The position numbers and the translations under genes were made by a program. The notes under the pieces were generated by a model. It was not told the origin of the DNA. It saw nothing but the letters and a program-made list of their open reading frames with translations, and made no database searches. Shown here in pieces: positions 1 through 64,000 of a stretch of 64,000 nt of DNA. The DNA comes from Microtetraspora sp. NBRC 16547 (GTDB lineage: Bacteria > Actinomycetota > Actinomycetes > Streptosporangiales > Streptosporangiaceae): NCBI RefSeq assembly GCF_030268965.1, contig NZ_BSSE01000018.1, forward strand, positions 1-64,000. Direction: 5' to 3'. The first letter of the stretch is position 1; every line of letters begins with the position of its first letter.

Positions 1-2
1 AA

Positions 3-107
3 CGCTGGACCGCCTTGCAGCACACCACGCTCGGCCCCAGCCGGATCGGGGACCTTGCTCGGGCCGCCCTCGTCCTCGTCCACTTCGAGCACAGAAAGAT
101 CAGCTGA
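3..107 (+). pseudogene. C-terminal tail of a DDE transposase (cut by window edge)
   Basis: An open frame enters from the left edge and stops at 105-107. Its 34 residues include RWTALQHTTLGPSRIGDLAR and end in LVHFEHRKIS, which resembles the C-terminus of IS5-like/DDE_Tnp_4 transposases. The catalytic part lies outside the window, so it could be intact or a relic. The call rests on remembered family resemblance only. It lies about 50 bp from a truncated tRNA, which fits mobile DNA. Confidence 0.4.
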
Positions 108-157
108 AAGTCGGTGAGAAAACGTCATTGAACTGTGCGGAACTACGGCAAGCCGAG

Positions 158-202
158 CTTTTAATCCGTAGGTTCAGGGTTCGAATCCCTGGCGCCCCAC
201 CA
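158..202 (+). other. 3' half of tRNA-Lys (UUU), attachment-site remnant
   Basis: The sequence runs from anticodon loop CTTTTAA through the 3' anticodon stem TCCGT, a canonical T-arm (CAGGG-TTCGAAT-CCCTG) and acceptor GCGCCCC to a genomic ACCA end. The bases 5' of the loop (CCGAG) cannot pair with TCCGT, and no GGGGCGC acceptor strand, D-arm or 5' half precedes it. It is therefore not a working tRNA gene. Actinomycete integrative elements commonly duplicate exactly this 3' tRNA segment as attL/attR. An integrase-like tail follows at once on the minus strand. Confidence 0.75.
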
Positions 203-374
203 CGCTGGCCTGGGCCACGATGCTGGCGTGTCCAACCTGGTCCTGGACCACCGGTAGATCCACGGTCACATCCAGCGAGGTGGTGCACGAGCTGCCACCA
301 CGTGATCCGTTCCTGCGGGCGGGGACGCCCCGGTGCAGCGACCGCAGACGTCGCCTCACGGCAGGCCACCGGAT
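200..374 (-). pseudogene. Tyrosine integrase C-terminal remnant
   Basis: On the minus strand, translation next to the tRNA half contains LPVVQDQVGHASIV, the box-II region of phage-type tyrosine recombinases (the usual pattern is V-Q-x-x-L-G-H-x-S-I-x-x-T). After this the expected T-x-x-x-Y segment is missing and the frame runs into the tRNA segment. Only about 60 residues remain, without the catalytic Arg and Tyr motifs, so this is a relic. Its position at the tRNA half suggests that both come from an excised or decayed integrative element. Confidence 0.55.
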
Positions 375-537
375 CATGTGAAGATCTCCGCCGCATTACC
401 CAAAGCGCCCCCTCCGAGAGGCTTTTGGGGGGATAGTCTTAAAGCACCGAGGACATTTCGTGCGTTGGCGTCAGGGTCGGCGTCGCCCGCGGCGATAGAG
501 ATCGCGGTCCGCGAAGACCGAGACAGACCGGTCGATC
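375..537. other. Intergenic, no gene recognised
   Basis: Nothing convincing is coded between the integrase remnant and the DUF5994 gene. Long overlapping frames here lack family resemblance and a ribosome binding site. Confidence 0.5.
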
Positions 538-936
538 ATGACGCCGAAACTTCTTTACCGCATCCAACCGTCCATGCCCTTCTCGGCCACCGTGATGGCC
601 GGCTCGTACGCAGTGCGGCTGAATCTCGACTCAGTGCCCGACAGCCGCCGCGCCGTGGACGGCATGTGGCACCCGAGCACACGGGACGCCGCCGCGGAAC
701 TGCCCCCTCTCGTCGCGGCCGTCGACCAGCGGGTGGGACGAGTGACCCTGAGGGTGGACCTCGATCCCGATGTCTGGGACGACATCCCACGCAGCTTTCC
801 GGCCCGAGGCCGCCTCGTCGAGGTGAACGGCTCGCGGGACATCGACTCCCGCCTGGTCGTACTGACCACAACGGGCGCAATGCGCATCAGCCTGCTCCTG
901 ACGGCGTCGGGTGCCGCGAGCGCCCCTACCGCCTGA
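538..936 (+). CDS. DUF5994 family protein
   Basis: The 132-residue product shows the pattern of actinomycete DUF5994 proteins: an N-terminal LLYRIQPS segment, then a W-H-P-S-T-R-D-A-A-A-E-L-P-P-L block at about residues 43-58, a strand-rich middle and a C-terminal AMRISLLLTAS. Its function is unknown. In actinomycetes such genes often lie near STAS-domain or stress-regulatory genes, and here a STAS gene follows 75 bp downstream. The ATG at 538 is the first in frame; no strong Shine-Dalgarno is visible. No signal peptide or membrane segment is seen. Family placement is from memory of conserved residues. Confidence 0.6.
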   Translation: MTPKLLYRIQPSMPFSATVMAGSYAVRLNLDSVPDSRRAVDGMWHPSTRDAAAELPPLVAAVDQRVGRVTLRVDLDPDVWDDIPRSFPARGRLVEVNGSRDIDSRLVVLTTTGAMRISLLLTASGAASAPTA

Positions 937-1010
937 CCACCAGGTCGAGCCCGCGCTCCAGGCACCACGCCTTTCTGTCGACTTTCAGCTTTCTCGTAAT
1001 TGGAGACATC

Positions 1011-1475
1011 ATGATCGCCACCGCCCACTCCAGTGCCCGAACTCAAGCGAGCCTTCTGGCCGCGTGTCGGCCCGCTCACACCGTCATCGGACTCCACGGC
1101 GAGATCGACATCGCCACCAGCCCGGCGCTGCGCCAGCGCCTGCGCAACGCGCTGCAGCGCAGTGAGGATGTGCTCATCCTCGACCTGTCGAGGGTGTCCT
1201 TCTGTGACGCTTCCGGGCTGGCCGTGCTCGTCGGCATCAAGCGCCGTACCAGGCAGGTCGGCATCACACTCCGGCTCGCGGCACCTGGGCCCCGCATGAT
1301 CGAATTGTTGCGCGTCACGGGGCTGGACCGGAGTTTCACGATCCACCCCACGTTGTCCAGCGCGATCGCCTCCAGGGATCGCGACACGGCCGCCAGGCGC
1401 CGCTCCATCCGGGAAATCGCGGGCGTTGTCCGGCGTGGCCTGCCCGGTGGGCTGGAGCACGGCGGTGGAGCGTGA
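1011..1475 (+). CDS. STAS-domain anti-sigma factor antagonist
   Basis: This 154-residue protein carries a complete STAS domain (about residues 20-115): HTVIGLHGEIDIATSPALR, then LILDLSRVSFCDASGLAVLV with the D-A-S-G-L loop that holds the phosphorylatable serine, then RLAAPGPRMIELLRVTGL. Such proteins bind HATPase-type anti-sigma kinases and release stress or developmental sigma factors. The ATG at 1011 follows TTGGAGACATC, a good Shine-Dalgarno. The frame stays open far upstream, but this start matches the domain. A basic tail after residue 125 (RDRDTAARRRSIRE) is outside the family. No partner kinase or sigma gene is adjacent. Confidence 0.85.
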   Translation: MIATAHSSARTQASLLAACRPAHTVIGLHGEIDIATSPALRQRLRNALQRSEDVLILDLSRVSFCDASGLAVLVGIKRRTRQVGITLRLAAPGPRMIELLRVTGLDRSFTIHPTLSSAIASRDRDTAARRRSIREIAGVVRRGLPGGLEHGGGA

Positions 1476-1523
1476 TCTTGTAGCCGTCGCTGGTCGATGT
1501 ACTTACGAGGATTGATGATCTAA

Positions 1524-1595
1524 GCCCTCCTTGAGGAACCCCGCCCGTGGCCAAGGGCGGGCACGGGTAGTTCCCGTCTGGAAGGAGGGCCCTTT
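1524..1595 (+). promoter_or_regulatory. Structured 5' leader that can mask the Shine-Dalgarno of the reductase gene
   Basis: GCCCTCCTT at 1524-1532 is a perfect complement of AAGGAGGGC at 1582-1590, which holds the Shine-Dalgarno. Nested inside are GGAAC/GTTCC (1535-1539 with 1570-1574) and CCCGCCC/GGGCGGG (1540-1546 with 1555-1561, 8-nt loop). An alternative inner hairpin CCCGTG/CACGGG (1544-1549 with 1562-1567) competes with the last. The pairing is seen in the sequence. A thermometer, riboswitch or protein-controlled role is inference. Confidence 0.55.
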
Positions 1596-2687
1596 ATGAC
1601 TGGCCTGGCCAGAACTCCGATCGACGATGTCACGCTGCGCCTGGCGGACACGGCCGCCTGGCTGACGACGCCGCTCATGCCCGAGGACTACCTCACTCTG
1701 ATCAACCCTTTATGGTCCTCACGAGAGCTCCGCGGCCGCGTCGAGGCGGTCCACCCTGAGACCAAGGACGTGGCGAGCCTCGTCATCCGTCCCGGCCGTA
1801 GCTGGAGCACACATCGAGCCGGCCAGTTCATCAGGGTGGGCGTCGACATCGATGGCGTACGGCACTGGCGCACCTACTCGTTGTCTTCGGCGCCGGAGCG
1901 CGGCGACGGTCGTGTCACGATCACGGTGAAATCGGTCCCCGGCGGTGTCGTCTCCACTCATCTCGTTCACCGGACCACGCCGGGGACCATCGTCGGCCTG
2001 ACCCGGCCGGAGGGCGGCTTCGTGCTGCCGGAGCCGGTTCCGTCCCGCCTGCTGTTTGTGACCGCAGGAAGCGGAATCACGCCGGTGATGGCGATGCTGC
2101 GCAGCCTGGCGCGGCCCGGGGAGATGCCGGATGTGATCGTCCTGCACTCGGCGCCCACCCGTGAGGAGGTCATTTTCGGGCCTGAACTCCGCACGTTGGC
2201 GGGCCGGTTCCCCCACCTGCTCCTGCACGAGCAGCACACCAGGTCGAGCGGTCGGTTGAACCTGTCGCAGTTGCCCGACCTGTGCCCGGACTGGCCCGAA
2301 CGTCATGTCTGGGCGTGCGGGCCGACCGGGATGCTGCGCGAGGCCGAGACGTACTGGCGCGAGGCCGGCATCGCCGACCGGCTGCGTATGGAGCACTTCC
2401 GTCCTGCCGTGACGACGTCGGCCGCAGGCGGCGGCGGACATGTCCGTTTTCTTGTGAGCGGGCGGGAGGCGGACGCGGACGGCGCAACCCCGCTGCTGGT
2501 GGTAGGCGAGAACGCGGGGGTCCTCATGCCGAGCGGCTGCCGCATGGGCATCTGTTACAGGTGCACGGGACGGCTGCGGTCGGGCCGCGTCCGTGACCTG
2601 CGGACCGGACGCGAATACGGCGAAGAGGGAGAACTCATCCAGACCTGCGTTTCGGCCGCCGACGGCAACGTTGAAATCGAGCTGTGA
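1596..2687 (+). CDS. Ferredoxin reductase with C-terminal 2Fe-2S domain
   Basis: 363 residues. An FAD-binding barrel (about 45-150; RTYSLSSAPE binds flavin) is followed by an NAD(P)-binding domain (about 150-260; TAGSGITPVMAMLRSL and HVWACGPTGMLREAE) and a plant-type [2Fe-2S] ferredoxin domain (about 280-363) with Cys in SGCRMGICYRCTG plus a distal TC. It should pass electrons from NAD(P)H to the desaturase starting 6 bp downstream. The arrangement matches mycobacterial Rv3230c/DesA3. The ATG at 1596 has AAGGAGG 7 nt upstream. That Shine-Dalgarno lies in a stem with the leader. Confidence 0.92.
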   Translation: MTGLARTPIDDVTLRLADTAAWLTTPLMPEDYLTLINPLWSSRELRGRVEAVHPETKDVASLVIRPGRSWSTHRAGQFIRVGVDIDGVRHWRTYSLSSAPERGDGRVTITVKSVPGGVVSTHLVHRTTPGTIVGLTRPEGGFVLPEPVPSRLLFVTAGSGITPVMAMLRSLARPGEMPDVIVLHSAPTREEVIFGPELRTLAGRFPHLLLHEQHTRSSGRLNLSQLPDLCPDWPERHVWACGPTGMLREAETYWREAGIADRLRMEHFRPAVTTSAAGGGGHVRFLVSGREADADGATPLLVVGENAGVLMPSGCRMGICYRCTGRLRSGRVRDLRTGREYGEEGELIQTCVSAADGNVEIEL

Positions 2688-2693
2688 GGATTC

Positions 2694-3794
2694 ATGAAGA
2701 CCATCAGTGAGGCGGAAATCGAGGAGTTCGGCCGCGAGCTGGACAAGATCCGCGACGATGTGATCGCGAGCCGGGGCGAGGACGACGCGAGGTACATACG
2801 GCGCGTCATCGCCGTACAGCGTGCCTTGGAGGTGAGCGGTCGCGCGCTGCTCTTCGCCTCCGTCCTGCCTCCGGCCTGGCTCGCCGGGACCGCCGCGTTG
2901 GCCACCGCCAAGATCCTGGAGAACATGGAGATCGGCCACAACGTCCTGCACGGGCAGTGGGACTGGATGCGCGACCCCGCGATCCACTCCAGCACGTGGG
3001 AGTGGGATCTGGTGTCCCCGGCCCGTCACTGGAAGTACACCCACAACTACCTGCATCACAAGTGGACGAACGTGCTCGGCAAGGACCGGGACATCGGTTT
3101 CGTCCTGCTGCGTCTCAGTCCCGAGCAGCCGTGGCATCCCTACTACCTTGGGCAGCCGCTCTACAACGCGATCCTGGCGCCCTTTTTCGAATGGGGAGTG
3201 GCGCTACACGATCTCGAGGTGGAGCGCCTGCGCGGCGGGGACAAGAGCTGGGCCGAGGTGTTCGCTCAGGTCCGCGAGATTCTCCGCAAGGCCGGACGCC
3301 AGGCCGTCAAGGACTATGTGGCGTTTCCCTTGCTCGCTGGGCCGTTGTTCTTGCCCGTTCTGATCGGCAACTTCACCGCCAACATGACGCGCAACGTGTG
3401 GGCGCACACCGTCATCTTCTGCGGTCATTTCCCCGACGAGGCCGCGACCTTCACCGAGGAACAGGTCGAGGGCGAGACTCGCGGCGAATGGTACCTGCGC
3501 CAACTGCTCGGCTCCTGCAATCTCACTGGTGGCTCGCTCTTCCACATCATGGCCGGCAATCTCAGCTACCAGATCGAGCACCACCTCTTCCCGGATCTCC
3601 CGAGCAATCGGTATGCCGAGGTAGCGCCCCGCGTGCGCGCCCTGTGCGAGCGGTTCGGGCTGCCCTACAACACCGGTTCACTGCTCCGCCAGACCGCCCG
3701 GGTCTGGAAACGTGTCTTCCGGCTGGCACTGCCCACGCCCACACCGAAGTCCCGAGCCGGATGCCCCACGCCTGCCCTGACACAGGCGGCGTGA
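2694..3794 (+). CDS. Membrane fatty acid (acyl-CoA type) desaturase
   Basis: 366 residues with the three histidine boxes of membrane di-iron desaturases: HNVLH at 82-86, HNYLHH at 117-122 and QIEHH at 293-297. Hydrophobic helices lie at about 50-75 and 205-225. It introduces a double bond into membrane-bound acyl chains, using electrons from the reductase encoded 6 bp upstream. The pair parallels DesA3/Rv3230c of mycobacteria, a stearoyl-CoA delta-9 system. The C-terminal tail after about residue 340 is Pro/Thr-rich and poorly conserved. Translation is probably coupled to the upstream gene. Regiospecificity cannot be told from sequence. Confidence 0.92.
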   Translation: MKTISEAEIEEFGRELDKIRDDVIASRGEDDARYIRRVIAVQRALEVSGRALLFASVLPPAWLAGTAALATAKILENMEIGHNVLHGQWDWMRDPAIHSSTWEWDLVSPARHWKYTHNYLHHKWTNVLGKDRDIGFVLLRLSPEQPWHPYYLGQPLYNAILAPFFEWGVALHDLEVERLRGGDKSWAEVFAQVREILRKAGRQAVKDYVAFPLLAGPLFLPVLIGNFTANMTRNVWAHTVIFCGHFPDEAATFTEEQVEGETRGEWYLRQLLGSCNLTGGSLFHIMAGNLSYQIEHHLFPDLPSNRYAEVAPRVRALCERFGLPYNTGSLLRQTARVWKRVFRLALPTPTPKSRAGCPTPALTQAA

Positions 3795-4109
3795 TGGGAG
3801 AGGGAATGGCACCGGTTGCCCCTACGAACTGACCAGGACGGCAAAATGCCCAGTGGACCGGACACCGTTCTACTCGTTGAGGACCACGCCCTGTGCGAGG
3901 ACGGCGAGGACCCGCGGCGCGCCGATGCCCTCCTTCCCGCCTCGCTCAACCTGCACCTCCTGGGCGCCTTCGCTCCGTCGGGTTGCGGAAGCAATCCGCA
4001 CCATCCTCCGGGCCGCCTGAACGCCTGCCGGTTCGTCAAAAGACGAACGTTGACGACCCCCCCGCCTGTCGATATCCGAAGTCGTGTGCACGGATGTCCG
4101 CAGTTCTCT
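3795..4109. other. Intergenic between convergent genes, no gene recognised
   Basis: Frames exist on both strands, but none has a recognisable domain, start site or conserved composition. This may be decayed coding DNA between the desaturase and the convergent TetR gene. Confidence 0.4.
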
Positions 4110-4793
4110 TCATCGCGGTTGTGGGGCGAGTTGCCGTTCCAGGCCGTCGAGGAGGGCTTGGAGGCCCAACTCGAAGGTCTTGTCGGGAGATGCGGCGTAG
4201 TCGGTCGCCGCTGGGGTTTCGAGCCGGGCGCGTAGGCGTGGGTAGTGCATGGCGATCGCCTGGGCCTTGGCCATCGCGTCCTGGAGTTGCTTTTCGGCGG
4301 TGGCACCGTCCTGGTTGAGTCTGCGGGTGAGTGAGGCGGTCGCGGCGGCACCGGCCGCGTTGCCGAGGACGTAGGTGAAGACGGCGGCGGCGGCTTGGTC
4401 GGCCTGGTCGGCGGTGAAGCCGGCGGCCTCGTAGACGGCGAGGCTGTGGTCGTCGTGGCGGGACTTGCCTTCGCCGTAGAGGACGTGTGCGGCGAACGCC
4501 TGCACCAGCCAGGGGTGCTGGGTGAACATCTGGTACAGGTCGGTGGCCATCGTGACGGCGGCGGTGCGCCAGTCGGCGGGGTTCAGATCGGGCTGCGCGA
4601 GTTCGCTCCACACGTGGTCGGCGGCGAGCAGGACGAGGTTGTCCTTGTTCTTGACGTGCCAGTACACGGCGGTCGCGGCCGAGTCGAGTCGCTTGCCCAG
4701 GGCGCGCATGTTCAGACCTTCGAGGCCCTCGGCGTCCAGGAGCTCGACGGCGGCGCGGACGATCTGGTCCTGGGTGAGGGTGTTGCGTGGCAT
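4110..4793 (-). CDS. TetR-family regulator
   Basis: 227 residues starting MPRNTLTQDQIVRAAVELLD. A TetR-type helix-turn-helix follows (about 5-50; NMRALGKRLDSAATAVYWHVKNKDNLV), then an all-helical ligand domain of the TetR_C type (TDLYQMFTQHPWLVQAF). An in-frame TTG at 4829 lies inside an operator, so the ATG at 4793 is preferred. The gene is divergent from the membrane protein at 4918. The 124-bp gap contains three copies of a 15-bp palindrome, so it very likely represses itself and its neighbour. The inducer is unknown. Confidence 0.88.
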   Translation of the reverse strand: MPRNTLTQDQIVRAAVELLDAEGLEGLNMRALGKRLDSAATAVYWHVKNKDNLVLLAADHVWSELAQPDLNPADWRTAAVTMATDLYQMFTQHPWLVQAFAAHVLYGEGKSRHDDHSLAVYEAAGFTADQADQAAAAVFTYVLGNAAGAAATASLTRRLNQDGATAEKQLQDAMAKAQAIAMHYPRLRARLETPAATDYAASPDKTFELGLQALLDGLERQLAPQPR

Positions 4794-4814
4794 GTCCCTA
4801 CCGTACGCGGCGAC

Positions 4815-4898
4815 TTGCACAAAGTTCAAGAAGGGACTTGCACAATGTTCAAGTCATGGCTTAGCGTTCTTCCCGTCATCCAGTTGAACTAAGTGCAA
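4815..4898. promoter_or_regulatory. Three-site TetR operator array
   Basis: Three near-identical inverted repeats fit TTG-x-AC-xxx-GT-x-CAA: TTGCACAAAGTTCAA (4815-4829), TTGCACAATGTTCAA (4838-4852) and TTGAACTAAGTGCAA (4884-4898). The first two are 23 bp apart, about two helical turns. The third lies 20 bp before the ATG of the downstream gene. All sit between the divergent TetR gene and the membrane protein gene, as expected for autoregulation plus control of the neighbour. Confidence 0.8.
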
Positions 4899-4917
4899 AT
4901 CGAAGTGGAGCCCCCCG

Positions 4918-5436
4918 ATGAACACCCTCGCCGCCGTCATGCAGCTGCTCGTCGCCGTCGCCTTCGTCAGCATCCCGGTCGTCCGCCACCGCTACGGGCC
5001 CGCCGCCAAGGCCGCCGCGGTCGCCGAGCTGCGCCGCCAGAACGTTCGCCCGGAGGTGCTGGAGGAGAACAAGCTCCGCTTCGACGCCGGAGGCCACGAG
5101 ACCGCCGCTCCGGCCACCGTCGCCACGATCATGACCGCGACCGCCGCCCTGAACTTCGCCGACGCCGGTCTGGCCCCGCTGACGACCTGGATCTTCTCCT
5201 CGCTCGTCCTGCTGATGAACGCCGGGATCGTCTACAGCAACTTCACCGCGGTGAAGTCGGTGCAGGCCGCCTTCCGTCGCAAGGGCGACCCGGAACTGGC
5301 CCGCGTCGAGGTCGCGCCGTTCCTCAAGGCCGCCGAGAACGCCTTCCCCCGCTGGGTGCGCGCCCAGACCTACATCCGCAACACGATGGTCTTCGCCGGC
5401 TCCGCCATCGCCCTGGTCGCCGTCTCCTTCGCCTGA
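4918..5436 (+). CDS. Small multi-pass membrane protein, probable TetR target
   Basis: 172 residues with hydrophobic stretches at about 5-22, 63-80, 88-110 and 152-170, separated by a charged loop (AELRRQNVRPEVLEENKLRF). I cannot assign a family with confidence; it is broadly like DoxX or other small actinomycete membrane proteins. The ATG at 4918 follows GAAGTGGAG. It is divergent from a TetR gene, with one operator copy only 20 bp before the start. The simplest view is a ligand-induced membrane protein under that repressor. Confidence 0.7.
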   Translation: MNTLAAVMQLLVAVAFVSIPVVRHRYGPAAKAAAVAELRRQNVRPEVLEENKLRFDAGGHETAAPATVATIMTATAALNFADAGLAPLTTWIFSSLVLLMNAGIVYSNFTAVKSVQAAFRRKGDPELARVEVAPFLKAAENAFPRWVRAQTYIRNTMVFAGSAIALVAVSFA

Positions 5437-5539
5437 CAACCCTCCTGGGGACTGTACGAATATGCGACAGAGCCCTTTTCTTGACACTCCCGCCCGCTAC
5501 GGCCTCCGCGCGGCGGCAGAGCCGGGTGAGATGTTGGCA

Positions 5540-6187
5540 TCAGGCCGTGGCGTAGTCGGACAGTGCGGGCTCCAGCAGGTCGAAGGCTTGGGTGGCGTCG
5601 ATGGCGACAATGCGGGCGATCTGGTCGTTGGGGCTGCCGGCGAGGGTCAGCGCCTGGATGCGGTGGAACAGGACGCGGTGAAGGGTGCCCAGCAGTCCGG
5701 CGGCGGTCTGGACGGTGATGTCGTCGGGTTCGGTACCAGTGACATCGGCGAGTGCTTGGGCGAGATGGTGTTCGCGTTGGTCGTGCAGGCCGCGCAGGCA
5801 GGCGGTCAGGGTGGGGCTGTCGGCGACCATGCGGGCGAACTGTTCGCCGGAGAACCCGGCGACCGGGTCCTGGGCCGCGACGGCGTCGGCGAACGCGCGG
5901 CGCAGCGCGGCCAGCACCGACTCGCCCGGGCGCCGGGCGGCGACGGTGTGGGCCAGGGAGGCGGCGAACTCCTCCTGGTGGTCCAGGGCCAGGTCTTCCT
6001 TGCGGGGGAAGTAGTTGGTGACGGTCTTTTTGGCGACGCGGGCGGCGGCGGCGATCTCGGCGATGGTCGTCTGCTCGAAGCCCTGGGCGATGAACAGCCG
6101 GGTCGCGTGGTCGGAGATGAGCTGCCGGGTCTCGTGCTTCTTGGTCTCGCGCAGCCCGGTGGCCGGGGCGGGTGTCTGGGTAGCCAT
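5540..6187 (-). CDS. TetR-family regulator
   Basis: 215 residues. The N-terminal TetR helix-turn-helix (about 18-62) reads ETRQLISDHATRLFIAQGFE and TTIAEIAAAARVAKKTVTNY, followed by FPRKEDL. The C-terminal half is helical and ligand-binding in type. The ATG at 6187 is followed in frame by the helix-turn-helix. The gene is divergent from a small Arg-rich gene and the glyoxalase-fold gene. A strong promoter and an 18-bp palindrome lie between them. It probably represses that promoter. Confidence 0.88.
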   Translation of the reverse strand: MATQTPAPATGLRETKKHETRQLISDHATRLFIAQGFEQTTIAEIAAAARVAKKTVTNYFPRKEDLALDHQEEFAASLAHTVAARRPGESVLAALRRAFADAVAAQDPVAGFSGEQFARMVADSPTLTACLRGLHDQREHHLAQALADVTGTEPDDITVQTAAGLLGTLHRVLFHRIQALTLAGSPNDQIARIVAIDATQAFDLLEPALSDYATA

Positions 6188-6218
6188 GACGCAATCTTAC
6201 CCTCGTAGCATCTTTATG

Positions 6219-6248
6219 TTGACACCCCCGGACGCCTTGGGCTAAATT
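6219..6248 (+). promoter_or_regulatory. Sigma-70-type promoter
   Basis: TTGACA (6219-6224) and TAAATT (6243-6248) are separated by 18 bp, close to consensus for a vegetative actinomycete promoter. The predicted start would be near 6255, at the left edge of the palindromic operator. Confidence 0.7.
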
Positions 6249-6254
6249 TACGTC

Positions 6255-6272
6255 CGTCGCAAGTTTGCGACG
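6255..6272. promoter_or_regulatory. Perfect palindromic operator
   Basis: CGTCGCAAGTTTGCGACG has two perfect 8-bp arms around GT. It lies just downstream of the -10 box, where a bound TetR dimer would block initiation. The divergent TetR gene at 6187 is the likely ligand. Confidence 0.75.
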
Positions 6273-6299
6273 ATGGAAGCCAAAATGAAGGGGACGCCC

Positions 6300-6488
6300 A
6301 TGCGCAAGCACACCCACGATCTCGCCGCCCCCATGACCGACCTCGCCCAGCTGCTGACGCGACAGCAGCAGCCCAAGCGGCCCCAGCTCCGTGGCATCGA
6401 GCAGCGTCGTACGCCCTCCGAACACAGCATCCGCGCACGGCAGCAGCCCAGGGTCGTCCGCACCGTCCCCCGCCGCCGCAGCTACTGA
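6300..6488 (+). CDS. Small basic protein (hypothetical)
   Basis: 62 residues, rich in Arg, Gln and Pro (RQQQPKRPQLRGIEQRR, then RARQQPRVVRTVPRRRSY). No family is recognised, and there is no signal or membrane segment. The ATG at 6300 is preceded by GAAGGGGA; another ATG at 6285 is possible. It is the first frame after the promoter and palindrome at 6219-6272 and lies 43 bp before the VOC gene, so it may be a co-transcribed small protein or simply a leader. Confidence 0.4.
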   Translation: MRKHTHDLAAPMTDLAQLLTRQQQPKRPQLRGIEQRRTPSEHSIRARQQPRVVRTVPRRRSY

Positions 6489-6531
6489 CCCCTGCCCCAG
6501 CCTCCGCCCCAACCCCCGCAAGGAGACCGCC

Positions 6532-6921
6532 GTGCAGTTCACCGCCTCCACCGTCTCGCTGACCGTCGACGACGTCACCGCCTCCCAAGCGTTCTTCACC
6601 ACCCACCTGGGCTACACCGTCCAGCAGGCCGCCGACGGCTTCGCCTCCCTGACGCGGCCCGACGCGGTCGACATCGTCATGCTCGCCCGCGGCACCCAGG
6701 TACTGCCGCCCGAGCAGCGCGACCAGCACGCCGGCGGCCTGATCCTGGCCTTCACCCTGGCCTCCGGCCTGGCCGAGCAGGAGAAGCGGCTGCGCTCGGA
6801 GGGCGTGGAGATCACCATGCCGCTGCGCGAGGAGCCCTGGGGCGAACGCCTGTTCCAGGTCACCGACCCCAACGGCGTGATCATCCAGTTCGTCGAATGG
6901 GCCGCCCCCGAACACCGCTGA
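6532..6921 (+). CDS. VOC-family (glyoxalase/bleomycin-resistance fold) protein
   Basis: 129 residues covering one vicinal-oxygen-chelate domain: [20 protein letters not shown] at the start, then LGYTV and a C-terminal [18 protein letters not shown]. The usual metal Glu can be placed in the final strands, but the substrate cannot. The family includes glyoxalases, dioxygenases and drug-binding resistance proteins. The GTG at 6532 has AGGAGA six bases upstream. It probably belongs to the TetR-controlled unit that begins at the 6219 promoter. Confidence 0.85.
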
Positions 6922-6952
6922 CCCCTCTCGCCCACGGCAAAGGACCCTGAAG

Positions 6953-7201
6953 CTTGTCGCCCGATCCGACCACGCGGTGGCCACCAGCGACGTCCCGCCC
7001 TACACCGTCGTCGGCGGCAATCCGGCCAGAGTCATCCAGCAGCGCTTCACCGACCACGAAGTCCAACGGCTGCTGCGTGCCGCCTGGTGGGACTGGCCCG
7101 CCGACCTGGTCACCGAACACGCCCGCACCATCGTGGCCGGAACCCCCGCCGACATCGAACGCATCGCCGTCCGGCACCAGCTGATCGAACGCGACCGATA
7201 G
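6953..7201 (+). pseudogene. C-terminal fragment of a CatB/Vat-type hexapeptide acetyltransferase
   Basis: The frame reads [19 protein letters not shown], then [17 protein letters not shown] and a terminal LIERDR. This is the C-terminus of xenobiotic O-acetyltransferases (Vat/CatB, left-handed beta helix). The hexapeptide-repeat body of about 130 residues is missing. Only 31 bp separate the fragment from the VOC stop codon, so there is no room for it. A 5' deletion is therefore clear. Confidence 0.75.
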
Positions 7202-7404
7202 ACCCCGCGCGACAAGACCTGTCGTGTTAGGGGTCGGACCGGGGCGCCCTGTCGTGATTGCAATGGTGATCCGGACGCCGTCCTTCGCCCGTGTCCGGCC
7301 CGGCGACCCCAATCTGGCAGGGCCGTCGGCCGCCTTCGATCGGCCACGGTCCGTGGCTGGTTATGAGCGATCCAACTCATCGCCGGACCGCCGCGCGACG
7401 TCGC

Positions 7405-7998
7405 TCAGGCGACGGAGTGCATGACGGTCCCGGTGTAGACGCCCGGGGCGGCGGTGGCTGGGATGGTGACGACGAGCGTCGGCGCCCAACTGGTCGAAGT
7501 GGAAAACCCCGTCAGCTTGCGCCCGCAACTGAACGCGGTCACCGTCGAGGACAGCGGAACCCGCTGGGCGGCGGTCGCCTGCCCGGCGGACCGGGTGCCT
7601 GGGCCGGTGGCGGCGGTCGCCTGACCTGACCAGTACGCGATGTCGCCCTTCGGGATCGTCTGTGACGGTGATCCGGCCCCGGTGGTGAAGTCCGTGGCCG
7701 ACACCGTCGCCGTCCAGGTCGCGACTCCCCCTCGGGTATCCGTCACGGTCACCGTTCCCATGGACGCGCTGATCGTGCCGCCGACGGCGCCGCTGCCGAG
7801 ATTCACCGTGTCGGGCACGGTGATCTGCAGTGTTTCGTCGCGCAGCGCGACCGTGGCGTTCCAGGCGGCCGGTGAATCAGGGACCGAGGCCGAGGCGGCC
7901 GGTGCGGCCGGAGCGACCAGGGCGAGCAGCAAGCCGACCAGGGACGGCAGCGCCAGGGGGGTTCGCTTGGCGGAAGCACCGGCACGAGCCTTGCTCAT
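7405..7998 (-). CDS. Secreted WxL-like beta-domain protein
   Basis: 197 residues. A signal peptide (MSKARAGASAKRTPLALPSL, then a Leu/Ala core and APAAPAASA) precedes a beta-rich Thr/Val domain with RGGVATWTATVSATDFTTG. It ends IPATAAPGVYTGTVMHSVA, the C-terminal pattern of WxL-type cell-surface proteins of actinomycetes. No sorting motif is present. The ATG at 7998 follows GGGAGGAAT. Its job is probably surface or matrix binding. A fragment of a related protein lies about 370 bp away on the other strand, pointing to an older tandem family. Confidence 0.65.
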   Translation of the reverse strand: MSKARAGASAKRTPLALPSLVGLLLALVAPAAPAASASVPDSPAAWNATVALRDETLQITVPDTVNLGSGAVGGTISASMGTVTVTDTRGGVATWTATVSATDFTTGAGSPSQTIPKGDIAYWSGQATAATGPGTRSAGQATAAQRVPLSSTVTAFSCGRKLTGFSTSTSWAPTLVVTIPATAAPGVYTGTVMHSVA

Positions 7999-8329
7999 CC
8001 TGATTCCTCCCGGGTTGTCTCAAGCCAGGCGCGTGGCGCCTATGCACTGGCGGAGGGAGGACAGCTCGGCAGCCTAGATCATCCGCGCTGAGCGTGTTCC
8101 CCTCCGCCATCCAGGGGAGGTAATCCCATGTCAAAAGTCAGGTTGAAAGCCGTGCCGGGGCTGCGAACGAAACGGGCAGCGTGCGCGGACATGGCCAATC
8201 TGTGCACCACGCTCACGGCGGAGCCACTGCCTTGGCGCGCGGCCTTCCTGGGATCCGTCCCGCCGTTCGGCATCATCTGCACAGGAGTCGCGAGCCTGGT
8301 GACGGCCATGGTCGCCGCCCTGCCTGCGG

Positions 8330-8450
8330 AGCGGGCACATGTCCCGCCTCCACCACATGTTCCACCACGGTGACCTTCACCGTCAACGCACCCGACGGGC
8401 TCACGATCACCGTGCCGAATGGGCCCGTCAGCAAACAGAAGTCCCGTCAT
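8330..8450 (+). pseudogene. Fragment of a second WxL-like secreted protein
   Basis: The plus strand encodes TTVTFTVNAPDGLTITVPNG and then PVS before losing homology. This beta-strand block resembles the early part of the intact secreted protein encoded nearby. No start, signal peptide or C-terminal half remains. It is read as a relic. Confidence 0.4.
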
Positions 8451-8625
8451 GGCCCAGCCGACCGCGGTCGCCAGCTTGATCAGGCGGGTGACGTACGGCC
8501 CCGCTCGACCTGGTAGGTGTCCAGCAACCGCTCGTCGCCCCTTCCGGCAGCACGAGCGCCAGCTTCCGCCCCAGGTTGACCGCGTCCCGCAGTCCGCTGC
8601 GCGTGTTGGACCAGAAGTCAGGCAG
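8430..8625 (-). pseudogene. Twice-frameshifted fragment of an FAD-dependent monooxygenase
   Basis: Three consecutive minus-strand frames together rebuild a typical aromatic-hydroxylase segment: GLRDAVNLGRKLALVLPEG in the first, DERLLDTYQVER in the second and GPYVTRLIKLATAVGWAMT in the third. In MhpA/PheA-type flavoprotein hydroxylases these run on as D-A-x-N-L-x-W-K-L-A...LL-x-x-Y-x-x-E-R. Two small indels and the lack of flanking domains show that this is a dead gene piece. Confidence 0.7.
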
Positions 8626-8739
8626 CCACGCAGTTTCCGGGGAGTTAAGGATCTTGATCGTTTTAGGACATCCGGATTTTGGGGTCGAATCATACGATCT
8701 TGAGCTGACCGGCTTCGATAACTCCTAGAGGAGATCTCT

Positions 8740-9189
8740 GTGAAGTTCGCCAAGATCGGTATTGCTGTTGCGGCCCTCGTGGGCGCGAGCGTCGTTCCCC
8801 TCACGTTCGCCGAGCCGGCCAGCGCTGCCTCCTGCGGCGGTTCGCTCATCGACAGCATCGCCGTCAAGAACGGCAGCACGACCTACGGGACGCTGAAGCT
8901 CTACTACAGCTCCTCCACGGGCAACAACTGCGCCCAACTCGACCGCGTGGTGAACTACGGGACGAAGAAGGGCATGATCCTCTCCCTGTACGCCTGTGGC
9001 CAGGGCTGGTCGGCGACCAAGTGCCACATCGACTTCTACGACATTGGCCAGGACAGCGGCCAGTTTGGCCAGTACGCCGGCCCCGTGAGCGTGCGCGGCA
9101 AGGGCCGCTGCATCCAGGTTGGGGCCTCCGTCCAGGCCGCCAACAACACGTGGGCCAACTACAACAGCCCGGTCTTCCACTGCGGCTGA
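8740..9189 (+). CDS. Secreted protein resembling spore-associated protein A
   Basis: 149 residues with a Sec signal peptide (MKFAKIGIAVAALVGASVVP, cleavage near ASAAS). The mature part contains LKLYYSSSTGNNCAQL, then AGPVSVRGKGRCIQVGA and a terminal HCG. This spacing of Cys and Gly matches SapA-like secreted proteins of Streptomyces, which associate with spores or culture fluid. Six cysteines could form three disulfides. The GTG at 8740 follows AGAGGAGA. A strong hairpin closes the unit 12 bp after the stop, so it is monocistronic. Confidence 0.75.
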   Translation: MKFAKIGIAVAALVGASVVPLTFAEPASAASCGGSLIDSIAVKNGSTTYGTLKLYYSSSTGNNCAQLDRVVNYGTKKGMILSLYACGQGWSATKCHIDFYDIGQDSGQFGQYAGPVSVRGKGRCIQVGASVQAANNTWANYNSPVFHCG

Positions 9190-9200
9190 CGCCCGGCGAC

Positions 9201-9248
9201 GGAGCGGGTCCCTTCGTGAATGAGCTCATCCACCAAGGGACCCGCTCC
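9201..9248 (+). terminator. Strong stem-loop terminator
   Basis: GGAGCGGGTCCCTT (9201-9214) and AAGGGACCCGCTCC (9235-9248) form a perfect 14-bp stem with a 20-nt loop, 11 bp after the stop of the SapA-like gene. There is no long U-tract, as is common in actinomycetes. Confidence 0.75.
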
Positions 9249-9342
9249 CAGTTGGGGTCACAAAGATCGAGCGAGGCTTTCTTGTGCGCCTTCGAGGCGA
9301 TCGTGACCACTCGATCGGTGATCTGCGGGAGCTCGCACGCGA

Positions 9343-9681
9343 ATGGGGCGTGAGCAACAGCGCTCCACGCCGCCACACCCCCAGCCCCGTTCAGAACGGT
9401 CTCTGATCCTGGGAAGCCTCGCCGAGGGGCCCAAGCATGGGTACGCGATCATCAAGGATGTCCAGGAGCAGGCGGGCATCACGCTGGGCCCGGGGACCCT
9501 GTGTGCCGCGCTGTCACGACTCGAGGCTCAGGGCCTGGTCGAGGCGCTGCCGGGGGAAGAGCGCCGCCGGCCATACCGAATCACCGCGGCGGGGGCGGCG
9601 GCGCTGGCCGAGCGCCTGGCCGAGATGTCGCGCTTCGCGACCACCGGGTTGAGCCGGTTGTCCGCGGGCGTGGTCCGATGA
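9343..9681 (+). CDS. PadR-family transcriptional regulator
   Basis: 112 residues. A PadR winged helix spans about 18-95: SLILGSLAEGPKHGYAIIKD, then GITLGPGTLCAALSRLEAQG and a wing EERRRPYRITAAGAAAL. The short C-terminal helix is typical of minimal PadR proteins that respond to phenolics or drugs. Its stop overlaps an ATG (9678) opening MSGLLARVVAAGRG, which resembles the start of the membrane partner often encoded after PadR genes but loses resemblance quickly. The start at 9343 fits the domain; no clear Shine-Dalgarno is seen. Confidence 0.85.
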   Translation: MGREQQRSTPPHPQPRSERSLILGSLAEGPKHGYAIIKDVQEQAGITLGPGTLCAALSRLEAQGLVEALPGEERRRPYRITAAGAAALAERLAEMSRFATTGLSRLSAGVVR

Positions 9682-10022
9682 GTGGGCTTTTGGCGCGCGT
9701 TGTCGCAGCAGGGCGAGGACGGCGAACCACCACTGCTGACCTCATCCCGCTCCACCACACCCTCGCCCGCCGAAGACGCCAGAAGAGATTGCACAGCCAA
9801 GCGACCGGCAGCCGGCCGTTTCGCACGTGCGCGCGTGGGCTCGTGAACAGGGGCTCCCGGTCGCCGCAGGCTCCGCCCGGAGATCTGGCGGGCCTGGCAT
9901 GCCGCCGCTGGGGACTATGCGTGAGGAGAACCTGTGATGCGGTTCGAACGCAACCTCATGACGTGGACGTGGACGGATTCTATTCGTCGGCACGAGTAAG
10001 GCTTGGCCACCAGCTACGCTGA
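9678..10022 (+). pseudogene. Possible degenerate partner gene of the PadR regulator
   Basis: An ATG overlaps the PadR stop and opens MSGLLARVVAA, like PadR-linked permease-prefix proteins. The rest (Arg-rich, no hydrophobic segments) has no recognisable domain. The translation is open to 10022 but is most likely out of frame after an early indel. The rest of the stretch to 10063 shows nothing further. Confidence 0.25.
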
Positions 10023-10063
10023 AAATGCAACTCAGGTGACGCGACCGAAGGAGTCGAGCGACG

Positions 10064-10309
10064 GTGAGCGTGGACCTCGAACACGAGCCCATTCACGATC
10101 TCGCCCGCCGGGTCATCCGGTTGGCCGAGGAAACCCAGCACGCCGCTCAAGTGCTCGAGCGCCGTTTGGAAGCGCTGGAACGCCGCACCGGAGCCGTCGG
10201 CAGAGCCGAACGCATCCTGAGCATTGCCGCCGATATGCGAACCCGCCTTGGCCAGGACAAGCTGTCCACCGATGACCTGTACGACCCGGACACCGGCCTT
10301 CCCGCATGA
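10064..10309 (+). CDS. Antitoxin-like small protein (VapB role)
   Basis: 81 residues: a charged helical region (LARRVIRLAEETQHAAQVLE, then RRLEALERRTGAV) and a C-terminal tail DDLYDPDTGLPA. This tail matches the toxin-wrapping end of VapB antitoxins (L-Y-D-x-x-G-L-P). The N-terminus is not a typical ribbon-helix-helix. The GTG at 10064 follows AAGGAG. Its stop overlaps the PIN toxin start in ATGA, so the two are translationally coupled. The pair would autoregulate and neutralise the RNase. Confidence 0.7.
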   Translation: MSVDLEHEPIHDLARRVIRLAEETQHAAQVLERRLEALERRTGAVGRAERILSIAADMRTRLGQDKLSTDDLYDPDTGLPA

Positions 10310-10695
10310 TCATCGATTCCAGCGCCATCATCGCCGTCATCAACGGCGAGCCCGAGGCCACCCGCTTTGCCCACGCCATCGCCGCAGCCGTGTGTCGTAT
10401 CTCGGCTGTCAACTACGTCGAAGCGGCCATCGTGGCGGACAACCGCGGCGAGACCATGCGTAACGCCTTCGACACGCTCGTCAACGAGATGGGGCTCATC
10501 ATCGAGCCCGTAACACCCAATCAGGCAAGAATCGCGCGCCGCGCTTACCAGACTTACGGCAAAGGCAACCACTCCAAGGCCAAACTCAACATGGGCGATT
10601 GCTTCGCCTACGCTCTCGCCAAGGACCTGGACCAACCCCTGCTCTTCAAAGGCGAGGATTTTCCGCACACGGACATCACCCCTGCAAAGCCATGA
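10306..10695 (+). CDS. vapC: PIN-domain ribonuclease toxin (VapC-like)
   Basis: 129 residues forming a full PIN domain: MIIDSSAIIAVINGEPEA with the first acidic residue (D4), E44 in NYVEAAIV, and the C-terminal MGDCFAYALAK with D98. It ends in the usual PLLFKGEDFPHTDI. This is the VapC30-like group, which cleaves tRNA or rRNA. It overlaps the antitoxin by 4 bp. The three acidic residues suggest that it is active. Confidence 0.88.
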   Translation: MIIDSSAIIAVINGEPEATRFAHAIAAAVCRISAVNYVEAAIVADNRGETMRNAFDTLVNEMGLIIEPVTPNQARIARRAYQTYGKGNHSKAKLNMGDCFAYALAKDLDQPLLFKGEDFPHTDITPAKP

Positions 10696-10761
10696 CGGTC
10701 AACGCATCCCCCTGCCCGAGGATGATCGCAGGGGTCCTCGGCAGGAGTATCGTGTGCGGTC

Positions 10762-11076
10762 ATGACTCGCCGCCCCCCGAAAGATCACCTGGACGAGCTG
10801 ATCGAGCAGGTGATTGTGGACGCCTACACCGACGATGAGGAGCTCTCCAGCTTCCAGGTGATGATCGGCGACAACCTGGCGGTGCCGTTCGAGACGAACG
10901 TGCTCGGCCTGCAGGTCACCGTCACCGCGATCGACTTCCGCGTAGGGAGCGGCATCGTGGCGATCTGCCGCCACGGCCAGCAACGGCAGGCGATCGGCAT
11001 CCTTGACCTGCCATTGCCGGACCCACGCCCGGTCGGCGCCGAATGGATCGACGCGTACCGCCGCTGGGCCGGGTGA
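10762..11076 (+). CDS. Hypothetical protein, first gene of an unknown pair
   Basis: 104 residues: an acidic helix (HLDELIEQVIVDAYTDDEEL), then a beta-rich core (VPFETNVLGLQVTVTAIDFR, GIVAICRHG) and GAEWIDAYRRWAG at the end. I recall homologues annotated as calcium-binding or hypothetical in many bacteria; no function is established to my knowledge. There is no signal peptide. It lies 4 bp before the next gene, in which similar pairs recur, so the two probably act together. It starts at ATG 10762. Confidence 0.65.
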   Translation: MTRRPPKDHLDELIEQVIVDAYTDDEELSSFQVMIGDNLAVPFETNVLGLQVTVTAIDFRVGSGIVAICRHGQQRQAIGILDLPLPDPRPVGAEWIDAYRRWAG

Positions 11077-11080
11077 GAGC

Positions 11081-12244
11081 GTGAGCGAGTACCAGTACTA
11101 CGAGTTCCTGGCCATCGACCGGCCGCTCAACGACCGGCAGCAGGCCGAGGTCCGCGCCCTGTCCACCCGGGCCCACATCACCGCCACCAGCTTCACCAAC
11201 GAATACCACTGGGGCAACTTCCACGGCGACCCGCACCGCATGATGGAGCGCTACTACGACGCCCACCTGTACCTGACCAACTGGGGCACCCACCAGGTCA
11301 TGCTCCGCCTCCCCCAAACCGTGCTGGATCCGGCGCTGGCCGAACGCTACTGCGCAGGAGACCAGGTCAGCGCCTGGACCAGCGGCGAACACCTCATCCT
11401 CAACTTCACCAGCGAGGCGGAAGAGGAGTACTGGGAAGACGGCGTCGAACGCTCCCTGTCGGCGATCGTCGGTGTCCGTGCCGAACTGGCCGCCGGTGAT
11501 CTGCGGCCGCTCTATCTTGCCTGGTTGTCGGCCTACGGGACGTGGGAGCGCGATGAGGACGCCTTCGACTACGCCGAAGAGGACGAGCCGGAGCCTCCTG
11601 TCCCGCCGGGACTGGGCTCGCTCAGTGCCGCCCAACGTGCCCTGGCTGACTTCCTGCGCTTGGACGACGACCTCCTCGCGACCGCCGCCGAGGCCAGCCC
11701 ACCGGCGCAAGCCGTGCAACATGATCGGGCCGCCCTGGCCGCCTGGATCGGTAGCCTGCCCGCCAAACGCAAGACCACGCTGCTGTTGCGGGTGGCCGAG
11801 GACGACGCCACGCGGGTCCGATGGGAACTGCTCCGCGAGTTCGGCGGCAACACCGCCTCCCAGGTGGAGGCCGGGCGGACGATCGCTGAGCTGCTGGACG
11901 CCGCCGGCGCTCGCCGCCACGCCCGTGAGCAGCAGGAGACAGCCCGGCGCGCCGAAGAACTGGCACGCCAGGAACAGGAGCGGCGGCAGGCCCGGGAACT
12001 TCATTTGAACCGGCTCGCCCAAGATCTCGAAGCCGCGTGGGCACGGGTGGAGGTGTTCATCGACACCAAGAAGCCACGCGAGTACGACCAGGCCGTCGAT
12101 CTCCTCCGCGACCTGCAGGCCCTGGCCATCCGCGACGACCACGCCGGCACCTTCACTCAACGCTTTACCCACCTTCGGGAACGGCACCAGAGCAAGCCCA
12201 GTCTGATCAAGCGATTCACCGAAGCCGGCCTCGTCCCGGAGTGA
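11081..12244 (+). CDS. Conserved hypothetical protein beginning MSEYQYYEFLAIDRPL
   Basis: 387 residues. The N-terminal 150 form a conserved block (SEYQYYEFLAIDRPLNDRQQ, later FHGDPHRMMERYYDAHLYL and WGTHQVMLRLP). An acidic linker follows (about 155-175), and then a helical, Glu/Arg-rich coiled-coil region (about 270-345, RRAEELARQEQERRQARE). The GTG at 11081 is chosen because it lies 4 bp after the preceding stop and matches the conserved start. Function is unknown. The coiled coil suggests oligomerisation or a scaffold. Confidence 0.7.
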   Translation: MSEYQYYEFLAIDRPLNDRQQAEVRALSTRAHITATSFTNEYHWGNFHGDPHRMMERYYDAHLYLTNWGTHQVMLRLPQTVLDPALAERYCAGDQVSAWTSGEHLILNFTSEAEEEYWEDGVERSLSAIVGVRAELAAGDLRPLYLAWLSAYGTWERDEDAFDYAEEDEPEPPVPPGLGSLSAAQRALADFLRLDDDLLATAAEASPPAQAVQHDRAALAAWIGSLPAKRKTTLLLRVAEDDATRVRWELLREFGGNTASQVEAGRTIAELLDAAGARRHAREQQETARRAEELARQEQERRQARELHLNRLAQDLEAAWARVEVFIDTKKPREYDQAVDLLRDLQALAIRDDHAGTFTQRFTHLRERHQSKPSLIKRFTEAGLVPE

Positions 12245-12753
12245 CCAGAAATCCCGGCCTTGAACATCGGCGATGTGAGTTCGGCGTGGAACGTATAGCC
12301 ATACAGCGGTGTAGGTGATACGAGATGACATGTGAAGCCGCAGAACTGGATCTTGATCGACCTGTTCCTATCAGAGGCTTCACTCATATCGCCGCACACC
12401 TGTTCGCGGTCACACTCTGCACATGTGATGTTGCCGAAAAGGCCTCAATGGAGTTGCAGGTATTGAAGAGGTCCCCAAAGGATCGGGGCTGAGGAACGAC
12501 TCCCCGGACCGTCGATTGCCCCCAGACTTGTACGCGAGAGGCCATCGGACTAGAAAGCGGGTGATCCTTCTTAGGGGCCACACGGCCTCTGATCAGCTAA
12601 GCAAGGCGTTGATGGATAGCCGACAGCGGACATCATCCCGCACATATCCCGTGAGCCAGTGCCCCCTGGTGAGCATCCGTGGCTAACTGACCACCTCGTG
12701 ATGGACCGCCGTCACCGCGGACCTGTCCCATGACCGCATTTGGACAGCATCGA
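12245..12753. other. Intergenic, no gene recognised
   Basis: About 500 bp of lower-GC DNA with no frame showing family resemblance on either strand. No tRNA, hairpin with U-tract or direct repeats were seen. Confidence 0.5.
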
Positions 12754-13269
12754 TCACAGGCTGCTCCAGCAATAGAGCATCTCGTCGCTCGCCTTCGCCC
12801 GGCGAGCCAACTCAACGAGGTCTCCAACGAGGGACAACATGTACGCCCCGTCATCCGGACCGAAGTGGGAGAGCTCCTCGATCTTCGACCATCGTTCCGC
12901 CACCAGCGGGAGACGGGCATCGTCCGCGCCGGCAAGGACATCACGGACGTTCACCGTCAACTCCTCGATGCCCGGTCCCTCCACATAAGGGGAGTCCTCC
13001 GGCAACGCGGCCCACTCCTCCTCACTTTTGGGCGCCCCTTCTGGAGGCGGGTACAAGGTCACCATGCCGACCAGATCCAGAGAGAAGTCGGCATCACCGA
13101 TGAACGCCACCAATTGCCCCAGGATCACCTTCGGCTCGATCCATTTGGTCTCCACAACATCGAACGCAGGAAACTCGCGAGAAGGATCGGCGACCACGCG
13201 GGGGCAGCCGGGCTGGACAACCGCCGCCTCCCGATCGGCAGCTCGGTAGTACTCATAGAAAACCCCCAT
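12754..13269 (-). CDS. Conserved actinomycete hypothetical protein
   Basis: 171 residues starting MGVFYEYYRAADREAAVVQP. The conserved core reads FDVVETKWIEPKVILGQLVA, followed by YPPPEGAPKSEEEWAALPED, and the end reads ARRAKASDEMLYCWSSL. This family is frequent in Streptomyces and relatives, with no known function. It is soluble, acidic and lacks a signal peptide. The ATG at 13269 is preferred over the upstream start at 13293, because family members begin with MGV-x-Y and a GGAGAGGAG motif precedes it. Confidence 0.7.
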   Translation of the reverse strand: MGVFYEYYRAADREAAVVQPGCPRVVADPSREFPAFDVVETKWIEPKVILGQLVAFIGDADFSLDLVGMVTLYPPPEGAPKSEEEWAALPEDSPYVEGPGIEELTVNVRDVLAGADDARLPLVAERWSKIEELSHFGPDDGAYMLSLVGDLVELARRAKASDEMLYCWSSL

Positions 13270-13408
13270 AGGAGCGCTCCTCTCCAGGCGCACAAGGCGT
13301 GATCAGCTTCTGCGTTGACGAGCACGTTAAAGGAAACCACTACATCCCGCGAGGCGGCCTCTTTCAGGGTGCGGGGAAACGTCACCTAGCCTGGGTCATC
13401 GCGCGGAG

Positions 13409-13449
13409 AGCGAGCGACGGGTATCGAACCCGCGCTGCCAGCTTGGGAA
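13409..13449 (-). other. 3' half of tRNA-Gly (CCC), second attachment-site remnant
   Basis: On the minus strand, TTCCCAA (anticodon loop CCC) is followed by GCTGG, the variable loop, the T-arm CGGGT-TCGATAC-CCG and acceptor CGCTCGC-T. The 5' strand of the anticodon stem should be CCAGC but reads GGTGA, and no GCGAGCG acceptor or D-arm lies upstream. It is a 3' half-gene like those left by tRNA-targeting integrative elements. It lacks a genomic CCA. Confidence 0.7.
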
Positions 13450-13502
13450 TCACCTGGATCACGGCCCGCAGGATCGCTGACCTGCGGTTGGGGTGGTCAT
13501 AA

Positions 13503-14021
13503 GTGCCCCTGGAAGCCAAAGATTTCAACCACGATCACCTGGTCGCGTCGCCGCCTGAGGCGCGCGTGCGGCCCGGAGTGTGTCAGGACACCGACTACAT
13601 CCTGCTCGGAATGATCATCGAGAAACTGTCCGGAAAGTCACTGGCGGCCGAACTCAACCGGAGGCTCTTCGCCCCACTCGGAATGCGCGATACCTACCTG
13701 CCCACAAAGGCGACCGAGGGCATCAAGGGCCCGCACGGGCACGGCTACGCCCCGGACGAGACGGGCACGCTGCGCGATGCCGACAAGATCAACGCCACCA
13801 CCATGCTCGGCGCCGGCGGCGTGGTCTCCACCGCGCACGACGTCAGCGCCTTCAAGCACGCCCTCCGCCAGGGCAGGCTCCTGCCGGAGTCCCTGAACAG
13901 ACTGCTCACCGACCCGCCGCCTGGCATGCCGCCGCAGCAGTCCTCGGGCGGCCCGTGCGCCGGCAACCCCGAGTTCGCCCCAGGCGGGGGCAGCGCCCCC
14001 GGCTTCTTCGCCTCGACCTAG
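13503..14021 (+). pseudogene. Truncated class-C beta-lactamase-like serine hydrolase
   Basis: The middle of a serine beta-lactamase/D-Ala-D-Ala carboxypeptidase is clear: CQDTDYILLGMIIEKLSGKS (Y-x-N region), then LFAPLGMRDTYLP and MLGAGGVVSTAHDVSAFKHA. The catalytic S-x-x-K part is absent and the tyrosine motif is altered. The C-terminus stops in APGFFAST before the last strands. Its 5' end abuts the tRNA-Gly half and its 3' end abuts a transposase relic, so rearrangement at both sides is likely. Confidence 0.75.
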
Positions 14022-14028
14022 ATCGGTT

Positions 14029-14225
14029 CCCGGCGGTGCGGCGAGCCGGCGGAACAGCCGTAGCTGCGGTCGATGCCGGCCTTCTTCAGGATGAGCCACA
14101 CGGTGGAGGCACCGACCCGGTGTCCCAGGCCCGCGAGTTCCCCCGCGCTGAGCTGGGGGTTCTCCTCGACGTTCTGTGATGGCGGAGCGGATCACTCGGC
14201 GGTCTGCCAGGATTTGACCTTCTTG
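14029..14225 (-). pseudogene. IS3/IS481-type transposase fragment
   Basis: Minus-strand translation contains GELAGLGHRVGASTVWLILK and then KAGIDRS. This matches the HTH_21-like region just before the rve catalytic core of IS3/IS481 integrases (usual form G-E-L-x-x-L-G-H-x-V-x-x-S-T-V-x-x-I-L-K). An upstream block DRRVIRSAI lies in another frame. The D-D-E core is missing, so it is dead. Confidence 0.6.
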
Positions 14226-14280
14226 ACCATCGGCGTCCCGTACGCGGGGCCCGTCCTGTGCCGACCGGAGGAGTGCTCGC

Positions 14281-16134
14281 ATGGACCGGAGACGTTTTCT
14301 CAGCTTGACCGCCACCACCGGAGCCGGCGTTGGTCTGGCCTCCGTGGGGTTCGGGGAGTCGGCGTGGGCGGCGAGCTACCCCTACTTCAACCGTCGCGTA
14401 CCCGACGAGGCGCACACGAAGATGGGTGAGCTGGCGGCCTATGGCATCACCTCGTTCGCGTTCACGCCGTCCAACGGCTGGGTCATCGTCACCCTGGACG
14501 GCCGTTTCTTCGCGCGCGGCATCCCCGACGCGTGTTTCGCCGAACTCGGGAAGCTGACCAAGGCCGGCCGGAGGATCCATTGCGTGGCCTTCCCGCCCGA
14601 GGGCGGCGACCGGTGGGTGATCACCACGGACAAGGGAGTGTCCGCGCGTGGCATCCCCGCGGAGTGCCAGCAGCGGATCACCGCCTGCTACACCGCGGGC
14701 AAGCAGGTCGTCAACGTCGCCTTCCCCCCGGCGGGCGGCAACCGCTGGTCGGTGGTCGACACGGCCGGCTTCTACGTCCGGGGCATCGACGACGAGTGCT
14801 ACCAGATGATGCGCAACCTGACCCAGGGGGGACGCCGCATCACCCATGTCGCCTTCCCCCGCGCCGGCGGGTGGGCGGTCGTCGCGCAGGACGAGTTCCA
14901 CGCGCGCGGCATCGACGACGAGTGCTACCAGCAGATGGGCAAGCTCGCCGCGGGCGGCTGGCAGCTGCACAACGTCACCTTCTCGCCGACCGGCGGCTGG
15001 TCGCTGTGCACACGTGGCAAGGTTCCGTCCCTGCCCGCCGACCGGGTGCGCCAGGTCGAGAACTCGGTGGGGAGCGGGGGCATCTGGCAGCAGATGGGCT
15101 ACCGGAAGACGCCGGGCGTGGCGATCGCGGTGGTGACCGGCAACAGCGTCGCCTGGTCCACCGGCTACGGCTGGCTGGAGGCGGGCAGCGGAGCCGCCGC
15201 GCACCCGGAGACCGGCTTCCAGGCCGCCTCCATCAGCAAGGCTGTGGCCTCGGTCGGCGTACTGCGCCTCATGCAGACGCTCAAGAAGCCGCTGAGCAGC
15301 GACATCCGCCCTCTCCTCGGCTGGACCCTGCCCAGCCGCTCCTGCGTCTCGCCCGACGCGGTGCCGACGATCGACCTGCTGCTGACCCACCGGGCCGGTG
15401 TCATCGGGCGCGGCTCCACCTCTCCGGCGGACGTCTGCTCCGGCTTCAACGCCTCCGCGGGTGGCGGCTTCGCCGGCTACGGGCCGAACGCGACCGTGCC
15501 ATCACTGCTCCAGATCATGAACGGCGAGGGCAACTCGCCGAAGATCGAGCTCACCACCGACCCGGGCGCGGAGTACCACTACTCCGGCGCGGGGTTCGTG
15601 CTGTTGCAGCGGATGGTGGAGCAGCAGACCGGCCTGTCGCTGGCCCAGTACATGGACAAGGAGGTGCTCGCGCCCCTCGGCATGAAGACCAGCTCGTACG
15701 CGCTGGCTCCGACGTTCGAGCTCGCGTCGGGGCACACCACCACCGGCGCGGTGATCCCCGGCAAGCGGAACCGCTATCCGGAGTCGGCCGCCGCGGGCCT
15801 CTACACGAACGTCCTCGACCTGTCCCGTCTCGTGTGCTACCTCAACAAGGCGTGGACCGCGTCCGGTGACATCGCGGGCCCGCTCAGCAAGGAGTCGGTA
15901 CGGACGCTGCTCAGCAAGGGGCCGCAGCCCGACATGGGCCGCGGCCTGTTCCTCGCCGGGTCGGGGACGAAGAACTTCTCCTTCACCCACGACGGCTCCA
16001 ACTACGGCTTCAAGTCCGTGTTCAAGGGCTATCCGGAGCTGGGAGCCGGATACGCCGTCCTGGCCAACGGTGACAACGCGAACCTGGTCGGCGAGATCGC
16101 CGCATCCATCAGATCGACCTATGGCTGGGCCTGA
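14281..16134 (+). CDS. Tat-exported serine hydrolase with N-terminal repeat domain
   Basis: 617 residues. A twin-arginine signal (MDRRRFLSLTATTGAGVGLA) is followed by four to five repeats of about 43 residues (about 40-250), each with G-W/R-x-V, ARGI-x-D-E-C and VAFPPxGG. The C-terminal class-C beta-lactamase fold has SISK (Ser nucleophile, about 318), YHYSGAGFVLL (Tyr motif with Gly in place of Asn) and FTHDGSNYG (H-x-G). The repeats may bind glycan or cell wall. The ATG at 14281 follows GGAGGAG. It is probably a peptidase or esterase; true beta-lactamase activity is doubtful. Confidence 0.85.
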   Translation: MDRRRFLSLTATTGAGVGLASVGFGESAWAASYPYFNRRVPDEAHTKMGELAAYGITSFAFTPSNGWVIVTLDGRFFARGIPDACFAELGKLTKAGRRIHCVAFPPEGGDRWVITTDKGVSARGIPAECQQRITACYTAGKQVVNVAFPPAGGNRWSVVDTAGFYVRGIDDECYQMMRNLTQGGRRITHVAFPRAGGWAVVAQDEFHARGIDDECYQQMGKLAAGGWQLHNVTFSPTGGWSLCTRGKVPSLPADRVRQVENSVGSGGIWQQMGYRKTPGVAIAVVTGNSVAWSTGYGWLEAGSGAAAHPETGFQAASISKAVASVGVLRLMQTLKKPLSSDIRPLLGWTLPSRSCVSPDAVPTIDLLLTHRAGVIGRGSTSPADVCSGFNASAGGGFAGYGPNATVPSLLQIMNGEGNSPKIELTTDPGAEYHYSGAGFVLLQRMVEQQTGLSLAQYMDKEVLAPLGMKTSSYALAPTFELASGHTTTGAVIPGKRNRYPESAAAGLYTNVLDLSRLVCYLNKAWTASGDIAGPLSKESVRTLLSKGPQPDMGRGLFLAGSGTKNFSFTHDGSNYGFKSVFKGYPELGAGYAVLANGDNANLVGEIAASIRSTYGWA

Positions 16135-16254
16135 TCCGGGTTTCCACCGATTTTCACCGCGGCCCGGCTGCCGGAGCGTACGGGAAGCGAGAGCGTGGCC
16201 TCTACCTGCGTCCCGGGCTTCAAGAACGCGGCCACCGAGCACGGAGCCGCCTTG

Positions 16255-16450
16255 GTTGACGCGCTCCCCAGCCTGAAGGCTGGAGATTCAGCCCGTGCCG
16301 CTTCATGCGGCACCTCTGCGGCTTCCTGCTTCATCGGGCTGTGCCACCCGGTGGGGTGGTCTTACCTGCCCTCCACCGGGACGGCACGCGCCGTCCCGCC
16401 CACGAGTGTGGGAGGCGTTTAACCTCTCCGCCCGTCCGGCGGCGAGGATG
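16255..16450 (-). ncRNA. Predicted omega (re)RNA of TnpB
   Basis: In IS200/IS605 elements the guide RNA overlaps the 3' end of tnpB and ends at the element's right end. Here that is the stretch from the tnpB tail through hairpin 16268-16283. The guide would be copied from sequence just left of about 16255, the end of the serine hydrolase gene region. Family knowledge and position support it; its 5' end is unknown. Confidence 0.45.
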
Positions 16451-17535
16451 TTCTTCGCCGCGTTCACGTCCCGGTCGTGGGCCGCCCCGCACGGGCAGAT
16501 CCACGACCGGACGGAAAGCGGCATGGACTCGGCGAGCGCTCCGCATTCGGAGCACAGCTTGGAGGAGGGGAACCACCGGTCGATCCGGTGGAAGGTCCGC
16601 CCGTACAAGCGGGCCTTGTACTCCAGCATGCCGATGAAGGATGACCAGCCCGCGTCGTGCACGCTCTTGGCCAGCCTGGTGCGCGCCAGTCCCACGACGG
16701 CCAGGTCTTCCACGATCACCGTTTGGTTCTCACGGATGATTCTTGTGGATTCCTGGTGGTGGAACTCGCGGCGTGCGTCGGCGACCTTGGCGTGCTGGCG
16801 GGCAACCGCCGTACGGGCTTTGGCCCGGTTGTTCGAGCCCTTGGCCTTGCGGGACAGCGCCCGCTGGAGTCGCTTGAGTTTCTTCTCGGCTCGGCGCAGG
16901 AAACGTGGAGCGTCGATCTTCCGCCCGTTCGACAGAACTGCGAAGTGCCCTAAGCCCAGGTCGATGCCGGTCTCAGCACCGATCGGCGGGAGGGGTTGTT
17001 CGGCGACTTCCACGACGAATGAGGCGAAGTACCGCCCGGCTGCGTCCTTGACCACCGTGACCGAGGATGGGTCGGCGGGCAGGGTGCGCGACCAGCGGAC
17101 GTTCACGTCGCCGATCTTCGGCAGGCGCAGTTTCCCGCCCGCAGTGATGGAGAACCGGGCGTTCTTGGTGAAGCGGATCGCCTGCCGGTTGTCCTTACGG
17201 GACCGGAAGCGGGGCGGGGCGACCTTACGCCCCTTCCGCGTGCCCGCCAGGGAGGCGAAGAAGTTGCGGTAGGCGGTGTTCAGGTCGGCGAGCGCCTGCT
17301 GCAACACCACGGCGGAGACCTCGCCCAGCCAGGAGCGTTCCGGCGTCTTCTTCGCCTCGGCGATGACCTGCCTGGACAACTCCCCGTCCGAGACATACGG
17401 CAGCCCGGCCGCGTGGGCGTCCCGCCGTGCGCGCAACCCGTCGTTGCACACCACCCGAGCGCACCCGAACGCCCGAGTCAGCGCTTCACGCTGGACGGGA
17501 GTCGGGTACAGGCGGACGTTGTACCGGAGCTGCAC
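16303..17535 (-). CDS. tnpB: TnpB RNA-guided endonuclease
   Basis: 410 residues. An N-terminal OrfB helix-turn-helix (about 1-60; RYNVRLYPTPVQREALTRAF) leads to a split RuvC domain with D192 (TGIDLGLGHFAVLS), E276 (VIVEDLAV) and D356 (HDRDVNAAKNIL). A zinc ribbon has C328/C331 and C347/C349. All catalytic and zinc residues are present, so it is probably active. TnpB cuts DNA beside a TAM, guided by the omega RNA encoded at its own 3' end, and helps the element persist. Length is normal. Its ATG is 22 bp from the divergent tnpA. Confidence 0.95.
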   Translation of the reverse strand: MQLRYNVRLYPTPVQREALTRAFGCARVVCNDGLRARRDAHAAGLPYVSDGELSRQVIAEAKKTPERSWLGEVSAVVLQQALADLNTAYRNFFASLAGTRKGRKVAPPRFRSRKDNRQAIRFTKNARFSITAGGKLRLPKIGDVNVRWSRTLPADPSSVTVVKDAAGRYFASFVVEVAEQPLPPIGAETGIDLGLGHFAVLSNGRKIDAPRFLRRAEKKLKRLQRALSRKAKGSNNRAKARTAVARQHAKVADARREFHHQESTRIIRENQTVIVEDLAVVGLARTRLAKSVHDAGWSSFIGMLEYKARLYGRTFHRIDRWFPSSKLCSECGALAESMPLSVRSWICPCGAAHDRDVNAAKNILAAGRAERLNASHTRGRDGACRPGGGQVRPPHRVAQPDEAGSRRGAA

Positions 17536-17557
17536 ACCGTGATCCTACTCTTGGTGT

Positions 17558-17974
17558 ATGGCCGAGCGTGGAGATATCAGAACAGGCAGGCATTGCGTTT
17601 TCGGCCTGCACGCCCACTTGGTTTTCCTCACCAAGTTCCGGCATCCGGTGTTCACCGGCACCCACCTGGAACGCATGGAGCAGATCATGCGGGACGTGTG
17701 TGCCGACTTCGAGTGCGAGCTGGCCGAGTTCAACGGCGAGGCCGATCACGTGCATCTGCGGGTGAACTTCCCGCCCAAGGTCGCCCTGTCCAGGCTCGTC
17801 AACTCACTCAAAGGGGTGTCCTCCCGGCGGATGCGCACCGAGTTCCCCGACCTGGCCCGCCACTACTACCGGGCGAACAAGCTGTGGTCGGGCTCCTACT
17901 TCGCCGGAAGCGTGGACGGTGCGCCGATCAGCGTCCTGCGCCAGTACATCGAGCAGCAGAACCGCCCTGTCTGA
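17558..17974 (+). CDS. tnpA: IS200/IS605 TnpA (Y1 HUH transposase)
   Basis: 138 residues. It has the HUH metal motif H64-V-H66 in ADHVHLRVNFPP and a catalytic tyrosine (Y130) in LRQYIEQQN. The family block LVFLTKFRHPVFTG and the helix LVNSLKGVSSRRMR are present. It excises and inserts single-stranded DNA at the hairpin ends of the element. All active-site residues are intact. It is divergent from tnpB and shares a short promoter region. Confidence 0.95.
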   Translation: MAERGDIRTGRHCVFGLHAHLVFLTKFRHPVFTGTHLERMEQIMRDVCADFECELAEFNGEADHVHLRVNFPPKVALSRLVNSLKGVSSRRMRTEFPDLARHYYRANKLWSGSYFAGSVDGAPISVLRQYIEQQNRPV

Positions 17975-18087
17975 GCCACCCAGACGCCGGTTCACCATGA
18001 CGGCGAATCGGCTTTTCCTGCCCCTCTACGCGGGAGAGTCCGCTTCACCCCGGCCTGAAGGCCGGAACACTACGGACGATCCCGGTA

Positions 18088-18250
18088 GCACAGTGGAGGC
18101 CGTCCACCGCAACCCGCAGATCAGAGGGTTCGCGCCGCTGCCCAAGCGGTGGGTGGTCGAGCAGGTCTACGGCGGTCTGATGCTGCGTGGAGGTCGCCCT
18201 GCACCTGGTGTCCCGCCTCCAGCTCACCCGGCAGACCCTGCTGGAGGTTG
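18088..18250 (+). pseudogene. IS5-type transposase fragment
   Basis: The plus strand encodes VEAVHRNPQIRGFAPLPKRW and then VVEQVYGGLMLRGG. This corresponds to the C-terminal region of IS5-family DDE transposases (F-x-x-L-P-R-R-W-V-V-E-R-T-F-G-W-L), which holds the last catalytic Glu. Both flanks are lost. It lies just outside the IS605 left end. Confidence 0.6.
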
Positions 18251-18261
18251 TTGGCTCTGAC

Positions 18262-18624
18262 CTATCCCAGAAGGCTGGGCTGGTCGATCACCCACAGCCA
18301 CGTGCCGTCATCCTGGCGACGGGCCACCTCGACGGTGACACCGCCGTCGGGCAGGCGCACCGAGGTGAGCGCCAGGTCGCCGTTACGCAGCGTGGGCTGC
18401 TGCTGCCCAGGAGCGAAGGTGGGCTTGTCTGCGACCAGATGCTCATACGCCTGGCGGATCTCCTGGCTGCCCGTGGCGACCTGGCCGTTCGGCAACGCCA
18501 GCACCGCGTCCGGTTCGTACAGCGCCACCAGCCCTTCAACGTCGCCCGCGTTGAGCCGCTCCACGATGAACCGGCTGAGATCCTCCGGCTGGACGGCACG
18601 CTCCCGGACATCATCACTGGCCAT
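18262..18624 (-). CDS. SnoaL/NTF2-like protein
   Basis: 120 residues in the NTF2-like fold: FIVERLNAGDVEGLVALYEP, then DAVLALPNGQVATGSQEIRQ and a final WLWVIDQPSLLG. This is the YybH type of small alpha/beta cone proteins. These are cyclases, isomerases or ligand binders, and the substrate cannot be told. It starts at ATG 18624 (MASDDVRERAVQPEDLSRF). It appears monocistronic. No signal peptide is seen. Confidence 0.82.
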   Translation of the reverse strand: MASDDVRERAVQPEDLSRFIVERLNAGDVEGLVALYEPDAVLALPNGQVATGSQEIRQAYEHLVADKPTFAPGQQQPTLRNGDLALTSVRLPDGGVTVEVARRQDDGTWLWVIDQPSLLG

Positions 18625-18963
18625 TACCTGTAACTCCCATCAGATCTGGCCAAGCTGCCTCGAACAGCAAGCGATCATGCCAGACAGGTACGACAAACCC
18701 AGTACTACTGAGAGGCTGTCGCCCTGGGATTGCGAATCGCCCATCAGCCCGAGCTCAGCCTGGATCCACCGCGTGATTTCTCGTGATCGATTCTCGGTCC
18801 GATTCCTCCGTGATGGCCCTATCGCGGCGGGTGACCTCGATATCGGCTTCGACCGAAGCGGGCAGGGCTCACAGCGGAGCGGCCTGCCCCAGGGATCGGT
18901 GCGGACGGTGCTCGCGTGGCGTGCGGTACGTCGGCGCGTCATTTGAACACGAAGTAGCCGTTG
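18625..18963. other. Intergenic, no gene recognised
   Basis: A minus-strand frame at 18640-18942 is open, but its Arg/Ser-rich product has no family resemblance or start signal. I see no structured element here. Confidence 0.45.
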
Positions 18964-19362
18964 TCACGCAGAGCGCATTTGGGGCTCATCGCATGGACCC
19001 GAATGAAGGGCCCACAAGGCGGCTTGGTCCAGCGTGTCGATCTGCCAGGTGCGGGACCGGAGCGTGCCCCGGTGGCGATATTCGCGCATGATCTGCACGT
19101 GTGGTCGCAGTTGTACGAACGCATGGAGATCGTCTTCCCCACGCCACACCGACAGCGAGCCGACCCGGCGTCCGGTGAAGTCGGCCCAGAGCCACATGCC
19201 CACCGCGCCGGGCAGCGCCGGCCACAGGCGGCTCAGCGACAGGCCGTGCCGGGCTATGCCGGGCAGGTCGAGGAGGCGGTTCATGCAGTAGTCCGTCAGC
19301 GCGGCGACCAGTGGACCCGGTTGGTCGGCCGCCGGGCCGGCGATCCAGCGGGACCTCAGCAT
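18964..19362 (-). CDS. Hypothetical protein with dimeric alpha/beta barrel-like pattern
   Basis: 132 residues. The core reads GIARHGLSLSRLWPALPGAV, followed by GMWLWADFTGRRVGSLSVWR and DDLHAFVQLRPHVQIMREY. This S-x-W-x-D-x-x-A-L-x-x-F-x-x-x-x-x-H pattern recalls DUF3291 or monooxygenase-like dimeric ferredoxin folds. The start overlaps the thioesterase stop by about 7 bp, so it is the last gene of a TetR-thioesterase operon. A role in fatty-acyl or polyketide metabolism is only suggested by context. Confidence 0.6.
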   Translation of the reverse strand: MLRSRWIAGPAADQPGPLVAALTDYCMNRLLDLPGIARHGLSLSRLWPALPGAVGMWLWADFTGRRVGSLSVWRGEDDLHAFVQLRPHVQIMREYRHRGTLRSRTWQIDTLDQAALWALHSGPCDEPQMRSA

Positions 19363-19796
19363 GCCGCCGCCGTTCGGCTGAGCAGGGGTTCGGCGGCGGT
19401 ACGCAGTTCATCACTGAACGGCGCGGGCCGCAGTGTGGCCGGATCCAGATTGACGTTGACGCGGTAGCCGTCGGCGTGTACCACCGCGCGATCGGCCGAC
19501 AGCACGCGAAAGCCGTAGACGCCGCTGGTGCGGCCCAAGCGCTCGATCCAGAAGTGCACCAGCGGCTCGCCCGCCCCCGCGATGGGCACGTGGTAGGTCA
19601 CCTTGAACTCGCGTACGGCCAGGAAAACGTCCTTGAACGCCGACCTGGCCGGATCCGGCGCCCAGCCCAGGCGCTGCCAATACGCGCCGATCGCCCGCTC
19701 GACCAGCAAGGCGTACCGGGAGTTGTGCAACAGGCCCATGGCGTCGAGATCGTCGAAATGCACCTGGACCGGCTCGTGCACGCCGTCTTCAGTCAT
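19356..19796 (-). CDS. Acyl-CoA thioesterase (hotdog, 4HBT type)
   Basis: 146 residues: VQVHFDDLDAMGLLHNSRYA carries the D-x-x-x-x-x-H-x-x-Y active-site pattern of 4-hydroxybenzoyl-CoA thioesterase-like hotdogs. LVERAIGAYWQRLG and FKVTYHVPIAGAGEPLVHFW follow. It would hydrolyse acyl-CoA thioesters. The ATG at 19796 has GGAGG 7 nt upstream, inside the end of the TetR gene; an in-frame TTG 6 bp earlier is less likely. It is in an operon with the TetR gene and the next small protein. Confidence 0.85.
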   Translation of the reverse strand: MTEDGVHEPVQVHFDDLDAMGLLHNSRYALLVERAIGAYWQRLGWAPDPARSAFKDVFLAVREFKVTYHVPIAGAGEPLVHFWIERLGRTSGVYGFRVLSADRAVVHADGYRVNVNLDPATLRPAPFSDELRTAAEPLLSRTAAAC

Positions 19797-19798
19797 GA

Positions 19799-20431
19799 TC
19801 AATCCTCCGGGAGAAGCGTTGGGTCGGGGCAGAGCGCGCGCAGGCGTTGCAGCACGGCGCGGCGGGCGTGGACGAGGGAGGCGGGCCCGTCATGCAGGCG
19901 GGAGTGGATGATCACCATCTCCCCGAGGGCGTCGATCTCGTACGCGAGCTGGGCCACATCCACGCTCTCGGCGAGCTCGCCCAGCGCCATGGCCTGCGCC
20001 ACCTGCCGCCGGATGAACTCCTGCCACTCGCGCATGGCGCGCGCGACGCGATCGCGCACCGCGCCGGGACGGTCGTCGAACTCGGCCTGGACGGTGAAGA
20101 AGAAGCACCCGCCGGGAAGCACGGCCTCGCCGTAGAACCTCAGCCGCGCCTCGTGCAGCGCGAACAGCCGCCGCACCCCGGCCGGGGCCTTCATAGCGGG
20201 CGCCACCACCCGCTCGGCCCACTGGCGGCCGGCCCAGTCCACGGCGTCGAGCTGTAGTTGCTCCTTGTCACGCCAATGGGCAAAAAATCCGGACTTACTG
20301 GTGCCGGTCGCCGTCGCCAGTCGTCCCAGGGAGAGTCCGTCCAACCCTTCGACGGAGGCCAGGCCCACCGCCTGCTCGAGGATCGCCTCGCGGCTGCGCA
20401 ACCCGCGCAGCCGCCGACCGTCTTGTGTCAT
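19799..20431 (-). CDS. TetR-family regulator of the thioesterase operon
   Basis: 210 residues. The helix-turn-helix (about 10-58) includes SREAILEQAVGLASVEGLDG and LATATGTSKSGFFAHWRDKE. The C-terminal domain (GGCFFFTVQAEFDDRPGAVR) is of the TetR_C_6/YxaF type. The ATG at 20431 is preferred over GTG 20437. A palindrome, AACGA-CCGA-TCGTT, lies 17 bp upstream and probably is its own operator. The stop is only 2 bp before the thioesterase start. Confidence 0.88.
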   Translation of the reverse strand: MTQDGRRLRGLRSREAILEQAVGLASVEGLDGLSLGRLATATGTSKSGFFAHWRDKEQLQLDAVDWAGRQWAERVVAPAMKAPAGVRRLFALHEARLRFYGEAVLPGGCFFFTVQAEFDDRPGAVRDRVARAMREWQEFIRRQVAQAMALGELAESVDVAQLAYEIDALGEMVIIHSRLHDGPASLVHARRAVLQRLRALCPDPTLLPED

Positions 20432-20447
20432 GGGCACAAACTACATT

Positions 20448-20461
20448 AACGACCGATCGTT
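20448..20461. promoter_or_regulatory. TetR operator palindrome
   Basis: AACGACCGATCGTT has perfect 5-bp arms (AACGA/TCGTT) around CCGA, 17 bp upstream of the TetR start. Such CGAxCGnTCG-type boxes are common TetR sites. Confidence 0.6.
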
Positions 20462-20577
20462 TGTATATCTGAAGCTCATGCTGTCCATGAGAGCGAGCCC
20501 GCGCAGGGAGAGGTCGTCATCGGGACGCATGGGCCGCCGACGGCCGCCCAGGGGCAGGGTGAGGAGAACATAGCGAT

Positions 20578-20687
20578 ACGTCCGGCACGTGGTCCGGAGC
20601 CTGCTCGCCGAACTCGACCTCACCCTGGGCCTGGCGGGCTTCCGCTCGGCCACCGAACTCGACCCCTCAGTACTGGAGGCAGGATGA
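20578..20687 (+). pseudogene. C-terminal fragment of an FMN-dependent alpha-hydroxy-acid oxidase
   Basis: The plus strand encodes VRHVVRSLLAELDLTLGLAG and then FRSATELDPSVLEAG with a stop. This is the C-terminal helix region of lactate monooxygenase/glycolate oxidase-type proteins. The FMN barrel is absent. The stop overlaps an ATG (20684) opening MNLDPIPTDQLTFRLPRYV, a second gene start that is cut after about 19 residues at the GNAT gene. Both look like the broken edge of an old operon. Confidence 0.6.
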
Positions 20688-20733
20688 ACCTGGACCCGAT
20701 CCCCACCGACCAGCTGACCTTCCGGCTGCCGCG

Positions 20734-21315
20734 CTACGTCTCAGACAGTGCACCGGTCCCGTCCACCTCACCTCGAGATGCATCGAACTCCGCCCGAGTG
20801 ATCTCGTGAACCGCGACAGGCGTGCCATGCGCAGGCACTACGGTTTCGAACCCCAACCGCATACCGATCTTGTCCATGACTCGCTTCGAGCGCAGGTTAT
20901 CGACGTGCCGGATGCTAACGATGCGATCGAGACCACGGTCGATGAAGCCCAATCGCAGTAGGGCCCCTGCCGCCTCCGTCGCGTAGCCCCATCCCCAATG
21001 ACGGCGACTCAGACGCCACCCGATCTCGACAGCCGGAAGAATCTGAGGAAGGAAGGCCGGTACCGTCAGCGCCACCCACCCGGCGAACTGCCCAGTGTCT
21101 CGCAGGATCACGGAGAGCAGGCCGAAGCCACACTCTTCCCATTCTTCATGAGCACGGGCGATACCACCCGCAGTCCGATTACGATCCATCGGCAACACCG
21201 ACCCATCGCCGATATAGCGCATGACCTCCGGGTCGGCGTTCATCTCCGCGAGCGGGTCGATATCGCTCTCGTTTGGCCTACGCAGTAAGAGACGATCAGT
21301 CGTCAGAGAGATCAT
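20734..21315 (-). CDS. GNAT N-acetyltransferase (RimJ/RimL type)
   Basis: 193 residues starting MISLTTDRLLLRRPNESDID, the typical RimJ/RimL N-terminus. The acetyl-CoA-binding strand-loop-helix reads RRHWGWGYATEAAGALLRLG, and IVSIRHVDNLRSKRVMDKIG is the next conserved block. The substrate may be a protein N-terminus, a small amine or an antibiotic. Its 3' end abuts the broken oxidase operon, so it may have arrived by insertion. The last 15 residues are non-conserved. Confidence 0.88.
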   Translation of the reverse strand: MISLTTDRLLLRRPNESDIDPLAEMNADPEVMRYIGDGSVLPMDRNRTAGGIARAHEEWEECGFGLLSVILRDTGQFAGWVALTVPAFLPQILPAVEIGWRLSRRHWGWGYATEAAGALLRLGFIDRGLDRIVSIRHVDNLRSKRVMDKIGMRLGFETVVPAHGTPVAVHEITRAEFDASRGEVDGTGALSET

Positions 21316-21629
21316 TCACTCATAATCTCAGGCGGGTCTGATGGCGGGGTACATCAACAAGGAAGGTCAGTCGCGCACCACTGGCAGAGTTCTGCCTCCG
21401 GCGGCCTTCGTCTGGGTAAGAACGCGAGGCGTCAAGTTATGGGAGAAGCTCGGCACTCGCCACGGATCTCGGCCGTTCTCGCACCCCACAGGCTCAGGTC
21501 AGCCCGGAACTGCGGAACGCAGGTCGCTGCCGGCCCCTCCGACAGGGGTCGGCCGACGCAGCCACCTCGACGCCAGGTCGGTGCCGGTACGGCGGATCGG
21601 CGCCGCTGATCCCTTGTCGCGCTCGAGCG
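21316..21629. other. Intergenic, no gene recognised
   Basis: This stretch lies between the divergent GNAT start and the end of the large fusion gene. No frame, tRNA or clear hairpin is supported. Confidence 0.5.
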
Positions 21630-24600
21630 TCAATCGGGAAGCGGTAGTGGACCGCCGTGGCCGGGCAGGCCACGGTCCTCCGGGATCGTCTCCTCGACCG
21701 CACCGTCGGCGGTGATGCCCTGGCCGTGGGTCTGCTCGGCGAGGCGCTGATAGTAGGCCGAGACCGCAGCAAGCGCCTCGCGCGCCGCGTTCAGCAGCGT
21801 GGCTCCCGCCTGCTCGACGACGTCGGCCTCGTGGATCTCGAACGCCCGGATTCCTTCCAGCACAGCAGTTTTCAGGTCGCGCAGCAGTTGGACGTCGACG
21901 TGCGCGTAGATGCGGCACAGCGCCGTGACCCGCCGGAAGTCGTCCCCGGCGAGCAGTAGCCCCTTAACGGCGGATACGGAATGCCGGACCAGCCCGACAT
22001 CCGACCGCGCGGACATGGCGGCGAGATCGGTGTCGAAGGACCGGATGTCCAGGTGCGGGTCGCAGAAGCCGACGGTGAATTGCCACAGGGTGCGCAGGTC
22101 CTCGTGCACCAGCCCGTCCAGATAGCTGACCAGGAACCGCCGATGCGCCTCGAGGACGTACTGCGCCTTGAAGGGCGTCAGCTCCCGGGGATCTTCGCCC
22201 AACGTGGTGACCGACGTGGTGAATCCGTAGTCGGCGGACAACGCGTTTTCCATGCCGACCAGCAGGTACACGAACCGTACCCAGGTCCGGAACAGTTCTT
22301 CCAGCGGCAGCGCGTGCAGACCGTCCTCGGTGAGCACCACGCCCCACCGGTCGCCGAACTGCAGCCGGCGCAGATGGCCGATCTGGTACATCGCGAGTTG
22401 GGCGTCGATCTCGGCCTGCGCGTGATGCAGCACTTTTCGATACGCCGCGGTCGCGTCGAGCCCGACGTGGTTGCGGATGATGTGCGGCCCGCCGATGTGC
22501 AGGTGCAGGAATTCGCTGACGTCGAACACCGCGCCGCCGATCGCCATCCAGTAGCCCGCGTCGGAGGTGTTGCGCTGCGCCAGATCCGACACCTCGAAGC
22601 GGGGACCTTGCTGGGCGTGGCCCAGATAGGTGGTGAAGACGTCCTGGCCCAGACGTCCGTCGGCCACCAGTCGGCGGAGGAATTCGCGGCCGTCGCCGGG
22701 CACGATGTCGGTCAATGCCTGGAGAACGGAGACGGCGAACCGTGCGCTGCCGCACACGTACACGAATGCGCCGCGACCGCCGTCGTCGGTGGACCGCAAC
22801 AGCTCCCAGAGTGCGTCCGCCTCGGCGCGGATCACGTCGTCCACCCGGCGCCGCTGTCCGGCTTGGACGACGTGGCGCCGGCCGTCGAATCCGATCGCGT
22901 GATCGGCGCGGGAGAACGCGACGGAGAGTTTCAGCCGGCCCGCGGCCGCCGCCGCGGCCACGTCCGTGTGGTCGACGAAATCCTCCGGGGTACGGATCCC
23001 CAGGTAGAGCCGATTCTCGCCCGACCCGGTGCGCGCGGCAACGAACCCCAGGAACGGGGCGACCCCGGAACCGGCCGCGAACATGACGACGGGCCGGGCA
23101 GGATCGGCCGGCAGCCGGAACCGGGGCGTGGAGACGATCTGCAGCGACAGCCGGTGCCGACCCTCGACGCTCGCCCGGCGCAGGAAATGCGATGCCGTGC
23201 CCTGCCGTTCCCGGGGGTACGACCACGGCGTCCGGGCGGAGGTGTAGTCGAGGCCGGCGACCACCAGCTGCAGCGTGGTGGCCGGTTGGCCGGGCGGCGG
23301 TGCTGAGGCGATTGAATAAAGCCGGAACGGCTCGGGCGGAATCACCGCGCAGAACGCGTCGTCCTCGCCTGGATCGGCCTTCCACAGCCGGGTGACGTCA
23401 TATCCGCCCGCGTACAAGAGGTTCAGGACGTCCCACAGCTCCCACTGGTCCTCCATGCGGGCGTCCACCACCCGCTGCCACGGGCCCACGGCTGTCAGTT
23501 TCACCAGCCGTTTCGCCACCTCCCGTCCGATCGGCCGGAGCCGGGCGAAGCGCAGCAATGTCCGCAGCGGCAGCACGTCGACCTCGCCGTAGCCTGCCCG
23601 GCAGGCCACCGCCGCTCGCCACTTCGGGGTGAGCCGCACCAGCTCGTCGCCGGTCGCCTGCAGGGCGGCGACGGTGCGGCGCACCAACTCGTCGTCGTTC
23701 TCGGCCAGCACGCCAACCCGGTCACCGGGCAAGTGGTGCACGCCCTGCCCGGTGACGTCGATCTCCAGATAACAGGTCCAGGCGCCGGACTCTCCGGTGA
23801 CGACACGGCCCCGACGTGCGGTCCCGAACACCACCGGCGGACCCACCGATGGGCGGCGCTCATCGCGGACGACGGCCAGCTGGTCGTCCACCTTGTCCCA
23901 GGTCCGGTCCTTGAACAGTCCGGTGAACCGGGCGCCGGTCGTCACCTGCCGGCCGACCTTGAACGCCACCTCCAGGAAGCCGTACGCCTTGATGCGGTGC
24001 AGGCCCATCCAGCCGCGGTCGCCCACGTAGGCGTCGAGCATGGCGTTGTAGATGCCGCGCAAGGTGCTGTTGCGGGTGTCCTCGACGTACTGGCGCACCG
24101 ACACCTCGCGCAACGCGGCCACCAGCTCCTGCCAGTGCCGCGGGAAAAAACCGGCAAGGTAGACGCTCTGTTGTCCGACCAGCGACCCGTAGTCCCGGCG
24201 CTCGAGAAACGCGTCCAGCGCGTGGATCTGCGGTTGCGCGGTGCCGCTCGGGCTGGGTGCGCCGTCGAAGATCGGGACGCCCGCGGTGCCGACCGTCTTG
24301 GCCCACAGCACCTGGTCGAGCGGATGCCGGGCGCGGGGGTTGGGATCGATCTGCGGATAAATGGCCTGGGTGACGTGCTGCAGCCGGTCGAGGATCACCA
24401 GTAACGCGCTCTCCAAGGCGGCCGGATCGTCCGCGACAACGGCCTCCTGAGCATCCAGCATGGCGCCCAGCACGGGCGTGATCCCCATCGCGAATTCGGT
24501 GGTGGCCAGGTAGAACACCCGCTCCGCCGCGTTGTTCCAGGTCGGCACGAGCAGGTCCATGTTGTCCAGCGCCCGCGGCCCGGCGGGATCGCGCAGCCGC

Positions 24601-25391
24601 CAGTTGTAGAAGAACAGATCGATGTAGGAGACGGCCGGGATCTTCTTGCCCAGTCGGCGCGAGACCGTGGTCCACGGTCGCAGCAGCGACTCGGGCAGAG
24701 CGGTCGGCGGATCGATCGCCATGTACTGATAGGCGTGGGCGAAAACGCCGAGCAACGTCGAGGCGCGCAACAGGTATCGGTCGGGCAACGCCTCGGGCCG
24801 GGCGTCGAGCACCGGCATCGCGTCGAACGCCCGGCGCAGCGACAGCCGACGGAACAGGTCGGGGAGCCGGTCGGTCATCTCGTCCCAGGCTCGGTGCGAT
24901 TCCGGGAAGGCCAGCAGCGGCGGCTCGGCCGGCAGAAATCCGTGCGCAAGCGACAGGAATCCGTCGAGTTCGTGCCCGACCCGCCGGTTGTGCGCCTCGG
25001 CGGCCTCCACCACGCGTCGTGCGGCGACGCGCGGCGGCGCAACCGGCCGCAGCACGGTCATCTGGCCCGGATCGACGAGCGCCGTCACCTCCGGGTCGAG
25101 GAACGTCCACGTCAGCTCGTATCGGCCGATGCGTATTCGATCCCCGGGGACCAGCACCTGGCGCGTCACGCGCGTGTCGTTCACGTAGGTTCCGTTGGAG
25201 CTGCCGAGATCGGTGAGCACCAGCTGGTTGTCGACGACCTCCAGCCGCGCGTGGCGCCGGGAGACGGTGCCGTCGTCCAGCACCACCGCCGCCGCACCGC
25301 TGTCCCGGCCGAGAGTGGCCGGCAGCGCGCACACCCGCTCGCTGGCCTCGCGGGTGTGCCGATCGGTGAGGATCAGCCGGAGCTCAGGAAT
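21630..25391 (-). CDS. FHA - IDO/PrnB-like heme - FAD/NADPH reductase - cytochrome b5 fusion protein
   Basis: About 1253 residues, counted from a proposed ATT start. An FHA domain (about 1-97; SRRHARLEV, LGSSNGTYVN) leads to an indoleamine-2,3-dioxygenase/PrnB-like heme domain (about 120-510; VSYIDLFFYNWRL, GGS-type QQSVYLAGFF, likely heme His in WMGLHRIKAYG). A cytochrome P450 reductase-like FNR module without the FMN domain follows (about 515-920; RLYSIAS, AAGSGVAPFLGF, VYVCGSARF). A cytochrome b5-like domain (about 925-1005) has HIGG and LHH as axial His candidates. A helical C-terminal domain of unknown type ends it. NADPH electrons could pass FAD to b5 to heme within one chain. The CBS gene overlaps upstream. 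Confidence 0.8.
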   Translation of the reverse strand: MPELRLILTDRHTREASERVCALPATLGRDSGAAAVVLDDGTVSRRHARLEVVDNQLVLTDLGSSNGTYVNDTRVTRQVLVPGDRIRIGRYELTWTFLDPEVTALVDPGQMTVLRPVAPPRVAARRVVEAAEAHNRRVGHELDGFLSLAHGFLPAEPPLLAFPESHRAWDEMTDRLPDLFRRLSLRRAFDAMPVLDARPEALPDRYLLRASTLLGVFAHAYQYMAIDPPTALPESLLRPWTTVSRRLGKKIPAVSYIDLFFYNWRLRDPAGPRALDNMDLLVPTWNNAAERVFYLATTEFAMGITPVLGAMLDAQEAVVADDPAALESALLVILDRLQHVTQAIYPQIDPNPRARHPLDQVLWAKTVGTAGVPIFDGAPSPSGTAQPQIHALDAFLERRDYGSLVGQQSVYLAGFFPRHWQELVAALREVSVRQYVEDTRNSTLRGIYNAMLDAYVGDRGWMGLHRIKAYGFLEVAFKVGRQVTTGARFTGLFKDRTWDKVDDQLAVVRDERRPSVGPPVVFGTARRGRVVTGESGAWTCYLEIDVTGQGVHHLPGDRVGVLAENDDELVRRTVAALQATGDELVRLTPKWRAAVACRAGYGEVDVLPLRTLLRFARLRPIGREVAKRLVKLTAVGPWQRVVDARMEDQWELWDVLNLLYAGGYDVTRLWKADPGEDDAFCAVIPPEPFRLYSIASAPPPGQPATTLQLVVAGLDYTSARTPWSYPRERQGTASHFLRRASVEGRHRLSLQIVSTPRFRLPADPARPVVMFAAGSGVAPFLGFVAARTGSGENRLYLGIRTPEDFVDHTDVAAAAAAGRLKLSVAFSRADHAIGFDGRRHVVQAGQRRRVDDVIRAEADALWELLRSTDDGGRGAFVYVCGSARFAVSVLQALTDIVPGDGREFLRRLVADGRLGQDVFTTYLGHAQQGPRFEVSDLAQRNTSDAGYWMAIGGAVFDVSEFLHLHIGGPHIIRNHVGLDATAAYRKVLHHAQAEIDAQLAMYQIGHLRRLQFGDRWGVVLTEDGLHALPLEELFRTWVRFVYLLVGMENALSADYGFTTSVTTLGEDPRELTPFKAQYVLEAHRRFLVSYLDGLVHEDLRTLWQFTVGFCDPHLDIRSFDTDLAAMSARSDVGLVRHSVSAVKGLLLAGDDFRRVTALCRIYAHVDVQLLRDLKTAVLEGIRAFEIHEADVVEQAGATLLNAAREALAAVSAYYQRLAEQTHGQGITADGAVEETIPEDRGLPGHGGPLPLPD

Positions 25392-25827
25392 GGTAGATCA
25401 CCGCCCGGCACAGATCCGCCCGGGACAGTGTGCCCACGAGGGTCCCATCGTCGACCACGGGAAGCCTTCGGATCCCACGGTCGATCATCACGATCGCCGC
25501 CCGGGCGAGTTCGTCGACCGATCGGACCGTCACCGCGTCGCGCACGACGAGGGGGTCGATGACGCGGTCGGCGAGGGCGCGGCCCCGCTCCAGGAAAACC
25601 TGGAACGCGTCGGCGAGCGTGCCGCCGGCGGCGGTCACGTCGTCGAAGCCGGGCAGCATGGCCCGCACCAGGTCCTCCTCGGACAGTGACCCGACGAACC
25701 GGCCGTCGTGGTCCAGGACCATCAACTGGCCGACCTCCGACACGCTGACCACCTCGGCCGCCCGCCGGATGGTCGCGCCGAGCCGTATGTAGGCCGGGAA
25801 CGCCGTCATGACATCGCTGACGAGCAC
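25384..25827 (-). CDS. Two-CBS-domain protein
   Basis: 147 residues. Two CBS motifs are seen: SDVMTAFPAYIRLGATIRRA with LMVLDHDGRFVGSLSEEDLV, then VRDAVTVRSVDELARAAIVM with RLPVVDDGTLVGTLSRADLC. Such pairs bind adenylates and act as energy or redox-state sensors. The GTG at 25827 follows GGGAGG. The stop overlaps the start of the large FHA/heme fusion by 8 bp, so the two are cotranslated. It may gate that enzyme according to nucleotide levels; this is inference from linkage. Confidence 0.85.
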   Translation of the reverse strand: MLVSDVMTAFPAYIRLGATIRRAAEVVSVSEVGQLMVLDHDGRFVGSLSEEDLVRAMLPGFDDVTAAGGTLADAFQVFLERGRALADRVIDPLVVRDAVTVRSVDELARAAIVMIDRGIRRLPVVDDGTLVGTLSRADLCRAVIYHS

Positions 25828-26013
25828 GCCACCTCCCAGGTCCGCCCCGCGGTCGTCCCGCACAATCGGTTACCTGGCCACTCATCCGAAACAATCACCC
25901 GCGAGTATAAATAATCACAAATGCGGTGTACATACACCCGGACGCGGTCGGCACGTACGTCGGGGTGACCACGGCGGCGTACGGCACCAGGCCGGTGCGG
26001 CTACTGATCGCCG

Positions 26014-26352
26014 GTGGCCGGGGACATCGGGGGCGGCACGGAGGAGGACACATTCTCCCTCGTGCTGCACGACACCCCGACTGACCTGGCCGCCGAGTTC
26101 GTAGCCGGGCACCAGCGGCACCAGGCGCCTACCCCATTCGGCAAGCCGTGGCCGCTTGCCTCCTGGCCGGATGTGCCGACCAGGTTCCTGCTGGCCGCCG
26201 ACGACCGCTTCTTCCCGGCCGAGTTCATACGCGGGATCGTCGCCGAGCGTCTCGGTTTCCAACCGGACGAAATGCCTGGTGATCACTGCCCGATGCTCGG
26301 CCACCCGAAGGAACTGGCCAACCGCCTTGAGGCGTACCGCACCAGGCTCTGA
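26014..26352 (+). pseudogene. C-terminal part of an alpha/beta hydrolase
   Basis: The frame ends in WPDVPTRFLLAADDRFFPAE and then ERLGFQPDEMPGDHCPMLGH, followed by PKELANRLEAYR. This holds the acid and the catalytic His of small alpha/beta hydrolases related to EstA-like esterases. The nucleophile elbow G-x-S-x-G and the N-terminal half are absent upstream. No Shine-Dalgarno precedes it. It is a 5'-truncated relic. Confidence 0.7.
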
Positions 26353-26433
26353 CCAACCTGGTCGGCGAAGCCGAGGTCGGCGACCGCCACCCCCGGGCGA
26401 CGGCCAAGCCGGTGAACCGGGCCGCCGCCCTTC

Positions 26434-27246
26434 TCAGCGCTGCAGGGAGGTGAAGAGCGTGACCCACTGGTCGGGATGGACGAACGCCACCACCGTGTCA
26501 CGGGCGAGGCCCGCTCGGTCGAAGGCCGCGTCCACCCCGCCGTAGTGCCGGTTGAGCGAGGCGTACAGTGAGCCGCCGACACCGGAAAAGCCCAGCTCCA
26601 CCAGTTCCTGCCACGCGCCGCCGTCGTCGACGAGCGGCTCGGGCCGTCGCTCGATCCGCAGCATCGCGGAGTCGACGGAAGGAACCGGCCTGAAACTCTC
26701 CCTGCCGATCCTGCCCAGCAGCTCCCACGAGAACCACGGCCAGCTCTCCACCGTCACCAGGCTCCACCTGCCGAAGTCGCCGCTGCGCTTGCGGGCGTAC
26801 TCCAACTGGGTGACCAAGGTGGCGGACGTCAACTGCGGCGCCCGCAGGCACCAGTCGACGATCTCGGAGGTGATCGAGTACGGGATGTTGCCCACGACCG
26901 CGAACGGCTCGCTCGGCGGCCGCATCGCAGTGAAGTCGCCCTTGACGATCTTCAGCTTGGTCCTGGCCCTGAGCTTGGCCACCAGCAGCGGGTCCACCTC
27001 GTAGCCCACGACCTCGGCACCCGCCCTGTCCAGCGCCATCGTGAGCACTCCCTCGCCGGCGCCGGGCTCGAGCACAAGACCGCTCGGCCGTGCCCTCTCG
27101 ACCAGCAGCTTTACGGCATGCCGATCGACCAGGAAGTTCTGCGAGAGCTCACGCCGCGCCCGATCTCTGGGCGTGCGACCGCCACCGCTGTTCCTGGCCT
27201 TCTTCTGGGTGTGCGAATAATTTCCGTGCGCGAAGTTCTGCGCCAC
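26434..27246 (-). CDS. erm: Erm-type 23S rRNA (adenine-N6)-methyltransferase
   Basis: 270 residues of the KsgA/Erm family. Motif I is EPGAGEGVLTMAL (60-72), the acidic motif II is GYEVDPLL and the catalytic motif IV is GNIPYSITS (N120). The N-terminus RARRELSQNFLVDRHAVKLL is the Erm signature, unlike KsgA. Erm enzymes methylate A2058 and give macrolide-lincosamide-streptogramin B resistance. The GTG at 27246 follows GAAAGGG. Two hairpins lie in the leader, as in attenuated erm genes. A closely related non-resistance methyltransferase cannot be excluded. Confidence 0.85.
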   Translation of the reverse strand: MAQNFAHGNYSHTQKKARNSGGGRTPRDRARRELSQNFLVDRHAVKLLVERARPSGLVLEPGAGEGVLTMALDRAGAEVVGYEVDPLLVAKLRARTKLKIVKGDFTAMRPPSEPFAVVGNIPYSITSEIVDWCLRAPQLTSATLVTQLEYARKRSGDFGRWSLVTVESWPWFSWELLGRIGRESFRPVPSVDSAMLRIERRPEPLVDDGGAWQELVELGFSGVGGSLYASLNRHYGGVDAAFDRAGLARDTVVAFVHPDQWVTLFTSLQR

Positions 27247-27267
27247 AGCAAAAGCCCTTTCGGGTCC

Positions 27268-27325
27268 TCGAGATGAACGGGATCTCGACGGGCCCTGGGC
27301 TCGCGTCCTGCGAAGCTAGCGAGCC
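27268..27325 (-). promoter_or_regulatory. Two-hairpin leader of the erm gene
   Basis: TCGAGAT/ATCTCGA (27268-27274 with 27282-27288, 7-nt loop) and GGCTCGC/GCGAGCC (27298-27304 with 27319-27325) lie 20-80 nt before the erm start. The first stem can be extended by GGGTCC/GGGCCC with one bulge. Inducible erm genes use such structures for translational attenuation. I cannot identify a leader peptide with confidence. Confidence 0.45.
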
Positions 27326-27358
27326 AGAGCCCGGCCGCTGCGCAGACGCATGAAACAT

Positions 27359-27847
27359 GTGCAGTACATGCGATCACGCTATGAGGGATCAGCTGAGGGT
27401 GCAATGCATTTTCCGCAGAGATCGTCACGCCGGCGGGAGCAGGCAACGGTCACGGCCATGTGCCTCCGGCGGGGGCCTCGGCTCCGGGGTGAGCCCGTCC
27501 GGTCTGCGCCCTGCCCCCGACGAGGACCGAGCCCTGACACCATGGCCACGCGGACGGCCCGTCAGGCGTCTCGGCCGGGCACCCGGCTCACCTCGCCGGC
27601 CCGTCCCGGTTCTCGACGTGGAGAAGCAGGCGCTTGAGCAGCTCGGCGAGCCGGTTGAGCCGGCCTCCTCGCACATGTCCGGCCGCGGCCCGACCTCAGT
27701 CGATTTCAATGTGTAGTTGACTGATTACAGGGTAATAGTTGGCGCGGCAGGTCATTGTGGTAGGTGCGGCATGGTTTCCCATTGCGCGCTTTTGAGGATT
27801 CGGCGAACGACGGGAGCGGTGATGTCCTCCTCCTTAGGGCGGGCGGT
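27359..27847. other. Intergenic, no intact gene recognised
   Basis: This stretch holds the erm promoter region and the approach to the prenyltransferase gene. A minus-strand stretch near 27600-27660 reads RLNRLAELLKRLLLHVENRD, possibly a scrap of a coding helix, without start or domain. No other feature is supported. Confidence 0.4.
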
Positions 27848-28573
27848 GTGAGAGGCCTGCCTCATCATGTGGCGTGCGTCATGGACGGGAACGGCCGGTG
27901 GGCCGCACAGCGGTCGCTGCCCCGCACCGCGGGCCATCAGGCGGCCGAGGCCGCCGTGATCGATGTCATCGAGGCGGCCCACACGGCCGGCGTTCAGTGG
28001 TTGAGCCTGTATGCCTTCTCCACCGAGAACTGGCGGCGCCCGGCCGCCGAGGTCGACGTCCTGCTGCGGCTGGTGCGGCGCGCCATCCGGAAACACGCCC
28101 TGACACTGCACACGCGCGGGATCCGATGCCGTTTCCTGGGTGTCACCGACCCCCGGATCCCGCTGCCGCTGGCCCGAGACATCGCTGACTTGATGGCGCT
28201 GACCCGCGACAACCGCCGGATGACATTGACGGTGGCGTTCGATCACGGCGGACGCCGCGACATCGTCGAGGCCGCCCGGTCGCTGATCCGCGACGGAGTG
28301 CCGCCCGAGCAGGTCACCGAGGAGAGTTTCGCCCGTTATCTGCCCCACCCCGACATGCCGGAGGTGGACCTGGTCATCCGCACCTCCGGGGAACAGCGGA
28401 TCTCCAACTTCATGCTCTGGCAGGTGGCCTACGCCGAATGGATCTTCCCCCGGGTGCTGTGGCCGGACTTCCGCGCCGAGCACTTTTGGGAATGCCTGGA
28501 CGACTACCGACGGCGGGACCGCCGGTTCGGCGGCGTACAGGTACCGACCGCGACCGGAAAGGGACTTTGTTGA
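27848..28573 (+). CDS. cis-Prenyltransferase (isoprenyl transferase, UppS family)
   Basis: 241 residues. VACVMDGNGRWAAQR carries the catalytic Asp (D13). LYAFSTENWRRPAAEV, DLVIRTSGEQRISNFMLWQ and YAEWIFPRVLWPDF are the other diagnostic blocks. It condenses IPP units in cis to make polyprenyl diphosphate. The protein is typical in core but lacks the basic N-terminal extension. The GTG at 27848 is chosen because it precedes the conserved core; the Shine-Dalgarno is weak. Housekeeping uppS usually lies elsewhere, so this is probably a paralogue. It runs in the same direction as the oxygenase-like gene 49 bp on. Confidence 0.88.
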   Translation: MRGLPHHVACVMDGNGRWAAQRSLPRTAGHQAAEAAVIDVIEAAHTAGVQWLSLYAFSTENWRRPAAEVDVLLRLVRRAIRKHALTLHTRGIRCRFLGVTDPRIPLPLARDIADLMALTRDNRRMTLTVAFDHGGRRDIVEAARSLIRDGVPPEQVTEESFARYLPHPDMPEVDLVIRTSGEQRISNFMLWQVAYAEWIFPRVLWPDFRAEHFWECLDDYRRRDRRFGGVQVPTATGKGLC

Positions 28574-28597
28574 CTTACTCCCCAGGGCTGAAGCCCG
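28569..28597. repeat. Solo IS605-type right-end hairpin
   Basis: TTGACTTACTCCCCAGGGCT closely resembles the right-end approach of the full IS605 element (TTGAC then CTCCCCAG). A CCAGGGC-TGAA-GCCCGGG hairpin follows. Only this tip is present, with no tnpA or tnpB. The TTGAC overlaps the stop codon of the prenyltransferase. It may be an IS scar or a small terminator. Confidence 0.5.
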
Positions 28598-28622
28598 GGC
28601 TCTCCACACTCAAGGAGATTCG

Positions 28623-30104
28623 ATGAGCGACGCCGCGCCCGCTGGGACCGACGACGGCAGCACGCCCGCGGACCCCGCCGATCCGCTCGGCCCGGGATCG
28701 ATGCTCTACCAGTTGGCCCACCAGACGCGCTGGGGGCTGGTGGCGACCCGGGCCATCGTCCTGGAGGCCGCGCATCCGCAGATCGGCGCGGCGTTGATCA
28801 CCAACTCGACCTTCGTCGCACATCCCTGGCGGCGGCTGCGCAACACCGTGTTCAGCACACAGCGGATGGTCGACCCCGACGAGCGGGTGCGACAGCGGGA
28901 GGCGGCCCGGCTCAACCGCCTGCACACGCGCATCACCGGCACCGACGCCGAGGGCCGCCCGTTCAACGCGGCAGATCCCGAGGCGCGCGCCTGGGTGGTG
29001 GCGACGATGTTCGAGTCCACGGTCGTGATGTGCCGGCTGAGCGGCGAGTCCCTCGATGGCCCGGCCTTGGACCGGCTCTACTCCGAGTTCCGGGCGCTCC
29101 TCGCCATGATGGACCCCGACGGAGGGCAGCTTCCGCCCACGCTGCGGGAGTTCTGGCGCTATTACGAATTCATGATCGAGGAGCGGCTGGAGAACACCGA
29201 AGCGGTTCACATCATCCTCGACCGCCTGTTCGCGCAGGTACCCGCTCCTCCTCTGCTACGCGACCGTCCGGCCGTGTGGGCGGCGGGCAGGGCGCTCGCC
29301 GGCCCCGTGGCCACCGCGATCACCGTGGCGTCGCTGCCCGAGCCTCTTCGCGCACGGCTGGGGCTTCCCGAGCTGCCGGGCACACGCACGTTGATTCACA
29401 CCGCCTACCTGTCCACAAGGCTCGCGACGCAACTGCTGCCGGAGGCGTGGACACGGCTGGACACGGTCATGACCATGCTCGACCCGACGTACGCTCCTCC
29501 GTCGGGCGGCGACGCCCTGGCAGGGCTGCGCCGCGGCGCGGCGAAGGCAGGGGCGCTTCTCCGCCTCCTCACGCCCGTCCCGAGGACGGCCGCCACCGAC
29601 GACTCGACGCTACGGTCGGCCTCTCGGTTCTTCTCCGAGGTCCTGGACCAGACCGGCAACGGCTACCTCGACTGGCCCGACCTCGCCGCGATGGCCCGGG
29701 AAATCGCCACCCGTCTCGACCTGGACACCCAGGACGAGGACCGCCTGTTCACCGCCTTCGCCGACTGGTGGCGAGAGCTGCAGACAGAGCTGGACACCGA
29801 CGGCGACGGGCGCATCACCGGCCACGAGTACGCCGCGGCGACCGCCGCCATGACCAGCTCCGCCCTCATCAGGGTCGCCGAGGTCCTGTTCGACGTCACC
29901 GATACGGACGGCAACGAGATCATCGACGCGCGGGAGTACCGGGTTCTCTTCCGCACAGCGTTCGATCACGACCCGGGCGACAGCGGCGATGCCGACGACG
30001 GTGACGAGCAGCTGACCCGTGCCGAGTTCGTCCGCCGATTCCTGACCTTCATGGCCGGTCGCCGGCACTCGGACGCCTACGACCGGCTGTTCGCCCAATC
30101 CTGA
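28623..30104 (+). CDS. MpaB/DUF2236-type oxygenase domain fused to EF-hands
   Basis: 493 residues. The first 320 match the DUF2236/MpaB family (YQLAHQTRWGLVATRAIVLE, AAHPQIGAALITNSTFVAH, ARAWVVATMFESTV), the superfamily that includes latex-clearing rubber oxygenases with b-type heme. The last 170 hold three clear EF-hand loops: DQTGNGYLDWPD, DTDGDGRITGHE and DTDGNEIIDARE, plus a degenerate fourth. Calcium may control activity. The ATG at 28623 follows AAGGAG. It follows a cis-prenyltransferase gene, so a polyprenyl substrate is plausible. A 16-bp terminator closes the unit. Confidence 0.85.
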   Translation: MSDAAPAGTDDGSTPADPADPLGPGSMLYQLAHQTRWGLVATRAIVLEAAHPQIGAALITNSTFVAHPWRRLRNTVFSTQRMVDPDERVRQREAARLNRLHTRITGTDAEGRPFNAADPEARAWVVATMFESTVVMCRLSGESLDGPALDRLYSEFRALLAMMDPDGGQLPPTLREFWRYYEFMIEERLENTEAVHIILDRLFAQVPAPPLLRDRPAVWAAGRALAGPVATAITVASLPEPLRARLGLPELPGTRTLIHTAYLSTRLATQLLPEAWTRLDTVMTMLDPTYAPPSGGDALAGLRRGAAKAGALLRLLTPVPRTAATDDSTLRSASRFFSEVLDQTGNGYLDWPDLAAMAREIATRLDLDTQDEDRLFTAFADWWRELQTELDTDGDGRITGHEYAAATAAMTSSALIRVAEVLFDVTDTDGNEIIDAREYRVLFRTAFDHDPGDSGDADDGDEQLTRAEFVRRFLTFMAGRRHSDAYDRLFAQS

Positions 30105-30116
30105 CCGCGCCGAATG

Positions 30117-30153
30117 CGAAGAAGGGCCCGGCTGGTTGCCGGGCCCTTCTTCG
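30117..30153. terminator. Bidirectional terminator
   Basis: A perfect 16-bp stem, CGAAGAAGGGCCCGGC against GCCGGGCCCTTCTTCG, encloses a TGGTT loop. It stands between the convergent oxygenase and protease-like genes and ends in a T-rich arm on one side and an A-rich arm on the other, so it can serve both strands. Confidence 0.85.
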
Positions 30154-30208
30154 TTGTGCTGGGGTGAGCCGGGGAGTTGACCCCGGCTCAGGATCGCGCG
30201 AGCGAGGC

Positions 30209-31759
30209 TCAGACGATCTTGCCGGACCAGAGGTTGGCCGCGGACTTGTAGACGCCGTACAACTCGCCGTCGAAGTACGGCGAGTAGCTGGTGTCGTAAC
30301 GGTTGTTGTTGTCGGTGTCGGAGACGCCGATGGTCACACCGTTCAGGTAGCCCAGACGACGGCCGCTGCTGTAGTTCACCAGCCAGGAGGAGCCGAGGGC
30401 GCCCTCACCGGTGAACGACGACTTGGTCCCGACGAGCTCCTCGCCCTTGATGGCCGGGGCCTGGACCGCGAAGGTCTTGCCGTAGGTCCACTTGAGCGTG
30501 TGGCCGGTGAAGGCGTAGTTGCCGTCGGGGTGCGACCCGCTCGGGTAACCGAACACGTAGACCGGCTTGCCGACCTTCTGGTTGTAGGCCAGACCCTGAC
30601 CACCGACGTTGTCGCCCAGGCGGCCGATGTCCCGCAGCGCGACGACGAAGTAACGCTCCGCCTTGTGGGTCCAAACCTCCTTCGTGGTGGCCTTGAAGCC
30701 GTAGTTCACCCAGAAAGTCCGCTTGTAGTACCTGGTCTCGCCGTTGACCTTCTTGTAGAAGTAGAGGGTCTTCCTGTCCTCGCTGTGGTAGCTGGGGTCA
30801 CCCTCGTAGTCCTTGGGGTCCATCTCGACGGTGGTGACGCCGGTGCCGGCGGCCCAACCACCGTCGTCGCTGTCGCTCTTGCCCGGGTTGAAGGACAGGA
30901 ACTCGTCAGCGGTGGCGCTCTCGTTGAGGGTCGAGTGCTCGGTGCCCTTGGGGACGACCTTGGTCTTGTCGACCTCGTAGGTCGTCTTGGTCTCCTTCGT
31001 GGACTTGTCGCTGGCCTTCGGGTTCGCCTTCAGGAAGGCGTCCAGCTCCTCCTTGGTCTTGAAGGTGCTGGTCACGACCTTGCGAACGTTCTCGGCGTAC
31101 TTGGCGGCCTCGGCCTCCTTGACCTCCGAGGCACCGTCCAAGGTGACGCCGTTGTAGACCGTCACGAACGCGTAGTCGCGGTCGGCGTCCTCGTAGACGT
31201 CGAAGTCGTAGTGGGTGAAGGCCTGCTTACCCACGTAGATGCCCCACGGGGCCTTGGCCTTGTAGTAGCCGGGGATGAAGACCCACTTGTCGAGGACGTG
31301 GGCGTTCTTGCCGGTGTCGTACACGCAGTGACCGGCCGTGGCGACCAGGTTGCGGTAGCCGGCCTGCACCGAAGTGGCCGAGCACCAGTGCGGGTTGCCG
31401 TCGGCGCCGAGGAAGAACACCTTGCCGGTGGTCTTGGGCAGGTTGACGTTCTTGGACCTGGCGGTCGACTTCTTCTCGTCGCCGATCGCGGGCACGATGC
31501 CGGGCTTGCTGTCGGGAGCGGGGCCGCCCTTGGAGACGAGCTTGGCCGAGACGGGCTTGGTCTCCACACCGTAGGGGCTGGCGCCGATCAGGTTGGCGGC
31601 CTTCTCGCCCAGCCAGAACTGGGCGATCTGGTTGGCGGCGAAGGGAGTGCCGGCCAGCACGTCGGTCGCGATCTTGTCGGCGGCGTGGGCCGGGGTGGTG
31701 ACGATGGCGGCGGCCAGGAGGCCGGCCGCCGCACCACCAGCGGCGATGATGCGCTTCAT
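30209..31759 (-). CDS. Secreted trypsin-fold protein, probable pseudoprotease
   Basis: 516 residues with a signal peptide (MKRIIAAGGAAAGLLAAAIV, cleavage near AHAAD). The trypsin fold is seen in RNLVATAGHCVYDTG (catalytic His), YEDADRDYAFVTVYN (Asp) and TGEGALGSSWLVNY. There the canonical G-D-S-G-G-P serine position reads Leu. A Lys/Glu-rich insert of about 140 residues parts the Asp and C-terminal lobes. About 60% of the protein aligns with the paralogue at 50887-52455. The ATG at 31759 has AAGGAG upstream. Leader and CRP-type site are shared with that paralogue. Confidence 0.8.
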   Translation of the reverse strand: MKRIIAAGGAAAGLLAAAIVTTPAHAADKIATDVLAGTPFAANQIAQFWLGEKAANLIGASPYGVETKPVSAKLVSKGGPAPDSKPGIVPAIGDEKKSTARSKNVNLPKTTGKVFFLGADGNPHWCSATSVQAGYRNLVATAGHCVYDTGKNAHVLDKWVFIPGYYKAKAPWGIYVGKQAFTHYDFDVYEDADRDYAFVTVYNGVTLDGASEVKEAEAAKYAENVRKVVTSTFKTKEELDAFLKANPKASDKSTKETKTTYEVDKTKVVPKGTEHSTLNESATADEFLSFNPGKSDSDDGGWAAGTGVTTVEMDPKDYEGDPSYHSEDRKTLYFYKKVNGETRYYKRTFWVNYGFKATTKEVWTHKAERYFVVALRDIGRLGDNVGGQGLAYNQKVGKPVYVFGYPSGSHPDGNYAFTGHTLKWTYGKTFAVQAPAIKGEELVGTKSSFTGEGALGSSWLVNYSSGRRLGYLNGVTIGVSDTDNNNRYDTSYSPYFDGELYGVYKSAANLWSGKIV

Positions 31760-31766
31760 CGGAAAC

Positions 31767-31815
31767 TCCTTGGTCTGTCGTAGGACAGCATCCGCGTTCC
31801 ATGCGTCAGTAAAGG
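31767..31815 (-). promoter_or_regulatory. Conserved leader segment, copy A
   Basis: These 49 bp align without gaps to 52467-52515 upstream of the paralogue, sharing the Shine-Dalgarno, the CTGTCGT-x-GGAC block and ATxCGTCAGT. Such conservation outside the coding part suggests a functional 5' UTR or recent duplication. Confidence 0.6.
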
Positions 31816-32005
31816 GATTATGGGAAAGCTAACCTGAATGATTACTGTGAGGGAAGGCCAAAAGAAGGAGAGGAATTCAACGGGAACCGCCGCCCAAATT
31901 GCAGACGCCTCAGATGGTCCGCCTCTCTCGCCTCGTTTCTGCTGATCACCGCACGAGGGTCGTCAGGAGTCAGCGAGCGGTGTCGGACAACCCCGAGCCC
32001 TGTGA

Positions 32006-32021
32006 TGTGACGTAAATCACA
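32006..32021. promoter_or_regulatory. CRP-type palindrome, copy A
   Basis: TGTGACGTAAATCACA fits TGTGA-N6-TCACA exactly and lies about 250 bp upstream of the protease-like start. A partial extra TGTGA precedes it. The rest of the 31816-32063 gap shows only an AT-rich stretch and no gene. Confidence 0.7.
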
Positions 32022-32063
32022 GTTTGCCGCCGAAGGGTGGGGGTCAGGCGGTCCGGCAGACCC

Positions 32064-32432
32064 TCATTCAGCGCTCAGCGTCCCCTGATGGAAGTACACC
32101 CGCCACCCCTGCTCTGAGTGCCGCCATATGGAGCTCCGACGCACTCGGCGGCCGTTGCCGTCGGAGACATAAGTCAGGTGGACGATCCCAGGGGCAAGAA
32201 GCCTGCCCTCCATGTCGCTCACCGCGATCGGAACCACCGATGGATCCGGATCTTGAGAAATCGCGGTAATAAGAGAGCGCCGATCCCAGAGACGCCCAGA
32301 AGCCCCGATCTCAGTGAACTCAGGGTCCATAAGCTCACCCATGAGCACCGCCGAGGTACGAACCTCCCGATCAAGAAGACGGATCTCTCCCGCGATCGCC
32401 GCCTGAATCGAGTCATCATGCTCGTTGGCCAT
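32064..32432 (-). CDS. DUF4440/NTF2-like protein
   Basis: 122 residues starting MANEHDDSIQAAIAGEIRLL. MDPEFTEIGASGRLWDRRSL and VHLTYVSDGNGRRVRRSSIW are the DUF4440 core, and WRVYFHQGTLSAE is the C-terminus. These small cone-fold proteins have no fixed function; some are toxins or immunity-like. The ATG at 32432 is preferred over 32441. It is divergent from the DmpA-type peptidase gene. Confidence 0.85.
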   Translation of the reverse strand: MANEHDDSIQAAIAGEIRLLDREVRTSAVLMGELMDPEFTEIGASGRLWDRRSLITAISQDPDPSVVPIAVSDMEGRLLAPGIVHLTYVSDGNGRRVRRSSIWRHSEQGWRVYFHQGTLSAE

Positions 32433-32466
32433 GCTGATCAACCTATAAGCGAGAAGGGTGACTTAC

Positions 32467-33480
32467 ATGGAGCAACGACGCTTGCGGGACTTCGGGCACG
32501 TGGTCGGCCGTCTGGATCCGGGGCCGCTCAACGCCATCACAGACGTGGCGGGAATCCTCGTCGGACAAACCACCGTCGTTGACGAGAACAAGGGCGTCTA
32601 CTCGGGCGTCACCGCCATCGTGCCGGCCTCTTTGACCGATGACCAAGCTCGTGCCGTCCCCGCCGGACTTCACGTCGGCAACGGCTACGGGAAGTTCGTG
32701 GGTGCCACGCAGGTCATGGAGCTCGGCGAGTTGGAGACGCCCATCCTGCTGACGTCCACTCTGTCCACGTTCCGGGTCGCCGACAGCTTGCTGAGCTGGC
32801 TCATCGACCGCCGCAGCGAGCCGATCGTCTCGGTGAACCCGGTGGTCGGCGAGGTCAACAACGGCTGGCTGTCGACGGGAGACCCGCGCGCGGTCACCGC
32901 TGAGCACGTCTATGCCGCCCTTGACCGGGCATCCGACGGGCCGGTGGCGATGGGCAACGTCGGCGGCGGCACGGGCGCCTGCGCGCTCGGCTTCAAGGCG
33001 GGCATCGGTACGGCTTCACGCCGGGTGTCCCTGCGCGGCCGCGAGACGACGGTAGGCGTGCTGGTCCAGGCGAACATGGGCGGAGACCTGCGGCTCCTGG
33101 GCCGCACGATCACTCCGGAGAGCCTGGGTCTGAGGAGAGCGGGACCTTCCTGCGAGCGCGGCTCCTGCGTCGTCGTGGTTGCCCTCGACGTTCCGTGCAG
33201 TGCCCTGCAACTGTCCCGGATCGCGGCCAGGGGCGTCTTCGCCCTGGGCAGGGTCGGCGCCTCGTACAGCCATGGCAGCGGCGACTACGGGCTGGCCTTC
33301 TCCGCCGAGCCCTCTGACGCCCCCAGAACATTGAGCCCGGTCGAGCTCGACACCGTCTTCGCCGCCGTCCTGGAGTCGGTGGAGGAAGCGGTCGTCGACG
33401 CGCTGCTGACTGCACGAACCGTTCGCGCGCCGAACGGCCGCGAAGCCGTCGCCCTCCCGCACGGGGTCCTCCGCGTCTGA
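32467..33480 (+). CDS. P1-family (DmpA-like) aminopeptidase
   Basis: 337 residues. The fold is of self-cleaving N-terminal nucleophile peptidases: LNAITDVAGILVGQTTVV, VGNGYGKFVGATQVMELGEL, VGEVNNGWLSTGD and the cleavage region RGSCVVVVALDVPCS. The Gly-Ser bond there is the expected autoproteolysis site, with Ser as nucleophile. It would remove N-terminal or D-residues from small peptides. The ATG at 32467 is used; no good Shine-Dalgarno is seen. It ends 1 bp before the convergent, truncated methyltransferase gene. Confidence 0.9.
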   Translation: MEQRRLRDFGHVVGRLDPGPLNAITDVAGILVGQTTVVDENKGVYSGVTAIVPASLTDDQARAVPAGLHVGNGYGKFVGATQVMELGELETPILLTSTLSTFRVADSLLSWLIDRRSEPIVSVNPVVGEVNNGWLSTGDPRAVTAEHVYAALDRASDGPVAMGNVGGGTGACALGFKAGIGTASRRVSLRGRETTVGVLVQANMGGDLRLLGRTITPESLGLRRAGPSCERGSCVVVVALDVPCSALQLSRIAARGVFALGRVGASYSHGSGDYGLAFSAEPSDAPRTLSPVELDTVFAAVLESVEEAVVDALLTARTVRAPNGREAVALPHGVLRV

Positions 33481-33481
33481 G

Positions 33482-33934
33482 TCACCTCGGACGGCGCGTG
33501 GCCGTCGGGACGGCGGCGAGGCCGTCGAGCACGTCGCGTTTGAACGCCAGGACGCCGTCGCGGTCGATCTCGTAGACGGTGTGGTCCGGCGACCAGTCGA
33601 GCCGGAACGCCCGCGTGTCGAGGCCCGCGCCGAGCAGAACGACCTGCCGGACGCCCGCGTGGGCCGAGCGGACGAGGAAGTCGTCGAGGACCCGGGTGCG
33701 CAGCCCGAAGTACCGTCCCAGCCTGCCCCACAAGGGGTTCCCATCGCCGTCCGGCACCTCCGCCGGGCGGACCGGCCAGGCCGCGGACGCCTCGGCCGCG
33801 CGAACGAAGTGCTCGGCGTAGGTGTCGCGGGCCAGGGCGTCGGGCCGGTGGGTCTCGATCGCCCGCGCGGCGGCGACCATGAGGGCGGTCAGGCCGACGC
33901 CGTCTTCGACACCGGTGTGCTGTGCGGCCGGCAC
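33482..33934 (-). pseudogene. C-terminally truncated class I SAM methyltransferase (PPM1/TIGR00027 type)
   Basis: 150 residues cover only the N-terminal half of a 260-280-residue family: VGLTALMVAAARAIETHRPD, then VRQVVLLGAGLDTRAFRLDW (motif I) and HTVYEIDRDGVLAFKRDVLD. It stops at AVPTATRRPR, where the family continues with the catalytic and cap parts. The GTG at 33934 has GAGGAGG upstream. The break lies exactly at the end of the P1 peptidase gene, so a rearrangement joined the two. The SAM site remains, but activity is doubtful. Confidence 0.75.
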
Positions 33935-34061
33935 GCGTCCTCCTCTTCGGCAGGCGGCGCCCATCCGTTCGGGTGGTCGTGAGTGGTGATGTGGGCGCCG
34001 TAGACGGTGGACATGAAGCGCAGGATGTCCGCATCGGACAGCACCCCGACCATCTTCCTGA

Positions 34062-34186
34062 ACATGGGCGAGAAGCGACGGGCCGAGATCATGTTCAGCC
34101 CTGTCTACGCCAAGAAGTTCACCGGCGCCGAGGCGATCGACGCCGAACTGAAGAAGATCGCCGAAGGGCTCACCGCCGACAACTGA
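34062..34186 (+). pseudogene. C-terminal protein fragment, family unclear
   Basis: The plus strand encodes GEKRRAEIMFSPVYAKKFTG and then AEAIDAELKKIAEGLTADN with a stop. It has real-protein composition and resembles a solute-binding-protein tail, but it has no start and no longer N-terminal part. It is probably another broken end. The family cannot be fixed. Confidence 0.35.
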
Positions 34187-34303
34187 ACCCCGTGGATGCC
34201 AGAAATCCGGACGGTGCTCGGGTCTCCCCCACGCGAGGGAGATCCCTGGCCCCTTGGGGGGAGGCGGGACCCGTCGCCGGCGAGCAGCCTGATGTTCGTG
34301 ACC

Positions 34304-34858
34304 ATGGACAAAGTCGTTCCCGTAGCCGTCGCGCCACCGCCTCGATGGGCCGTCCGTACGGCGCAGGCCATTCCGTTGCTGACGCTGCCGTCGGGGTTGT
34401 GGCGCGTCGCGCTGGTGACCGGTGTTCCGATCGGGTACGCCGCCCACGTGCCGGCCGGCGGAATCCAGCTCCTGCCTTGGGAGCCGTACTACATCCTCGG
34501 GTTGAGCGTGGTCAGCGAGCTGGCCGCGCTGCTGACCCTCGGTCTGGTCCGGCCGTGGGGTGAAGTGGTGCCGAGGTGGATCCCCTTCCTCGGCGGCCGA
34601 AGGGTGCGGCCGCTGGCCGCGGTCGTCCCCGCCTGTTTGGGCGCCGCCTTCATCACCCTGGTCTGTACGTGGGCTGTCCTCCGGCTGGTCCTCGGGATCG
34701 GCTCGGGGTTGGACGAGATCTTCTCCCCTGTGGGACGTGCCGTACTGGAAGTCTGCTATCTCCCTCTGATCGCCTGGGGCCCTCTGCTGTTCGCCGTCAC
34801 CTTCTCCTATTACCGTCGGTCAAGGAAGGCCACGACGAACACTCGCCCGCCTTCCTGA
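34304..34858 (+). CDS. Four-helix membrane protein
   Basis: 184 residues with hydrophobic segments at about 20-45, 60-80, 108-130 and 145-165. Charged loops (VRPWGEVVPRWIPFLGGRRV) lie between. No family is recognised. ATG 34304 or ATG 34292 could start it; neither has a strong Shine-Dalgarno. It seems to stand alone. No motif suggests a substrate. Confidence 0.55.
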   Translation: MDKVVPVAVAPPPRWAVRTAQAIPLLTLPSGLWRVALVTGVPIGYAAHVPAGGIQLLPWEPYYILGLSVVSELAALLTLGLVRPWGEVVPRWIPFLGGRRVRPLAAVVPACLGAAFITLVCTWAVLRLVLGIGSGLDEIFSPVGRAVLEVCYLPLIAWGPLLFAVTFSYYRRSRKATTNTRPPS

Positions 34859-35388
34859 CCGGCCGGATGTGACGTGACGGCCGGAGTTGAGCGTCCCTAC
34901 CCTTGGGCCGTGCACGCCGAACCGCATGCCCAACCGCATCAGCCGATGATCAGGCGACTCCGGCCCGGGCACTGGCTGGCGCTGGATCGCTCGCCGCGGT
35001 CGGCTACGCCTTTCCGGCCTTCCTGCGGCCCGTCACCGAGGTTCCCCGAGGTCACCGTCGTTCCGTAGCGCCGCCCACACAGCCGTTGGCCACGATGCCC
35101 ACGGCCACCCGCCGCATGCGACGCGAGGGCGCCCGATAGACCACGCCAGGACCGGCCTGCGTGCTCCCGGACGGAGCCGATGCCGGCGCAAGTCCTCCCG
35201 ATCAGGTGGCCGACGCCGCGGCGACGAGCGGCAGGCGCAGGCTCCATGCCCGCAGCCGCGGCGAACGCGTCAACTGTTATCGAGCGTTCCGGCGGAAACG
35301 CTCGCCCCCTCGCATCAATGCGCGTCGGCCTCCGCGTACGGATCGGCTTCGGGTCGTCGCCGGGCACAGCGTTGGTAACGGCAACAGT
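34859..35388. other. Intergenic with possible decayed coding DNA
   Basis: No convincing gene. A plus-strand stretch reads LAAVGYAFPAFLRPVTEVPR and another MPTATRRMRREGAR; both resemble coding scraps but lack context. Confidence 0.35.
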
Positions 35389-35426
35389 GGAGGGCGGGAC
35401 CCCCGATCTCGGGGATCCCGCCCTCC
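35389..35426. terminator. GC-rich stem-loop terminator
   Basis: GGAGGGCGGGA (35389-35399) pairs with TCCCGCCCTCC (35416-35426). One mismatch separates it from CCCCG/CGGGG with an ATCT loop. It is a stable hairpin in a region without genes. Confidence 0.6.
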
Positions 35427-35454
35427 GCGTGTTTGTGAGCTGCCGAACTAGGGA

Positions 35455-35505
35455 GTGTCTGACAAATACTGGGCCGTGCGCAGCAGGGCTTGATTTGTCA
35501 GACAC
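35455..35505. repeat. 51-bp palindromic, MITE-like element
   Basis: GTGTCTGACAAAT (35455-35467) and ATTTGTCAGACAC (35493-35505) are perfect 13-bp inverted repeats around 25 bp. The ends recall IS termini beginning GxGTCTGAC in actinomycetes. The right arm comes 4 bp before the stop codon of the lipase-like gene, so it could also act as its terminator. Confidence 0.55.
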
Positions 35506-35508
35506 GGC

Positions 35509-36744
35509 TTAAGGCAGCCGGTCGATGATCCAGGAGCTGAGCTCCTCGGTGATCGTGGTGTGCCCCTCGTTCTTGGACGCGAGCTTGAAGTCGTCCAGTT
35601 CGCTGTCGTCAGGAGAGAGTCTGTTGATGTCGACGTACAGATCGTCGTGGGTGGCGATGTCGCGGATGGCGACGGCGCTGACCGCCGGGACGAAGCAGTG
35701 CGAGCGGATCGGGTTGTCGACGGCCATGCCGAGGTGAGTGAGCTTGTTGAGTTCGTCGGCGAGGATTCCGAAGCCCTCCAGCGTTCCGCCGGGGGCGCCG
35801 TCGATGTCGGGCATGCCCGTGGCGTGGATATCCGGGCGCTGCAAGGTCACGACGCGAAGGGTGGCGACCAGCGAGTCGGTTCCCGTCGACTGGGCGCGCA
35901 GGTCGGTGCCGGTGACGGCCAGACCCGTGCCGCGCATGGCGGTCTTGCCGGGCTTCACGCCGTTGCCCTTGCCCGAGCCGACGCCGTTGGCGACGCCGAT
36001 CAGCCGGGGGATGCGCGGCCAGCCGCCGACGCCCTCCAACGCGGCGAGGAACTCGGTCCGCTCCTTGGCGGTGGCGGGCGCGTCCTGCCACTCCGCGACG
36101 TGCCGCCACAGCAGCTGGCGCGAGGCCGGGCTGTTCATCTGGTCGGAGAACCGGCTGTCGAGCCTGCGGATGTAGTGCGCGAACGCCTGCAGGGCGATGG
36201 GAATCCACGCGCCACGGTGCGGGCTGTCGTAGGAGAAGTACAGCGCCGTCTGGTGGTCCAGCCTCTGGCTCTCCAACTTGGCCAGGGCGTACCGGGCGAC
36301 CAGGCCGCCCATGCTGAAGCCGCCGACTGTGAGCGGGTGGCCACCGAGCCGCCGTGCGATCGCTTCCTGGATCGCCGCGATGGCGGTGTTCGCGTTGTTC
36401 AGAATCGATGCGCTGCGTTCGGTGAAACCGAGCAGGACGACGTCCCTGCCGCGCTTTCGCAGTTCGCCGATGAGCGGATATCCGCTGAACTGCAGGGCAT
36501 TCCAGGAGAATTCAGGGGTGCTGGGCCCGGTGTTGAAGCCGTCCGCCATGATCACGGGCCTGACCAGGCTGTCGTTGCCCTCCCCGTAGTACACCCAGGC
36601 GGCGCCGCCGGGGAGAGACCACACGTCGTCGGGCGGCGGTGGGAGCTGCGTGGGGGCCTCCCTGGGGCCGGGAGCCAGGATGATGGGCGGCGCGGCCCGG
36701 AGCGCGTCCGCGATCTGCTGGTCGTTCTGTTCCTGTTCGCTCAT
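35509..36744 (-). CDS. Alpha/beta hydrolase, lipase-like
   Basis: 411 residues. The nucleophile elbow is VGGFSMGGLVARYALAKL (Ser at about 143), followed by LYFSYDSPHRGAWIPIALQA as in triacylglycerol lipases. A Pro-rich N-terminus (ILAPGPREAPTQLPPPPDDV) has no signal peptide. The C-terminus gives possible His in GHTTITEELS. It may hydrolyse lipids or esters within the cell or be exported by another route. The ATG at 36744 follows GAAGGGGA. Confidence 0.8.
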   Translation of the reverse strand: MSEQEQNDQQIADALRAAPPIILAPGPREAPTQLPPPPDDVWSLPGGAAWVYYGEGNDSLVRPVIMADGFNTGPSTPEFSWNALQFSGYPLIGELRKRGRDVVLLGFTERSASILNNANTAIAAIQEAIARRLGGHPLTVGGFSMGGLVARYALAKLESQRLDHQTALYFSYDSPHRGAWIPIALQAFAHYIRRLDSRFSDQMNSPASRQLLWRHVAEWQDAPATAKERTEFLAALEGVGGWPRIPRLIGVANGVGSGKGNGVKPGKTAMRGTGLAVTGTDLRAQSTGTDSLVATLRVVTLQRPDIHATGMPDIDGAPGGTLEGFGILADELNKLTHLGMAVDNPIRSHCFVPAVSAVAIRDIATHDDLYVDINRLSPDDSELDDFKLASKNEGHTTITEELSSWIIDRLP

Positions 36745-36867
36745 ACTGATCCCCTTCGGTGTTGATAACTGTATGTATGTCCATAACTACTCTTAGTAAT
36801 CACAGAAGGGGTCGCGCCGGTCAGCCGTCATCACCATCAGGGGCGCCTTCTGCCGACACGCCGAAAA

Positions 36868-36909
36868 CCCGCGGGTCGCGGCACGGGGTTCCGTGCCACG
36901 ACCCGCGGG
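36868..36909. terminator. Stem-loop terminator of the nuclease gene
   Basis: CCCGCGGGTCG with GGCACGG (36868-36886) pairs to CCGTGCC with CGACCCGCGGG (36891-36909), 18 of 19 pairs, with a tight 4-nt loop. It lies 31 bp after the stop of the minus-strand nuclease gene. Confidence 0.75.
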
Positions 36910-36939
36910 CCTCGTGTCAAGGCGTGGAGAACCGCTCCG

Positions 36940-39342
36940 TCAGAGGTTCAACCCGACCAGCAGCGGGTCGTGGTCGGAGGAGCGGTAGGCGTCCGGCGCG
37001 TACAGGTACGGCGGGTTGAACTCGGTGTTGTAGTCCATGAACCGGCCCTCGTCGCTGTTGATGTGCCAGATGGTGGCACCGGTCACCAGCTTGCTCAGCT
37101 TCCGGTCGGCCAGGGCGTGGTCGAGCTCGCCGGAGAGACCGTTGAAGACATAGCTGTAGCGGTCCTTCGCCGAGACGTACTTCTTGCTCAGGCTGGTCAG
37201 CCCGCCCACCTCCAGAGCGTGGATCGGGTCCTCCTCGCCGTACGCGTTGATGTCGCCGAGGACGAGCGTGTTCTGGAGCTTCAGGTCGTCGATCAGGGCC
37301 AGCATGGCCTGGGCCTGCTTGACTCGCTTGGCGTTGTAGCAGCTCTGGCCGTCGCCCTGGTCGGCGTCGGCACCGGTGGCGGCGCCGTCGACGTCGCTGC
37401 AGCCCTTGGACTTGAAGTGGTTGACCAGCACGGTGAAGGTCTGGCCGTCCCCGCTCGCCTTGCGGAACGTCTGAACCAGCGGCGGCCGGTTGAAGACCGG
37501 GTCGGGAGAGGACTGCGCCGCGCCGACCGGGGTGACCTTGGCCGGCTTGTAGATCAGCGCGGTCTGGATCAGATCGGTGCCCGGGTTGGGGTGGGTGATC
37601 GCCTTGTAGGTGCCCGCGCCGGCCTTGGCGTTGAGCGCGTCGACCAGGGCGTTCAGCGCCACGTCGGAGTTGCGCTCGATCTCCATCAGCCCGGCCACGT
37701 CAGGGTCGAGCCCCATGATGTTGGCGACCAGCTTGGCGAGCTGCCTGTCCCGTTCGACGGCGGTGGTCGCGCCCCGGGACTTGAGCGTGGTGAACCAGTT
37801 GAGCGTGTTGAGGCTCGCCACCCGGACGTCGCCGCCGACATTCGCGGGCATTGCGGGACGCGGGTTCGCCGGCTCGAAGACGACGGGCTGGGTCGGCTGG
37901 AGCCGGTAGGCCCCGAAGCCCTCGGTGAGCACACCGGTCAGGTTCTTGACCTCGTCGCCGAGCCGGACGGTGTTCGACCCCTCGGAGTGGTACGGCAGGG
38001 TCGCGGGGTTCTGGACGTTGGAACCGTCGTCGAGCAGGATCGTCCGCCGCGCGTCCTTCTCGCTGTCCACACCCTTGCGGTCGGTCGGCTGCCACAGGCG
38101 GCCGCCCTCCGAGAGGGTGATCTCGCCGAACCGGCCCAGGTTGTAGATCTCCGAGGCGGCCAGGTCGCCCTTGAAGGTGACGAGCATGCCCTCGTAACGC
38201 TCGAAGGTGATCCCCTTCTTGAGCGGCAGCTTCACCTCGGTCGGCTTGATGGTGCCGGTGCCGCAGATGTTGACCGCGGTGGCCGGCGAGATCTCGGTCA
38301 GGCCGTTGTACTCGATCGCCTTGCCGGAGACGAGGACGTGGTCACCGACCTTGACCGGCGACGAGGAGAACACGAACAGGCCCTCGGAGGTCGCCGGGTC
38401 CTTGTCCGGCTTCGGGTCCTGGACGTAGAAGCCGTTGAACTGGCCGGCCCCCTGGTAGGCGCCGACGACAATGCCCTCGACCCGGACGTCTTGCCCGGCG
38501 ACCGGGCTGACGTCGCCGTCCCCCTGCACCTGCGCGATCCGGTGCGTGATCGGAGTGTCACACGTGTCGGTCGGCGTCGGGCTCGCGCTGGGGCTCGGGC
38601 TGGCCGAGGTCGTCGGAGAAGCCGACGGCGAGACCGATGGGGAGACGGTCGGAGAGGCCGACGGGGACGGGTCGCCGCCACCGCACGGCGCGGGCGGCGT
38701 GGCGGAGTTGCGCGGGGCGGGGGCCGTGACGTCGAAGTCGGCGCCGTTGTCCTCGGTGTCGGCGCAGCCGCCGTTCTTGCGGATCCCGGCGGTGCTGTTC
38801 GTGAGAGCGGGGGCGGGGGTGCCCTTGAAGAAGTTCGCCGCGCCGTACCCGACGAGGTCGGCGACGAGCGCCATCTGCTCGTCGGTGCAGGGGGTGGTGG
38901 AGCCGTTGCAGACCAGGCCGTCGGCGGAGCGGACCAGCGCCACCTTGCCCGCCGTGCCGCTCATGTTGATGGTGCCGACGTCATCGGGCGTGGGGAGCGA
39001 GCCGCTGGCGGTGGTACCCGCGGCGAGCTGGACCAGGTGGTACTGGCCGGGCGCGAGGGTTCCGGTCAGGGCCGTCTTGTTGGCGGAGAAGTTTCCGGTT
39101 CCGCTCGCGCTGGTGTACTGGACCGACCAGCCGTTCAGCGATACGGGGGCCGCGCTGCGGTTGAAGAGTTCGACGTAGTCGTTGGTGAACGGGGCGCCGG
39201 AGTTTCCGCCTCCGCCGTACACCTGGCTGATGACGACGGTGCCCTGCGCCGCGACGGCAGGAGTTGAGGGGAGGGCCGCGATCGAGCCGACGGTGACGCC
39301 GGCAGTCACAAGGATCGCGAGTGCCCGGGGCATAGCACGCAT
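36940..39342 (-). CDS. ExeM/NucH-family secreted endonuclease
   Basis: 800 residues with signal peptide (MRAMPRALAILVTAGVTVGS, cleavage near AVAAQ). A lamin-tail domain (about 35-190; VISQVYGGGGNSGAPFTNDY) leads to a Ser/Pro/Thr linker (about 225-260), an OB-fold (about 265-390) and an endonuclease/exonuclease/phosphatase domain (about 500-800). That domain has VASLNTLNWFTT, DVAGLMEIERN, NHFKSKG, LGDINAYGEEDPI and YRSSDHDPLLVGL. The catalytic Asn, Glu, Asp and His residues are present. It would degrade extracellular DNA. Both M1 and M4 are possible starts. Confidence 0.93.
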   Translation of the reverse strand: MRAMPRALAILVTAGVTVGSIAALPSTPAVAAQGTVVISQVYGGGGNSGAPFTNDYVELFNRSAAPVSLNGWSVQYTSASGTGNFSANKTALTGTLAPGQYHLVQLAAGTTASGSLPTPDDVGTINMSGTAGKVALVRSADGLVCNGSTTPCTDEQMALVADLVGYGAANFFKGTPAPALTNSTAGIRKNGGCADTEDNGADFDVTAPAPRNSATPPAPCGGGDPSPSASPTVSPSVSPSASPTTSASPSPSASPTPTDTCDTPITHRIAQVQGDGDVSPVAGQDVRVEGIVVGAYQGAGQFNGFYVQDPKPDKDPATSEGLFVFSSSPVKVGDHVLVSGKAIEYNGLTEISPATAVNICGTGTIKPTEVKLPLKKGITFERYEGMLVTFKGDLAASEIYNLGRFGEITLSEGGRLWQPTDRKGVDSEKDARRTILLDDGSNVQNPATLPYHSEGSNTVRLGDEVKNLTGVLTEGFGAYRLQPTQPVVFEPANPRPAMPANVGGDVRVASLNTLNWFTTLKSRGATTAVERDRQLAKLVANIMGLDPDVAGLMEIERNSDVALNALVDALNAKAGAGTYKAITHPNPGTDLIQTALIYKPAKVTPVGAAQSSPDPVFNRPPLVQTFRKASGDGQTFTVLVNHFKSKGCSDVDGAATGADADQGDGQSCYNAKRVKQAQAMLALIDDLKLQNTLVLGDINAYGEEDPIHALEVGGLTSLSKKYVSAKDRYSYVFNGLSGELDHALADRKLSKLVTGATIWHINSDEGRFMDYNTEFNPPYLYAPDAYRSSDHDPLLVGLNL

Positions 39343-39728
39343 GTCTCGAAAGGGTAAAGCGCGAGCTATCCGGATACCGCTTCTAATGGATGGATAAATC
39401 GTGAATTCGAAATATCGACACTTCCTGTCGATGGCGGCACCGATGATCTGGCGTCATATGACCTGGCGCGGACCGCCGCGGTCGCGGAGCTCTACCCCAA
39501 GGAGGCGGGTACGGTGGCCCTCGCTCGCCCGCCGGATCGGTCTCAAGCGGGAGAACCAGTGGGTGAACCGGCTGCAGTACGGCAACCGGAAGATCGGCAC
39601 CGTCGAGTTGCTCTGCGCGGCCGTGGTGATGCCGGTGGGCGGGGCGCTGTTCCACCCGGCCGCGCAGTCCCTACTGGCCGGGGTCGCCCCGGCCCGCCGC
39701 TCCCGGGGCCCAGGCCAGGAACACCTGT
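39343..39728 (+). pseudogene. Decayed stretch with MFS-like and other fragments
   Basis: Plus-strand pieces read DDLASYDLARTAAVAELYPK in one frame, then GLKRENQWVNRLQYGNRKIG and VMPVGGALFHPAAQSLLAGV in another. The last resembles an MFS transporter helix. No single start or stop unites them. I read this as a mosaic of gene relics. Confidence 0.3.
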
Positions 39729-40136
39729 TCAGTCGATGACCGCGGTGGCCTCGACCTCGACCAGGAGGTCGGGCCCGGCCAGTGCGGCGACACCGATCCC
39801 CGTGAGCGGCGCTATCGGGGTGACGCCCAGCCTCGCGGCGGCCCGGGCGACCCCCTCCGCGAACAAGGGCATCTTCTCGGGTGTCCAGTCGACGAAATAG
39901 ACGGTCAGTTTCACCACGTCGTCGAAGGAAGCGCCGACCTCGGCCAGGGCGGTGCCGATGTTGAGGTAGCACTGCTCGACCTGAGCGGCGAGGTCACCTT
40001 CGCCAACCGTGACCCCGTCGGCACCCCAGGCGACCTGCCCGGCGATGAAGACCAGCTTCGACCCAGATCCGATGGACACCTGCCGGTACAGATCGATTTC
40101 CGGCAGTCCGCTGGGGTTCACCAGGGTGATGGCCAT
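39729..40136 (-). CDS. RidA/YjgF-family protein
   Basis: 135 residues: LPEIDLYRQVSIGSGSKLVF, then IAGQVAWGADGVTVGEGDLA, and DDVVKLTVYFVDWTPEKMPL with the usual C-terminal PDLLVEVEATAVID. RidA-like proteins hydrolyse reactive enamine/imine intermediates. The Arg that binds the carboxylate in true RidA (R105) is not obvious, so it may be a Rid4-7 type. It is divergent from an HxlR regulator, its likely controller. Confidence 0.85.
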   Translation of the reverse strand: MAITLVNPSGLPEIDLYRQVSIGSGSKLVFIAGQVAWGADGVTVGEGDLAAQVEQCYLNIGTALAEVGASFDDVVKLTVYFVDWTPEKMPLFAEGVARAAARLGVTPIAPLTGIGVAALAGPDLLVEVEATAVID

Positions 40137-40279
40137 GCTGTCTGTCTCCTTGTCATGAGAAGCCCGTGGGCTCGCTTCCGCAGAACCGAGACGCGTGTGC
40201 TCTCTTGCGGTTACTCAGGAACTGTAAGAGAGTGGCCGCTGACATGGAAGAACGCACTTTTCAGTGACTGGGGAACCTG

Positions 40280-40660
40280 ATGGTGACCAAGCAGCTCAAG
40301 GGCTCGTCCAACGAAGCAGACCTGACGCGCGCGGACTCTTTGGCGCGGGAGATCTTCTCGGATGTCGCCAACAAGTGGGCGTTCCTGATCATCGAGTCCC
40401 TCGGTGAACGCACCCTGCGCTTCAGCGAGTTGCGGAACGAGATCGAGGGCATCAGCCACAAGATGCTCACCCAGAATCTGCGCATGCTGGAGCGCAACGG
40501 CCTGGTCGAGCGGAGCGTGTATCCCACCGTGCCGCCGCGGGTCGAGTACACCCTCACCACGCCGGGCCAAGCCCTACGAGCGACCGTCGATGGAATGTGT
40601 GCCTGGACCCACCGGTACCTCGGTCACATCGAGTCCTCCCGCCGCCGCTTCGACACCTGA
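40280..40660 (+). CDS. HxlR-family regulator
   Basis: 126 residues with the HxlR winged helix (about 22-110): IFSDVANKWAFLIIESLGER, FSELRNEIEGISHKMLTQNL, RMLERNGLVERSVYPTVPPR and VEYTLTTPGQAL. There is no N-terminal Cys before W33, which many thiol-sensing members have. The ATG at 40280 follows GGGGAACC. It is divergent from ridA across 143 bp and likely controls both. Confidence 0.9.
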   Translation: MVTKQLKGSSNEADLTRADSLAREIFSDVANKWAFLIIESLGERTLRFSELRNEIEGISHKMLTQNLRMLERNGLVERSVYPTVPPRVEYTLTTPGQALRATVDGMCAWTHRYLGHIESSRRRFDT

Positions 40661-40759
40661 CGGGTGGAACACTCGCACGCACGCCATCGGCCGGGCCGCA
40701 CTCGGCGGTTTCGTCGGGCCGGCATGGGGGCGAAAGCGGAGATCTAGCGGGTGCACTCC

Positions 40760-41854
40760 CTAACGGTTCTTCGCGGCGGGACCGCCCACCGTGGCGACGG
40801 CGTGGCAGGCGCCGCGGCCGTCGGCGCGGGCGACGATCCGGCCCGCCGCGACGCGTACGGCGGTCTCGGTCGCGTCGCTGACGGCGGGTACGCCGGCCAC
40901 GGCGGCGAGGGTGCCCATCGCGTCGTGCACCACCTGCAGACGCGGCCAGGCCGCTGGTGGAAAGGCCTGACGCAGGCAGGTGCAGAGGTCGGCGACGGCC
41001 AGCCGCGCCAGCGGTCCCAGCTCGTCGGGGTCGCCGGTGACCAGGACGGCGGTGACCTCCACGTCGGGCGGCGCGGCCCGCACCGCCTCCTCCACGGCTT
41101 CGAGCCGGTGCAGCCCGAGAATCGCCACCACGCCGTCGCCGGTGAGCCGGGCGCTCTCGCCACGCACCGCGTCCAGCACGTGCGGCGGGGACCACGGCTC
41201 GTCGGCGGGCCGCGCCGGGGGGATCCAGGGCATGTGCGGGGGCGACCACCCGCCGTCCATGTCGAGGTCCGCCAACTGTTCGCAGACACTGACGGCGTCG
41301 AAGGGCTCGACGAAGCCGGGCGCGGCGGCGGCCATCTGGCTCACGCCGTGCAGGGTCGTCAGCACGGCCTCCGCGACGCGCACCAGGCGGTCGGGCGGCG
41401 CGCCGGCCAGGCGCAACCGCTCCAGGGCCAGCCCGAGGAGGATCGCGTCCAGCTTCATCAGCTGTGCGTACGGCTGGCGGATCCGCTCGTCGGAGGCGAT
41501 CTCGGGCATCAGGTCCATGCCGAGCCGCGCCGCGCCGGGCCGGTCGTCGGCGGCGAGGGGAAGCCGGGTGACCCAGGCGCGGGCGAACGCCCCCAGTGCG
41601 TCGCGGGCGGTGCGGACGGACTCGGGGCGCGGCGGGCGGGGTGAACGCTCGGCGAGGTCGGCCAGGACGGCGAAGTAGAGGGCCCGTTTGCCGGGGAAGT
41701 TGGAGTAGACCGCGCCGCGGGTGAGCCCGGCGCGCTCGGCGATGCCGTCGATCTTGGCGTCGCGGAAGCCGCGTTCGGTGAACTCGTCCTGGGCGGCGGC
41801 CAGCACCTTGGCGCGGTTGCGCTCCTGGGTCTCCGCTCTGGTGAGCCGCCTCAT
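40760..41854 (-). CDS. Long TetR-family regulator with extra C-terminal domain
   Basis: 364 residues, against about 200 for the family. The N-terminus has a TetR helix-turn-helix (about 5-50; NRAKVLAAAQDEFTERGFRD, GAVYSNFPGKRALYF) and a helical domain to about residue 180. After it comes an extra Rossmann-like region (about 205-364) with VVAILGLHRLEAVEEAVRAA, VTAVLVTGDPDELGPLARLA and LQVVHDAMGTLAAVAGVPAV. This may sense a ligand or be a remnant of an enzyme. The ATG at 41854 follows AGGAGG. Confidence 0.8.
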   Translation of the reverse strand: MRRLTRAETQERNRAKVLAAAQDEFTERGFRDAKIDGIAERAGLTRGAVYSNFPGKRALYFAVLADLAERSPRPPRPESVRTARDALGAFARAWVTRLPLAADDRPGAARLGMDLMPEIASDERIRQPYAQLMKLDAILLGLALERLRLAGAPPDRLVRVAEAVLTTLHGVSQMAAAAPGFVEPFDAVSVCEQLADLDMDGGWSPPHMPWIPPARPADEPWSPPHVLDAVRGESARLTGDGVVAILGLHRLEAVEEAVRAAPPDVEVTAVLVTGDPDELGPLARLAVADLCTCLRQAFPPAAWPRLQVVHDAMGTLAAVAGVPAVSDATETAVRVAAGRIVARADGRGACHAVATVGGPAAKNR

Positions 41855-41960
41855 CGTCCTCCTGGTCCCGGCGAATTGCCGCTTCTCCCGGTGCAAGATA
41901 CCGTAGCCATCCAGATGATGGGATCATGTGTTGTCGTCATTTAAAAGGAGACGTTCCGGA

Positions 41961-43253
41961 GTGGCACGCATCGGTGATGGCGACGACCTGCTGAAATGCA
42001 CATTTTGCGGAAAAAATCAGAAGCAGGTCAGGAGGCTGATCGCGGGACCGAGCCCCCTGTGCATCTGCGACGAATGCGTCCAGCTCTGCAACGAGCTCAT
42101 CGAGGAGGAGAACGCCGAGTCCTCCGGCCCGGAACGGGGCGACCTGCCGAAACCGCGGGAGATCCACGCGTTCCTCGACCAGTACGTGATCGGCCAGGAG
42201 AACGCCAAGAAGGCACTCTCGGTGGCGGTCTACAACCACTACAAACGCGTCCTGGCAGTGACCGGACGGAACGACGCCACGAAGGAGGAACCGGTCGAGC
42301 TGGGCAAGTCCAACATCCTGCTGATCGGCCCGACCGGCTCCGGCAAGACCTACCTCGTCCAGCGGCTCGCCCGGATGCTGGACGTCCCGTTCGCGATCGC
42401 CGACGCCACCGCGCTCACCGAGGCCGGCTACGTCGGGGAGGACGTCGAGAACATCCTGCTCAAGCTGCTCCAGGCGGCCGACTACGACGTCAAGAAGGCC
42501 GAGACGGGCATCATCTACATCGACGAGATCGACAAGATCGCCCGCAGGGGCGAGAACCCGTCGACCACCCGCGACGTCTCCGGCGAGGGCGTCCAGCAGG
42601 CGCTGCTGAAGATCCTCGAGGGCACCGTCGCGAGCGTGCCGCCGCAGGGCGGGCGCAAGCACCCCCACCAGGAGTTCCTCCAGATCGACACGAGCGACGT
42701 GCTGTTCATCGTCGGCGGCGCCTTCATCGGCCTAGAGCAGATCATCGAGCAACGGGTCGGTCGCGGGGCCGCCGGGTTCGGCGCCGCGCTCCGCACCGCG
42801 CACGATCGGGAGAGGACGGATGCCTTCGCCGAGGTCACACCCCAGGACCTGCTGAAGTTCGGGCTGATCCCGGAGATCGTCGGCCGGCTCCCGGTGGTGT
42901 CCACCTTCCACCCGCTGGACCGGACCATGTTGACCCGGATCCTCACCGAGCCGCGCAACGCGCTGCTCAAGCAGTACCAGCGGCTCTTCGAGCTCGACGG
43001 CGTCGAGCTGGAATTCACCGCCGACGCCGTCGGCGCGATCGCCGACCAGGCACTGCTGCGACGCACCGGCGCCCGGGGAACCCGCGCGATCCTGGAAGAG
43101 GTCCTGCTCAACGCGATGTACGAGGTGCCCGGCCGGGACGACGTGGCCCGCGTCGTGATTGACCGGGAGACCGTGCTCGACAACGTCAACCCGACCCTCG
43201 TACCGCGCGAGCGCCCCGGCCGCAGGCAGCAGGGCCACGAGAAATCCGCCTGA
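41961..43253 (+). CDS. clpX: Divergent ClpX paralogue (AAA+ unfoldase)
   Basis: 430 residues. The zinc-binding domain (four Cys: CTFCGK, CICDEC) is followed by an AAA+ core with Walker A GPTGSGKT, Walker B IIYIDEID, pore-1 loop GYVGED, RKH loop and sensor II TGARG. The IGF tripeptide that docks to ClpP reads AGF (AAGFGAALR), and Walker A continues YLVQRL where ClpX has LLAQTL. No clpP or tig is adjacent. The GTG at 41961 has AAAAGGAG at good distance and matches the family start MARIGDG. It lies 66 bp before an operon of unknown function. Confidence 0.9.
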
Positions 43254-43319
43254 GGCGTCTCCTTGGAAGCGAGCGGAATACCCAGGTTTTGACTGGGGCC
43301 GCTGCTACGCTCCCCGACC

Positions 43320-44093
43320 GTGGAACTGGATGCGCTGGAAGCACGCATCACCGAACTACGCGGAGAGATACGGCTCGCGAAGGCCGGCGGCGACGACGAC
43401 GCGAAGGTCCGGCGGCTGCGAGCCGAACTGCGCACGGCCGAGCGCGCCTGGGACGACGCGCTGGATCGCGGCTCCGAGCCGGACGACGCGCCGCCGCTGC
43501 TGCCGATCCGCGAACAGGTCCACCAGGCGCTGACCCTGCTCGGCGCACCCTCCGCGAGCAGGGTGATCGTCGCCGTCAACGATGCGTTCTTCGCCGGCCG
43601 GGTCGCCGCCACACAGCTGACCAGCCTGCGGCGGGACGAGGAGAGGTCGTTCCGCTCCTCGCCCTATGCCCGGCCGTACTATCTGTGCGCCGCGCTCACC
43701 GCGGAGCTGCTGTCCCCGGCGCGCGGCCTGCTCGCGATCAGCACCTGGCCGGTGGCCGTGCGGATCATCGGCCCGCTCAGCCCGCGCACGGACTTCCTCA
43801 CCTCCGCGATCCGCGTCGCGGAGCATATGACCAGACTCACCGGCGCGGGTGGATCCGCCTCTTCCGGGGCGTACCGGCTGCTGACGAGGATGGCGCGGAA
43901 CATCCCCGGCGCGGTCGAGGGCTTCGGGCGGGCCGATCCCGCCCGGGTGGTCGGCGCGGCCAACGCCGAGCTGGTCGTCCATCAGGAGAACGACCGGCGG
44001 GATCGGCATGCGGCAGCGGAACGCGCCACCACGCGGTTGGACGAGGTCACCCGCCTCTTCGGGGCCGGGCTCAGGTCCGCGTCCGCCTCATGA
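43320..44093 (+). CDS. Hypothetical coiled-coil/winged-helix-like protein, first gene of nuclease-helicase operon
   Basis: 257 residues. An N-terminal coiled coil (about 1-48; ELDALEARITELRGEIRLAK) is followed by a helical region LLPIREQVHQALTLLGAPSA and TQLTSLRRDEERSFRSSPYA, which recalls actinomycete winged-helix proteins. The rest is helical and Arg-rich. No enzyme motif is seen. It could be a DNA-binding or adaptor subunit. It has a GTG start at 43320 and runs in the same direction as the nuclease, unknown and helicase genes, with a 179-bp gap before the next. Confidence 0.65.
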   Translation: MELDALEARITELRGEIRLAKAGGDDDAKVRRLRAELRTAERAWDDALDRGSEPDDAPPLLPIREQVHQALTLLGAPSASRVIVAVNDAFFAGRVAATQLTSLRRDEERSFRSSPYARPYYLCAALTAELLSPARGLLAISTWPVAVRIIGPLSPRTDFLTSAIRVAEHMTRLTGAGGSASSGAYRLLTRMARNIPGAVEGFGRADPARVVGAANAELVVHQENDRRDRHAAAERATTRLDEVTRLFGAGLRSASAS

Positions 44094-44110
44094 AACGCCG
44101 CCTCCTGAAC

Positions 44111-44193
44111 CCGATCCAGACCGATCCAGAGGAACCCATCCCGAACCGACCATCCCGAACCAGCCACTCCGAACCGGCCAGTCCGAACCGACT
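44111..44193. repeat. Short tandem repeats in operon gap
   Basis: Four degenerate 14-bp units follow one another at 44138-44193 (ATCCCGAACCGACC, ATCCCGAACCAGCC, ACTCCGAACCGGCC, AGTCCGAACCGACT). A perfect 10-bp duplication, CCGATCCAGA, stands just before at 44111-44130. They occupy the only sizeable gap of the operon. They may be a slippage product or a protein-binding array. Confidence 0.7.
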
Positions 44194-44272
44194 ACCGCAA
44201 GCGACCGGTCCGGAGCGACCACTGCGAAGTGAGCGCTTCCCGACCACCGATCCCACGACCCACGAGGACCGA

Positions 44273-45394
44273 GTGAACAGCCCCAACCACCGGCTCGACG
44301 CCCTGCGAGGCGGCGTCGCGCCCGTCGATCACAACGCCCGCACCATCGCGGCCCTCGCCGGCAACCCCGGGTGCGACCGGCGGGCCGTGCTGGACGCGGC
44401 CGGGATCCACAAGCAGAGCATCGCCGTCCACCTCGGCCACCCCGCCCCCTTCGGGCAGTCCCCGTTCGCCCTGGACCGGGCCCGGGCGTTCGAGGAGCTG
44501 GTGAAGGCCGACGGCTGCGCGCACCTGGTACGGCTGCTGCGTGAAACGCTCGGCCTGTCGGTCCCCGAGGTGGCCTACACCGACATCGCGGACGTCGGCG
44601 GCAACACCGCCCACCAGCTGCGGCACACCCGTACCCTGGCCGAGCTGCGGCGGGCCGCCGAGGACGGCGAGAGGAGCGGCACGCTCTTCGACCACCCGCT
44701 GCTCAAGCTTCCGGTCGCGGGCCACGAGGTCTACCTGGAGCCGTCCGTCATCGCCTTCCAGATCAGGGGCCGCTTCCACATCGTGGAGATCAAGTCGTTC
44801 GCGGTCATCGACGGGACCGCCGACTCCGGGCAGGTCGCCGCCGCCTCCCGGCTCTCCGCGGTCTATGTGTACGCGCTGAAGGCGCTGTTCCGGGCCGAGG
44901 GCATCGATCCCGACCGGGTGTCCCACGAGGTCGTGCTGGTCTGTCCCAAGGACTTCGCCAACCACCCGACCGCGACCCTGCTCGACGTGCGCCAGCAGCT
45001 CGCCTCGTTGAACCGGCAGCTTTCGCGGCTCACCAGGATCGACCGGATCCTCGACCACCTCCCGCCGGAGCTCACCTTCAGCCTGGAGCAGTCGCCCGCT
45101 GAGCTGGCCCGGGCGATCCGCACGGTCGAGGCCCGTTACGCGCCCGAATGCCTGTCCGCCTGCGAGATGGCGTACTTCTGCCGGGCCGACGCCCGCGTCT
45201 GCGGCTCGGTGGACGTCCTCGGCCGCGCCACGCGCGACGAGCTCGGCGGCCTGGAGTCGATCGACGCGGTACTCGACCTCACCGCCGGCGACCGCCTCAC
45301 GTCGCCAGAGCAGGCCGAGATCGCCGACCAGCTCCGCTACGTCCGCGCCGTCTACCGCGAACACGCGTCGGCGGGGGCGGAGGCGGTCGCATGA
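44273..45394 (+). CDS. Cas4/RecB-like PD-(D/E)XK nuclease with Fe-S cysteines
   Basis: 373 residues. The nuclease core has YLEPSVIAFQIRG with a candidate acidic residue, then HIVEIKSFAVID (E172-x-K174) and SGQVAAASRLSAVYVYALKA (Q187 and Y198, the Q-x-x-x-Y type helix). A C-terminal cluster CLSACEMAYFC (C293, C297, C303, with C310) plus C34 near the N-terminus fits a 4Fe-4S cluster as in Cas4 and AddB. The GTG at 44273 follows GAGGACC. Its stop overlaps the next start in ATGA. It would cut or resect DNA with the helicase of the operon. Confidence 0.75.
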   Translation: MNSPNHRLDALRGGVAPVDHNARTIAALAGNPGCDRRAVLDAAGIHKQSIAVHLGHPAPFGQSPFALDRARAFEELVKADGCAHLVRLLRETLGLSVPEVAYTDIADVGGNTAHQLRHTRTLAELRRAAEDGERSGTLFDHPLLKLPVAGHEVYLEPSVIAFQIRGRFHIVEIKSFAVIDGTADSGQVAAASRLSAVYVYALKALFRAEGIDPDRVSHEVVLVCPKDFANHPTATLLDVRQQLASLNRQLSRLTRIDRILDHLPPELTFSLEQSPAELARAIRTVEARYAPECLSACEMAYFCRADARVCGSVDVLGRATRDELGGLESIDAVLDLTAGDRLTSPEQAEIADQLRYVRAVYREHASAGAEAVA

Positions 45395-46835
45395 GCATCG
45401 TGACCTCCTACGCCCGCGCGCTGGCCGCGCACGAGGGACGCGCCCAGCCGATCGCGACCGTACGCACCTGCACCTGTCGGCCACACCCATGGTGTTCATC
45501 CCGCTCAAGCTCGCGGGAGAGGCCGCCGCGCCGCTGGGCGCGATGGTCGGCACCGATCCGGCCGAGCCCCACCTGCTGGTCGTGCCGCAGCCGCGCAACC
45601 GGGATCTGCGGTTCGCCTTCATGTCGGAGCTCGCCCAGATCATGCTCCCGTACATCGAGGGCTTCGCCACCGCGAAGGAGACGGTCAGCGGCAGGAACGA
45701 GCGCGAGCGCTACCTCGACGCGCCGCAGGTCATCGTGCCCGGGCGGCGCGGGGTCGAGTTCGTCCGGCTGCTCGGCCGCTCCACCAGGTTCCGCCGGTCC
45801 GACGGCCCCTACCCGGTCGATCCCTCCGTGCCCGTCCTCGGCCAGTGGCTGACCTTCCTGTACGAACGCGGCGAGTTAGCCGGATCGTCGGCGTTGCTCG
45901 CCATGACCGACGCGCTGTCCCTGCACTGGGCGACCGGGCAGAGCCCGATGGAGGACGCCAACCTCGCCACGCTGCTGGCCTGGATCTCCCCGCCGCCCGG
46001 TCTCACCGGCCAGGAGGCGGCGGCCGCGGCCGAGAACCCGATCGACCGGCCCCCGGCGGGCCCCGACACCGATCCCGGTTTCGACGCCCAGGTCCTGCAG
46101 CCCGCGATCCGGGCGTACGACGCCTCCGGCTCGCCCGCCCTGGTCCGCCAGGCCCTGCGCACCCAACTGGAGCCGACCTGGCGGCTCATGTGGGAGGCCG
46201 TGGACCTGATGCGCGCTCTTCCGGAGGCGGCGAGCGTCGCCGAACGGTGGGCCATCGACAGGGACCAGTACACCCGCGAGGTCACCCGGCTCGCCGAGGG
46301 CGGGCCGCCCCGGGGGCGCCGCGACCAGGCGGGGCCCGCCGCGATCCGGCTGTGGGACATGGAGGGGGCACAACAGTCCTACGACGCGCAGCGCGCCTAC
46401 GACGACCCCCTGGTCATGACCGAACACCGCGCGGCCGGCAAGGCGTTCACCGGCGAGGCGGTCCATGTGGACGCGGACCGGAAGATCCTGCTGCCCGGAG
46501 GGAAGAAGCCGGTGCCGCGACCGCTGGTCACCGTCCGCACCAGCGACCCGGTACGGCTCACGCCGGGCAAGAGGGTCTTCTCGGTGCACCGGCGCAGGCA
46601 GTCCGGGGAGATCGTGGAGATCGACGGCGATCTCATCGTCGTCCAGCTCAACGACCAGCTCGCCAAGGGCGCGGGCGTACCCACCCCCGGTGACGCGGTC
46701 TGCTTCACCGAGCTCGACCTCGGCGGGCGGATCCGGCCCGGTTTCCCGACCGGTGAGGAGACGCCGTGGACCCATGGCGGCCCGCCCGCCGCGTACGTGC
46801 CGACCGACGAGGACGCGGTGGAGGCCTGGTCATGA
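45391..46835 (+). CDS. Unknown operon protein, apparent 1-nt frameshift near 45465
   Basis: About 481 residues when joined. It starts MSIVTSYARALAAHEGRAQP, and a second frame continues HLHLSATPMVFIPLKLAGEA from about 45465; one base seems missing between them. From there the frame is open to 46835. The region has no classic motif. It includes a mixed helical part (RLLGRSTRFRRSDGPYPVDP) and a C-terminal beta-rich, SH3-like part (KRVFSVHRRRQSGEIVEIDG). Its start overlaps the nuclease and its end overlaps the helicase, both by ATGA. Thus it belongs to the complex. The shift could be a sequence error, a mutation or recoding. Confidence 0.7.
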
Positions 46836-48238
46836 CCGTTCCCCACTCGACCCCCTACTCGACTCCCCACTCGACCCGCTTTCCGACCGGCGGCACAGCC
46901 GAGACCGCAGACTCGGCCGACTCAGCCGGCGGCACTGGCGGCTTCGGCAGTGCGGCCGAGGCCGCCGGCCGGGCCACCGCCGCGATCCTGGCCGACTTCG
47001 CCGGCGGCGGCCACCGGGGCGTCATCGTGGACTCCCCGCCCGGAGCGGGCAAGTCCACGCTCGTCGTGACCAGCACGCTTGAGCTGGCCGGGGCCGGGGA
47101 ACGCCTGATGATCGTCGCCCAGACGAACGAGCAGGTCGACGACCTGGCCGACAAGATCGCCATGCGGAATCCCGCGCTCACGGTCGGCCGCCTCCACAAG
47201 GACGGCTTCCAGGTCCCCGAGCGGGTGGTCCGGCATCCCGGCGTCACCGCGTCCAAGAAGATCGACGACGTGGCCTCCTGCGCGGTGGTCCTCGCCACCG
47301 CGGACAAGTGGGCCTACGTGTCCGGCCACACCTGGAAGTGGGCGATCATCGACGAGGCCTACCAGATGCGCTCGGACAAGCTGCTGGCCATCGCCGCGCT
47401 GTTCGAGCAGGCATTGTTCGTCGGCGACCCCGGCCAGCTCGATCCGTTCTCCGTCGTCGACACCGAGCGCTGGGCGGGCCTGGCCTGGGATCCGATGCAG
47501 AGCGCCGTGGCCGTCAGCGCCCGCCTCAACGACCTTCCCGTACACCGGCTGCCGGTCTCCTGGCGGCTTCCGGCCTCGGCCGCCCCGCTCATCTCGGAGG
47601 CGTTCTATCCGTTCACCCCGTTCCGGTCCGGCACGGCGCACGGGGACCGCTCCCTGGAGTTCACCGCCGCCGGATTCCCCGCCTCCTGGGACGGCACGCT
47701 GGACGAGGCCGCCGCGACGGGATGGGCGCTGCACGAGCTGCCCAGCCGCCACACCATCCGGACCGACGCCGACGCCGTACAGGCATGCGCGGCGCTGGCC
47801 ACCCGGTTGCTGCGGCGCGGCCCGGTCGCCCACGACGAGCACGGCTCCCACGTGGTCGACGCCACGCGGATCGCCATCGGGGCGGCGCACAACGACCAGG
47901 TGGCCGCCATTCGCGCCGCGGGCGTCCCCCCGGGCGTGACCGTGGACACCGCCAACCGGCTCCAGGGCCGCGAGTACGACGTGACCATCGTGCTCCACCC
48001 GCTGTCGGGACGGCGCGACGCGACCGCGTTCCACCTCGAATCCGGCCGCCTGTGCGTGCTGACGTCGCGCCACCGCCACGCCTGTGTCGTCGTCGCCCGC
48101 GCCGGGATCCCCGAGCTCCTCGACGCCCACCCCAGCACCGGGCGGGTGCGACTCAACGTGCCGGTCAAGTTCCCCGACGGCTGGGAGGCCAACCACGCCG
48201 TCCTCGCCCATCTCGCCGCCCATCGCGTTCCCGGCTGA
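46832..48238 (+). CDS. SF1 (Upf1/Dna2-like) helicase
   Basis: 468 residues, all helicase motifs present: Walker A VDSPPGAGKSTLVV, motif Ia region LMIVAQTNEQVDDLADKI, motif II WAIIDEAYQM, motif III LFVGDPGQLDPF, motif IV/Va VSWRLPASAAPLI, motif V VDTANRLQGREYDVTIVL and motif VI LCVLTSRHRHACVVV. The N-terminus carries a Ser/Thr-Pro repeat (about 1-35). It likely unwinds DNA or RNA for the Fe-S nuclease encoded upstream. The ATG at 46832 overlaps the preceding stop. A 30-bp palindrome ends the operon. Confidence 0.88.
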   Translation: MTVPHSTPYSTPHSTRFPTGGTAETADSADSAGGTGGFGSAAEAAGRATAAILADFAGGGHRGVIVDSPPGAGKSTLVVTSTLELAGAGERLMIVAQTNEQVDDLADKIAMRNPALTVGRLHKDGFQVPERVVRHPGVTASKKIDDVASCAVVLATADKWAYVSGHTWKWAIIDEAYQMRSDKLLAIAALFEQALFVGDPGQLDPFSVVDTERWAGLAWDPMQSAVAVSARLNDLPVHRLPVSWRLPASAAPLISEAFYPFTPFRSGTAHGDRSLEFTAAGFPASWDGTLDEAAATGWALHELPSRHTIRTDADAVQACAALATRLLRRGPVAHDEHGSHVVDATRIAIGAAHNDQVAAIRAAGVPPGVTVDTANRLQGREYDVTIVLHPLSGRRDATAFHLESGRLCVLTSRHRHACVVVARAGIPELLDAHPSTGRVRLNVPVKFPDGWEANHAVLAHLAAHRVPG

Positions 48239-48247
48239 ACGCGCCTG

Positions 48248-48277
48248 GCCGGCGCGGTGACCGCGGTCACCGCGCCG
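48248..48277. terminator. Perfect 30-bp palindrome, bidirectional terminator
   Basis: From 48248 to 48277 the sequence is a perfect palindrome (left arm CCGGCGCGGTGACCG). It lies 9 bp after the helicase stop and 17 bp before the convergent gene's stop. As RNA it would form a 13-bp stem from either side. Confidence 0.7.
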
Positions 48278-48294
48278 GACTGTGTCAGCCTGCG

Positions 48295-49665
48295 TCAGCC
48301 GGCGTCCGGGACGGCGGCCAGGTTGAGGACGTCGTATTTGTCACCCAGATCGATAAACTCGGTCATGCATGTCGTGGCGCCCGGGGACGGAGTCGCCCCC
48401 GCCGACGCCATCGTCTTCCGATCCTCTTCTCTCATCGGGACGCAGGTCCGCTTGGCCTTGATCTCGCCCGCGTTCCAGTAGAAGACCAGGGTGGGCGACG
48501 ACGAGACGCCGCGCCCGTACGAGCCACCGGCCCCGTCCTTGGTGATCGCGCTGACCCCGGCGACCTTCCCGGTGTTCAGGTCATAGAGCGCGTGATGCCT
48601 CTCGCGCAGCTGGACGAAGTGGCCACCGTGGATCTCCGGCATGTAGGCGCGCCCGGGCAGCTGCTTTCCCTCCGTGCCGTCGGGCCGCATGGCGAAGACG
48701 TTTCCGTCGGATCCGTCGGAATTGCCGACGCACCACTCGGTGGCGCAGCGCAGGCCCGTCACGCCGGAAGGGGCGGTGATCGATCGCCGGGCGCCGGTCT
48801 CCAGATCGACCAGCAGGGTCTGGTTCCTGTTCCGCTGCTCCTCGTCGGGGCCGGCGTCGCCCAGTACGTCACGCGCCCACGGCCAGGAGGCAAGCCACAG
48901 TCCGTCCGTTCCCGCGACCTTCTCAGGCGGGCCCCCGCTGATCGGCATGCGGTACACCCCACCGGACTTGGGCGACCAGACGATGTGATCGCCGGTGACC
49001 CCGATGCGGTCCACCAGGGCCAGGTCCCCGGTCACCTCGCCGACCCGGATCGGCTCGCCGCCCTGTCGGGGGACGACCCAGAAGTCCGCCCACTTCCGGT
49101 CGTCGTTCGGGGTGGTGCCGTACCAGGCGATGTAGTCGCGGCCCGGCTCGACGTTCTGCACGTAGTAGCCCTTCCCGCCGGGGGTCATCGTGGCGAGCAC
49201 CCGGGCCTCGCCCGTCCTGGTGTCATAGACCTCAAGCCGACCGGCCTTCTCGAACGACGCCTCCGCGGTGAGCAGGATCTCCGTGGGGCTGAGCGCGGTG
49301 ACCGGCCGATATTTGAAGCCGTCCGCTGCCTTCTTGGGGAACGTCGAGACCGCCTCGGGCCACACCTCACGGGCCGGTCGCGCCCGCTCCTTCGGCAAGG
49401 TGGGCCTGTCGGCCGGGCTCGGATCGGCCGCGCTGGGAACGGCCGAGGCCATCGGCCTGACCTCGTCCGTACGGTCTCCACCGCGGACGACGGCCGTTCC
49501 TCCCAGGGCGACGGCCACGACCCCGGCGGCGGCCAGGGCCGACTGGTAGCGGCGACGGGTCCTGCGCCTGCGACGGACCGCGAGGAGCCGATCGAGATCG
49601 ACCGGTGCGGGCGCGCCGCTCGCGGCGTTCCTGAGCGCTTCGATGAGGTCCTGTTCGGTTCTCAT
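48295..49665 (-). CDS. Putative anti-sigma factor with extracytoplasmic beta-propeller-like domain
   Basis: 456 residues. A short cytoplasmic part (MRTEQDLIEALRNAASGAPA) and Arg-rich stretch precede one membrane helix (about 42-60; SALAAAGVVAVALGGTAVV), then a Pro/Ser linker and a TolB/WD-like repeat region (about 110-430; LEVYDTRTGEARVLATM, WVVPRQGGEPIRVGEVTGDL). Its start overlaps the sigma stop. The topology fits a membrane anti-sigma factor with an external sensor. No canonical zinc anti-sigma motif H-x-x-x-C-x-x-C is seen. Confidence 0.7.
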   Translation of the reverse strand: MRTEQDLIEALRNAASGAPAPVDLDRLLAVRRRRRTRRRYQSALAAAGVVAVALGGTAVVRGGDRTDEVRPMASAVPSAADPSPADRPTLPKERARPAREVWPEAVSTFPKKAADGFKYRPVTALSPTEILLTAEASFEKAGRLEVYDTRTGEARVLATMTPGGKGYYVQNVEPGRDYIAWYGTTPNDDRKWADFWVVPRQGGEPIRVGEVTGDLALVDRIGVTGDHIVWSPKSGGVYRMPISGGPPEKVAGTDGLWLASWPWARDVLGDAGPDEEQRNRNQTLLVDLETGARRSITAPSGVTGLRCATEWCVGNSDGSDGNVFAMRPDGTEGKQLPGRAYMPEIHGGHFVQLRERHHALYDLNTGKVAGVSAITKDGAGGSYGRGVSSSPTLVFYWNAGEIKAKRTCVPMREEDRKTMASAGATPSPGATTCMTEFIDLGDKYDVLNLAAVPDAG

Positions 49666-50144
49666 ACTTCCTCCATCAGGATCGCGCGACGCTGGATCCG
49701 CAGCTTGTCGAGGGCGCGGGATGCCTGGCTGCGTACGGTCCCCGATGAGATGCCGAGGATTCTGGCGATCTCGGCGTCCGGAAGGTCCTCGTAGTAGCGC
49801 AGCACGAGCACGGCCCGCTGTTTCGGCGGCAGCCCGCCGACCTCCGCCCACAGCCCCGCGTCGCCGTCGAGCCGCACGTCGGTGTAGCCGTGCTCGGGGG
49901 TGACCGCGACCAGGCGTTCTCGGCGCCTGCGCCGCCACCAGCTGATGTGTTGCCGGGCCATGACCGTACGGACGTAGCCTTCGGGGTCGTCCTTGCGGAT
50001 GACGCGCGTCCAGGCGTCGCCGAGCCGCAGCAGCGCCTCCTGAACGAGGTCGGCCGCGTCGTCCGCGTTGCCCGTCAGCACGACGCCGTAGCGGAACAGC
50101 GCATCGCTTCGTGCCCGGACGAATTCGTCGAAAGTGTCGTCCAC
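49662..50144 (-). CDS. SigE-family ECF sigma factor
   Basis: 160 residues. Region 2 spans about 1-70 (FDEFVRARSDALFRYGVVLT, DDAADLVQEALLRLGDAW, YVRTVMARQHISWWRRRRRE) and region 4 about 100-155 (LPPKQRAVLVLRYYEDLPDA, EIARILGISSGTVRSQASRA). This is the short SigE type of Streptomyces-like actinomycetes. It recruits RNA polymerase to stress promoters. Its stop overlaps the next gene, the likely anti-sigma factor, by 4 bp. The start at 50144 is MDDTFDEF. Confidence 0.92.
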   Translation of the reverse strand: MDDTFDEFVRARSDALFRYGVVLTGNADDAADLVQEALLRLGDAWTRVIRKDDPEGYVRTVMARQHISWWRRRRRERLVAVTPEHGYTDVRLDGDAGLWAEVGGLPPKQRAVLVLRYYEDLPDAEIARILGISSGTVRSQASRALDKLRIQRRAILMEEV

Positions 50145-50281
50145 GAACCCAAGGACGTCCGATCGCCCGGTTTCGTTGCATCACCCGATGGCGACGGATA
50201 TGAGGCATCGGGGTGGCGCACTTCGGCCGGGAACGGCTGCCGGACATGTGACGGGCTCTCCGGCTTGAGCGCTTCGAACGG

Positions 50282-50704
50282 TCAGGCGGGCGCCCAGTAC
50301 TTCTGGAGGATCTTCTCCAGCCGCCGCACCACCGGGCTCCAGGTGCTCGGCAGCGTGTAGCGGGCGGTCCGGTGGCCCTGGTAGGAGAGCGTGTACTGGA
50401 TGAAGTCGGCTCCCGGCGGCTGCGTCTCGGAGCTGCCCAGGCGCAGCTGCTTGAGGTCGCGGCGCAGTCCGCGGATCTCGCCGCTGGTGAGGCACGCGTC
50501 AACGGCCGGCCCCGTACGGCGGCTCAGCCGGACGCATCCGTCGGTGTACACGGTCACGCGGTCGTCGATGCCCGCGAAGCCGCCCTGCTCACGGAGCTGC
50601 ACCAGCACCTTCTTCTGCGCGGTCACCGCCTGCGCCGGCGACGTCATGGTCGCGCCCAGGAACAGAACGAGTGCCGCCAGAAGCGCGATACGCCAAATTC
50701 CCAT
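50282..50704 (-). CDS. Small secreted protein (hypothetical)
   Basis: 140 residues with a signal peptide (MGIWRIALLAALVLFLGATM, cleavage near AQAVT). The mature part is mixed and basic: QGGFAGIDDRVTVYTDGCVR, SGEIRGLRRDLKQLRLG and FIQYTLSYQGHRTARYTLPS. Two cysteines could pair. I recall similar secreted actinomycete proteins, often called protealysin-inhibitor-like or hypothetical, but I cannot confirm. It lies next to the second secreted protease-like gene, which may hint at an inhibitor role. Confidence 0.6.
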   Translation of the reverse strand: MGIWRIALLAALVLFLGATMTSPAQAVTAQKKVLVQLREQGGFAGIDDRVTVYTDGCVRLSRRTGPAVDACLTSGEIRGLRRDLKQLRLGSSETQPPGADFIQYTLSYQGHRTARYTLPSTWSPVVRRLEKILQKYWAPA

Positions 50705-50800
50705 ACTCCTTGGACGTATCGGATCGCCGAGCGGCTCAAATCAGGACCGGCGTTTTCTCGCGGGCGTGGTCGCGGGCCGGGAGAACGGGAGAAAAGGAAG

Positions 50801-50829
50801 CGGGGCCCGGCGGTGACCGCCAGGCCCCG
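50801..50829 (-). terminator. Terminator of the second protease-like gene
   Basis: CGGGGCC-GGCGG (50801-50813) pairs with CCGCC-GGCCCCG (50817-50829), with a TGA loop and one mismatch. On the minus strand it is followed by a T-rich tract (CTTCCTTTTCTCCC), a near-classic intrinsic terminator. Confidence 0.8.
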
Positions 50830-50886
50830 ACCAAGGGGGTTCCCCAGAGAGGCCCTGACCTCTCGATCCCTCAGTCGCTGGTCCGG

Positions 50887-52455
50887 TTAAAGGATGGATC
50901 CGGACCAGACGTTCGCCGCCTGCTTGTACACGCCGTACGTCTCACCGTCGAAGTAGGGCGACAGGCTGGTGTCGATGCGGTTGTTGCCGTCACGGTCCGC
51001 GATGGCGATGGTGACGCCGTTCAGGTAGCCGAGGCGGCGGGCGTTGCTGTAGTTGAGCAGCCACGCCGACCCCATGGAGCCCTCACCGGTGAAGGACGAC
51101 TTGACGCCCTGCAGCTCCTCGGCCTTCATGGAAGCCGCGGACGCGGCGAAGGTCTTGCCGTAGCTCCACTTCTGGGTCTGCCCGGTGAAGGGACGCGTGC
51201 CGTCCGGGTGGGAGCCGCTCGGGTAGCCGAACAGGAAGATGTTCTTGCCGAGCTTCTGGTTGTAGGCCAGGCCCTGACCGCCGACCTTGTCTCCCAGGCG
51301 ACCGGCGTCGCTCACGGCCCGGATGATGTAGCGGTCCTTGTAGTACTTCTCCTGGACGTCCTTGACCCACTTCTTCACGAAGTACTGCTTCTTGTACGCC
51401 TCGACGAACCGCTTGCCGCGCTTGACCTGGAGGTCGCCGAGGAACTTGCCGGCCTTCTTGTCCTTGCTCAGCTGGTGGTACTCGCGCATCGAGATGCGGG
51501 TCCACTGGTCGCTGCTGTTACCGCACCAGGACGGGCACTTCTCGCCGTTCTTCATGGCTTCGGTGCCGTTCGGGGCGGCCTTGTAGTCGGCGGCCTTGAC
51601 CTCAACGGCGGTCAGCCTGATGCCGTTGATGCCCTTGGTGTAGTACTCCTCGTGCTTGGCATAGCCGTCCGCCGGAGGGTCGACCTCGACCGCGTCGCTC
51701 CCGGCGACCTGCTTCCAGTACGGCCCGCCCTCGGTGTACTTCTCGGCGAACTCGGCGGCGCTGACCTCCTCGGAGAGGATCTGCTTGTCGCCGGTGTAGG
51801 CGTCGTAGGTCTTCTTGTCGACTTCCTTGTCACCGGCGATGCTGATGCCGTTGTAGACGGTGACGAACGCGTAGTCGCGGTCGCCGTCCTCATAGACGTC
51901 GAAGTCGTAGTGCGTGAAGGCCTGCTTGCCCACGTAGATGCCGAAGGGCGCCTTGCCCTTGTAGTAACCGGGGACGAAGACCCACTTGTCGAGGGTGGCC
52001 TTGCTGCTCTTCGTGTCGTACGCGCAGTGCCCGGCCGTGGCGACCAGGTTGCGGTAGTTCGCCTGCACAGAGGTGCCGGAGCACCAGTGCGGGTTGCCGT
52101 CGGCACCGAGGAAGAACACCTTGCCGGTGGTCTTCGGCAGGTTGACGTTCTTCGACTTCGAGGTCGTCTTCTTCTCGTCGCCGATGGCGGGGACCGTGCC
52201 GGGCTTGGTGCTGGCCGCCGGGCCGCCGCCGGAGACGTGCTTGGCCGTGACCACCGGGTCCACGTTGTACGGCGTCGCTTCCTCCAGCGACTGCGCCGTC
52301 CAGAAGAACGCGACCTGCTGTGCCGCGTTCGAGGTCCCGGCGAGGGTCTCCTTGACCTTGTAGTCGGCCGCCTGGGCCGGGGTGGAGACCAGGGCGGTCG
52401 CGAGGAGGCCGGCGGCGGTTGCGAGGGTTCCGCCGATGGCGAGGGTGCGCTTCAA
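50887..52455 (-). CDS. Secreted trypsin-fold protein, paralogue, probable pseudoprotease
   Basis: 522 residues with signal peptide (a TTG start reading LKRTLAIGGTLATAAGLLAT, cleavage near AQAAD). The His is in RNLVATAGHCAYD and the Asp in YEDGDRDYAFVTVYN. The canonical serine position reads Met in TGEGSMGSAWLLNY. An insert between the lobes includes a C-x-x-x-C pair (KCPSWCGN). It is a paralogue of the 30209-31759 protein. The TTG at 52455 has AAGGAGAT upstream and matches the paralogue's MKR start; a longer start at 52491 would begin MTSHDS. A CRP-type site lies at 52710. Confidence 0.82.
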   Translation of the reverse strand: MKRTLAIGGTLATAAGLLATALVSTPAQAADYKVKETLAGTSNAAQQVAFFWTAQSLEEATPYNVDPVVTAKHVSGGGPAASTKPGTVPAIGDEKKTTSKSKNVNLPKTTGKVFFLGADGNPHWCSGTSVQANYRNLVATAGHCAYDTKSSKATLDKWVFVPGYYKGKAPFGIYVGKQAFTHYDFDVYEDGDRDYAFVTVYNGISIAGDKEVDKKTYDAYTGDKQILSEEVSAAEFAEKYTEGGPYWKQVAGSDAVEVDPPADGYAKHEEYYTKGINGIRLTAVEVKAADYKAAPNGTEAMKNGEKCPSWCGNSSDQWTRISMREYHQLSKDKKAGKFLGDLQVKRGKRFVEAYKKQYFVKKWVKDVQEKYYKDRYIIRAVSDAGRLGDKVGGQGLAYNQKLGKNIFLFGYPSGSHPDGTRPFTGQTQKWSYGKTFAASAASMKAEELQGVKSSFTGEGSMGSAWLLNYSNARRLGYLNGVTIAIADRDGNNRIDTSLSPYFDGETYGVYKQAANVWSGSIL

Positions 52456-52466
52456 GGGGGGATATC

Positions 52467-52515
52467 TCCTTGGGCTGTCGTGGGACGTCATCTACGCCCC
52501 ATCCGTCAGTTAAGG
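52467..52515 (-). promoter_or_regulatory. Conserved leader segment, copy B
   Basis: Aligns gap-free with copy A at 31767-31815, including the Shine-Dalgarno and the CTGTCGT and CGTCAGT blocks. Confidence 0.6.
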
Positions 52516-52709
52516 ACAGGCCCAGACCGTACTAGCCGCATCGATGGTTCGTAAGGGTCGCGGTCCACAGCGTTTTCCCAGGTAAAGGCACGTTATCGTT
52601 TCGTGATCACGGCCGATTCCGGCACTGGACGACGGCGCACCCACAGGTCACCGTCGATTTCCGGCCACCTGGACCGACCCTTCGGCGAGCTGCCAGAGAA
52701 CGTTCAGGA

Positions 52710-52725
52710 TGTGAGGTGAATCACA
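52710..52725. promoter_or_regulatory. CRP-type palindrome, copy B
   Basis: TGTGAGGTGAATCACA fits TGTGA-N6-TCACA exactly and lies about 255 bp upstream of the start, matching the distance of copy A. The remainder of 52456-53086 shows no gene. Confidence 0.7.
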
Positions 52726-53086
52726 TTTGTTTTGCGGCACGGATTCGCCACTGAAACCGTCTAAGACTGCCCGCGAAGTCGCGGCTGTCGCGGAAGGGCG
52801 GGGTTCGCACCCGTGCTCAGGCCGTCGCGAGCCGGTCGTGTGGCCCACTGTCCGGCTTCGTGACCGCCGGTCACCACGAGTCAAGGACGTCGGCCGAATC
52901 GTCACCGGGAGACCATCGACGACGTTGCGGCGGGATGAGACCGGCGGTTAGTCTCGCCGGAAGTATCGGCGTGGCTCGCCCGCTCCCCCGGCTCCACGAC
53001 AGACGACCGGGATGACGCGGTCGGCACGGCGGAGGGGCGGTGTCGAAAGCGGGCTGGACGTGCGGGGACGAGACCGGTGAGCACCG

Positions 53087-54406
53087 GTGAGCAATGACGG
53101 CGTGCTGCGCAACCTGCGTCGACAGCACGAACTGCGCGTCCTGACCACGCTGGCGGAGCGCGGCCCCTGCTCGCGCAGGGAGCTGGAGATCGCCACCGCG
53201 CTCTCGCGGACCACCATGTCGGCCATCGTCGCCGACCTCGTTCGGCGGCGCGCGGTCGTCGACGACGCCCAGCGACCGGCGTCCGGCCGGGGGCGGCCGA
53301 CGACACTCGTACGGCTCAACCCACGGGCCGCGTCCGCGGTCGGGGTCGAGCTGGGCCGCGGTCACGTCAGCGTCGCCGTGGTCGACATCGCGCGTACGGT
53401 GCTCGCGCACGCCACCGAGCCGGTCGCGGGCGGCGACGGGCTACCCGCCAGGATGGACGCCGCCCTCGCGCTCCTCGACCGGGTCACCAGCGAGGGCGGG
53501 CTGGTGATCGACGGGCTGAGGGGCGCCGGGCTCGGGCTCTGGGGACACCACCCCGATCCGCGAGCCGGCGCGGAACCGTCCGGTGGTCCGGTCGGCGAAG
53601 AGCCGGACGGCGATCCGGTCCTCGCGGAGTCGGCCGACGGTTCAAGCGTCGCGGGGCCGGACAGCGATCCGGTCGTCGCGGGGTTGGTGGGCCGCCTGTA
53701 CGGCGCGCTCGGCGCCCCGGTGGTCTGGGACCACAACATCCGGCTCGCCGCGGTCGCGGAACGGCACGCCACCCAGGCGCCCGCCTGCGCTGACCTGGTC
53801 TATGTCGCCCTGTCCCACGGCGTCGGCAGCGGCGTGCTCGTCAACGGCACACCCGCGCGCGGCGCGTCGGGCACGGCGGGCGAGCTCGGCCACGTCAGCG
53901 TGGAACCCGAAGGGCCGCCCTGCTGGTGCGGCGGCCGCGGATGCCTGGAGCGGTACCTCTCGGTGGACGCGGTCCTCAGGCGCGCCGGGGAGGTCGCGCC
54001 GGAGGTGGCCGACATCGCCGGTCTGGTCGCGGCGCTGGACCGCGGCGACCGGCCCGTACGCGAGGTGGTGGACCGGAGCGCCGAGCTGCTTTGCCGGGCG
54101 CTGAGCATGGTGGTGACCCTGCTCGATCCCCGCGAGGTGGTCATCGGGGGCGAGCTGGCCGAGCTGGGGGAGCATCTGCTCGGCCCGGTCCGGGCGTCGC
54201 TGGCGCGGCGACGGCTGTCCACCCGCGACCGGCGGCTCGATCTGCGCACCGCGCGGGTCGCCCAGGGCGCGGCCGCCGTCGGCGCGGCGCTGATCGCGCT
54301 CAACGAGTACGCCTCGATCCACGACCTCGATGACCAGGCCGTACCGGCTCCGGCGTCGGATGGAGCGGTCGCGTCGGCAGCGGCCGATTTATGTTCAGGC
54401 TCTTGA
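53087..54406 (+). CDS. ROK-family transcriptional regulator
   Basis: 439 residues. An N-terminal winged helix (about 10-65; LRVLTTLAERGPCSRRELEI, LSRTTMSAIVADLVRR) precedes an ROK kinase-like domain with VGVELGRGHVSVAVVD. The zinc motif is CWCGGRGCLE, with H in ELGHVSVEPEG. A Gly/Asp/Pro-rich insert (about 155-195) is unusual. ROK repressors such as NagC and Xyl bind sugars. The gene stands 110 bp before a hexosaminidase gene and likely governs it. The GTG at 53087 is in a duplicated ACCGGTGAGC. Confidence 0.9.
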   Translation: MSNDGVLRNLRRQHELRVLTTLAERGPCSRRELEIATALSRTTMSAIVADLVRRRAVVDDAQRPASGRGRPTTLVRLNPRAASAVGVELGRGHVSVAVVDIARTVLAHATEPVAGGDGLPARMDAALALLDRVTSEGGLVIDGLRGAGLGLWGHHPDPRAGAEPSGGPVGEEPDGDPVLAESADGSSVAGPDSDPVVAGLVGRLYGALGAPVVWDHNIRLAAVAERHATQAPACADLVYVALSHGVGSGVLVNGTPARGASGTAGELGHVSVEPEGPPCWCGGRGCLERYLSVDAVLRRAGEVAPEVADIAGLVAALDRGDRPVREVVDRSAELLCRALSMVVTLLDPREVVIGGELAELGEHLLGPVRASLARRRLSTRDRRLDLRTARVAQGAAAVGAALIALNEYASIHDLDDQAVPAPASDGAVASAAADLCSGS

Positions 54407-54516
54407 CGTAAAGCGTCCGCGACGCCCAAACTCTGGCGTTATCACCCGTCACCGGCGTGCCGGGCGTCACCTCGGCGCGCGTGCCGGCGACGGCCCGGGC
54501 GTCGCGAAGGAGCCCC

Positions 54517-56982
54517 ATGTCCGCATCCCCCCACCGTTCTTCCACCCGATCGAGGAGCCGCTCGGTCGCGGCCGTCCTGTCCGCCGCGCTCGCCGCCGCA
54601 CTGCTGGTGCAACCGGGCGTCGCGACGGCACGGGTGTCCCCCTCGATCAGCCTTCCGGCGGCGACCTCCGCGTCGCCACCGGCTCCGGTCAACCTCGCCC
54701 GCGCGGGCATCGCCACCGCGTCGAGCGTCGAGTTGGACCGCCAGGACTTCGTCGCCGCGCACGTCAACGACGGCGACATCAACACACGCTGGTCGTCGAA
54801 GTACCAGGACGACAACTGGGTGCAGGTCCGGCTCGCCCAGCCCGCCACAGTCGACCACGTGACGCTCACCTGGCCGAACGCCTGCGCCCGCGACTTCGCC
54901 CTGCAGACCTCCACGGACGGCGTCACCTGGACCGACGTCACCCGGCTCCAGCGCGACACCTGCTCCCGTACGGACATCATCGACGTGAAGTCGTCGACAC
55001 CGGTGTCCTACGTCCGGATGCAGGGGTACAAGCGGTGGGGTTCGTACGGGTACTCGATCTCCGAGTTCGAGATCTGGGACCGTCCGCCCGCGCCGCCGGC
55101 GCCGACCCTCGGCCTGGTCCCCCGGCCGGTGTCGGAGGAGACACGCGACGGCACGCCGTTCACGCTGCACAAGAACACCCGCATCGTCGCGATCGGCGAG
55201 GGCGCCGACGGTCCGGCGCGCTACCTGGCCGGGATCCTGCGCCCGTCGACCGGATACCGCCTGAACGTGGTCGGCCGGGGATGGGGTCCGGCGCCGATCG
55301 TCATCGAGGTCGGCGCGGGCAAGGCGCCCGCCGGCCACGCGGACGAGGGCTACACGCTGACCGTCGAGGCCGACCGCGTCCGGATCGGCGCCGACACGCC
55401 CAACGGCGCGCTGAACGGCGTGCAGACGCTGCGCCAGCTCTTCCCGCAGTGGGTGGAGTCCCGCACCGCCGTGTCCACCACGTGGACGGTGCCGCAGGTG
55501 ACGATCAGCGACTACCCCCGCTTCGCGTACCGGGGCATGATGCTCGACGTCGCCCGCAGCTTCTATCCGATGGACGAGATCAAGACCTACATCGACGCGG
55601 CGGCGCAGTTCAAGATCAACCGGCTGCATCTGCACCTGGCCGACGACCAGGGCTGGCGCATCGCGATCGACACGCCGGAGGACAACCCGTCGGGCATCGA
55701 CTACGGCCTGCTCACCCGCGTCAGCGGCGGCACCGCGATGACGTACAACGACAGCGGCCAGCAGATGGGCACCGAGCTCGGCGTCACCGGGTTCTACACC
55801 AAGGCCGACTACGCCGAGATCATCCGCTACGCCGGAGAGCGCGGCATGATGGTGGTCCCCGAGGTCGACATGCCCGGCCACACCAATGCCGCGCTGCATG
55901 CGATCCCGCAGCTCAACACCGCGGGCGCCCGGCCGCGGCCGCAGCCGGGGCAGCCGACCGTGCCGTCCAACGGCACCGGCAACGTCGGCTACTCCTCCTT
56001 CGACGCGAACAGCGACGCCACCTACGAGTTCGTACGGACCGTCCTCACCGAGATCGCCGAGATGACGCCGGGGCCGTACCTGCACATCGGCGGTGACGAG
56101 GCGCACGTCACGAGCCGCGCCGACTACACGAAGATGGTCGAGGCCTTCACGGAGACCGTCGCGTCGCTCGGCAAGACCGTCGTCGGCTGGAACGAGTACG
56201 CCCAGACCGCGCTCCCGAAGGATGGCGCCGTCGTCCAGTTCTGGAACGGGGACCGGAACGCCGTGGCCAACGCGGTGAACACCCGCGGCGCCAAGGTGAT
56301 CCTCTCCCCGGCCGCCAACACGTACGTGCCGCAGAAGCAGGACTCGCGCCAGCCCCAGGGCGGCACCTGGGCGTGCGGTGGCGTGTGCGGGCTGGACCGG
56401 CACTACAACTGGGATCCGGGCACGTTCATCCCCAACATCAGTGAATCCAGCGTGCTGGGCGTCGAGTCGGCCCTGTGGGGCGAGTTCATCCGGCACGTCG
56501 GCCAGGCGCAGTACTACGCCTACCCGAGGCTGATCGCCACCGCCGAGGCGGGCTGGACGCCGCAGACCCAGCGGAGTTACGCCGACTTCACCACCCGGCT
56601 GTCCGCGATGGGAGGGCGGCTGACGGTCCAGGGGACGAACTTCTTCCCCACCGCCGACGTCCCCTGGCGGATGGCGGCGCTCGGCACGCCGACGACCGCG
56701 CAGATCGGTGCCCCGTCCCGCGCCACCTGGACGGTCACCGCACCCGGACTCGCCTCCACCGCGCTCACCGCGACCGTCACCTGGAGCGACGGCGTGACCG
56801 AGCGGCTCACGCCGACGACCACTCGTGAGGCGAGCATCCCCGAGATGCGGATCAACGACGCCTTCACCGTGGTGTCCGGCCGCGCGTTCAGCGATCCGGG
56901 GACGTTCACCGGCACGCTCTCGATCGGCGTACCGGGCCGGGCTCCCGCTGAGGAGACGCTGACGGTCACCGTGCGCGACTGA
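54517..56982 (+). CDS. Secreted GH20 beta-N-acetylhexosaminidase with F5/8-type C domain
   Basis: 821 residues. A signal peptide (about 1-40; RSVAAVLSAALAAALLVQPG) precedes a discoidin domain (about 55-195; VNLARAGIATASSVELDRQD, YGYSISEFEIWD) and a GH20 domain (about 200-690). FAYRGMMLDVARSFYPMDEI is a typical block, and HIGGDEAH carries the Asp527-Glu528 pair. A C-terminal beta domain ends it. It would release GlcNAc from chitin or peptidoglycan fragments. The ATG at 54517 has AAGGAG upstream. A terminator follows. Control by the upstream ROK protein is likely. Confidence 0.93.
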   Translation: MSASPHRSSTRSRSRSVAAVLSAALAAALLVQPGVATARVSPSISLPAATSASPPAPVNLARAGIATASSVELDRQDFVAAHVNDGDINTRWSSKYQDDNWVQVRLAQPATVDHVTLTWPNACARDFALQTSTDGVTWTDVTRLQRDTCSRTDIIDVKSSTPVSYVRMQGYKRWGSYGYSISEFEIWDRPPAPPAPTLGLVPRPVSEETRDGTPFTLHKNTRIVAIGEGADGPARYLAGILRPSTGYRLNVVGRGWGPAPIVIEVGAGKAPAGHADEGYTLTVEADRVRIGADTPNGALNGVQTLRQLFPQWVESRTAVSTTWTVPQVTISDYPRFAYRGMMLDVARSFYPMDEIKTYIDAAAQFKINRLHLHLADDQGWRIAIDTPEDNPSGIDYGLLTRVSGGTAMTYNDSGQQMGTELGVTGFYTKADYAEIIRYAGERGMMVVPEVDMPGHTNAALHAIPQLNTAGARPRPQPGQPTVPSNGTGNVGYSSFDANSDATYEFVRTVLTEIAEMTPGPYLHIGGDEAHVTSRADYTKMVEAFTETVASLGKTVVGWNEYAQTALPKDGAVVQFWNGDRNAVANAVNTRGAKVILSPAANTYVPQKQDSRQPQGGTWACGGVCGLDRHYNWDPGTFIPNISESSVLGVESALWGEFIRHVGQAQYYAYPRLIATAEAGWTPQTQRSYADFTTRLSAMGGRLTVQGTNFFPTADVPWRMAALGTPTTAQIGAPSRATWTVTAPGLASTALTATVTWSDGVTERLTPTTTREASIPEMRINDAFTVVSGRAFSDPGTFTGTLSIGVPGRAPAEETLTVTVRD

Positions 56983-57004
56983 CGTCGGCCACCGGCGACG
57001 AATC

Positions 57005-57043
57005 CCGCCCGGCCGATCCCCACGTGGGTGATCGGCCGGGCGG
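57005..57043. terminator. Terminator after the hexosaminidase
   Basis: CCGCCCGGCCGATC (57005-57018) and GATCGGCCGGGCGG (57030-57043) make a perfect 14-bp stem. The loop CCCACGTGGGT is itself partly paired. Confidence 0.8.
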
Positions 57044-57135
57044 TCCGACTTCGGGCGGCGGATGGCAGCCGAGCAGCTCGCGCCGTCTCACAGGGGAGAG
57101 GGCGGTCCGCCGGGAACCGGCGCGATCACCGGTTC

Positions 57136-57576
57136 TCAGCGGTCGGTGCCCAGATCCGCCACCCGCATCTCGATCGCACGGGCGAATGATTCGTAGGACT
57201 CCGTCAACCGCTTCTCCACCCGGGCGGAGTCGAATCCCCCGTCGGGGATCTCCATGCCTCCGAGCGCGTCACCCAGCAGTTCGCGCGTCCTGCGCGCCCC
57301 GTCGTCCTGCGCCTCGCGGATGGTCTTCATCAGCTCCTCCGCCAGGACGTGGCTCTCCAGCCGCATCACGCGGGGGTTGAGCTCGATCTTCTCCACCCGG
57401 CCGCTGCCGTCGGCGACGACGGCGATCATGCCGTCCGCGCTCGTTCCTGTGCCGCGCACCCCACCGAGTTCGCCCTCGACCTCGGAGAGGCGCCGCATCA
57501 TCTGTTCCGCTTCCCGGCTCACACGATCGAGGTCTTCTGCCTGGACGTTGTCGGGGTCAAACCGAAAACCGGACAC
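57136..57576 (-). CDS. YbaB/EbfC-family protein of an ESX-type cluster
   Basis: 146 residues. The YbaB-like core reads DRVSREAEQMMRRLSEVEGE, GGVRGTGTSADGMIAVVADG and SGRVEKIELNPRVMRL, with a longer helical C-terminus (LAEELMKTIREAQDDGARRT). In actinomycetes this variant is common beside WXG100 genes. It may bind DNA or act as chaperone. The GTG at 57576 follows AAAAGGGGA. It is divergent from the WXG100-like gene. Confidence 0.8.
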   Translation of the reverse strand: MSGFRFDPDNVQAEDLDRVSREAEQMMRRLSEVEGELGGVRGTGTSADGMIAVVADGSGRVEKIELNPRVMRLESHVLAEELMKTIREAQDDGARRTRELLGDALGGMEIPDGGFDSARVEKRLTESYESFARAIEMRVADLGTDR

Positions 57577-57608
57577 GACAGTCCCCTTTTCACGCCGAGT
57601 GATCAAAG

Positions 57609-57622
57609 GTGACTCAAATCAC
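57609..57622. promoter_or_regulatory. Weak CRP-like palindrome
   Basis: GTGACTCAAATCAC shares the core of the two full CRP-type sites but with other outer bases. It lies in the divergent gap between the YbaB-like and WXG100-like genes. Confidence 0.35.
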
Positions 57623-57732
57623 TCCTGACACGACACAAAATGACAAGATACTGTCCCCTTCATAAGTACGCCATGCCACGAGATGTTGACACTTAGGTGA
57701 ACAACGACGCACGGGTAAGGGAGAGACGGCGC

Positions 57733-58032
57733 ATGAGCCAGGACATACACGTCACCTCTACGTGCATCACAAATGTGCAGCGCAATCTCAATGAATACCT
57801 CCTTCCCGCGTTGAAGGAGCTGAAGAAAGACATCGGGAGTACCGATGTCGGCTTCCCCGGATTCGGCACCCTGGGCGCGGTGATGCTCGGCAGGTACGGC
57901 GACGTACAGCACAACGTCCGAGGCAGGACCGAGGACGCCATCGAGACCGTGGAGGCCTGGATCGAGGCACTGGAGACCATCAAGAAGAACTGGATCCAGG
58001 CGGAGAACAACAGCACCGTGGTTTACAGGTAG
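57733..58032 (+). CDS. WXG100/ESX-like small secreted protein
   Basis: 99 residues, helical, with a central turn: MSQDIHVTSTCITNVQRNLN, then KELKKDIGSTDVGFPGFGTL, and a second helix TVEAWIEALETIKKNWIQAE. Size and helix-turn-helix form match WXG100 and ESX effector partners, though the W-x-G itself is replaced by FPGFG. The ATG at 57733 follows GGGAGAGAC. It is paired with a longer helical protein 22 bp on, a typical co-secreted set. No secretion ATPase gene is in the window. Confidence 0.65.
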   Translation: MSQDIHVTSTCITNVQRNLNEYLLPALKELKKDIGSTDVGFPGFGTLGAVMLGRYGDVQHNVRGRTEDAIETVEAWIEALETIKKNWIQAENNSTVVYR

Positions 58033-58054
58033 CACCCGAGAGGAGAGGCCGAGC

Positions 58055-58843
58055 GTGCTCCCCGTCGCCCTGCAGTCCAGGGCAGCCCTCGAAGCACTCA
58101 AGGAAGCCGCGAAGTCGGCTCCCGCCCTGTGGACGGGAGTGGCCATCGCGCTCACGGCGGTGGCGAACGTTCCGGGGATGAGCGACGCCAAAGCGAACTG
58201 GAATGCCCTCGCCAAGGTTCTCGAAGTCGAGTACCCCGGCATCCTGGGCAACGCCGCCTTCGTGTCCCGCGGAGACTGGATCGCCGACGACCAGAGAGCC
58301 TTCCTGGACGCGACCTCGCATTTCGGTGGTGACCTGCAGAAGCTCAGCGGTCTCTGCTACACCATGGAGGGCCAGGTCGACCAGGTGCGCGACGCGTACC
58401 AGCTCTACTGGCAGGAGATCGGCGCACTCGCCGCCACCGTCGTCGGCTACATCGCAGCGGCCAAGCTCATGCTGCTCATGCCACAGTCGAGAGTTGCCGG
58501 GGAGATCTGGCTCCAGCGACTCGTCGCCTTCACGAACCTCATCATCGCGAACAAGACGAAGATCCTCCTGGGCTTCTTGGGCGCGGCGGGCGTCACGCTG
58601 AGCAACACCACTCAGTCCATGACGCAGATGTTCAACATCAAACCGACCGGACGCGGCGCGATCGATTTCAAGCGGGCCACGATCTCGACGGCGCCCCCTT
58701 CTCAGTGGATCGCTCCCAAGCGGGAGATCCCGGAGCCCGCGCCGCCCCCGACACCGACGCCGACATCCCCGGCGCCGACATCCCCGGCGCCGACATCCCC
58801 GGCGCCGACGTCCCCGGCGCCCCAAAGGCCCCCGGCTCCGTAA
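58055..58843 (+). CDS. ESX-type effector-like protein with Pro-rich tail
   Basis: 262 residues. A helical N-terminus (about 1-115; LQSRAALEALKEAAKSAPAL, GDWIADDQRAFLDATSHFGG) leads to a hydrophobic segment (about 120-180; LAATVVGYIAAAKLMLLM) and ends in a Pro/Thr tail with four TSPAP units. GDWIADD may stand for the W-x-G type turn. It has a GTG start at 58055. Such fusions of helical export domain plus membrane and tail occur in actinomycete type VII clusters. Its target is not known. Confidence 0.6.
   Translation: MLPVALQSRAALEALKEAAKSAPALWTGVAIALTAVANVPGMSDAKANWNALAKVLEVEYPGILGNAAFVSRGDWIADDQRAFLDATSHFGGDLQKLSGLCYTMEGQVDQVRDAYQLYWQEIGALAATVVGYIAAAKLMLLMPQSRVAGEIWLQRLVAFTNLIIANKTKILLGFLGAAGVTLSNTTQSMTQMFNIKPTGRGAIDFKRATISTAPPSQWIAPKREIPEPAPPPTPTPTSPAPTSPAPTSPAPTSPAPQRPPAP
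58763..58822 (+). repeat. Four 15-bp coding tandem repeats
   Basis: Units of ACATCCCCGGCGCCG, nearly identical, encode TSPAP repeats at the end of the effector-like protein. Perfect repeats here suggest recent slippage and length variation among strains. Confidence 0.85.
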
Positions 58844-58963
58844 GCACCCCAGGGCCCTGCCTTCTTCCGCGATCGCGCGACGGCCACGCGGCTGTCACCG
58901 GGAAGCGCCGCACCTTATCGGCCGGTGTGCGGCCTTTACCAGCGAATCTGGCAAGGTGGATGG

Positions 58964-59710
58964 ATGACGATCCTCGGGGTGCTCTTCGACGTCGACGACA
59001 CGCTGTTCGACTACTCCACCTCGGAGCGGGTCGGCATCCTCAAGCACCTGGCGGCCGAGGAGATGCTGGAGCTGTTCCCGTCCCCCGCCGAGGCGGTCGA
59101 GGTCTGGCGGGAGATCATGGAGGAGGAGTACGCCCGGTTCCTCGCCGGCGAGCTGACGTTCGCCGGGCAGCAGCTCGCCCGGGCCCGGCGGCTGCTGGCG
59201 CACGTCGGGCGCCTGCCCGCCGACGGGATGCCCGACGACACGGTGACCGTTTGGTTCTCGAGGTACACGGAGTTCCGGAAGACCGCGTGGGCCGCCTTCC
59301 CGGACGCCGCCCCCACGCTCGCCTCGCTCGCGGTGCGATACCGGCTCGGCGTCGTCTCCAACTCGTCACTCGCGCACCAGCGGGAGAAGTTGCGCGTGAT
59401 CGGGCTGCTCGACCACTTCGGCGACGCGATCCTCTGTTCCGACGACCACGGCGCGCCCAAGCCGGATCCCGGCATCTTCCTGGCGGGGTGCGCGCTCCTC
59501 GGCCTGCCGCCGCACCAGGTCGCGTACGTCGGGGACAAGTACGACGTGGACGCGCTCGGCGCCAGGGACGCCGGGCTGCACGCGTACTGGCTCGACAGGG
59601 CGGCCACCGGAACGGCCGACGGCGCCGCGCCACCAGACGGCGCGGACGGCGTCACGATGATCGGTTCGCTGGATGAGCTGGTGACCGCACTGACCACACT
59701 GACCGCCTGA
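58964..59710 (+). CDS. HAD-superfamily hydrolase
   Basis: 248 residues. Motif I is VLFDVDDTLFDYS (D9, D11 by pattern DxDxT), motif II VVSNSSLAHQREKL, motif III Lys in GAPKPDPGIFLAG and motif IV AYVGDKYDVDALGARDAG. The cap is helical, type I. It is close to pyrimidine nucleotidase YjjG-like or haloacid dehalogenases; the phosphate substrate is unknown. The ATG at 58964 starts the conserved strand. It is convergent with the GH65 gene with a 6-bp gap. Confidence 0.88.
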   Translation: MTILGVLFDVDDTLFDYSTSERVGILKHLAAEEMLELFPSPAEAVEVWREIMEEEYARFLAGELTFAGQQLARARRLLAHVGRLPADGMPDDTVTVWFSRYTEFRKTAWAAFPDAAPTLASLAVRYRLGVVSNSSLAHQREKLRVIGLLDHFGDAILCSDDHGAPKPDPGIFLAGCALLGLPPHQVAYVGDKYDVDALGARDAGLHAYWLDRAATGTADGAAPPDGADGVTMIGSLDELVTALTTLTA

Positions 59711-59716
59711 GCGCGA

Positions 59717-62101
59717 TCAGGTCGCGGCCGGCCGCCTGATGCCGGTGTCCAGCATGGACTGCCGAGGGGCCGGGCGGCGCCCGGGCGGCTGCGTGGGCGG
59801 TTCGCCCGGGGATATCGGGGGGATCGGGCGGCTGACCGGCGCGCCCATGGCCACGGTGTCCGGCCGTCCGCAATGGACGATCTTGATTGGTTCGCCGGCG
59901 AGCAGGGTGTAGGTGGCGGTCTCCCGGTCCACCGTGACCCTCAGCCGCCGCCCCAGCAGGGAGACCGTGAAGGAGAGCCTGGTGAGCGCCGAGGGCAGGC
60001 GCGGCGCGAAGCACAGGAGGTCCCCGTGGTGGCGCATCCCGGCGAGCCCCTCGACCAGGGCGATCCAGCTCCCGACCAGGGCCGCGATGTGCAGTCCGTC
60101 GCGGGTGTTGTGCTCGACGTCCTCGAGGTCCATCAGCGCCGCCTCGGCGAGGTAGTCGTAGGCGAGGTCCATGTGGCCGACCTCGGCCGCGATCACCGAC
60201 TGGGTGCAGGCCGACAGCGAGGAGTCCCGTACGGTGATCCGCTCGTAGTAGGCGAAGTCGCGCGCCTTCTGCTCGGGCGTGAACGCGTCGCCCCGGCGGT
60301 GCAGGGCCAGGACGAGGTCGGCCTGCTTGACGACCTGCTTGCGGTAGAGGTCGAAGTACGGAAAATACAGCATCAGGGGGTACTGGTCGGGTTTGGTGGC
60401 GGCGAAATCCCACACCTGGTGGTTGGTGAAGTTGTCGGACTGCGGATGGACGCCGAGCACCGGGTCATAGGGGACGTACATCGCCTGGGCGGCGTCCCGC
60501 CAGCCCGCCATCTCCTCCTCGTCGACGTCCAGTCTCCTCGCCTCGGCGGGGTGGCGTTTGGCCGCGTCGGCAGCGGCGCGCAGGTTCCGCTGCGCCATCA
60601 GGTTGGTGTACACGTTGTTGTCCGCGACGGCGCTGTACTCGTCCGGGCCGGTGACCCCGGCGATGCGGAAGGCGCCTTCGGTGTCGTGGTGCCCCAGGGA
60701 CCGCCACAGCCGGGCCGTCTGGACGAGGAGCTCCAGGCCGACGGTCTTCTCGAACGCCTCGTCCTGTGTGATGTCGAAATAGCGGGTGACGGCGTCGGCG
60801 ATGGCGGCGTTGACGTGGAAGGCCGCCGTTCCGGCGGGCCAGTAGCCCGAGCATTCCTCGCCGTGGATGGTCCGCCAGGGGAAGGCCGCCCCGCGCAGCC
60901 CGAGCTGCCGGGCCCGGTCCAGGGCCATCGGCAGCGTGCTCTGCCGCCAGCTCAGGGCGTGGGCGACGGCCTCGGGAAGGAGATAGGTGAGCACCGGCAT
61001 CACGAACGCCTCGCTGTCCCAGAAGCAGTGCCCTTCGTAGCCGCTGCCGGTCAGCCCCTTGGCCGGGATGCCCCTGCCCTCGCCGCGCGCGGTGGCCTGG
61101 AGCATGTGGAACAGCCCGAACCGCACCGCCTGCTGGATCTCGGCGTCGCCGTCCACCTGGACGTCGGCCCGGGCCCAGAAGTCGTCCAGGTAGCCCCGCT
61201 GCTCGGCGAGCAGGCCGTCCCAGCCGGTCTGGCGGGCGGCGGCGAGCGCGGCGTCGGCCTGGTCGCGGACCGCGGGGCGCGACCGCGACCCCGACCAGCC
61301 GTACGACACGAACTTGACCAGCCGCAGCGGATGTCCTGGAGAGATCGAGGCCGTCACCGTCACCCGGCCGAGGTCGGGGGAGCTCTCCGCGACGACGCCG
61401 GTGCCGGGCGGCCCGTCGACGACGTGGTCCATCGACGCCGCGAGGCACAGGCCGCTCTCGCGGGTGAGGTGCACCAGCCGGGCACGGACGTCCCGGGCGT
61501 CGTCCTCGCAGGCGAGCAGCGGCGCCTCCAGCACGGCGGTGGCCCGGGGATCGCCCGCCACCGACGGTAGCTGCTCGTTGGCGACCAGCTCGGACTGCAC
61601 GACCACCCGCAGCGGCTCGTCCAGGGGCTCCACCTCGTACCAGATCGCCGCGACCGCCCGCTGGACCAGCGATACCAGCCGGACCGAGGACACCCGCACC
61701 GCGTACCCGTCCGGGGACTCCCATTCGGCGGTACGGCGCAGCACACCGTCCCGGAAGTCCAGCGACAGCTCGTGCGACCGCAGCTGTCCATAGCGGATGT
61801 CGAAGGGCTCGTCGTTGACGAGCAGGCGGATCAGCTTGCCGTTCGTGACGTTGATGACGGTCTGCCCGGACTCGGGGTAGCCGTAGCCGCCCTCGGGGTA
61901 CGGCAGCGGCCGCAGCTCGTAGACACCGGACAGATAGCTGCCGGGCAGGCCGTGCGGCTCCCCCTCGTCGAGGTTGCCGCGCCAGCCGATGTGCCCGTTG
62001 GACAGGGCGAACAGCGACTCCGACTGGGCGAGGACGTCCACGTCCAGCCCGGTCAGCCGCAGGCTCCACGGCTCGCACGCGAAGGCAGGATGGCGGATCA
62101 T
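59717..62101 (-). CDS. GH65 disaccharide phosphorylase
   Basis: 794 residues. An N-terminal beta-sandwich ([20 protein letters not shown]) is followed by an (alpha/alpha)6 barrel with [36 protein letters not shown] and the general acid Glu488 in [10 protein letters not shown]. It ends in a C-terminal sandwich and Pro-rich tail. It phosphorolyses maltose, trehalose or kojibiose to beta-glucose-1-phosphate plus glucose. Its start overlaps the stop of a beta-phosphoglucomutase gene, which supports this. Which disaccharide is used is not clear. Confidence 0.92.
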
Positions 62102-62862
62102 GCGCGCTCCAACAGCTCGGAGAGGTCGGACACCACCACGTCGGCGCCGTGCTCGCGCAGCGCGGCCGCCTGCCCGGCCCGGTCCACCCCGACCACGCAG
62201 GCGAACCGCCCGGCCCGCCCGGCCTCGACCCCCGCGAGCGCGTCCTCGAACACCGCCGCCTGGTCCGGCGCCACCCCGAGGGCCCGCGCGGCGGCCAGGA
62301 AGGTGTCCGGAGCCGGTTTGCCGGCCAGGTGGTCCCGGGCCGCGGTGCGGCCGTCGACGCTCTCCTCGAACAGGTCCTCGATCCCGGCGCCGGCGAGCAT
62401 CTCGCGGCAGTTCGCGCTGGACGACACCACCGCACGGCGCAGTCCGGCGTCCCGTACCGCGCGGACGTAGCGGACCGATCCCTCGTACACGCCCACACCG
62501 TCCTTCTTGACCCGGTCCAGCACGAGCCGGTTCTTGCGGTTGCCCAGGCCGTGCACGGTTTCGGCGCCCGGCGGGTCGTCGGGGCTCCCCTCCGGCAGGT
62601 GGATGCCTCGCGAGGCGAGGAACGACCGGGTGCCGTCGGCCCTGGGCTTGCCATCCACGTAGGTGTCGTAGTCGTCCACCTGGTCGAAGGGGACCATGGG
62701 CGTACCGGTGCGCTCGGCCCGCTCGCGGAGGAACCCGTCGAACATTTCCTTCCACGCGGCGGCGTGCAGCCCCGCCGTACGGGTCAGGACCCCGTCGAGG
62801 TCGAACAGGCACGCCCGCACCCGGTCCGGCAGGCCCAGCGTCTTGGCGGCAGACGGCTCCAT
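62098..62862 (-). CDS. Beta-phosphoglucomutase-family HAD protein
   Basis: 254 residues. Motif I is [20 protein letters not shown], with [10 protein letters not shown] in the cap, [12 protein letters not shown] (motif II), [12 protein letters not shown] (Lys, motif III) and [17 protein letters not shown] (motif IV). It converts beta-glucose-1-phosphate to glucose-6-phosphate. It is cotranslated with the GH65 phosphorylase (4-bp overlap), a known pairing. The ATG at 62862 follows GAGGAGG. Confidence 0.92.
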
Positions 62863-62949
62863 CCTGGATGACCTCCTCGACCATGCGGAACCCGGTATTC
62901 GCTCCCCATACCCATAAAGGGACAGATCACCAGAATTCGGGCAGACCGC

Positions 62950-64000
62950 CTACGCCTGCGGCTCCGGTTCCGCCCCTCGGGGCAGCCGAACGCTGACAGC
63001 GAGGCCGCCCTCGGGGCGGGGCCGGGTCGCGACCGTGCCGCCGTGGGCCTCCACGATGGCGCGCACGATCGACAGGCCGAGCCCGGCGCCGCGGTCGGAG
63101 CGGACCCGGTCGCCGTGCAGCCGCCGGAATGGCTGGAACAGGTCGTCCACCTCGTACGGCGGGACCTGGGGCCCGGAGTTCTCCACCGTGACGATCACTC
63201 CGTCGCCGTCCTCACGGAGCACGACCCAGACGTCGCCGTCCCGGACGTTGTACTTGACCGCGTTCTCCACGAGGTTGAACACGCAGCGCTCCAGGAGCAG
63301 CGGGTCCCCCAGGACGACCGCGGGACGTAGGTCCCGATGGACGGTGACCCCCCTCTTCCGCGGCCCGAGAGCGAGCTCGTCCAGCACGACGCGGACCACA
63401 TCGCGGAGATCGACCGGCTTGCGCACGGTGAGCTCCTGCTCCGACTGGGCGAGCAGCAGCAGCCCGTCGATCAGCCGTTCGTACCGGGCGTTCGTGCCGA
63501 GTAGCGCGCGGGCCAGCGCCTTGAGGTCCTCGGAGGCCGCGGGCTCCTCCAGCGACACCTCCAGCACCGTGCGGTTGATGGCCAGCGGGGTGCGCAGTTC
63601 GTGCGAGGCGTTGGCGATGAAGCGGCGCTGGGCGTCGAACACCCGGTGCAGCCGGTCGAGCATCGCGTCGAAGGTGTCGGCCAGCCGCTTGACCTCGTCC
63701 TGCGGGCCGCGCAATGCGATCCGCTCGTGCAGCGTGCTCTCCGAGAGCCGCCGCGCGGTTTCGGTCACGTGGTCGAGCGGCCGCAGCGCGCGGTCGGCCA
63801 CCAGATAGCCGAGCATCAGGGCGATGATCCCGATCAGGACCATGATGATCAGCGAGGAGCGCATCGCCTCGTCCAGCACGCCGGCCGCGCGCTGCTCGAC
63901 CTGCACCTGCTGCGGCAGCGGGCCGTCGATCAGCGCCCTCGGCCCGATCTCGGCGAGCAGGCTGACGGGGGCCTTCGCGAGCTTCATGACCAGCTGCTGG
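62950..64000 (-). CDS. Two-component sensor histidine kinase (N-terminus beyond window)
   Basis: At least 350 residues. A membrane helix (IIMVLIGIIALMLGYLVA) and HAMP domain (DRALRPLDHVTETARRLSES) precede HisKA (FIANASHELRTPLAINRTVL, phospho-His) and HATPase_c (FNLVENAVKYNVRDGDVWVV N-box, DRGAGLGLSIVRAIVEAHGG G-box). It is of the OmpR/PhoR-linked type. The frame is open to the window edge, so the sensor part is missing. A cognate regulator would be expected further right. Confidence 0.93.
   Translation of the reverse strand, partial: QQLVMKLAKAPVSLLAEIGPRALIDGPLPQQVQVEQRAAGVLDEAMRSSLIIMVLIGIIALMLGYLVADRALRPLDHVTETARRLSESTLHERIALRGPQDEVKRLADTFDAMLDRLHRVFDAQRRFIANASHELRTPLAINRTVLEVSLEEPAASEDLKALARALLGTNARYERLIDGLLLLAQSEQELTVRKPVDLRDVVRVVLDELALGPRKRGVTVHRDLRPAVVLGDPLLLERCVFNLVENAVKYNVRDGDVWVVLREDGDGVIVTVENSGPQVPPYEVDDLFQPFRRLHGDRVRSDRGAGLGLSIVRAIVEAHGGTVATRPRPEGGLAVSVRLPRGAEPEPQA

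What the first reader, a model, noticed from the sequence alone, without database searches (positions are those of the whole stretch)
43320..48238. Four-gene operon: coiled-coil protein, Cas4-like Fe-S nuclease, unknown protein, SF1 helicase
Seen: 4-bp ATGA overlaps join nuclease, unknown and helicase; nuclease has E-x-K, Q...Y helix and a C-x3-C-x5-C cluster; helicase has all SF1 motifs. Known: Fe-S PD-(D/E)XK nuclease plus SF1 helicase is the logic of AddAB, Dna2 and several defence systems. Inference: a dedicated DNA-processing or anti-phage machine, with two subunits of unknown kind. I do not recognise it as a named system.
Basis: partly seen in the sequence, partly recalled or inferred. 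Interest (0 to 1): 0.85.

Follow-up and report, generated by a model that had tools for sequence, protein, structure and literature searches.

The report
Split DNA2-like helicase-nuclease gene cluster
Four neighbouring genes in an actinobacterium look like a DNA-chewing machine of the human DNA2 kind broken into separate parts; relatives of the set sit beside DNA-break enzymes and anti-plasmid defence systems, but in this genome the cutting site itself is lost and one gene has a frameshift.

Summary
The four genes are real and conserved: CC-NUC-UNK-HEL recurs in this order in most of 80 loci outside the window. Predicted structures and profiles indicate that NUC is an iron-sulphur RecB/Cas4-type nuclease fold, HEL a bare UPF1/DNA2-type SF1B helicase core, and that UNK's C-terminal part is the stalk plus beta-barrel that such helicases normally carry in one chain. 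One Streptomyces fuses UNK to HEL. Gene order equals DNA2 domain order, so I call it a split DNA2-like helicase-nuclease.
Elsewhere the set lies next to SbcCD and Wadjet (all three types, exchanged repeatedly) or next to pPIWI-RE. Nuclease catalytic residues are intact in 28 of 28 SbcCD/Wadjet loci and lost in 13 of 13 pPIWI-lineage loci, while the cysteines stay.
The window copy is a solitary, vertically inherited chromosomal version. Its nuclease has lost two motif residues (D to S158, Q to L194), and its clade is likewise damaged; UNK carries a one-base deletion. It is probably not a working nuclease and not shown to be a defence system.
Closest characterised enzyme: Bad, a fused bacterial DNA2-like protein. 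Novelty: a new variant, a split form with an undescribed tie to Wadjet.

The parts
43320..44093 (+). CC: 257 aa, N-terminal coiled coil and a conserved C-terminal region with no known family
   Evidence: ORF; conserved in 22 aligned sequences, 50-85% identity to the window; no Pfam/PDB family
44273..45394 (+). NUC: 373 aa RecB/Cas4-type PD-(D/E)XK fold with four invariant cysteines C34, C293, C297, C303; catalytic positions S158 (D in family), E172, K174, L194 (Q in family), Y198
   Evidence: AF2 model pLDDT 91.9; VIA Z 9.9 Cas4, 8.5 AddAB, 8.4 RecB; alignments
45391..46835 (+). UNK: DNA2/IGHMBP2-type stalk plus beta-barrel subunit; frame broken near 45463, intact ORF 45489-46835
   Evidence: AF2 model of the M. 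glauca orthologue pLDDT 92.0; residues 310-453 match IGHMBP2 Z 9.8, Dna2 Z 8.1; frameshift
45463..45464 (+). site of the one-base deletion relative to all five close relatives compared
   Evidence: DNA alignment; amino-acid context in 80 loci
46832..48238 (+). HEL: 468 aa SF1B (UPF1/DNA2-like) helicase core, motifs intact
   Evidence: Pfam AAA_30/AAA_11/AAA_12; PDB profile hits SMUBP-2 9e-12, DNA2 1e-7, UPF1 2e-6; motifs

Best explanation
The operon encodes a multi-subunit, split DNA2-like helicase-nuclease. HEL is the ATP-driven SF1B core (domains 1A and 2A). UNK supplies in trans the stalk and beta-barrel (1B) that other SF1B helicases carry in the same chain, plus an N-terminal domain of its own. 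NUC is the iron-staple nuclease subunit placed before the motor as in DNA2. CC is an accessory, probably assembling or DNA-binding subunit. In related loci it is inferred to work as the DNA-end processing arm: SbcCD (Mre11-Rad50) opens or holds ends made for example by Wadjet, and the 5'-3' motor with NUC degrades or resects the strand. In the pPIWI-RE lineage and in the window's clade the nuclease site is lost but the cysteines and the motor are kept, so there the complex would act as a translocase with NUC as a structural or DNA-gripping subunit. Shown here: conservation, folds, motifs, genomic partners, loss of catalytic residues. Inferred: complex formation, polarity, order of events.
For: Conserved set and order. 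NUC fold: Cas4/AddAB/RecB/EXO5/DNA2 matches and four invariant Cys. UNK C-terminus matches stalk plus 1B barrel of IGHMBP2 (Z 9.8 over 124 residues, model 310-453 to chain 5-153), Senataxin, Sen1, DNA2; Foldseek's top hit is DNA2 at E 6e-3. HEL begins just before motif I and aligns to IGHMBP2 from residue 196, so UNK + HEL add up to one IGHMBP2-type helicase. UNK-HEL fused in one 933-aa ORF in L236. 27 of 140 loci have SbcD beside the set; Wadjet I, II or III lies beside 20 (one on a partial match only); the 112 loci without SbcD or Wadjet-linked relatives show neither (PADLOC). NCBI annotation of a linear plasmid shows SbcC-SbcD, the four genes (three 'hypothetical'), then JetABCD. Wadjet type changes 7, 8 and 2 times on the module's tree. 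Catalytic residues intact in 28/28 SbcCD/Wadjet loci. Bad, the fused bacterial DNA2-like enzyme, is a 5'-3' translocase and ssDNA endonuclease (PMC7430649).
Against: UNK structure matches are moderate, Foldseek E is above 0.001, and beta-barrels are common folds. No sequence homology of UNK to fused bacterial enzymes, and that of NUC is weak. No complex was modelled. In genomes of one family HEL lies about 37-40 kb from NUC-UNK. The window copy lacks SbcCD/Wadjet neighbours, two nuclease motif residues and an intact UNK frame, so the mechanism may not operate there.
Confidence: 0.66

Rival explanations
1. The window operon is itself a dedicated anti-phage or anti-plasmid system.
For: Relatives sit with Wadjet, SbcCD, pPIWI-RE and type III RM; presence in the window's family is patchy, 17 of 37 genomes.
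Against: No SbcCD, Wadjet or pPIWI-RE gene within about 10 kb of the window copy. Flanking genes are shared between related species, which speaks for vertical descent. Nuclease motif residues are lost throughout the clade. No phage or viral copy.
Confidence: 0.15
2. It is a housekeeping DNA-repair end-processing machine that replaces fused bacterial DNA2-like/TM0106 proteins in some actinomycetes; the islands later recruited it.
For: Syntenic core-chromosome copies in Streptomyces, most of them about a third of the chromosome length from the nearer end, with intact nuclease. Complementary distribution with TIGR03491: 3 genomes share both against 23.7 expected of 395, and no genus shares both in the window's family.
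Against: Distribution is confounded by phylogeny. No knockout data. Does not explain the tie to three Wadjet types.
Confidence: 0.4
3. Its substrate is RNA or an R-loop, as for UPF1, SMUBP-2 and Sen1, its closest helicase relatives.
For: Best profile and fold matches include RNA helicases; one lineage is tied to pPIWI-RE/DinG, proposed to act on R-loops (PMC3702460).
Against: The NUC fold is of DNA-nuclease type, and the SbcCD and Wadjet partners act on DNA.
Confidence: 0.12
4. The window copy is a decaying remnant: a frameshifted UNK and a dead nuclease.
For: One-base deletion in UNK, S158 and L194, and remnants of a further HEL elsewhere in the same genome and in another genome of the family.
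Against: dN/dS between the window and M. glauca is 0.19-0.36 for the four genes; helicase motifs intact; UNK intact in the compared relatives, so the deletion is recent or a draft-assembly error.
Confidence: 0.3

Closest known systems
Bad, bacterial DNA2-like helicase-nuclease of Geobacillus (PMC7430649)
   Same: Four-Cys iron-staple RecB-family nuclease before an SF1B helicase, with a central domain absent from eukaryotic DNA2
   Different: One polypeptide; no CC subunit; no tie to SbcCD or Wadjet found in the passages read; nuclease active
Eukaryotic DNA2
   Same: Domain order nuclease, beta-barrel, stalk, SF1B helicase equals gene order NUC-UNK-HEL; works with Mre11-Rad50 (established knowledge)
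   Different: Single chain; Cys spacing here is C-x3-C-x5-C; UNK has an additional N-terminal domain
TIGR03491 (TM0106) RecB-like nuclease + RNase_H_2 + SF1 helicase fusion
   Same: Same order of nuclease and helicase; four Cys; HEL matches its helicase at 97.6% probability
   Different: Fused; has RNase_H_2; UNK shows no profile match to it; rarely in the same genome
Wadjet (JetABCD) types I-III
   Same: Adjacent to the SbcCD-linked form of the module
   Different: A four-gene SMC system in its own right; the module shares no gene with it
AddAB / AdnAB
   Same: Iron-staple or RecB-type nuclease with SF1 helicase for end resection
   Different: UvrD-type SF1A helicases fused to nucleases, not SF1B with split subunits
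Mokosh MkoA (PADLOC)
   Same: Helicase similarity; weak hit 5e-9 over short stretches
   Different: Large protein model of 1112 positions; no four-gene set

Membership tests
DNA2/Bad helicase-nucleases | Nuclease and SF1B helicase fused in one polypeptide | tested here: not met
   Separate genes in the loci examined; the only fusion is UNK-HEL in L236
DNA2/Bad helicase-nucleases | Four-Cys iron-staple pattern spanning the nuclease | tested here: met
   C34, C293, C297, C303 kept in all loci apart from two incomplete rows
DNA2/Bad helicase-nucleases | Intact RecB-family nuclease residues (D, E-x-K, Q...Y) | tested here: not met
   Window S158, L194; intact in most relatives outside two lineages
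DNA2/Bad helicase-nucleases | SF1B helicase with 1B barrel and stalk | tested here: met
   Met by HEL + UNK together; moderate structural scores
DNA2/Bad helicase-nucleases | 5'-3' translocation, Fe-S cluster, ssDNA cleavage in vitro | not testable with these tools
   Needs purified protein
TIGR03491 (TM0106) | Match to the NCBIfam model over its cut-off | tested here: not met
   No match of NUC, UNK or HEL; none in the window's genome
Wadjet | JetA, JetB, JetC and JetD genes | tested here: not met
   None beside the window copy; a separate type II Wadjet on another contig
Cas4 / CRISPR adaptation | Linked Cas1/Cas2 or CRISPR array | not tested
   Not searched with dedicated models; none noticed among the called neighbours
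Named anti-phage systems in PADLOC 2023 | Match to a system model over most of a protein | tested here: not met
   Only partial helicase-core hits for HEL; none for CC, NUC, UNK
AddAB/AdnAB/RecBCD | SF1A UvrD-type helicase fused to the nuclease | tested here: not met
   HEL hits UPF1/DNA2-type models and no UvrD model; separate genes

The most novel reading that the evidence does not exclude
The SbcDC + CC-NUC-UNK-HEL cassette is a general second stage for SMC-based immunity: Wadjet of any type linearises circular DNA, Mre11-Rad50 takes the ends, and the split DNA2 degrades them; a nuclease-dead edition serves pPIWI-RE, which brings its own nuclease, and a solitary dead edition persists in the window's clade as a motor.
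Probability: 0.4. Interest if true: 0.86.

Novelty: new variant of a known kind. Interest (0 to 1): 0.71.

Why it matters
The physiological role of bacterial DNA2-like enzymes is open (PMC7430649). Here a split form comes with likely partners beside it in the genome: Mre11-Rad50 and, repeatedly and interchangeably, all three Wadjet types. That suggests what happens to plasmid DNA after Wadjet cuts it, and gives a compact cassette to test. The repeated loss of the nuclease site with the cysteines kept also offers natural separation-of-function forms.

Tried and rejected
ClpX (41928-43253) as a fifth member: second genomic copy, not near the set in any other locus. Phage or viral origin: no hits. 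Plasmid copies: three records, one of them of chromosome size. UNK as RNase_H_2: not supported; the VIA match of UNK 31-275 to a viral DNA polymerase complex chain (Z 8.1, 4% identity) is left as inconclusive. CC: no family. PDB hits of NUC's profile to designed proteins concern positions 17-91 only and look like helical-repeat chance matches. Exclusivity with TIGR03491 was tested per genome and, in the window's family, per genus; a phylogenetically corrected test was not made.

Full report
Observation. The window holds four + strand genes: CC 43320-44093, NUC 44273-45394, UNK 45391-46835 and HEL 46832-48238. ATGA overlaps join NUC-UNK and UNK-HEL. The frame opened at 45391 is broken: relative to five close relatives one base is missing between 45463 and 45464, and the intact frame runs only from 45489. 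The fetched relatives have an uninterrupted N-terminus of the type 'MS..TSYARAL...ATVRHLHLS'. This is a recent mutation or a draft-assembly error (151 contigs). Codon comparison with Microtetraspora glauca gives dN/dS 0.27, 0.36, 0.19 and 0.23 for CC, NUC, UNK and HEL, so all four were under purifying selection until lately.

Conservation. The order CC-NUC-UNK-HEL was found in most of 80 loci of genome contigs, in Streptosporangiaceae, Thermomonosporaceae, Streptomyces, Amycolatopsis, Actinokineospora, Nocardia and Actinoplanes; NUC, UNK and HEL occur in 81 of 81 loci with the window, CC in 72 by gene calling. A second ClpX lies upstream in the window only and is not part of the set. NUC occurs in 18 of 60 relatives, 71 of 395 Actinomycetes genomes, one of these a marginal match, and 13 of 296 of the phylum sample.

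What the proteins are. Pfam, NCBIfam and PADLOC recognise only HEL. HEL's profile hits SMUBP-2, DNA2 and UPF1 in the PDB, starting at the region just before motif I; motifs are kept across 140 loci with rare substitutions. The NUC model (pLDDT 91.9) matches Cas4 (Z 9.9), AddAB (8.5), RecB (8.4), EXO5 (8.1) and DNA2 (6.0), and C34, C293, C297 and C303 are kept apart from two incomplete rows. The UNK model was made on the intact M. glauca orthologue (pLDDT 92.0). Its residues 310-453 match stalk plus beta-barrel of IGHMBP2 residues 5-153 (Z 9.8), and likewise Senataxin, Sen1 and DNA2; Foldseek alone is weaker (DNA2 first, E 6e-3). Since HEL takes over at IGHMBP2 residue 196, UNK and HEL together make one complete SF1B helicase. 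In L236 the two are one 933-aa ORF without a stop. NUC-UNK-HEL thus repeats the domain order of DNA2 as separate chains. UNK's N-terminal 275 residues and CC remain unassigned.

Neighbours elsewhere. In islands outside Streptosporangiaceae the set is flanked by SbcD-SbcC and Wadjet. PADLOC models identify type I (L047, L088, L096), type II (L057, L065) and type III (L046). Of 140 loci with all three core genes, 27 have SbcD and 20 have Wadjet (L236 on a partial match only, L068 without SbcD); none of the other 112 has either (Fisher 4e-18, not corrected for relatedness). On the tree of the concatenated proteins the Wadjet type changes 7 (I), 8 (II) and 2 (III) times, and near-identical modules carry type I or type II (quick search, SH-aLRT support only, some long branches). 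Repeated exchange of the cassette beside one module argues for a functional tie. An alternative is that the module marks an insertion hotspot, but then other systems should appear as often. Base rates matter: Wadjet is in 42% of Actinobacteria and is enriched towards Streptomyces chromosome ends (PMC10482375). One JetA1 model found it in 11 of 296 Streptomyces, 2 of these with HEL sequence next door, one of them only a fragment. A linear Streptomyces plasmid carries SbcC-SbcD, the four genes (annotated hypothetical x3 and AAA ATPase) and JetABCD near its end. In five of the six Streptomyces in which the SbcCD lineage lies on a chromosome-sized contig the module is 4-25 kb from the contig end, in three of them at both ends.

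A second island lineage, 13 Streptomyces loci, is tied to the pPIWI-RE triad (11 seen; one of the other two is on a short contig) and in L160 to type III restriction-modification. A third context is the syntenic core chromosome of Streptomyces without CC.

Active site. Family residues D, E-x-K and Q...Y are intact in 28 of 28 SbcCD/Wadjet loci and in the Streptomyces core and Nonomuraea-type loci. They are damaged in 13 of 13 pPIWI-lineage loci (L-x-R, or Q..R) and in all 16 loci of the window's clade (Microtetraspora, Planotetraspora, Rhizohabitans, Acrocarpospora, Sinosporangium), always with the four cysteines kept. The window has S158 and L194.

Comparison with the known. Bad is a fused bacterial DNA2-like enzyme with Fe-S cluster, 5'-3' motor and ssDNA endonuclease; its biological role is open (PMC7430649). 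TIGR03491 fusions share the order nuclease, RNase_H_2, helicase; HEL matches their helicase (97.6%), NUC only weakly (E 0.005, 7% probability, cysteines aligned), UNK not at all. Genomes mostly carry one or the other: 3 shared against 23.7 expected of 395, none shared among 44 genera of the window's family (P 2e-4, uncorrected for phylogeny). That hints at replacement. A fused chain defines DNA2/Bad; this set fails that test, so I say it works like DNA2, not that it is DNA2.

Verdict. Architecture: fairly sure. Function in islands (end processing with SbcCD after Wadjet): likely but inferred. Function in the window: a solitary motor complex with a dead nuclease, or a decaying copy; open. The library of papers lacks most subscription journals, and PADLOC is of 2023, so a later or unread description of the Wadjet-linked set cannot be excluded.

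Noticed in passing
41928-43253: Second, divergent ClpX directly upstream; the best-scoring ClpX copy is on another contig (C55). Not near the operon in other species.
   Followed up: partly
L260 (own genome, contig C25): The window's genome has a Wadjet type II cassette elsewhere, beside a possible helicase-like ORF.
   Followed up: partly
L261:1053-1558 and L262:9114-9690: Fragmented remnants of a further HEL gene in the window's genome and in a relative.
   Followed up: partly
L217, L220, L238, L239, L145: Streptomyces SbcCD-linked copies lie 4-25 kb from the ends of chromosome contigs, in three genomes at both ends; a link to telomere biology is possible.
   Followed up: partly
L263/L264 and L147/L148: In two genomes of one family HEL is separated from NUC-UNK by tens of kb; in the one read, transposase-like ORFs lie beside HEL.
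   Followed up: partly
L242, L243: Very divergent NUC-UNK-HEL sets without CC in small genomes elsewhere in the phylum (24-36% identity).
   Followed up: no
36940-39342: ExeM/NucH-family extracellular nuclease on the - strand (NCBIfam 3e-170), apparently unrelated to the operon.
   Followed up: no
30209-31759 and 50887-52491: Two similar-looking secreted proteins with signal-like N-termini flank the region; possible paralogues.
   Followed up: no
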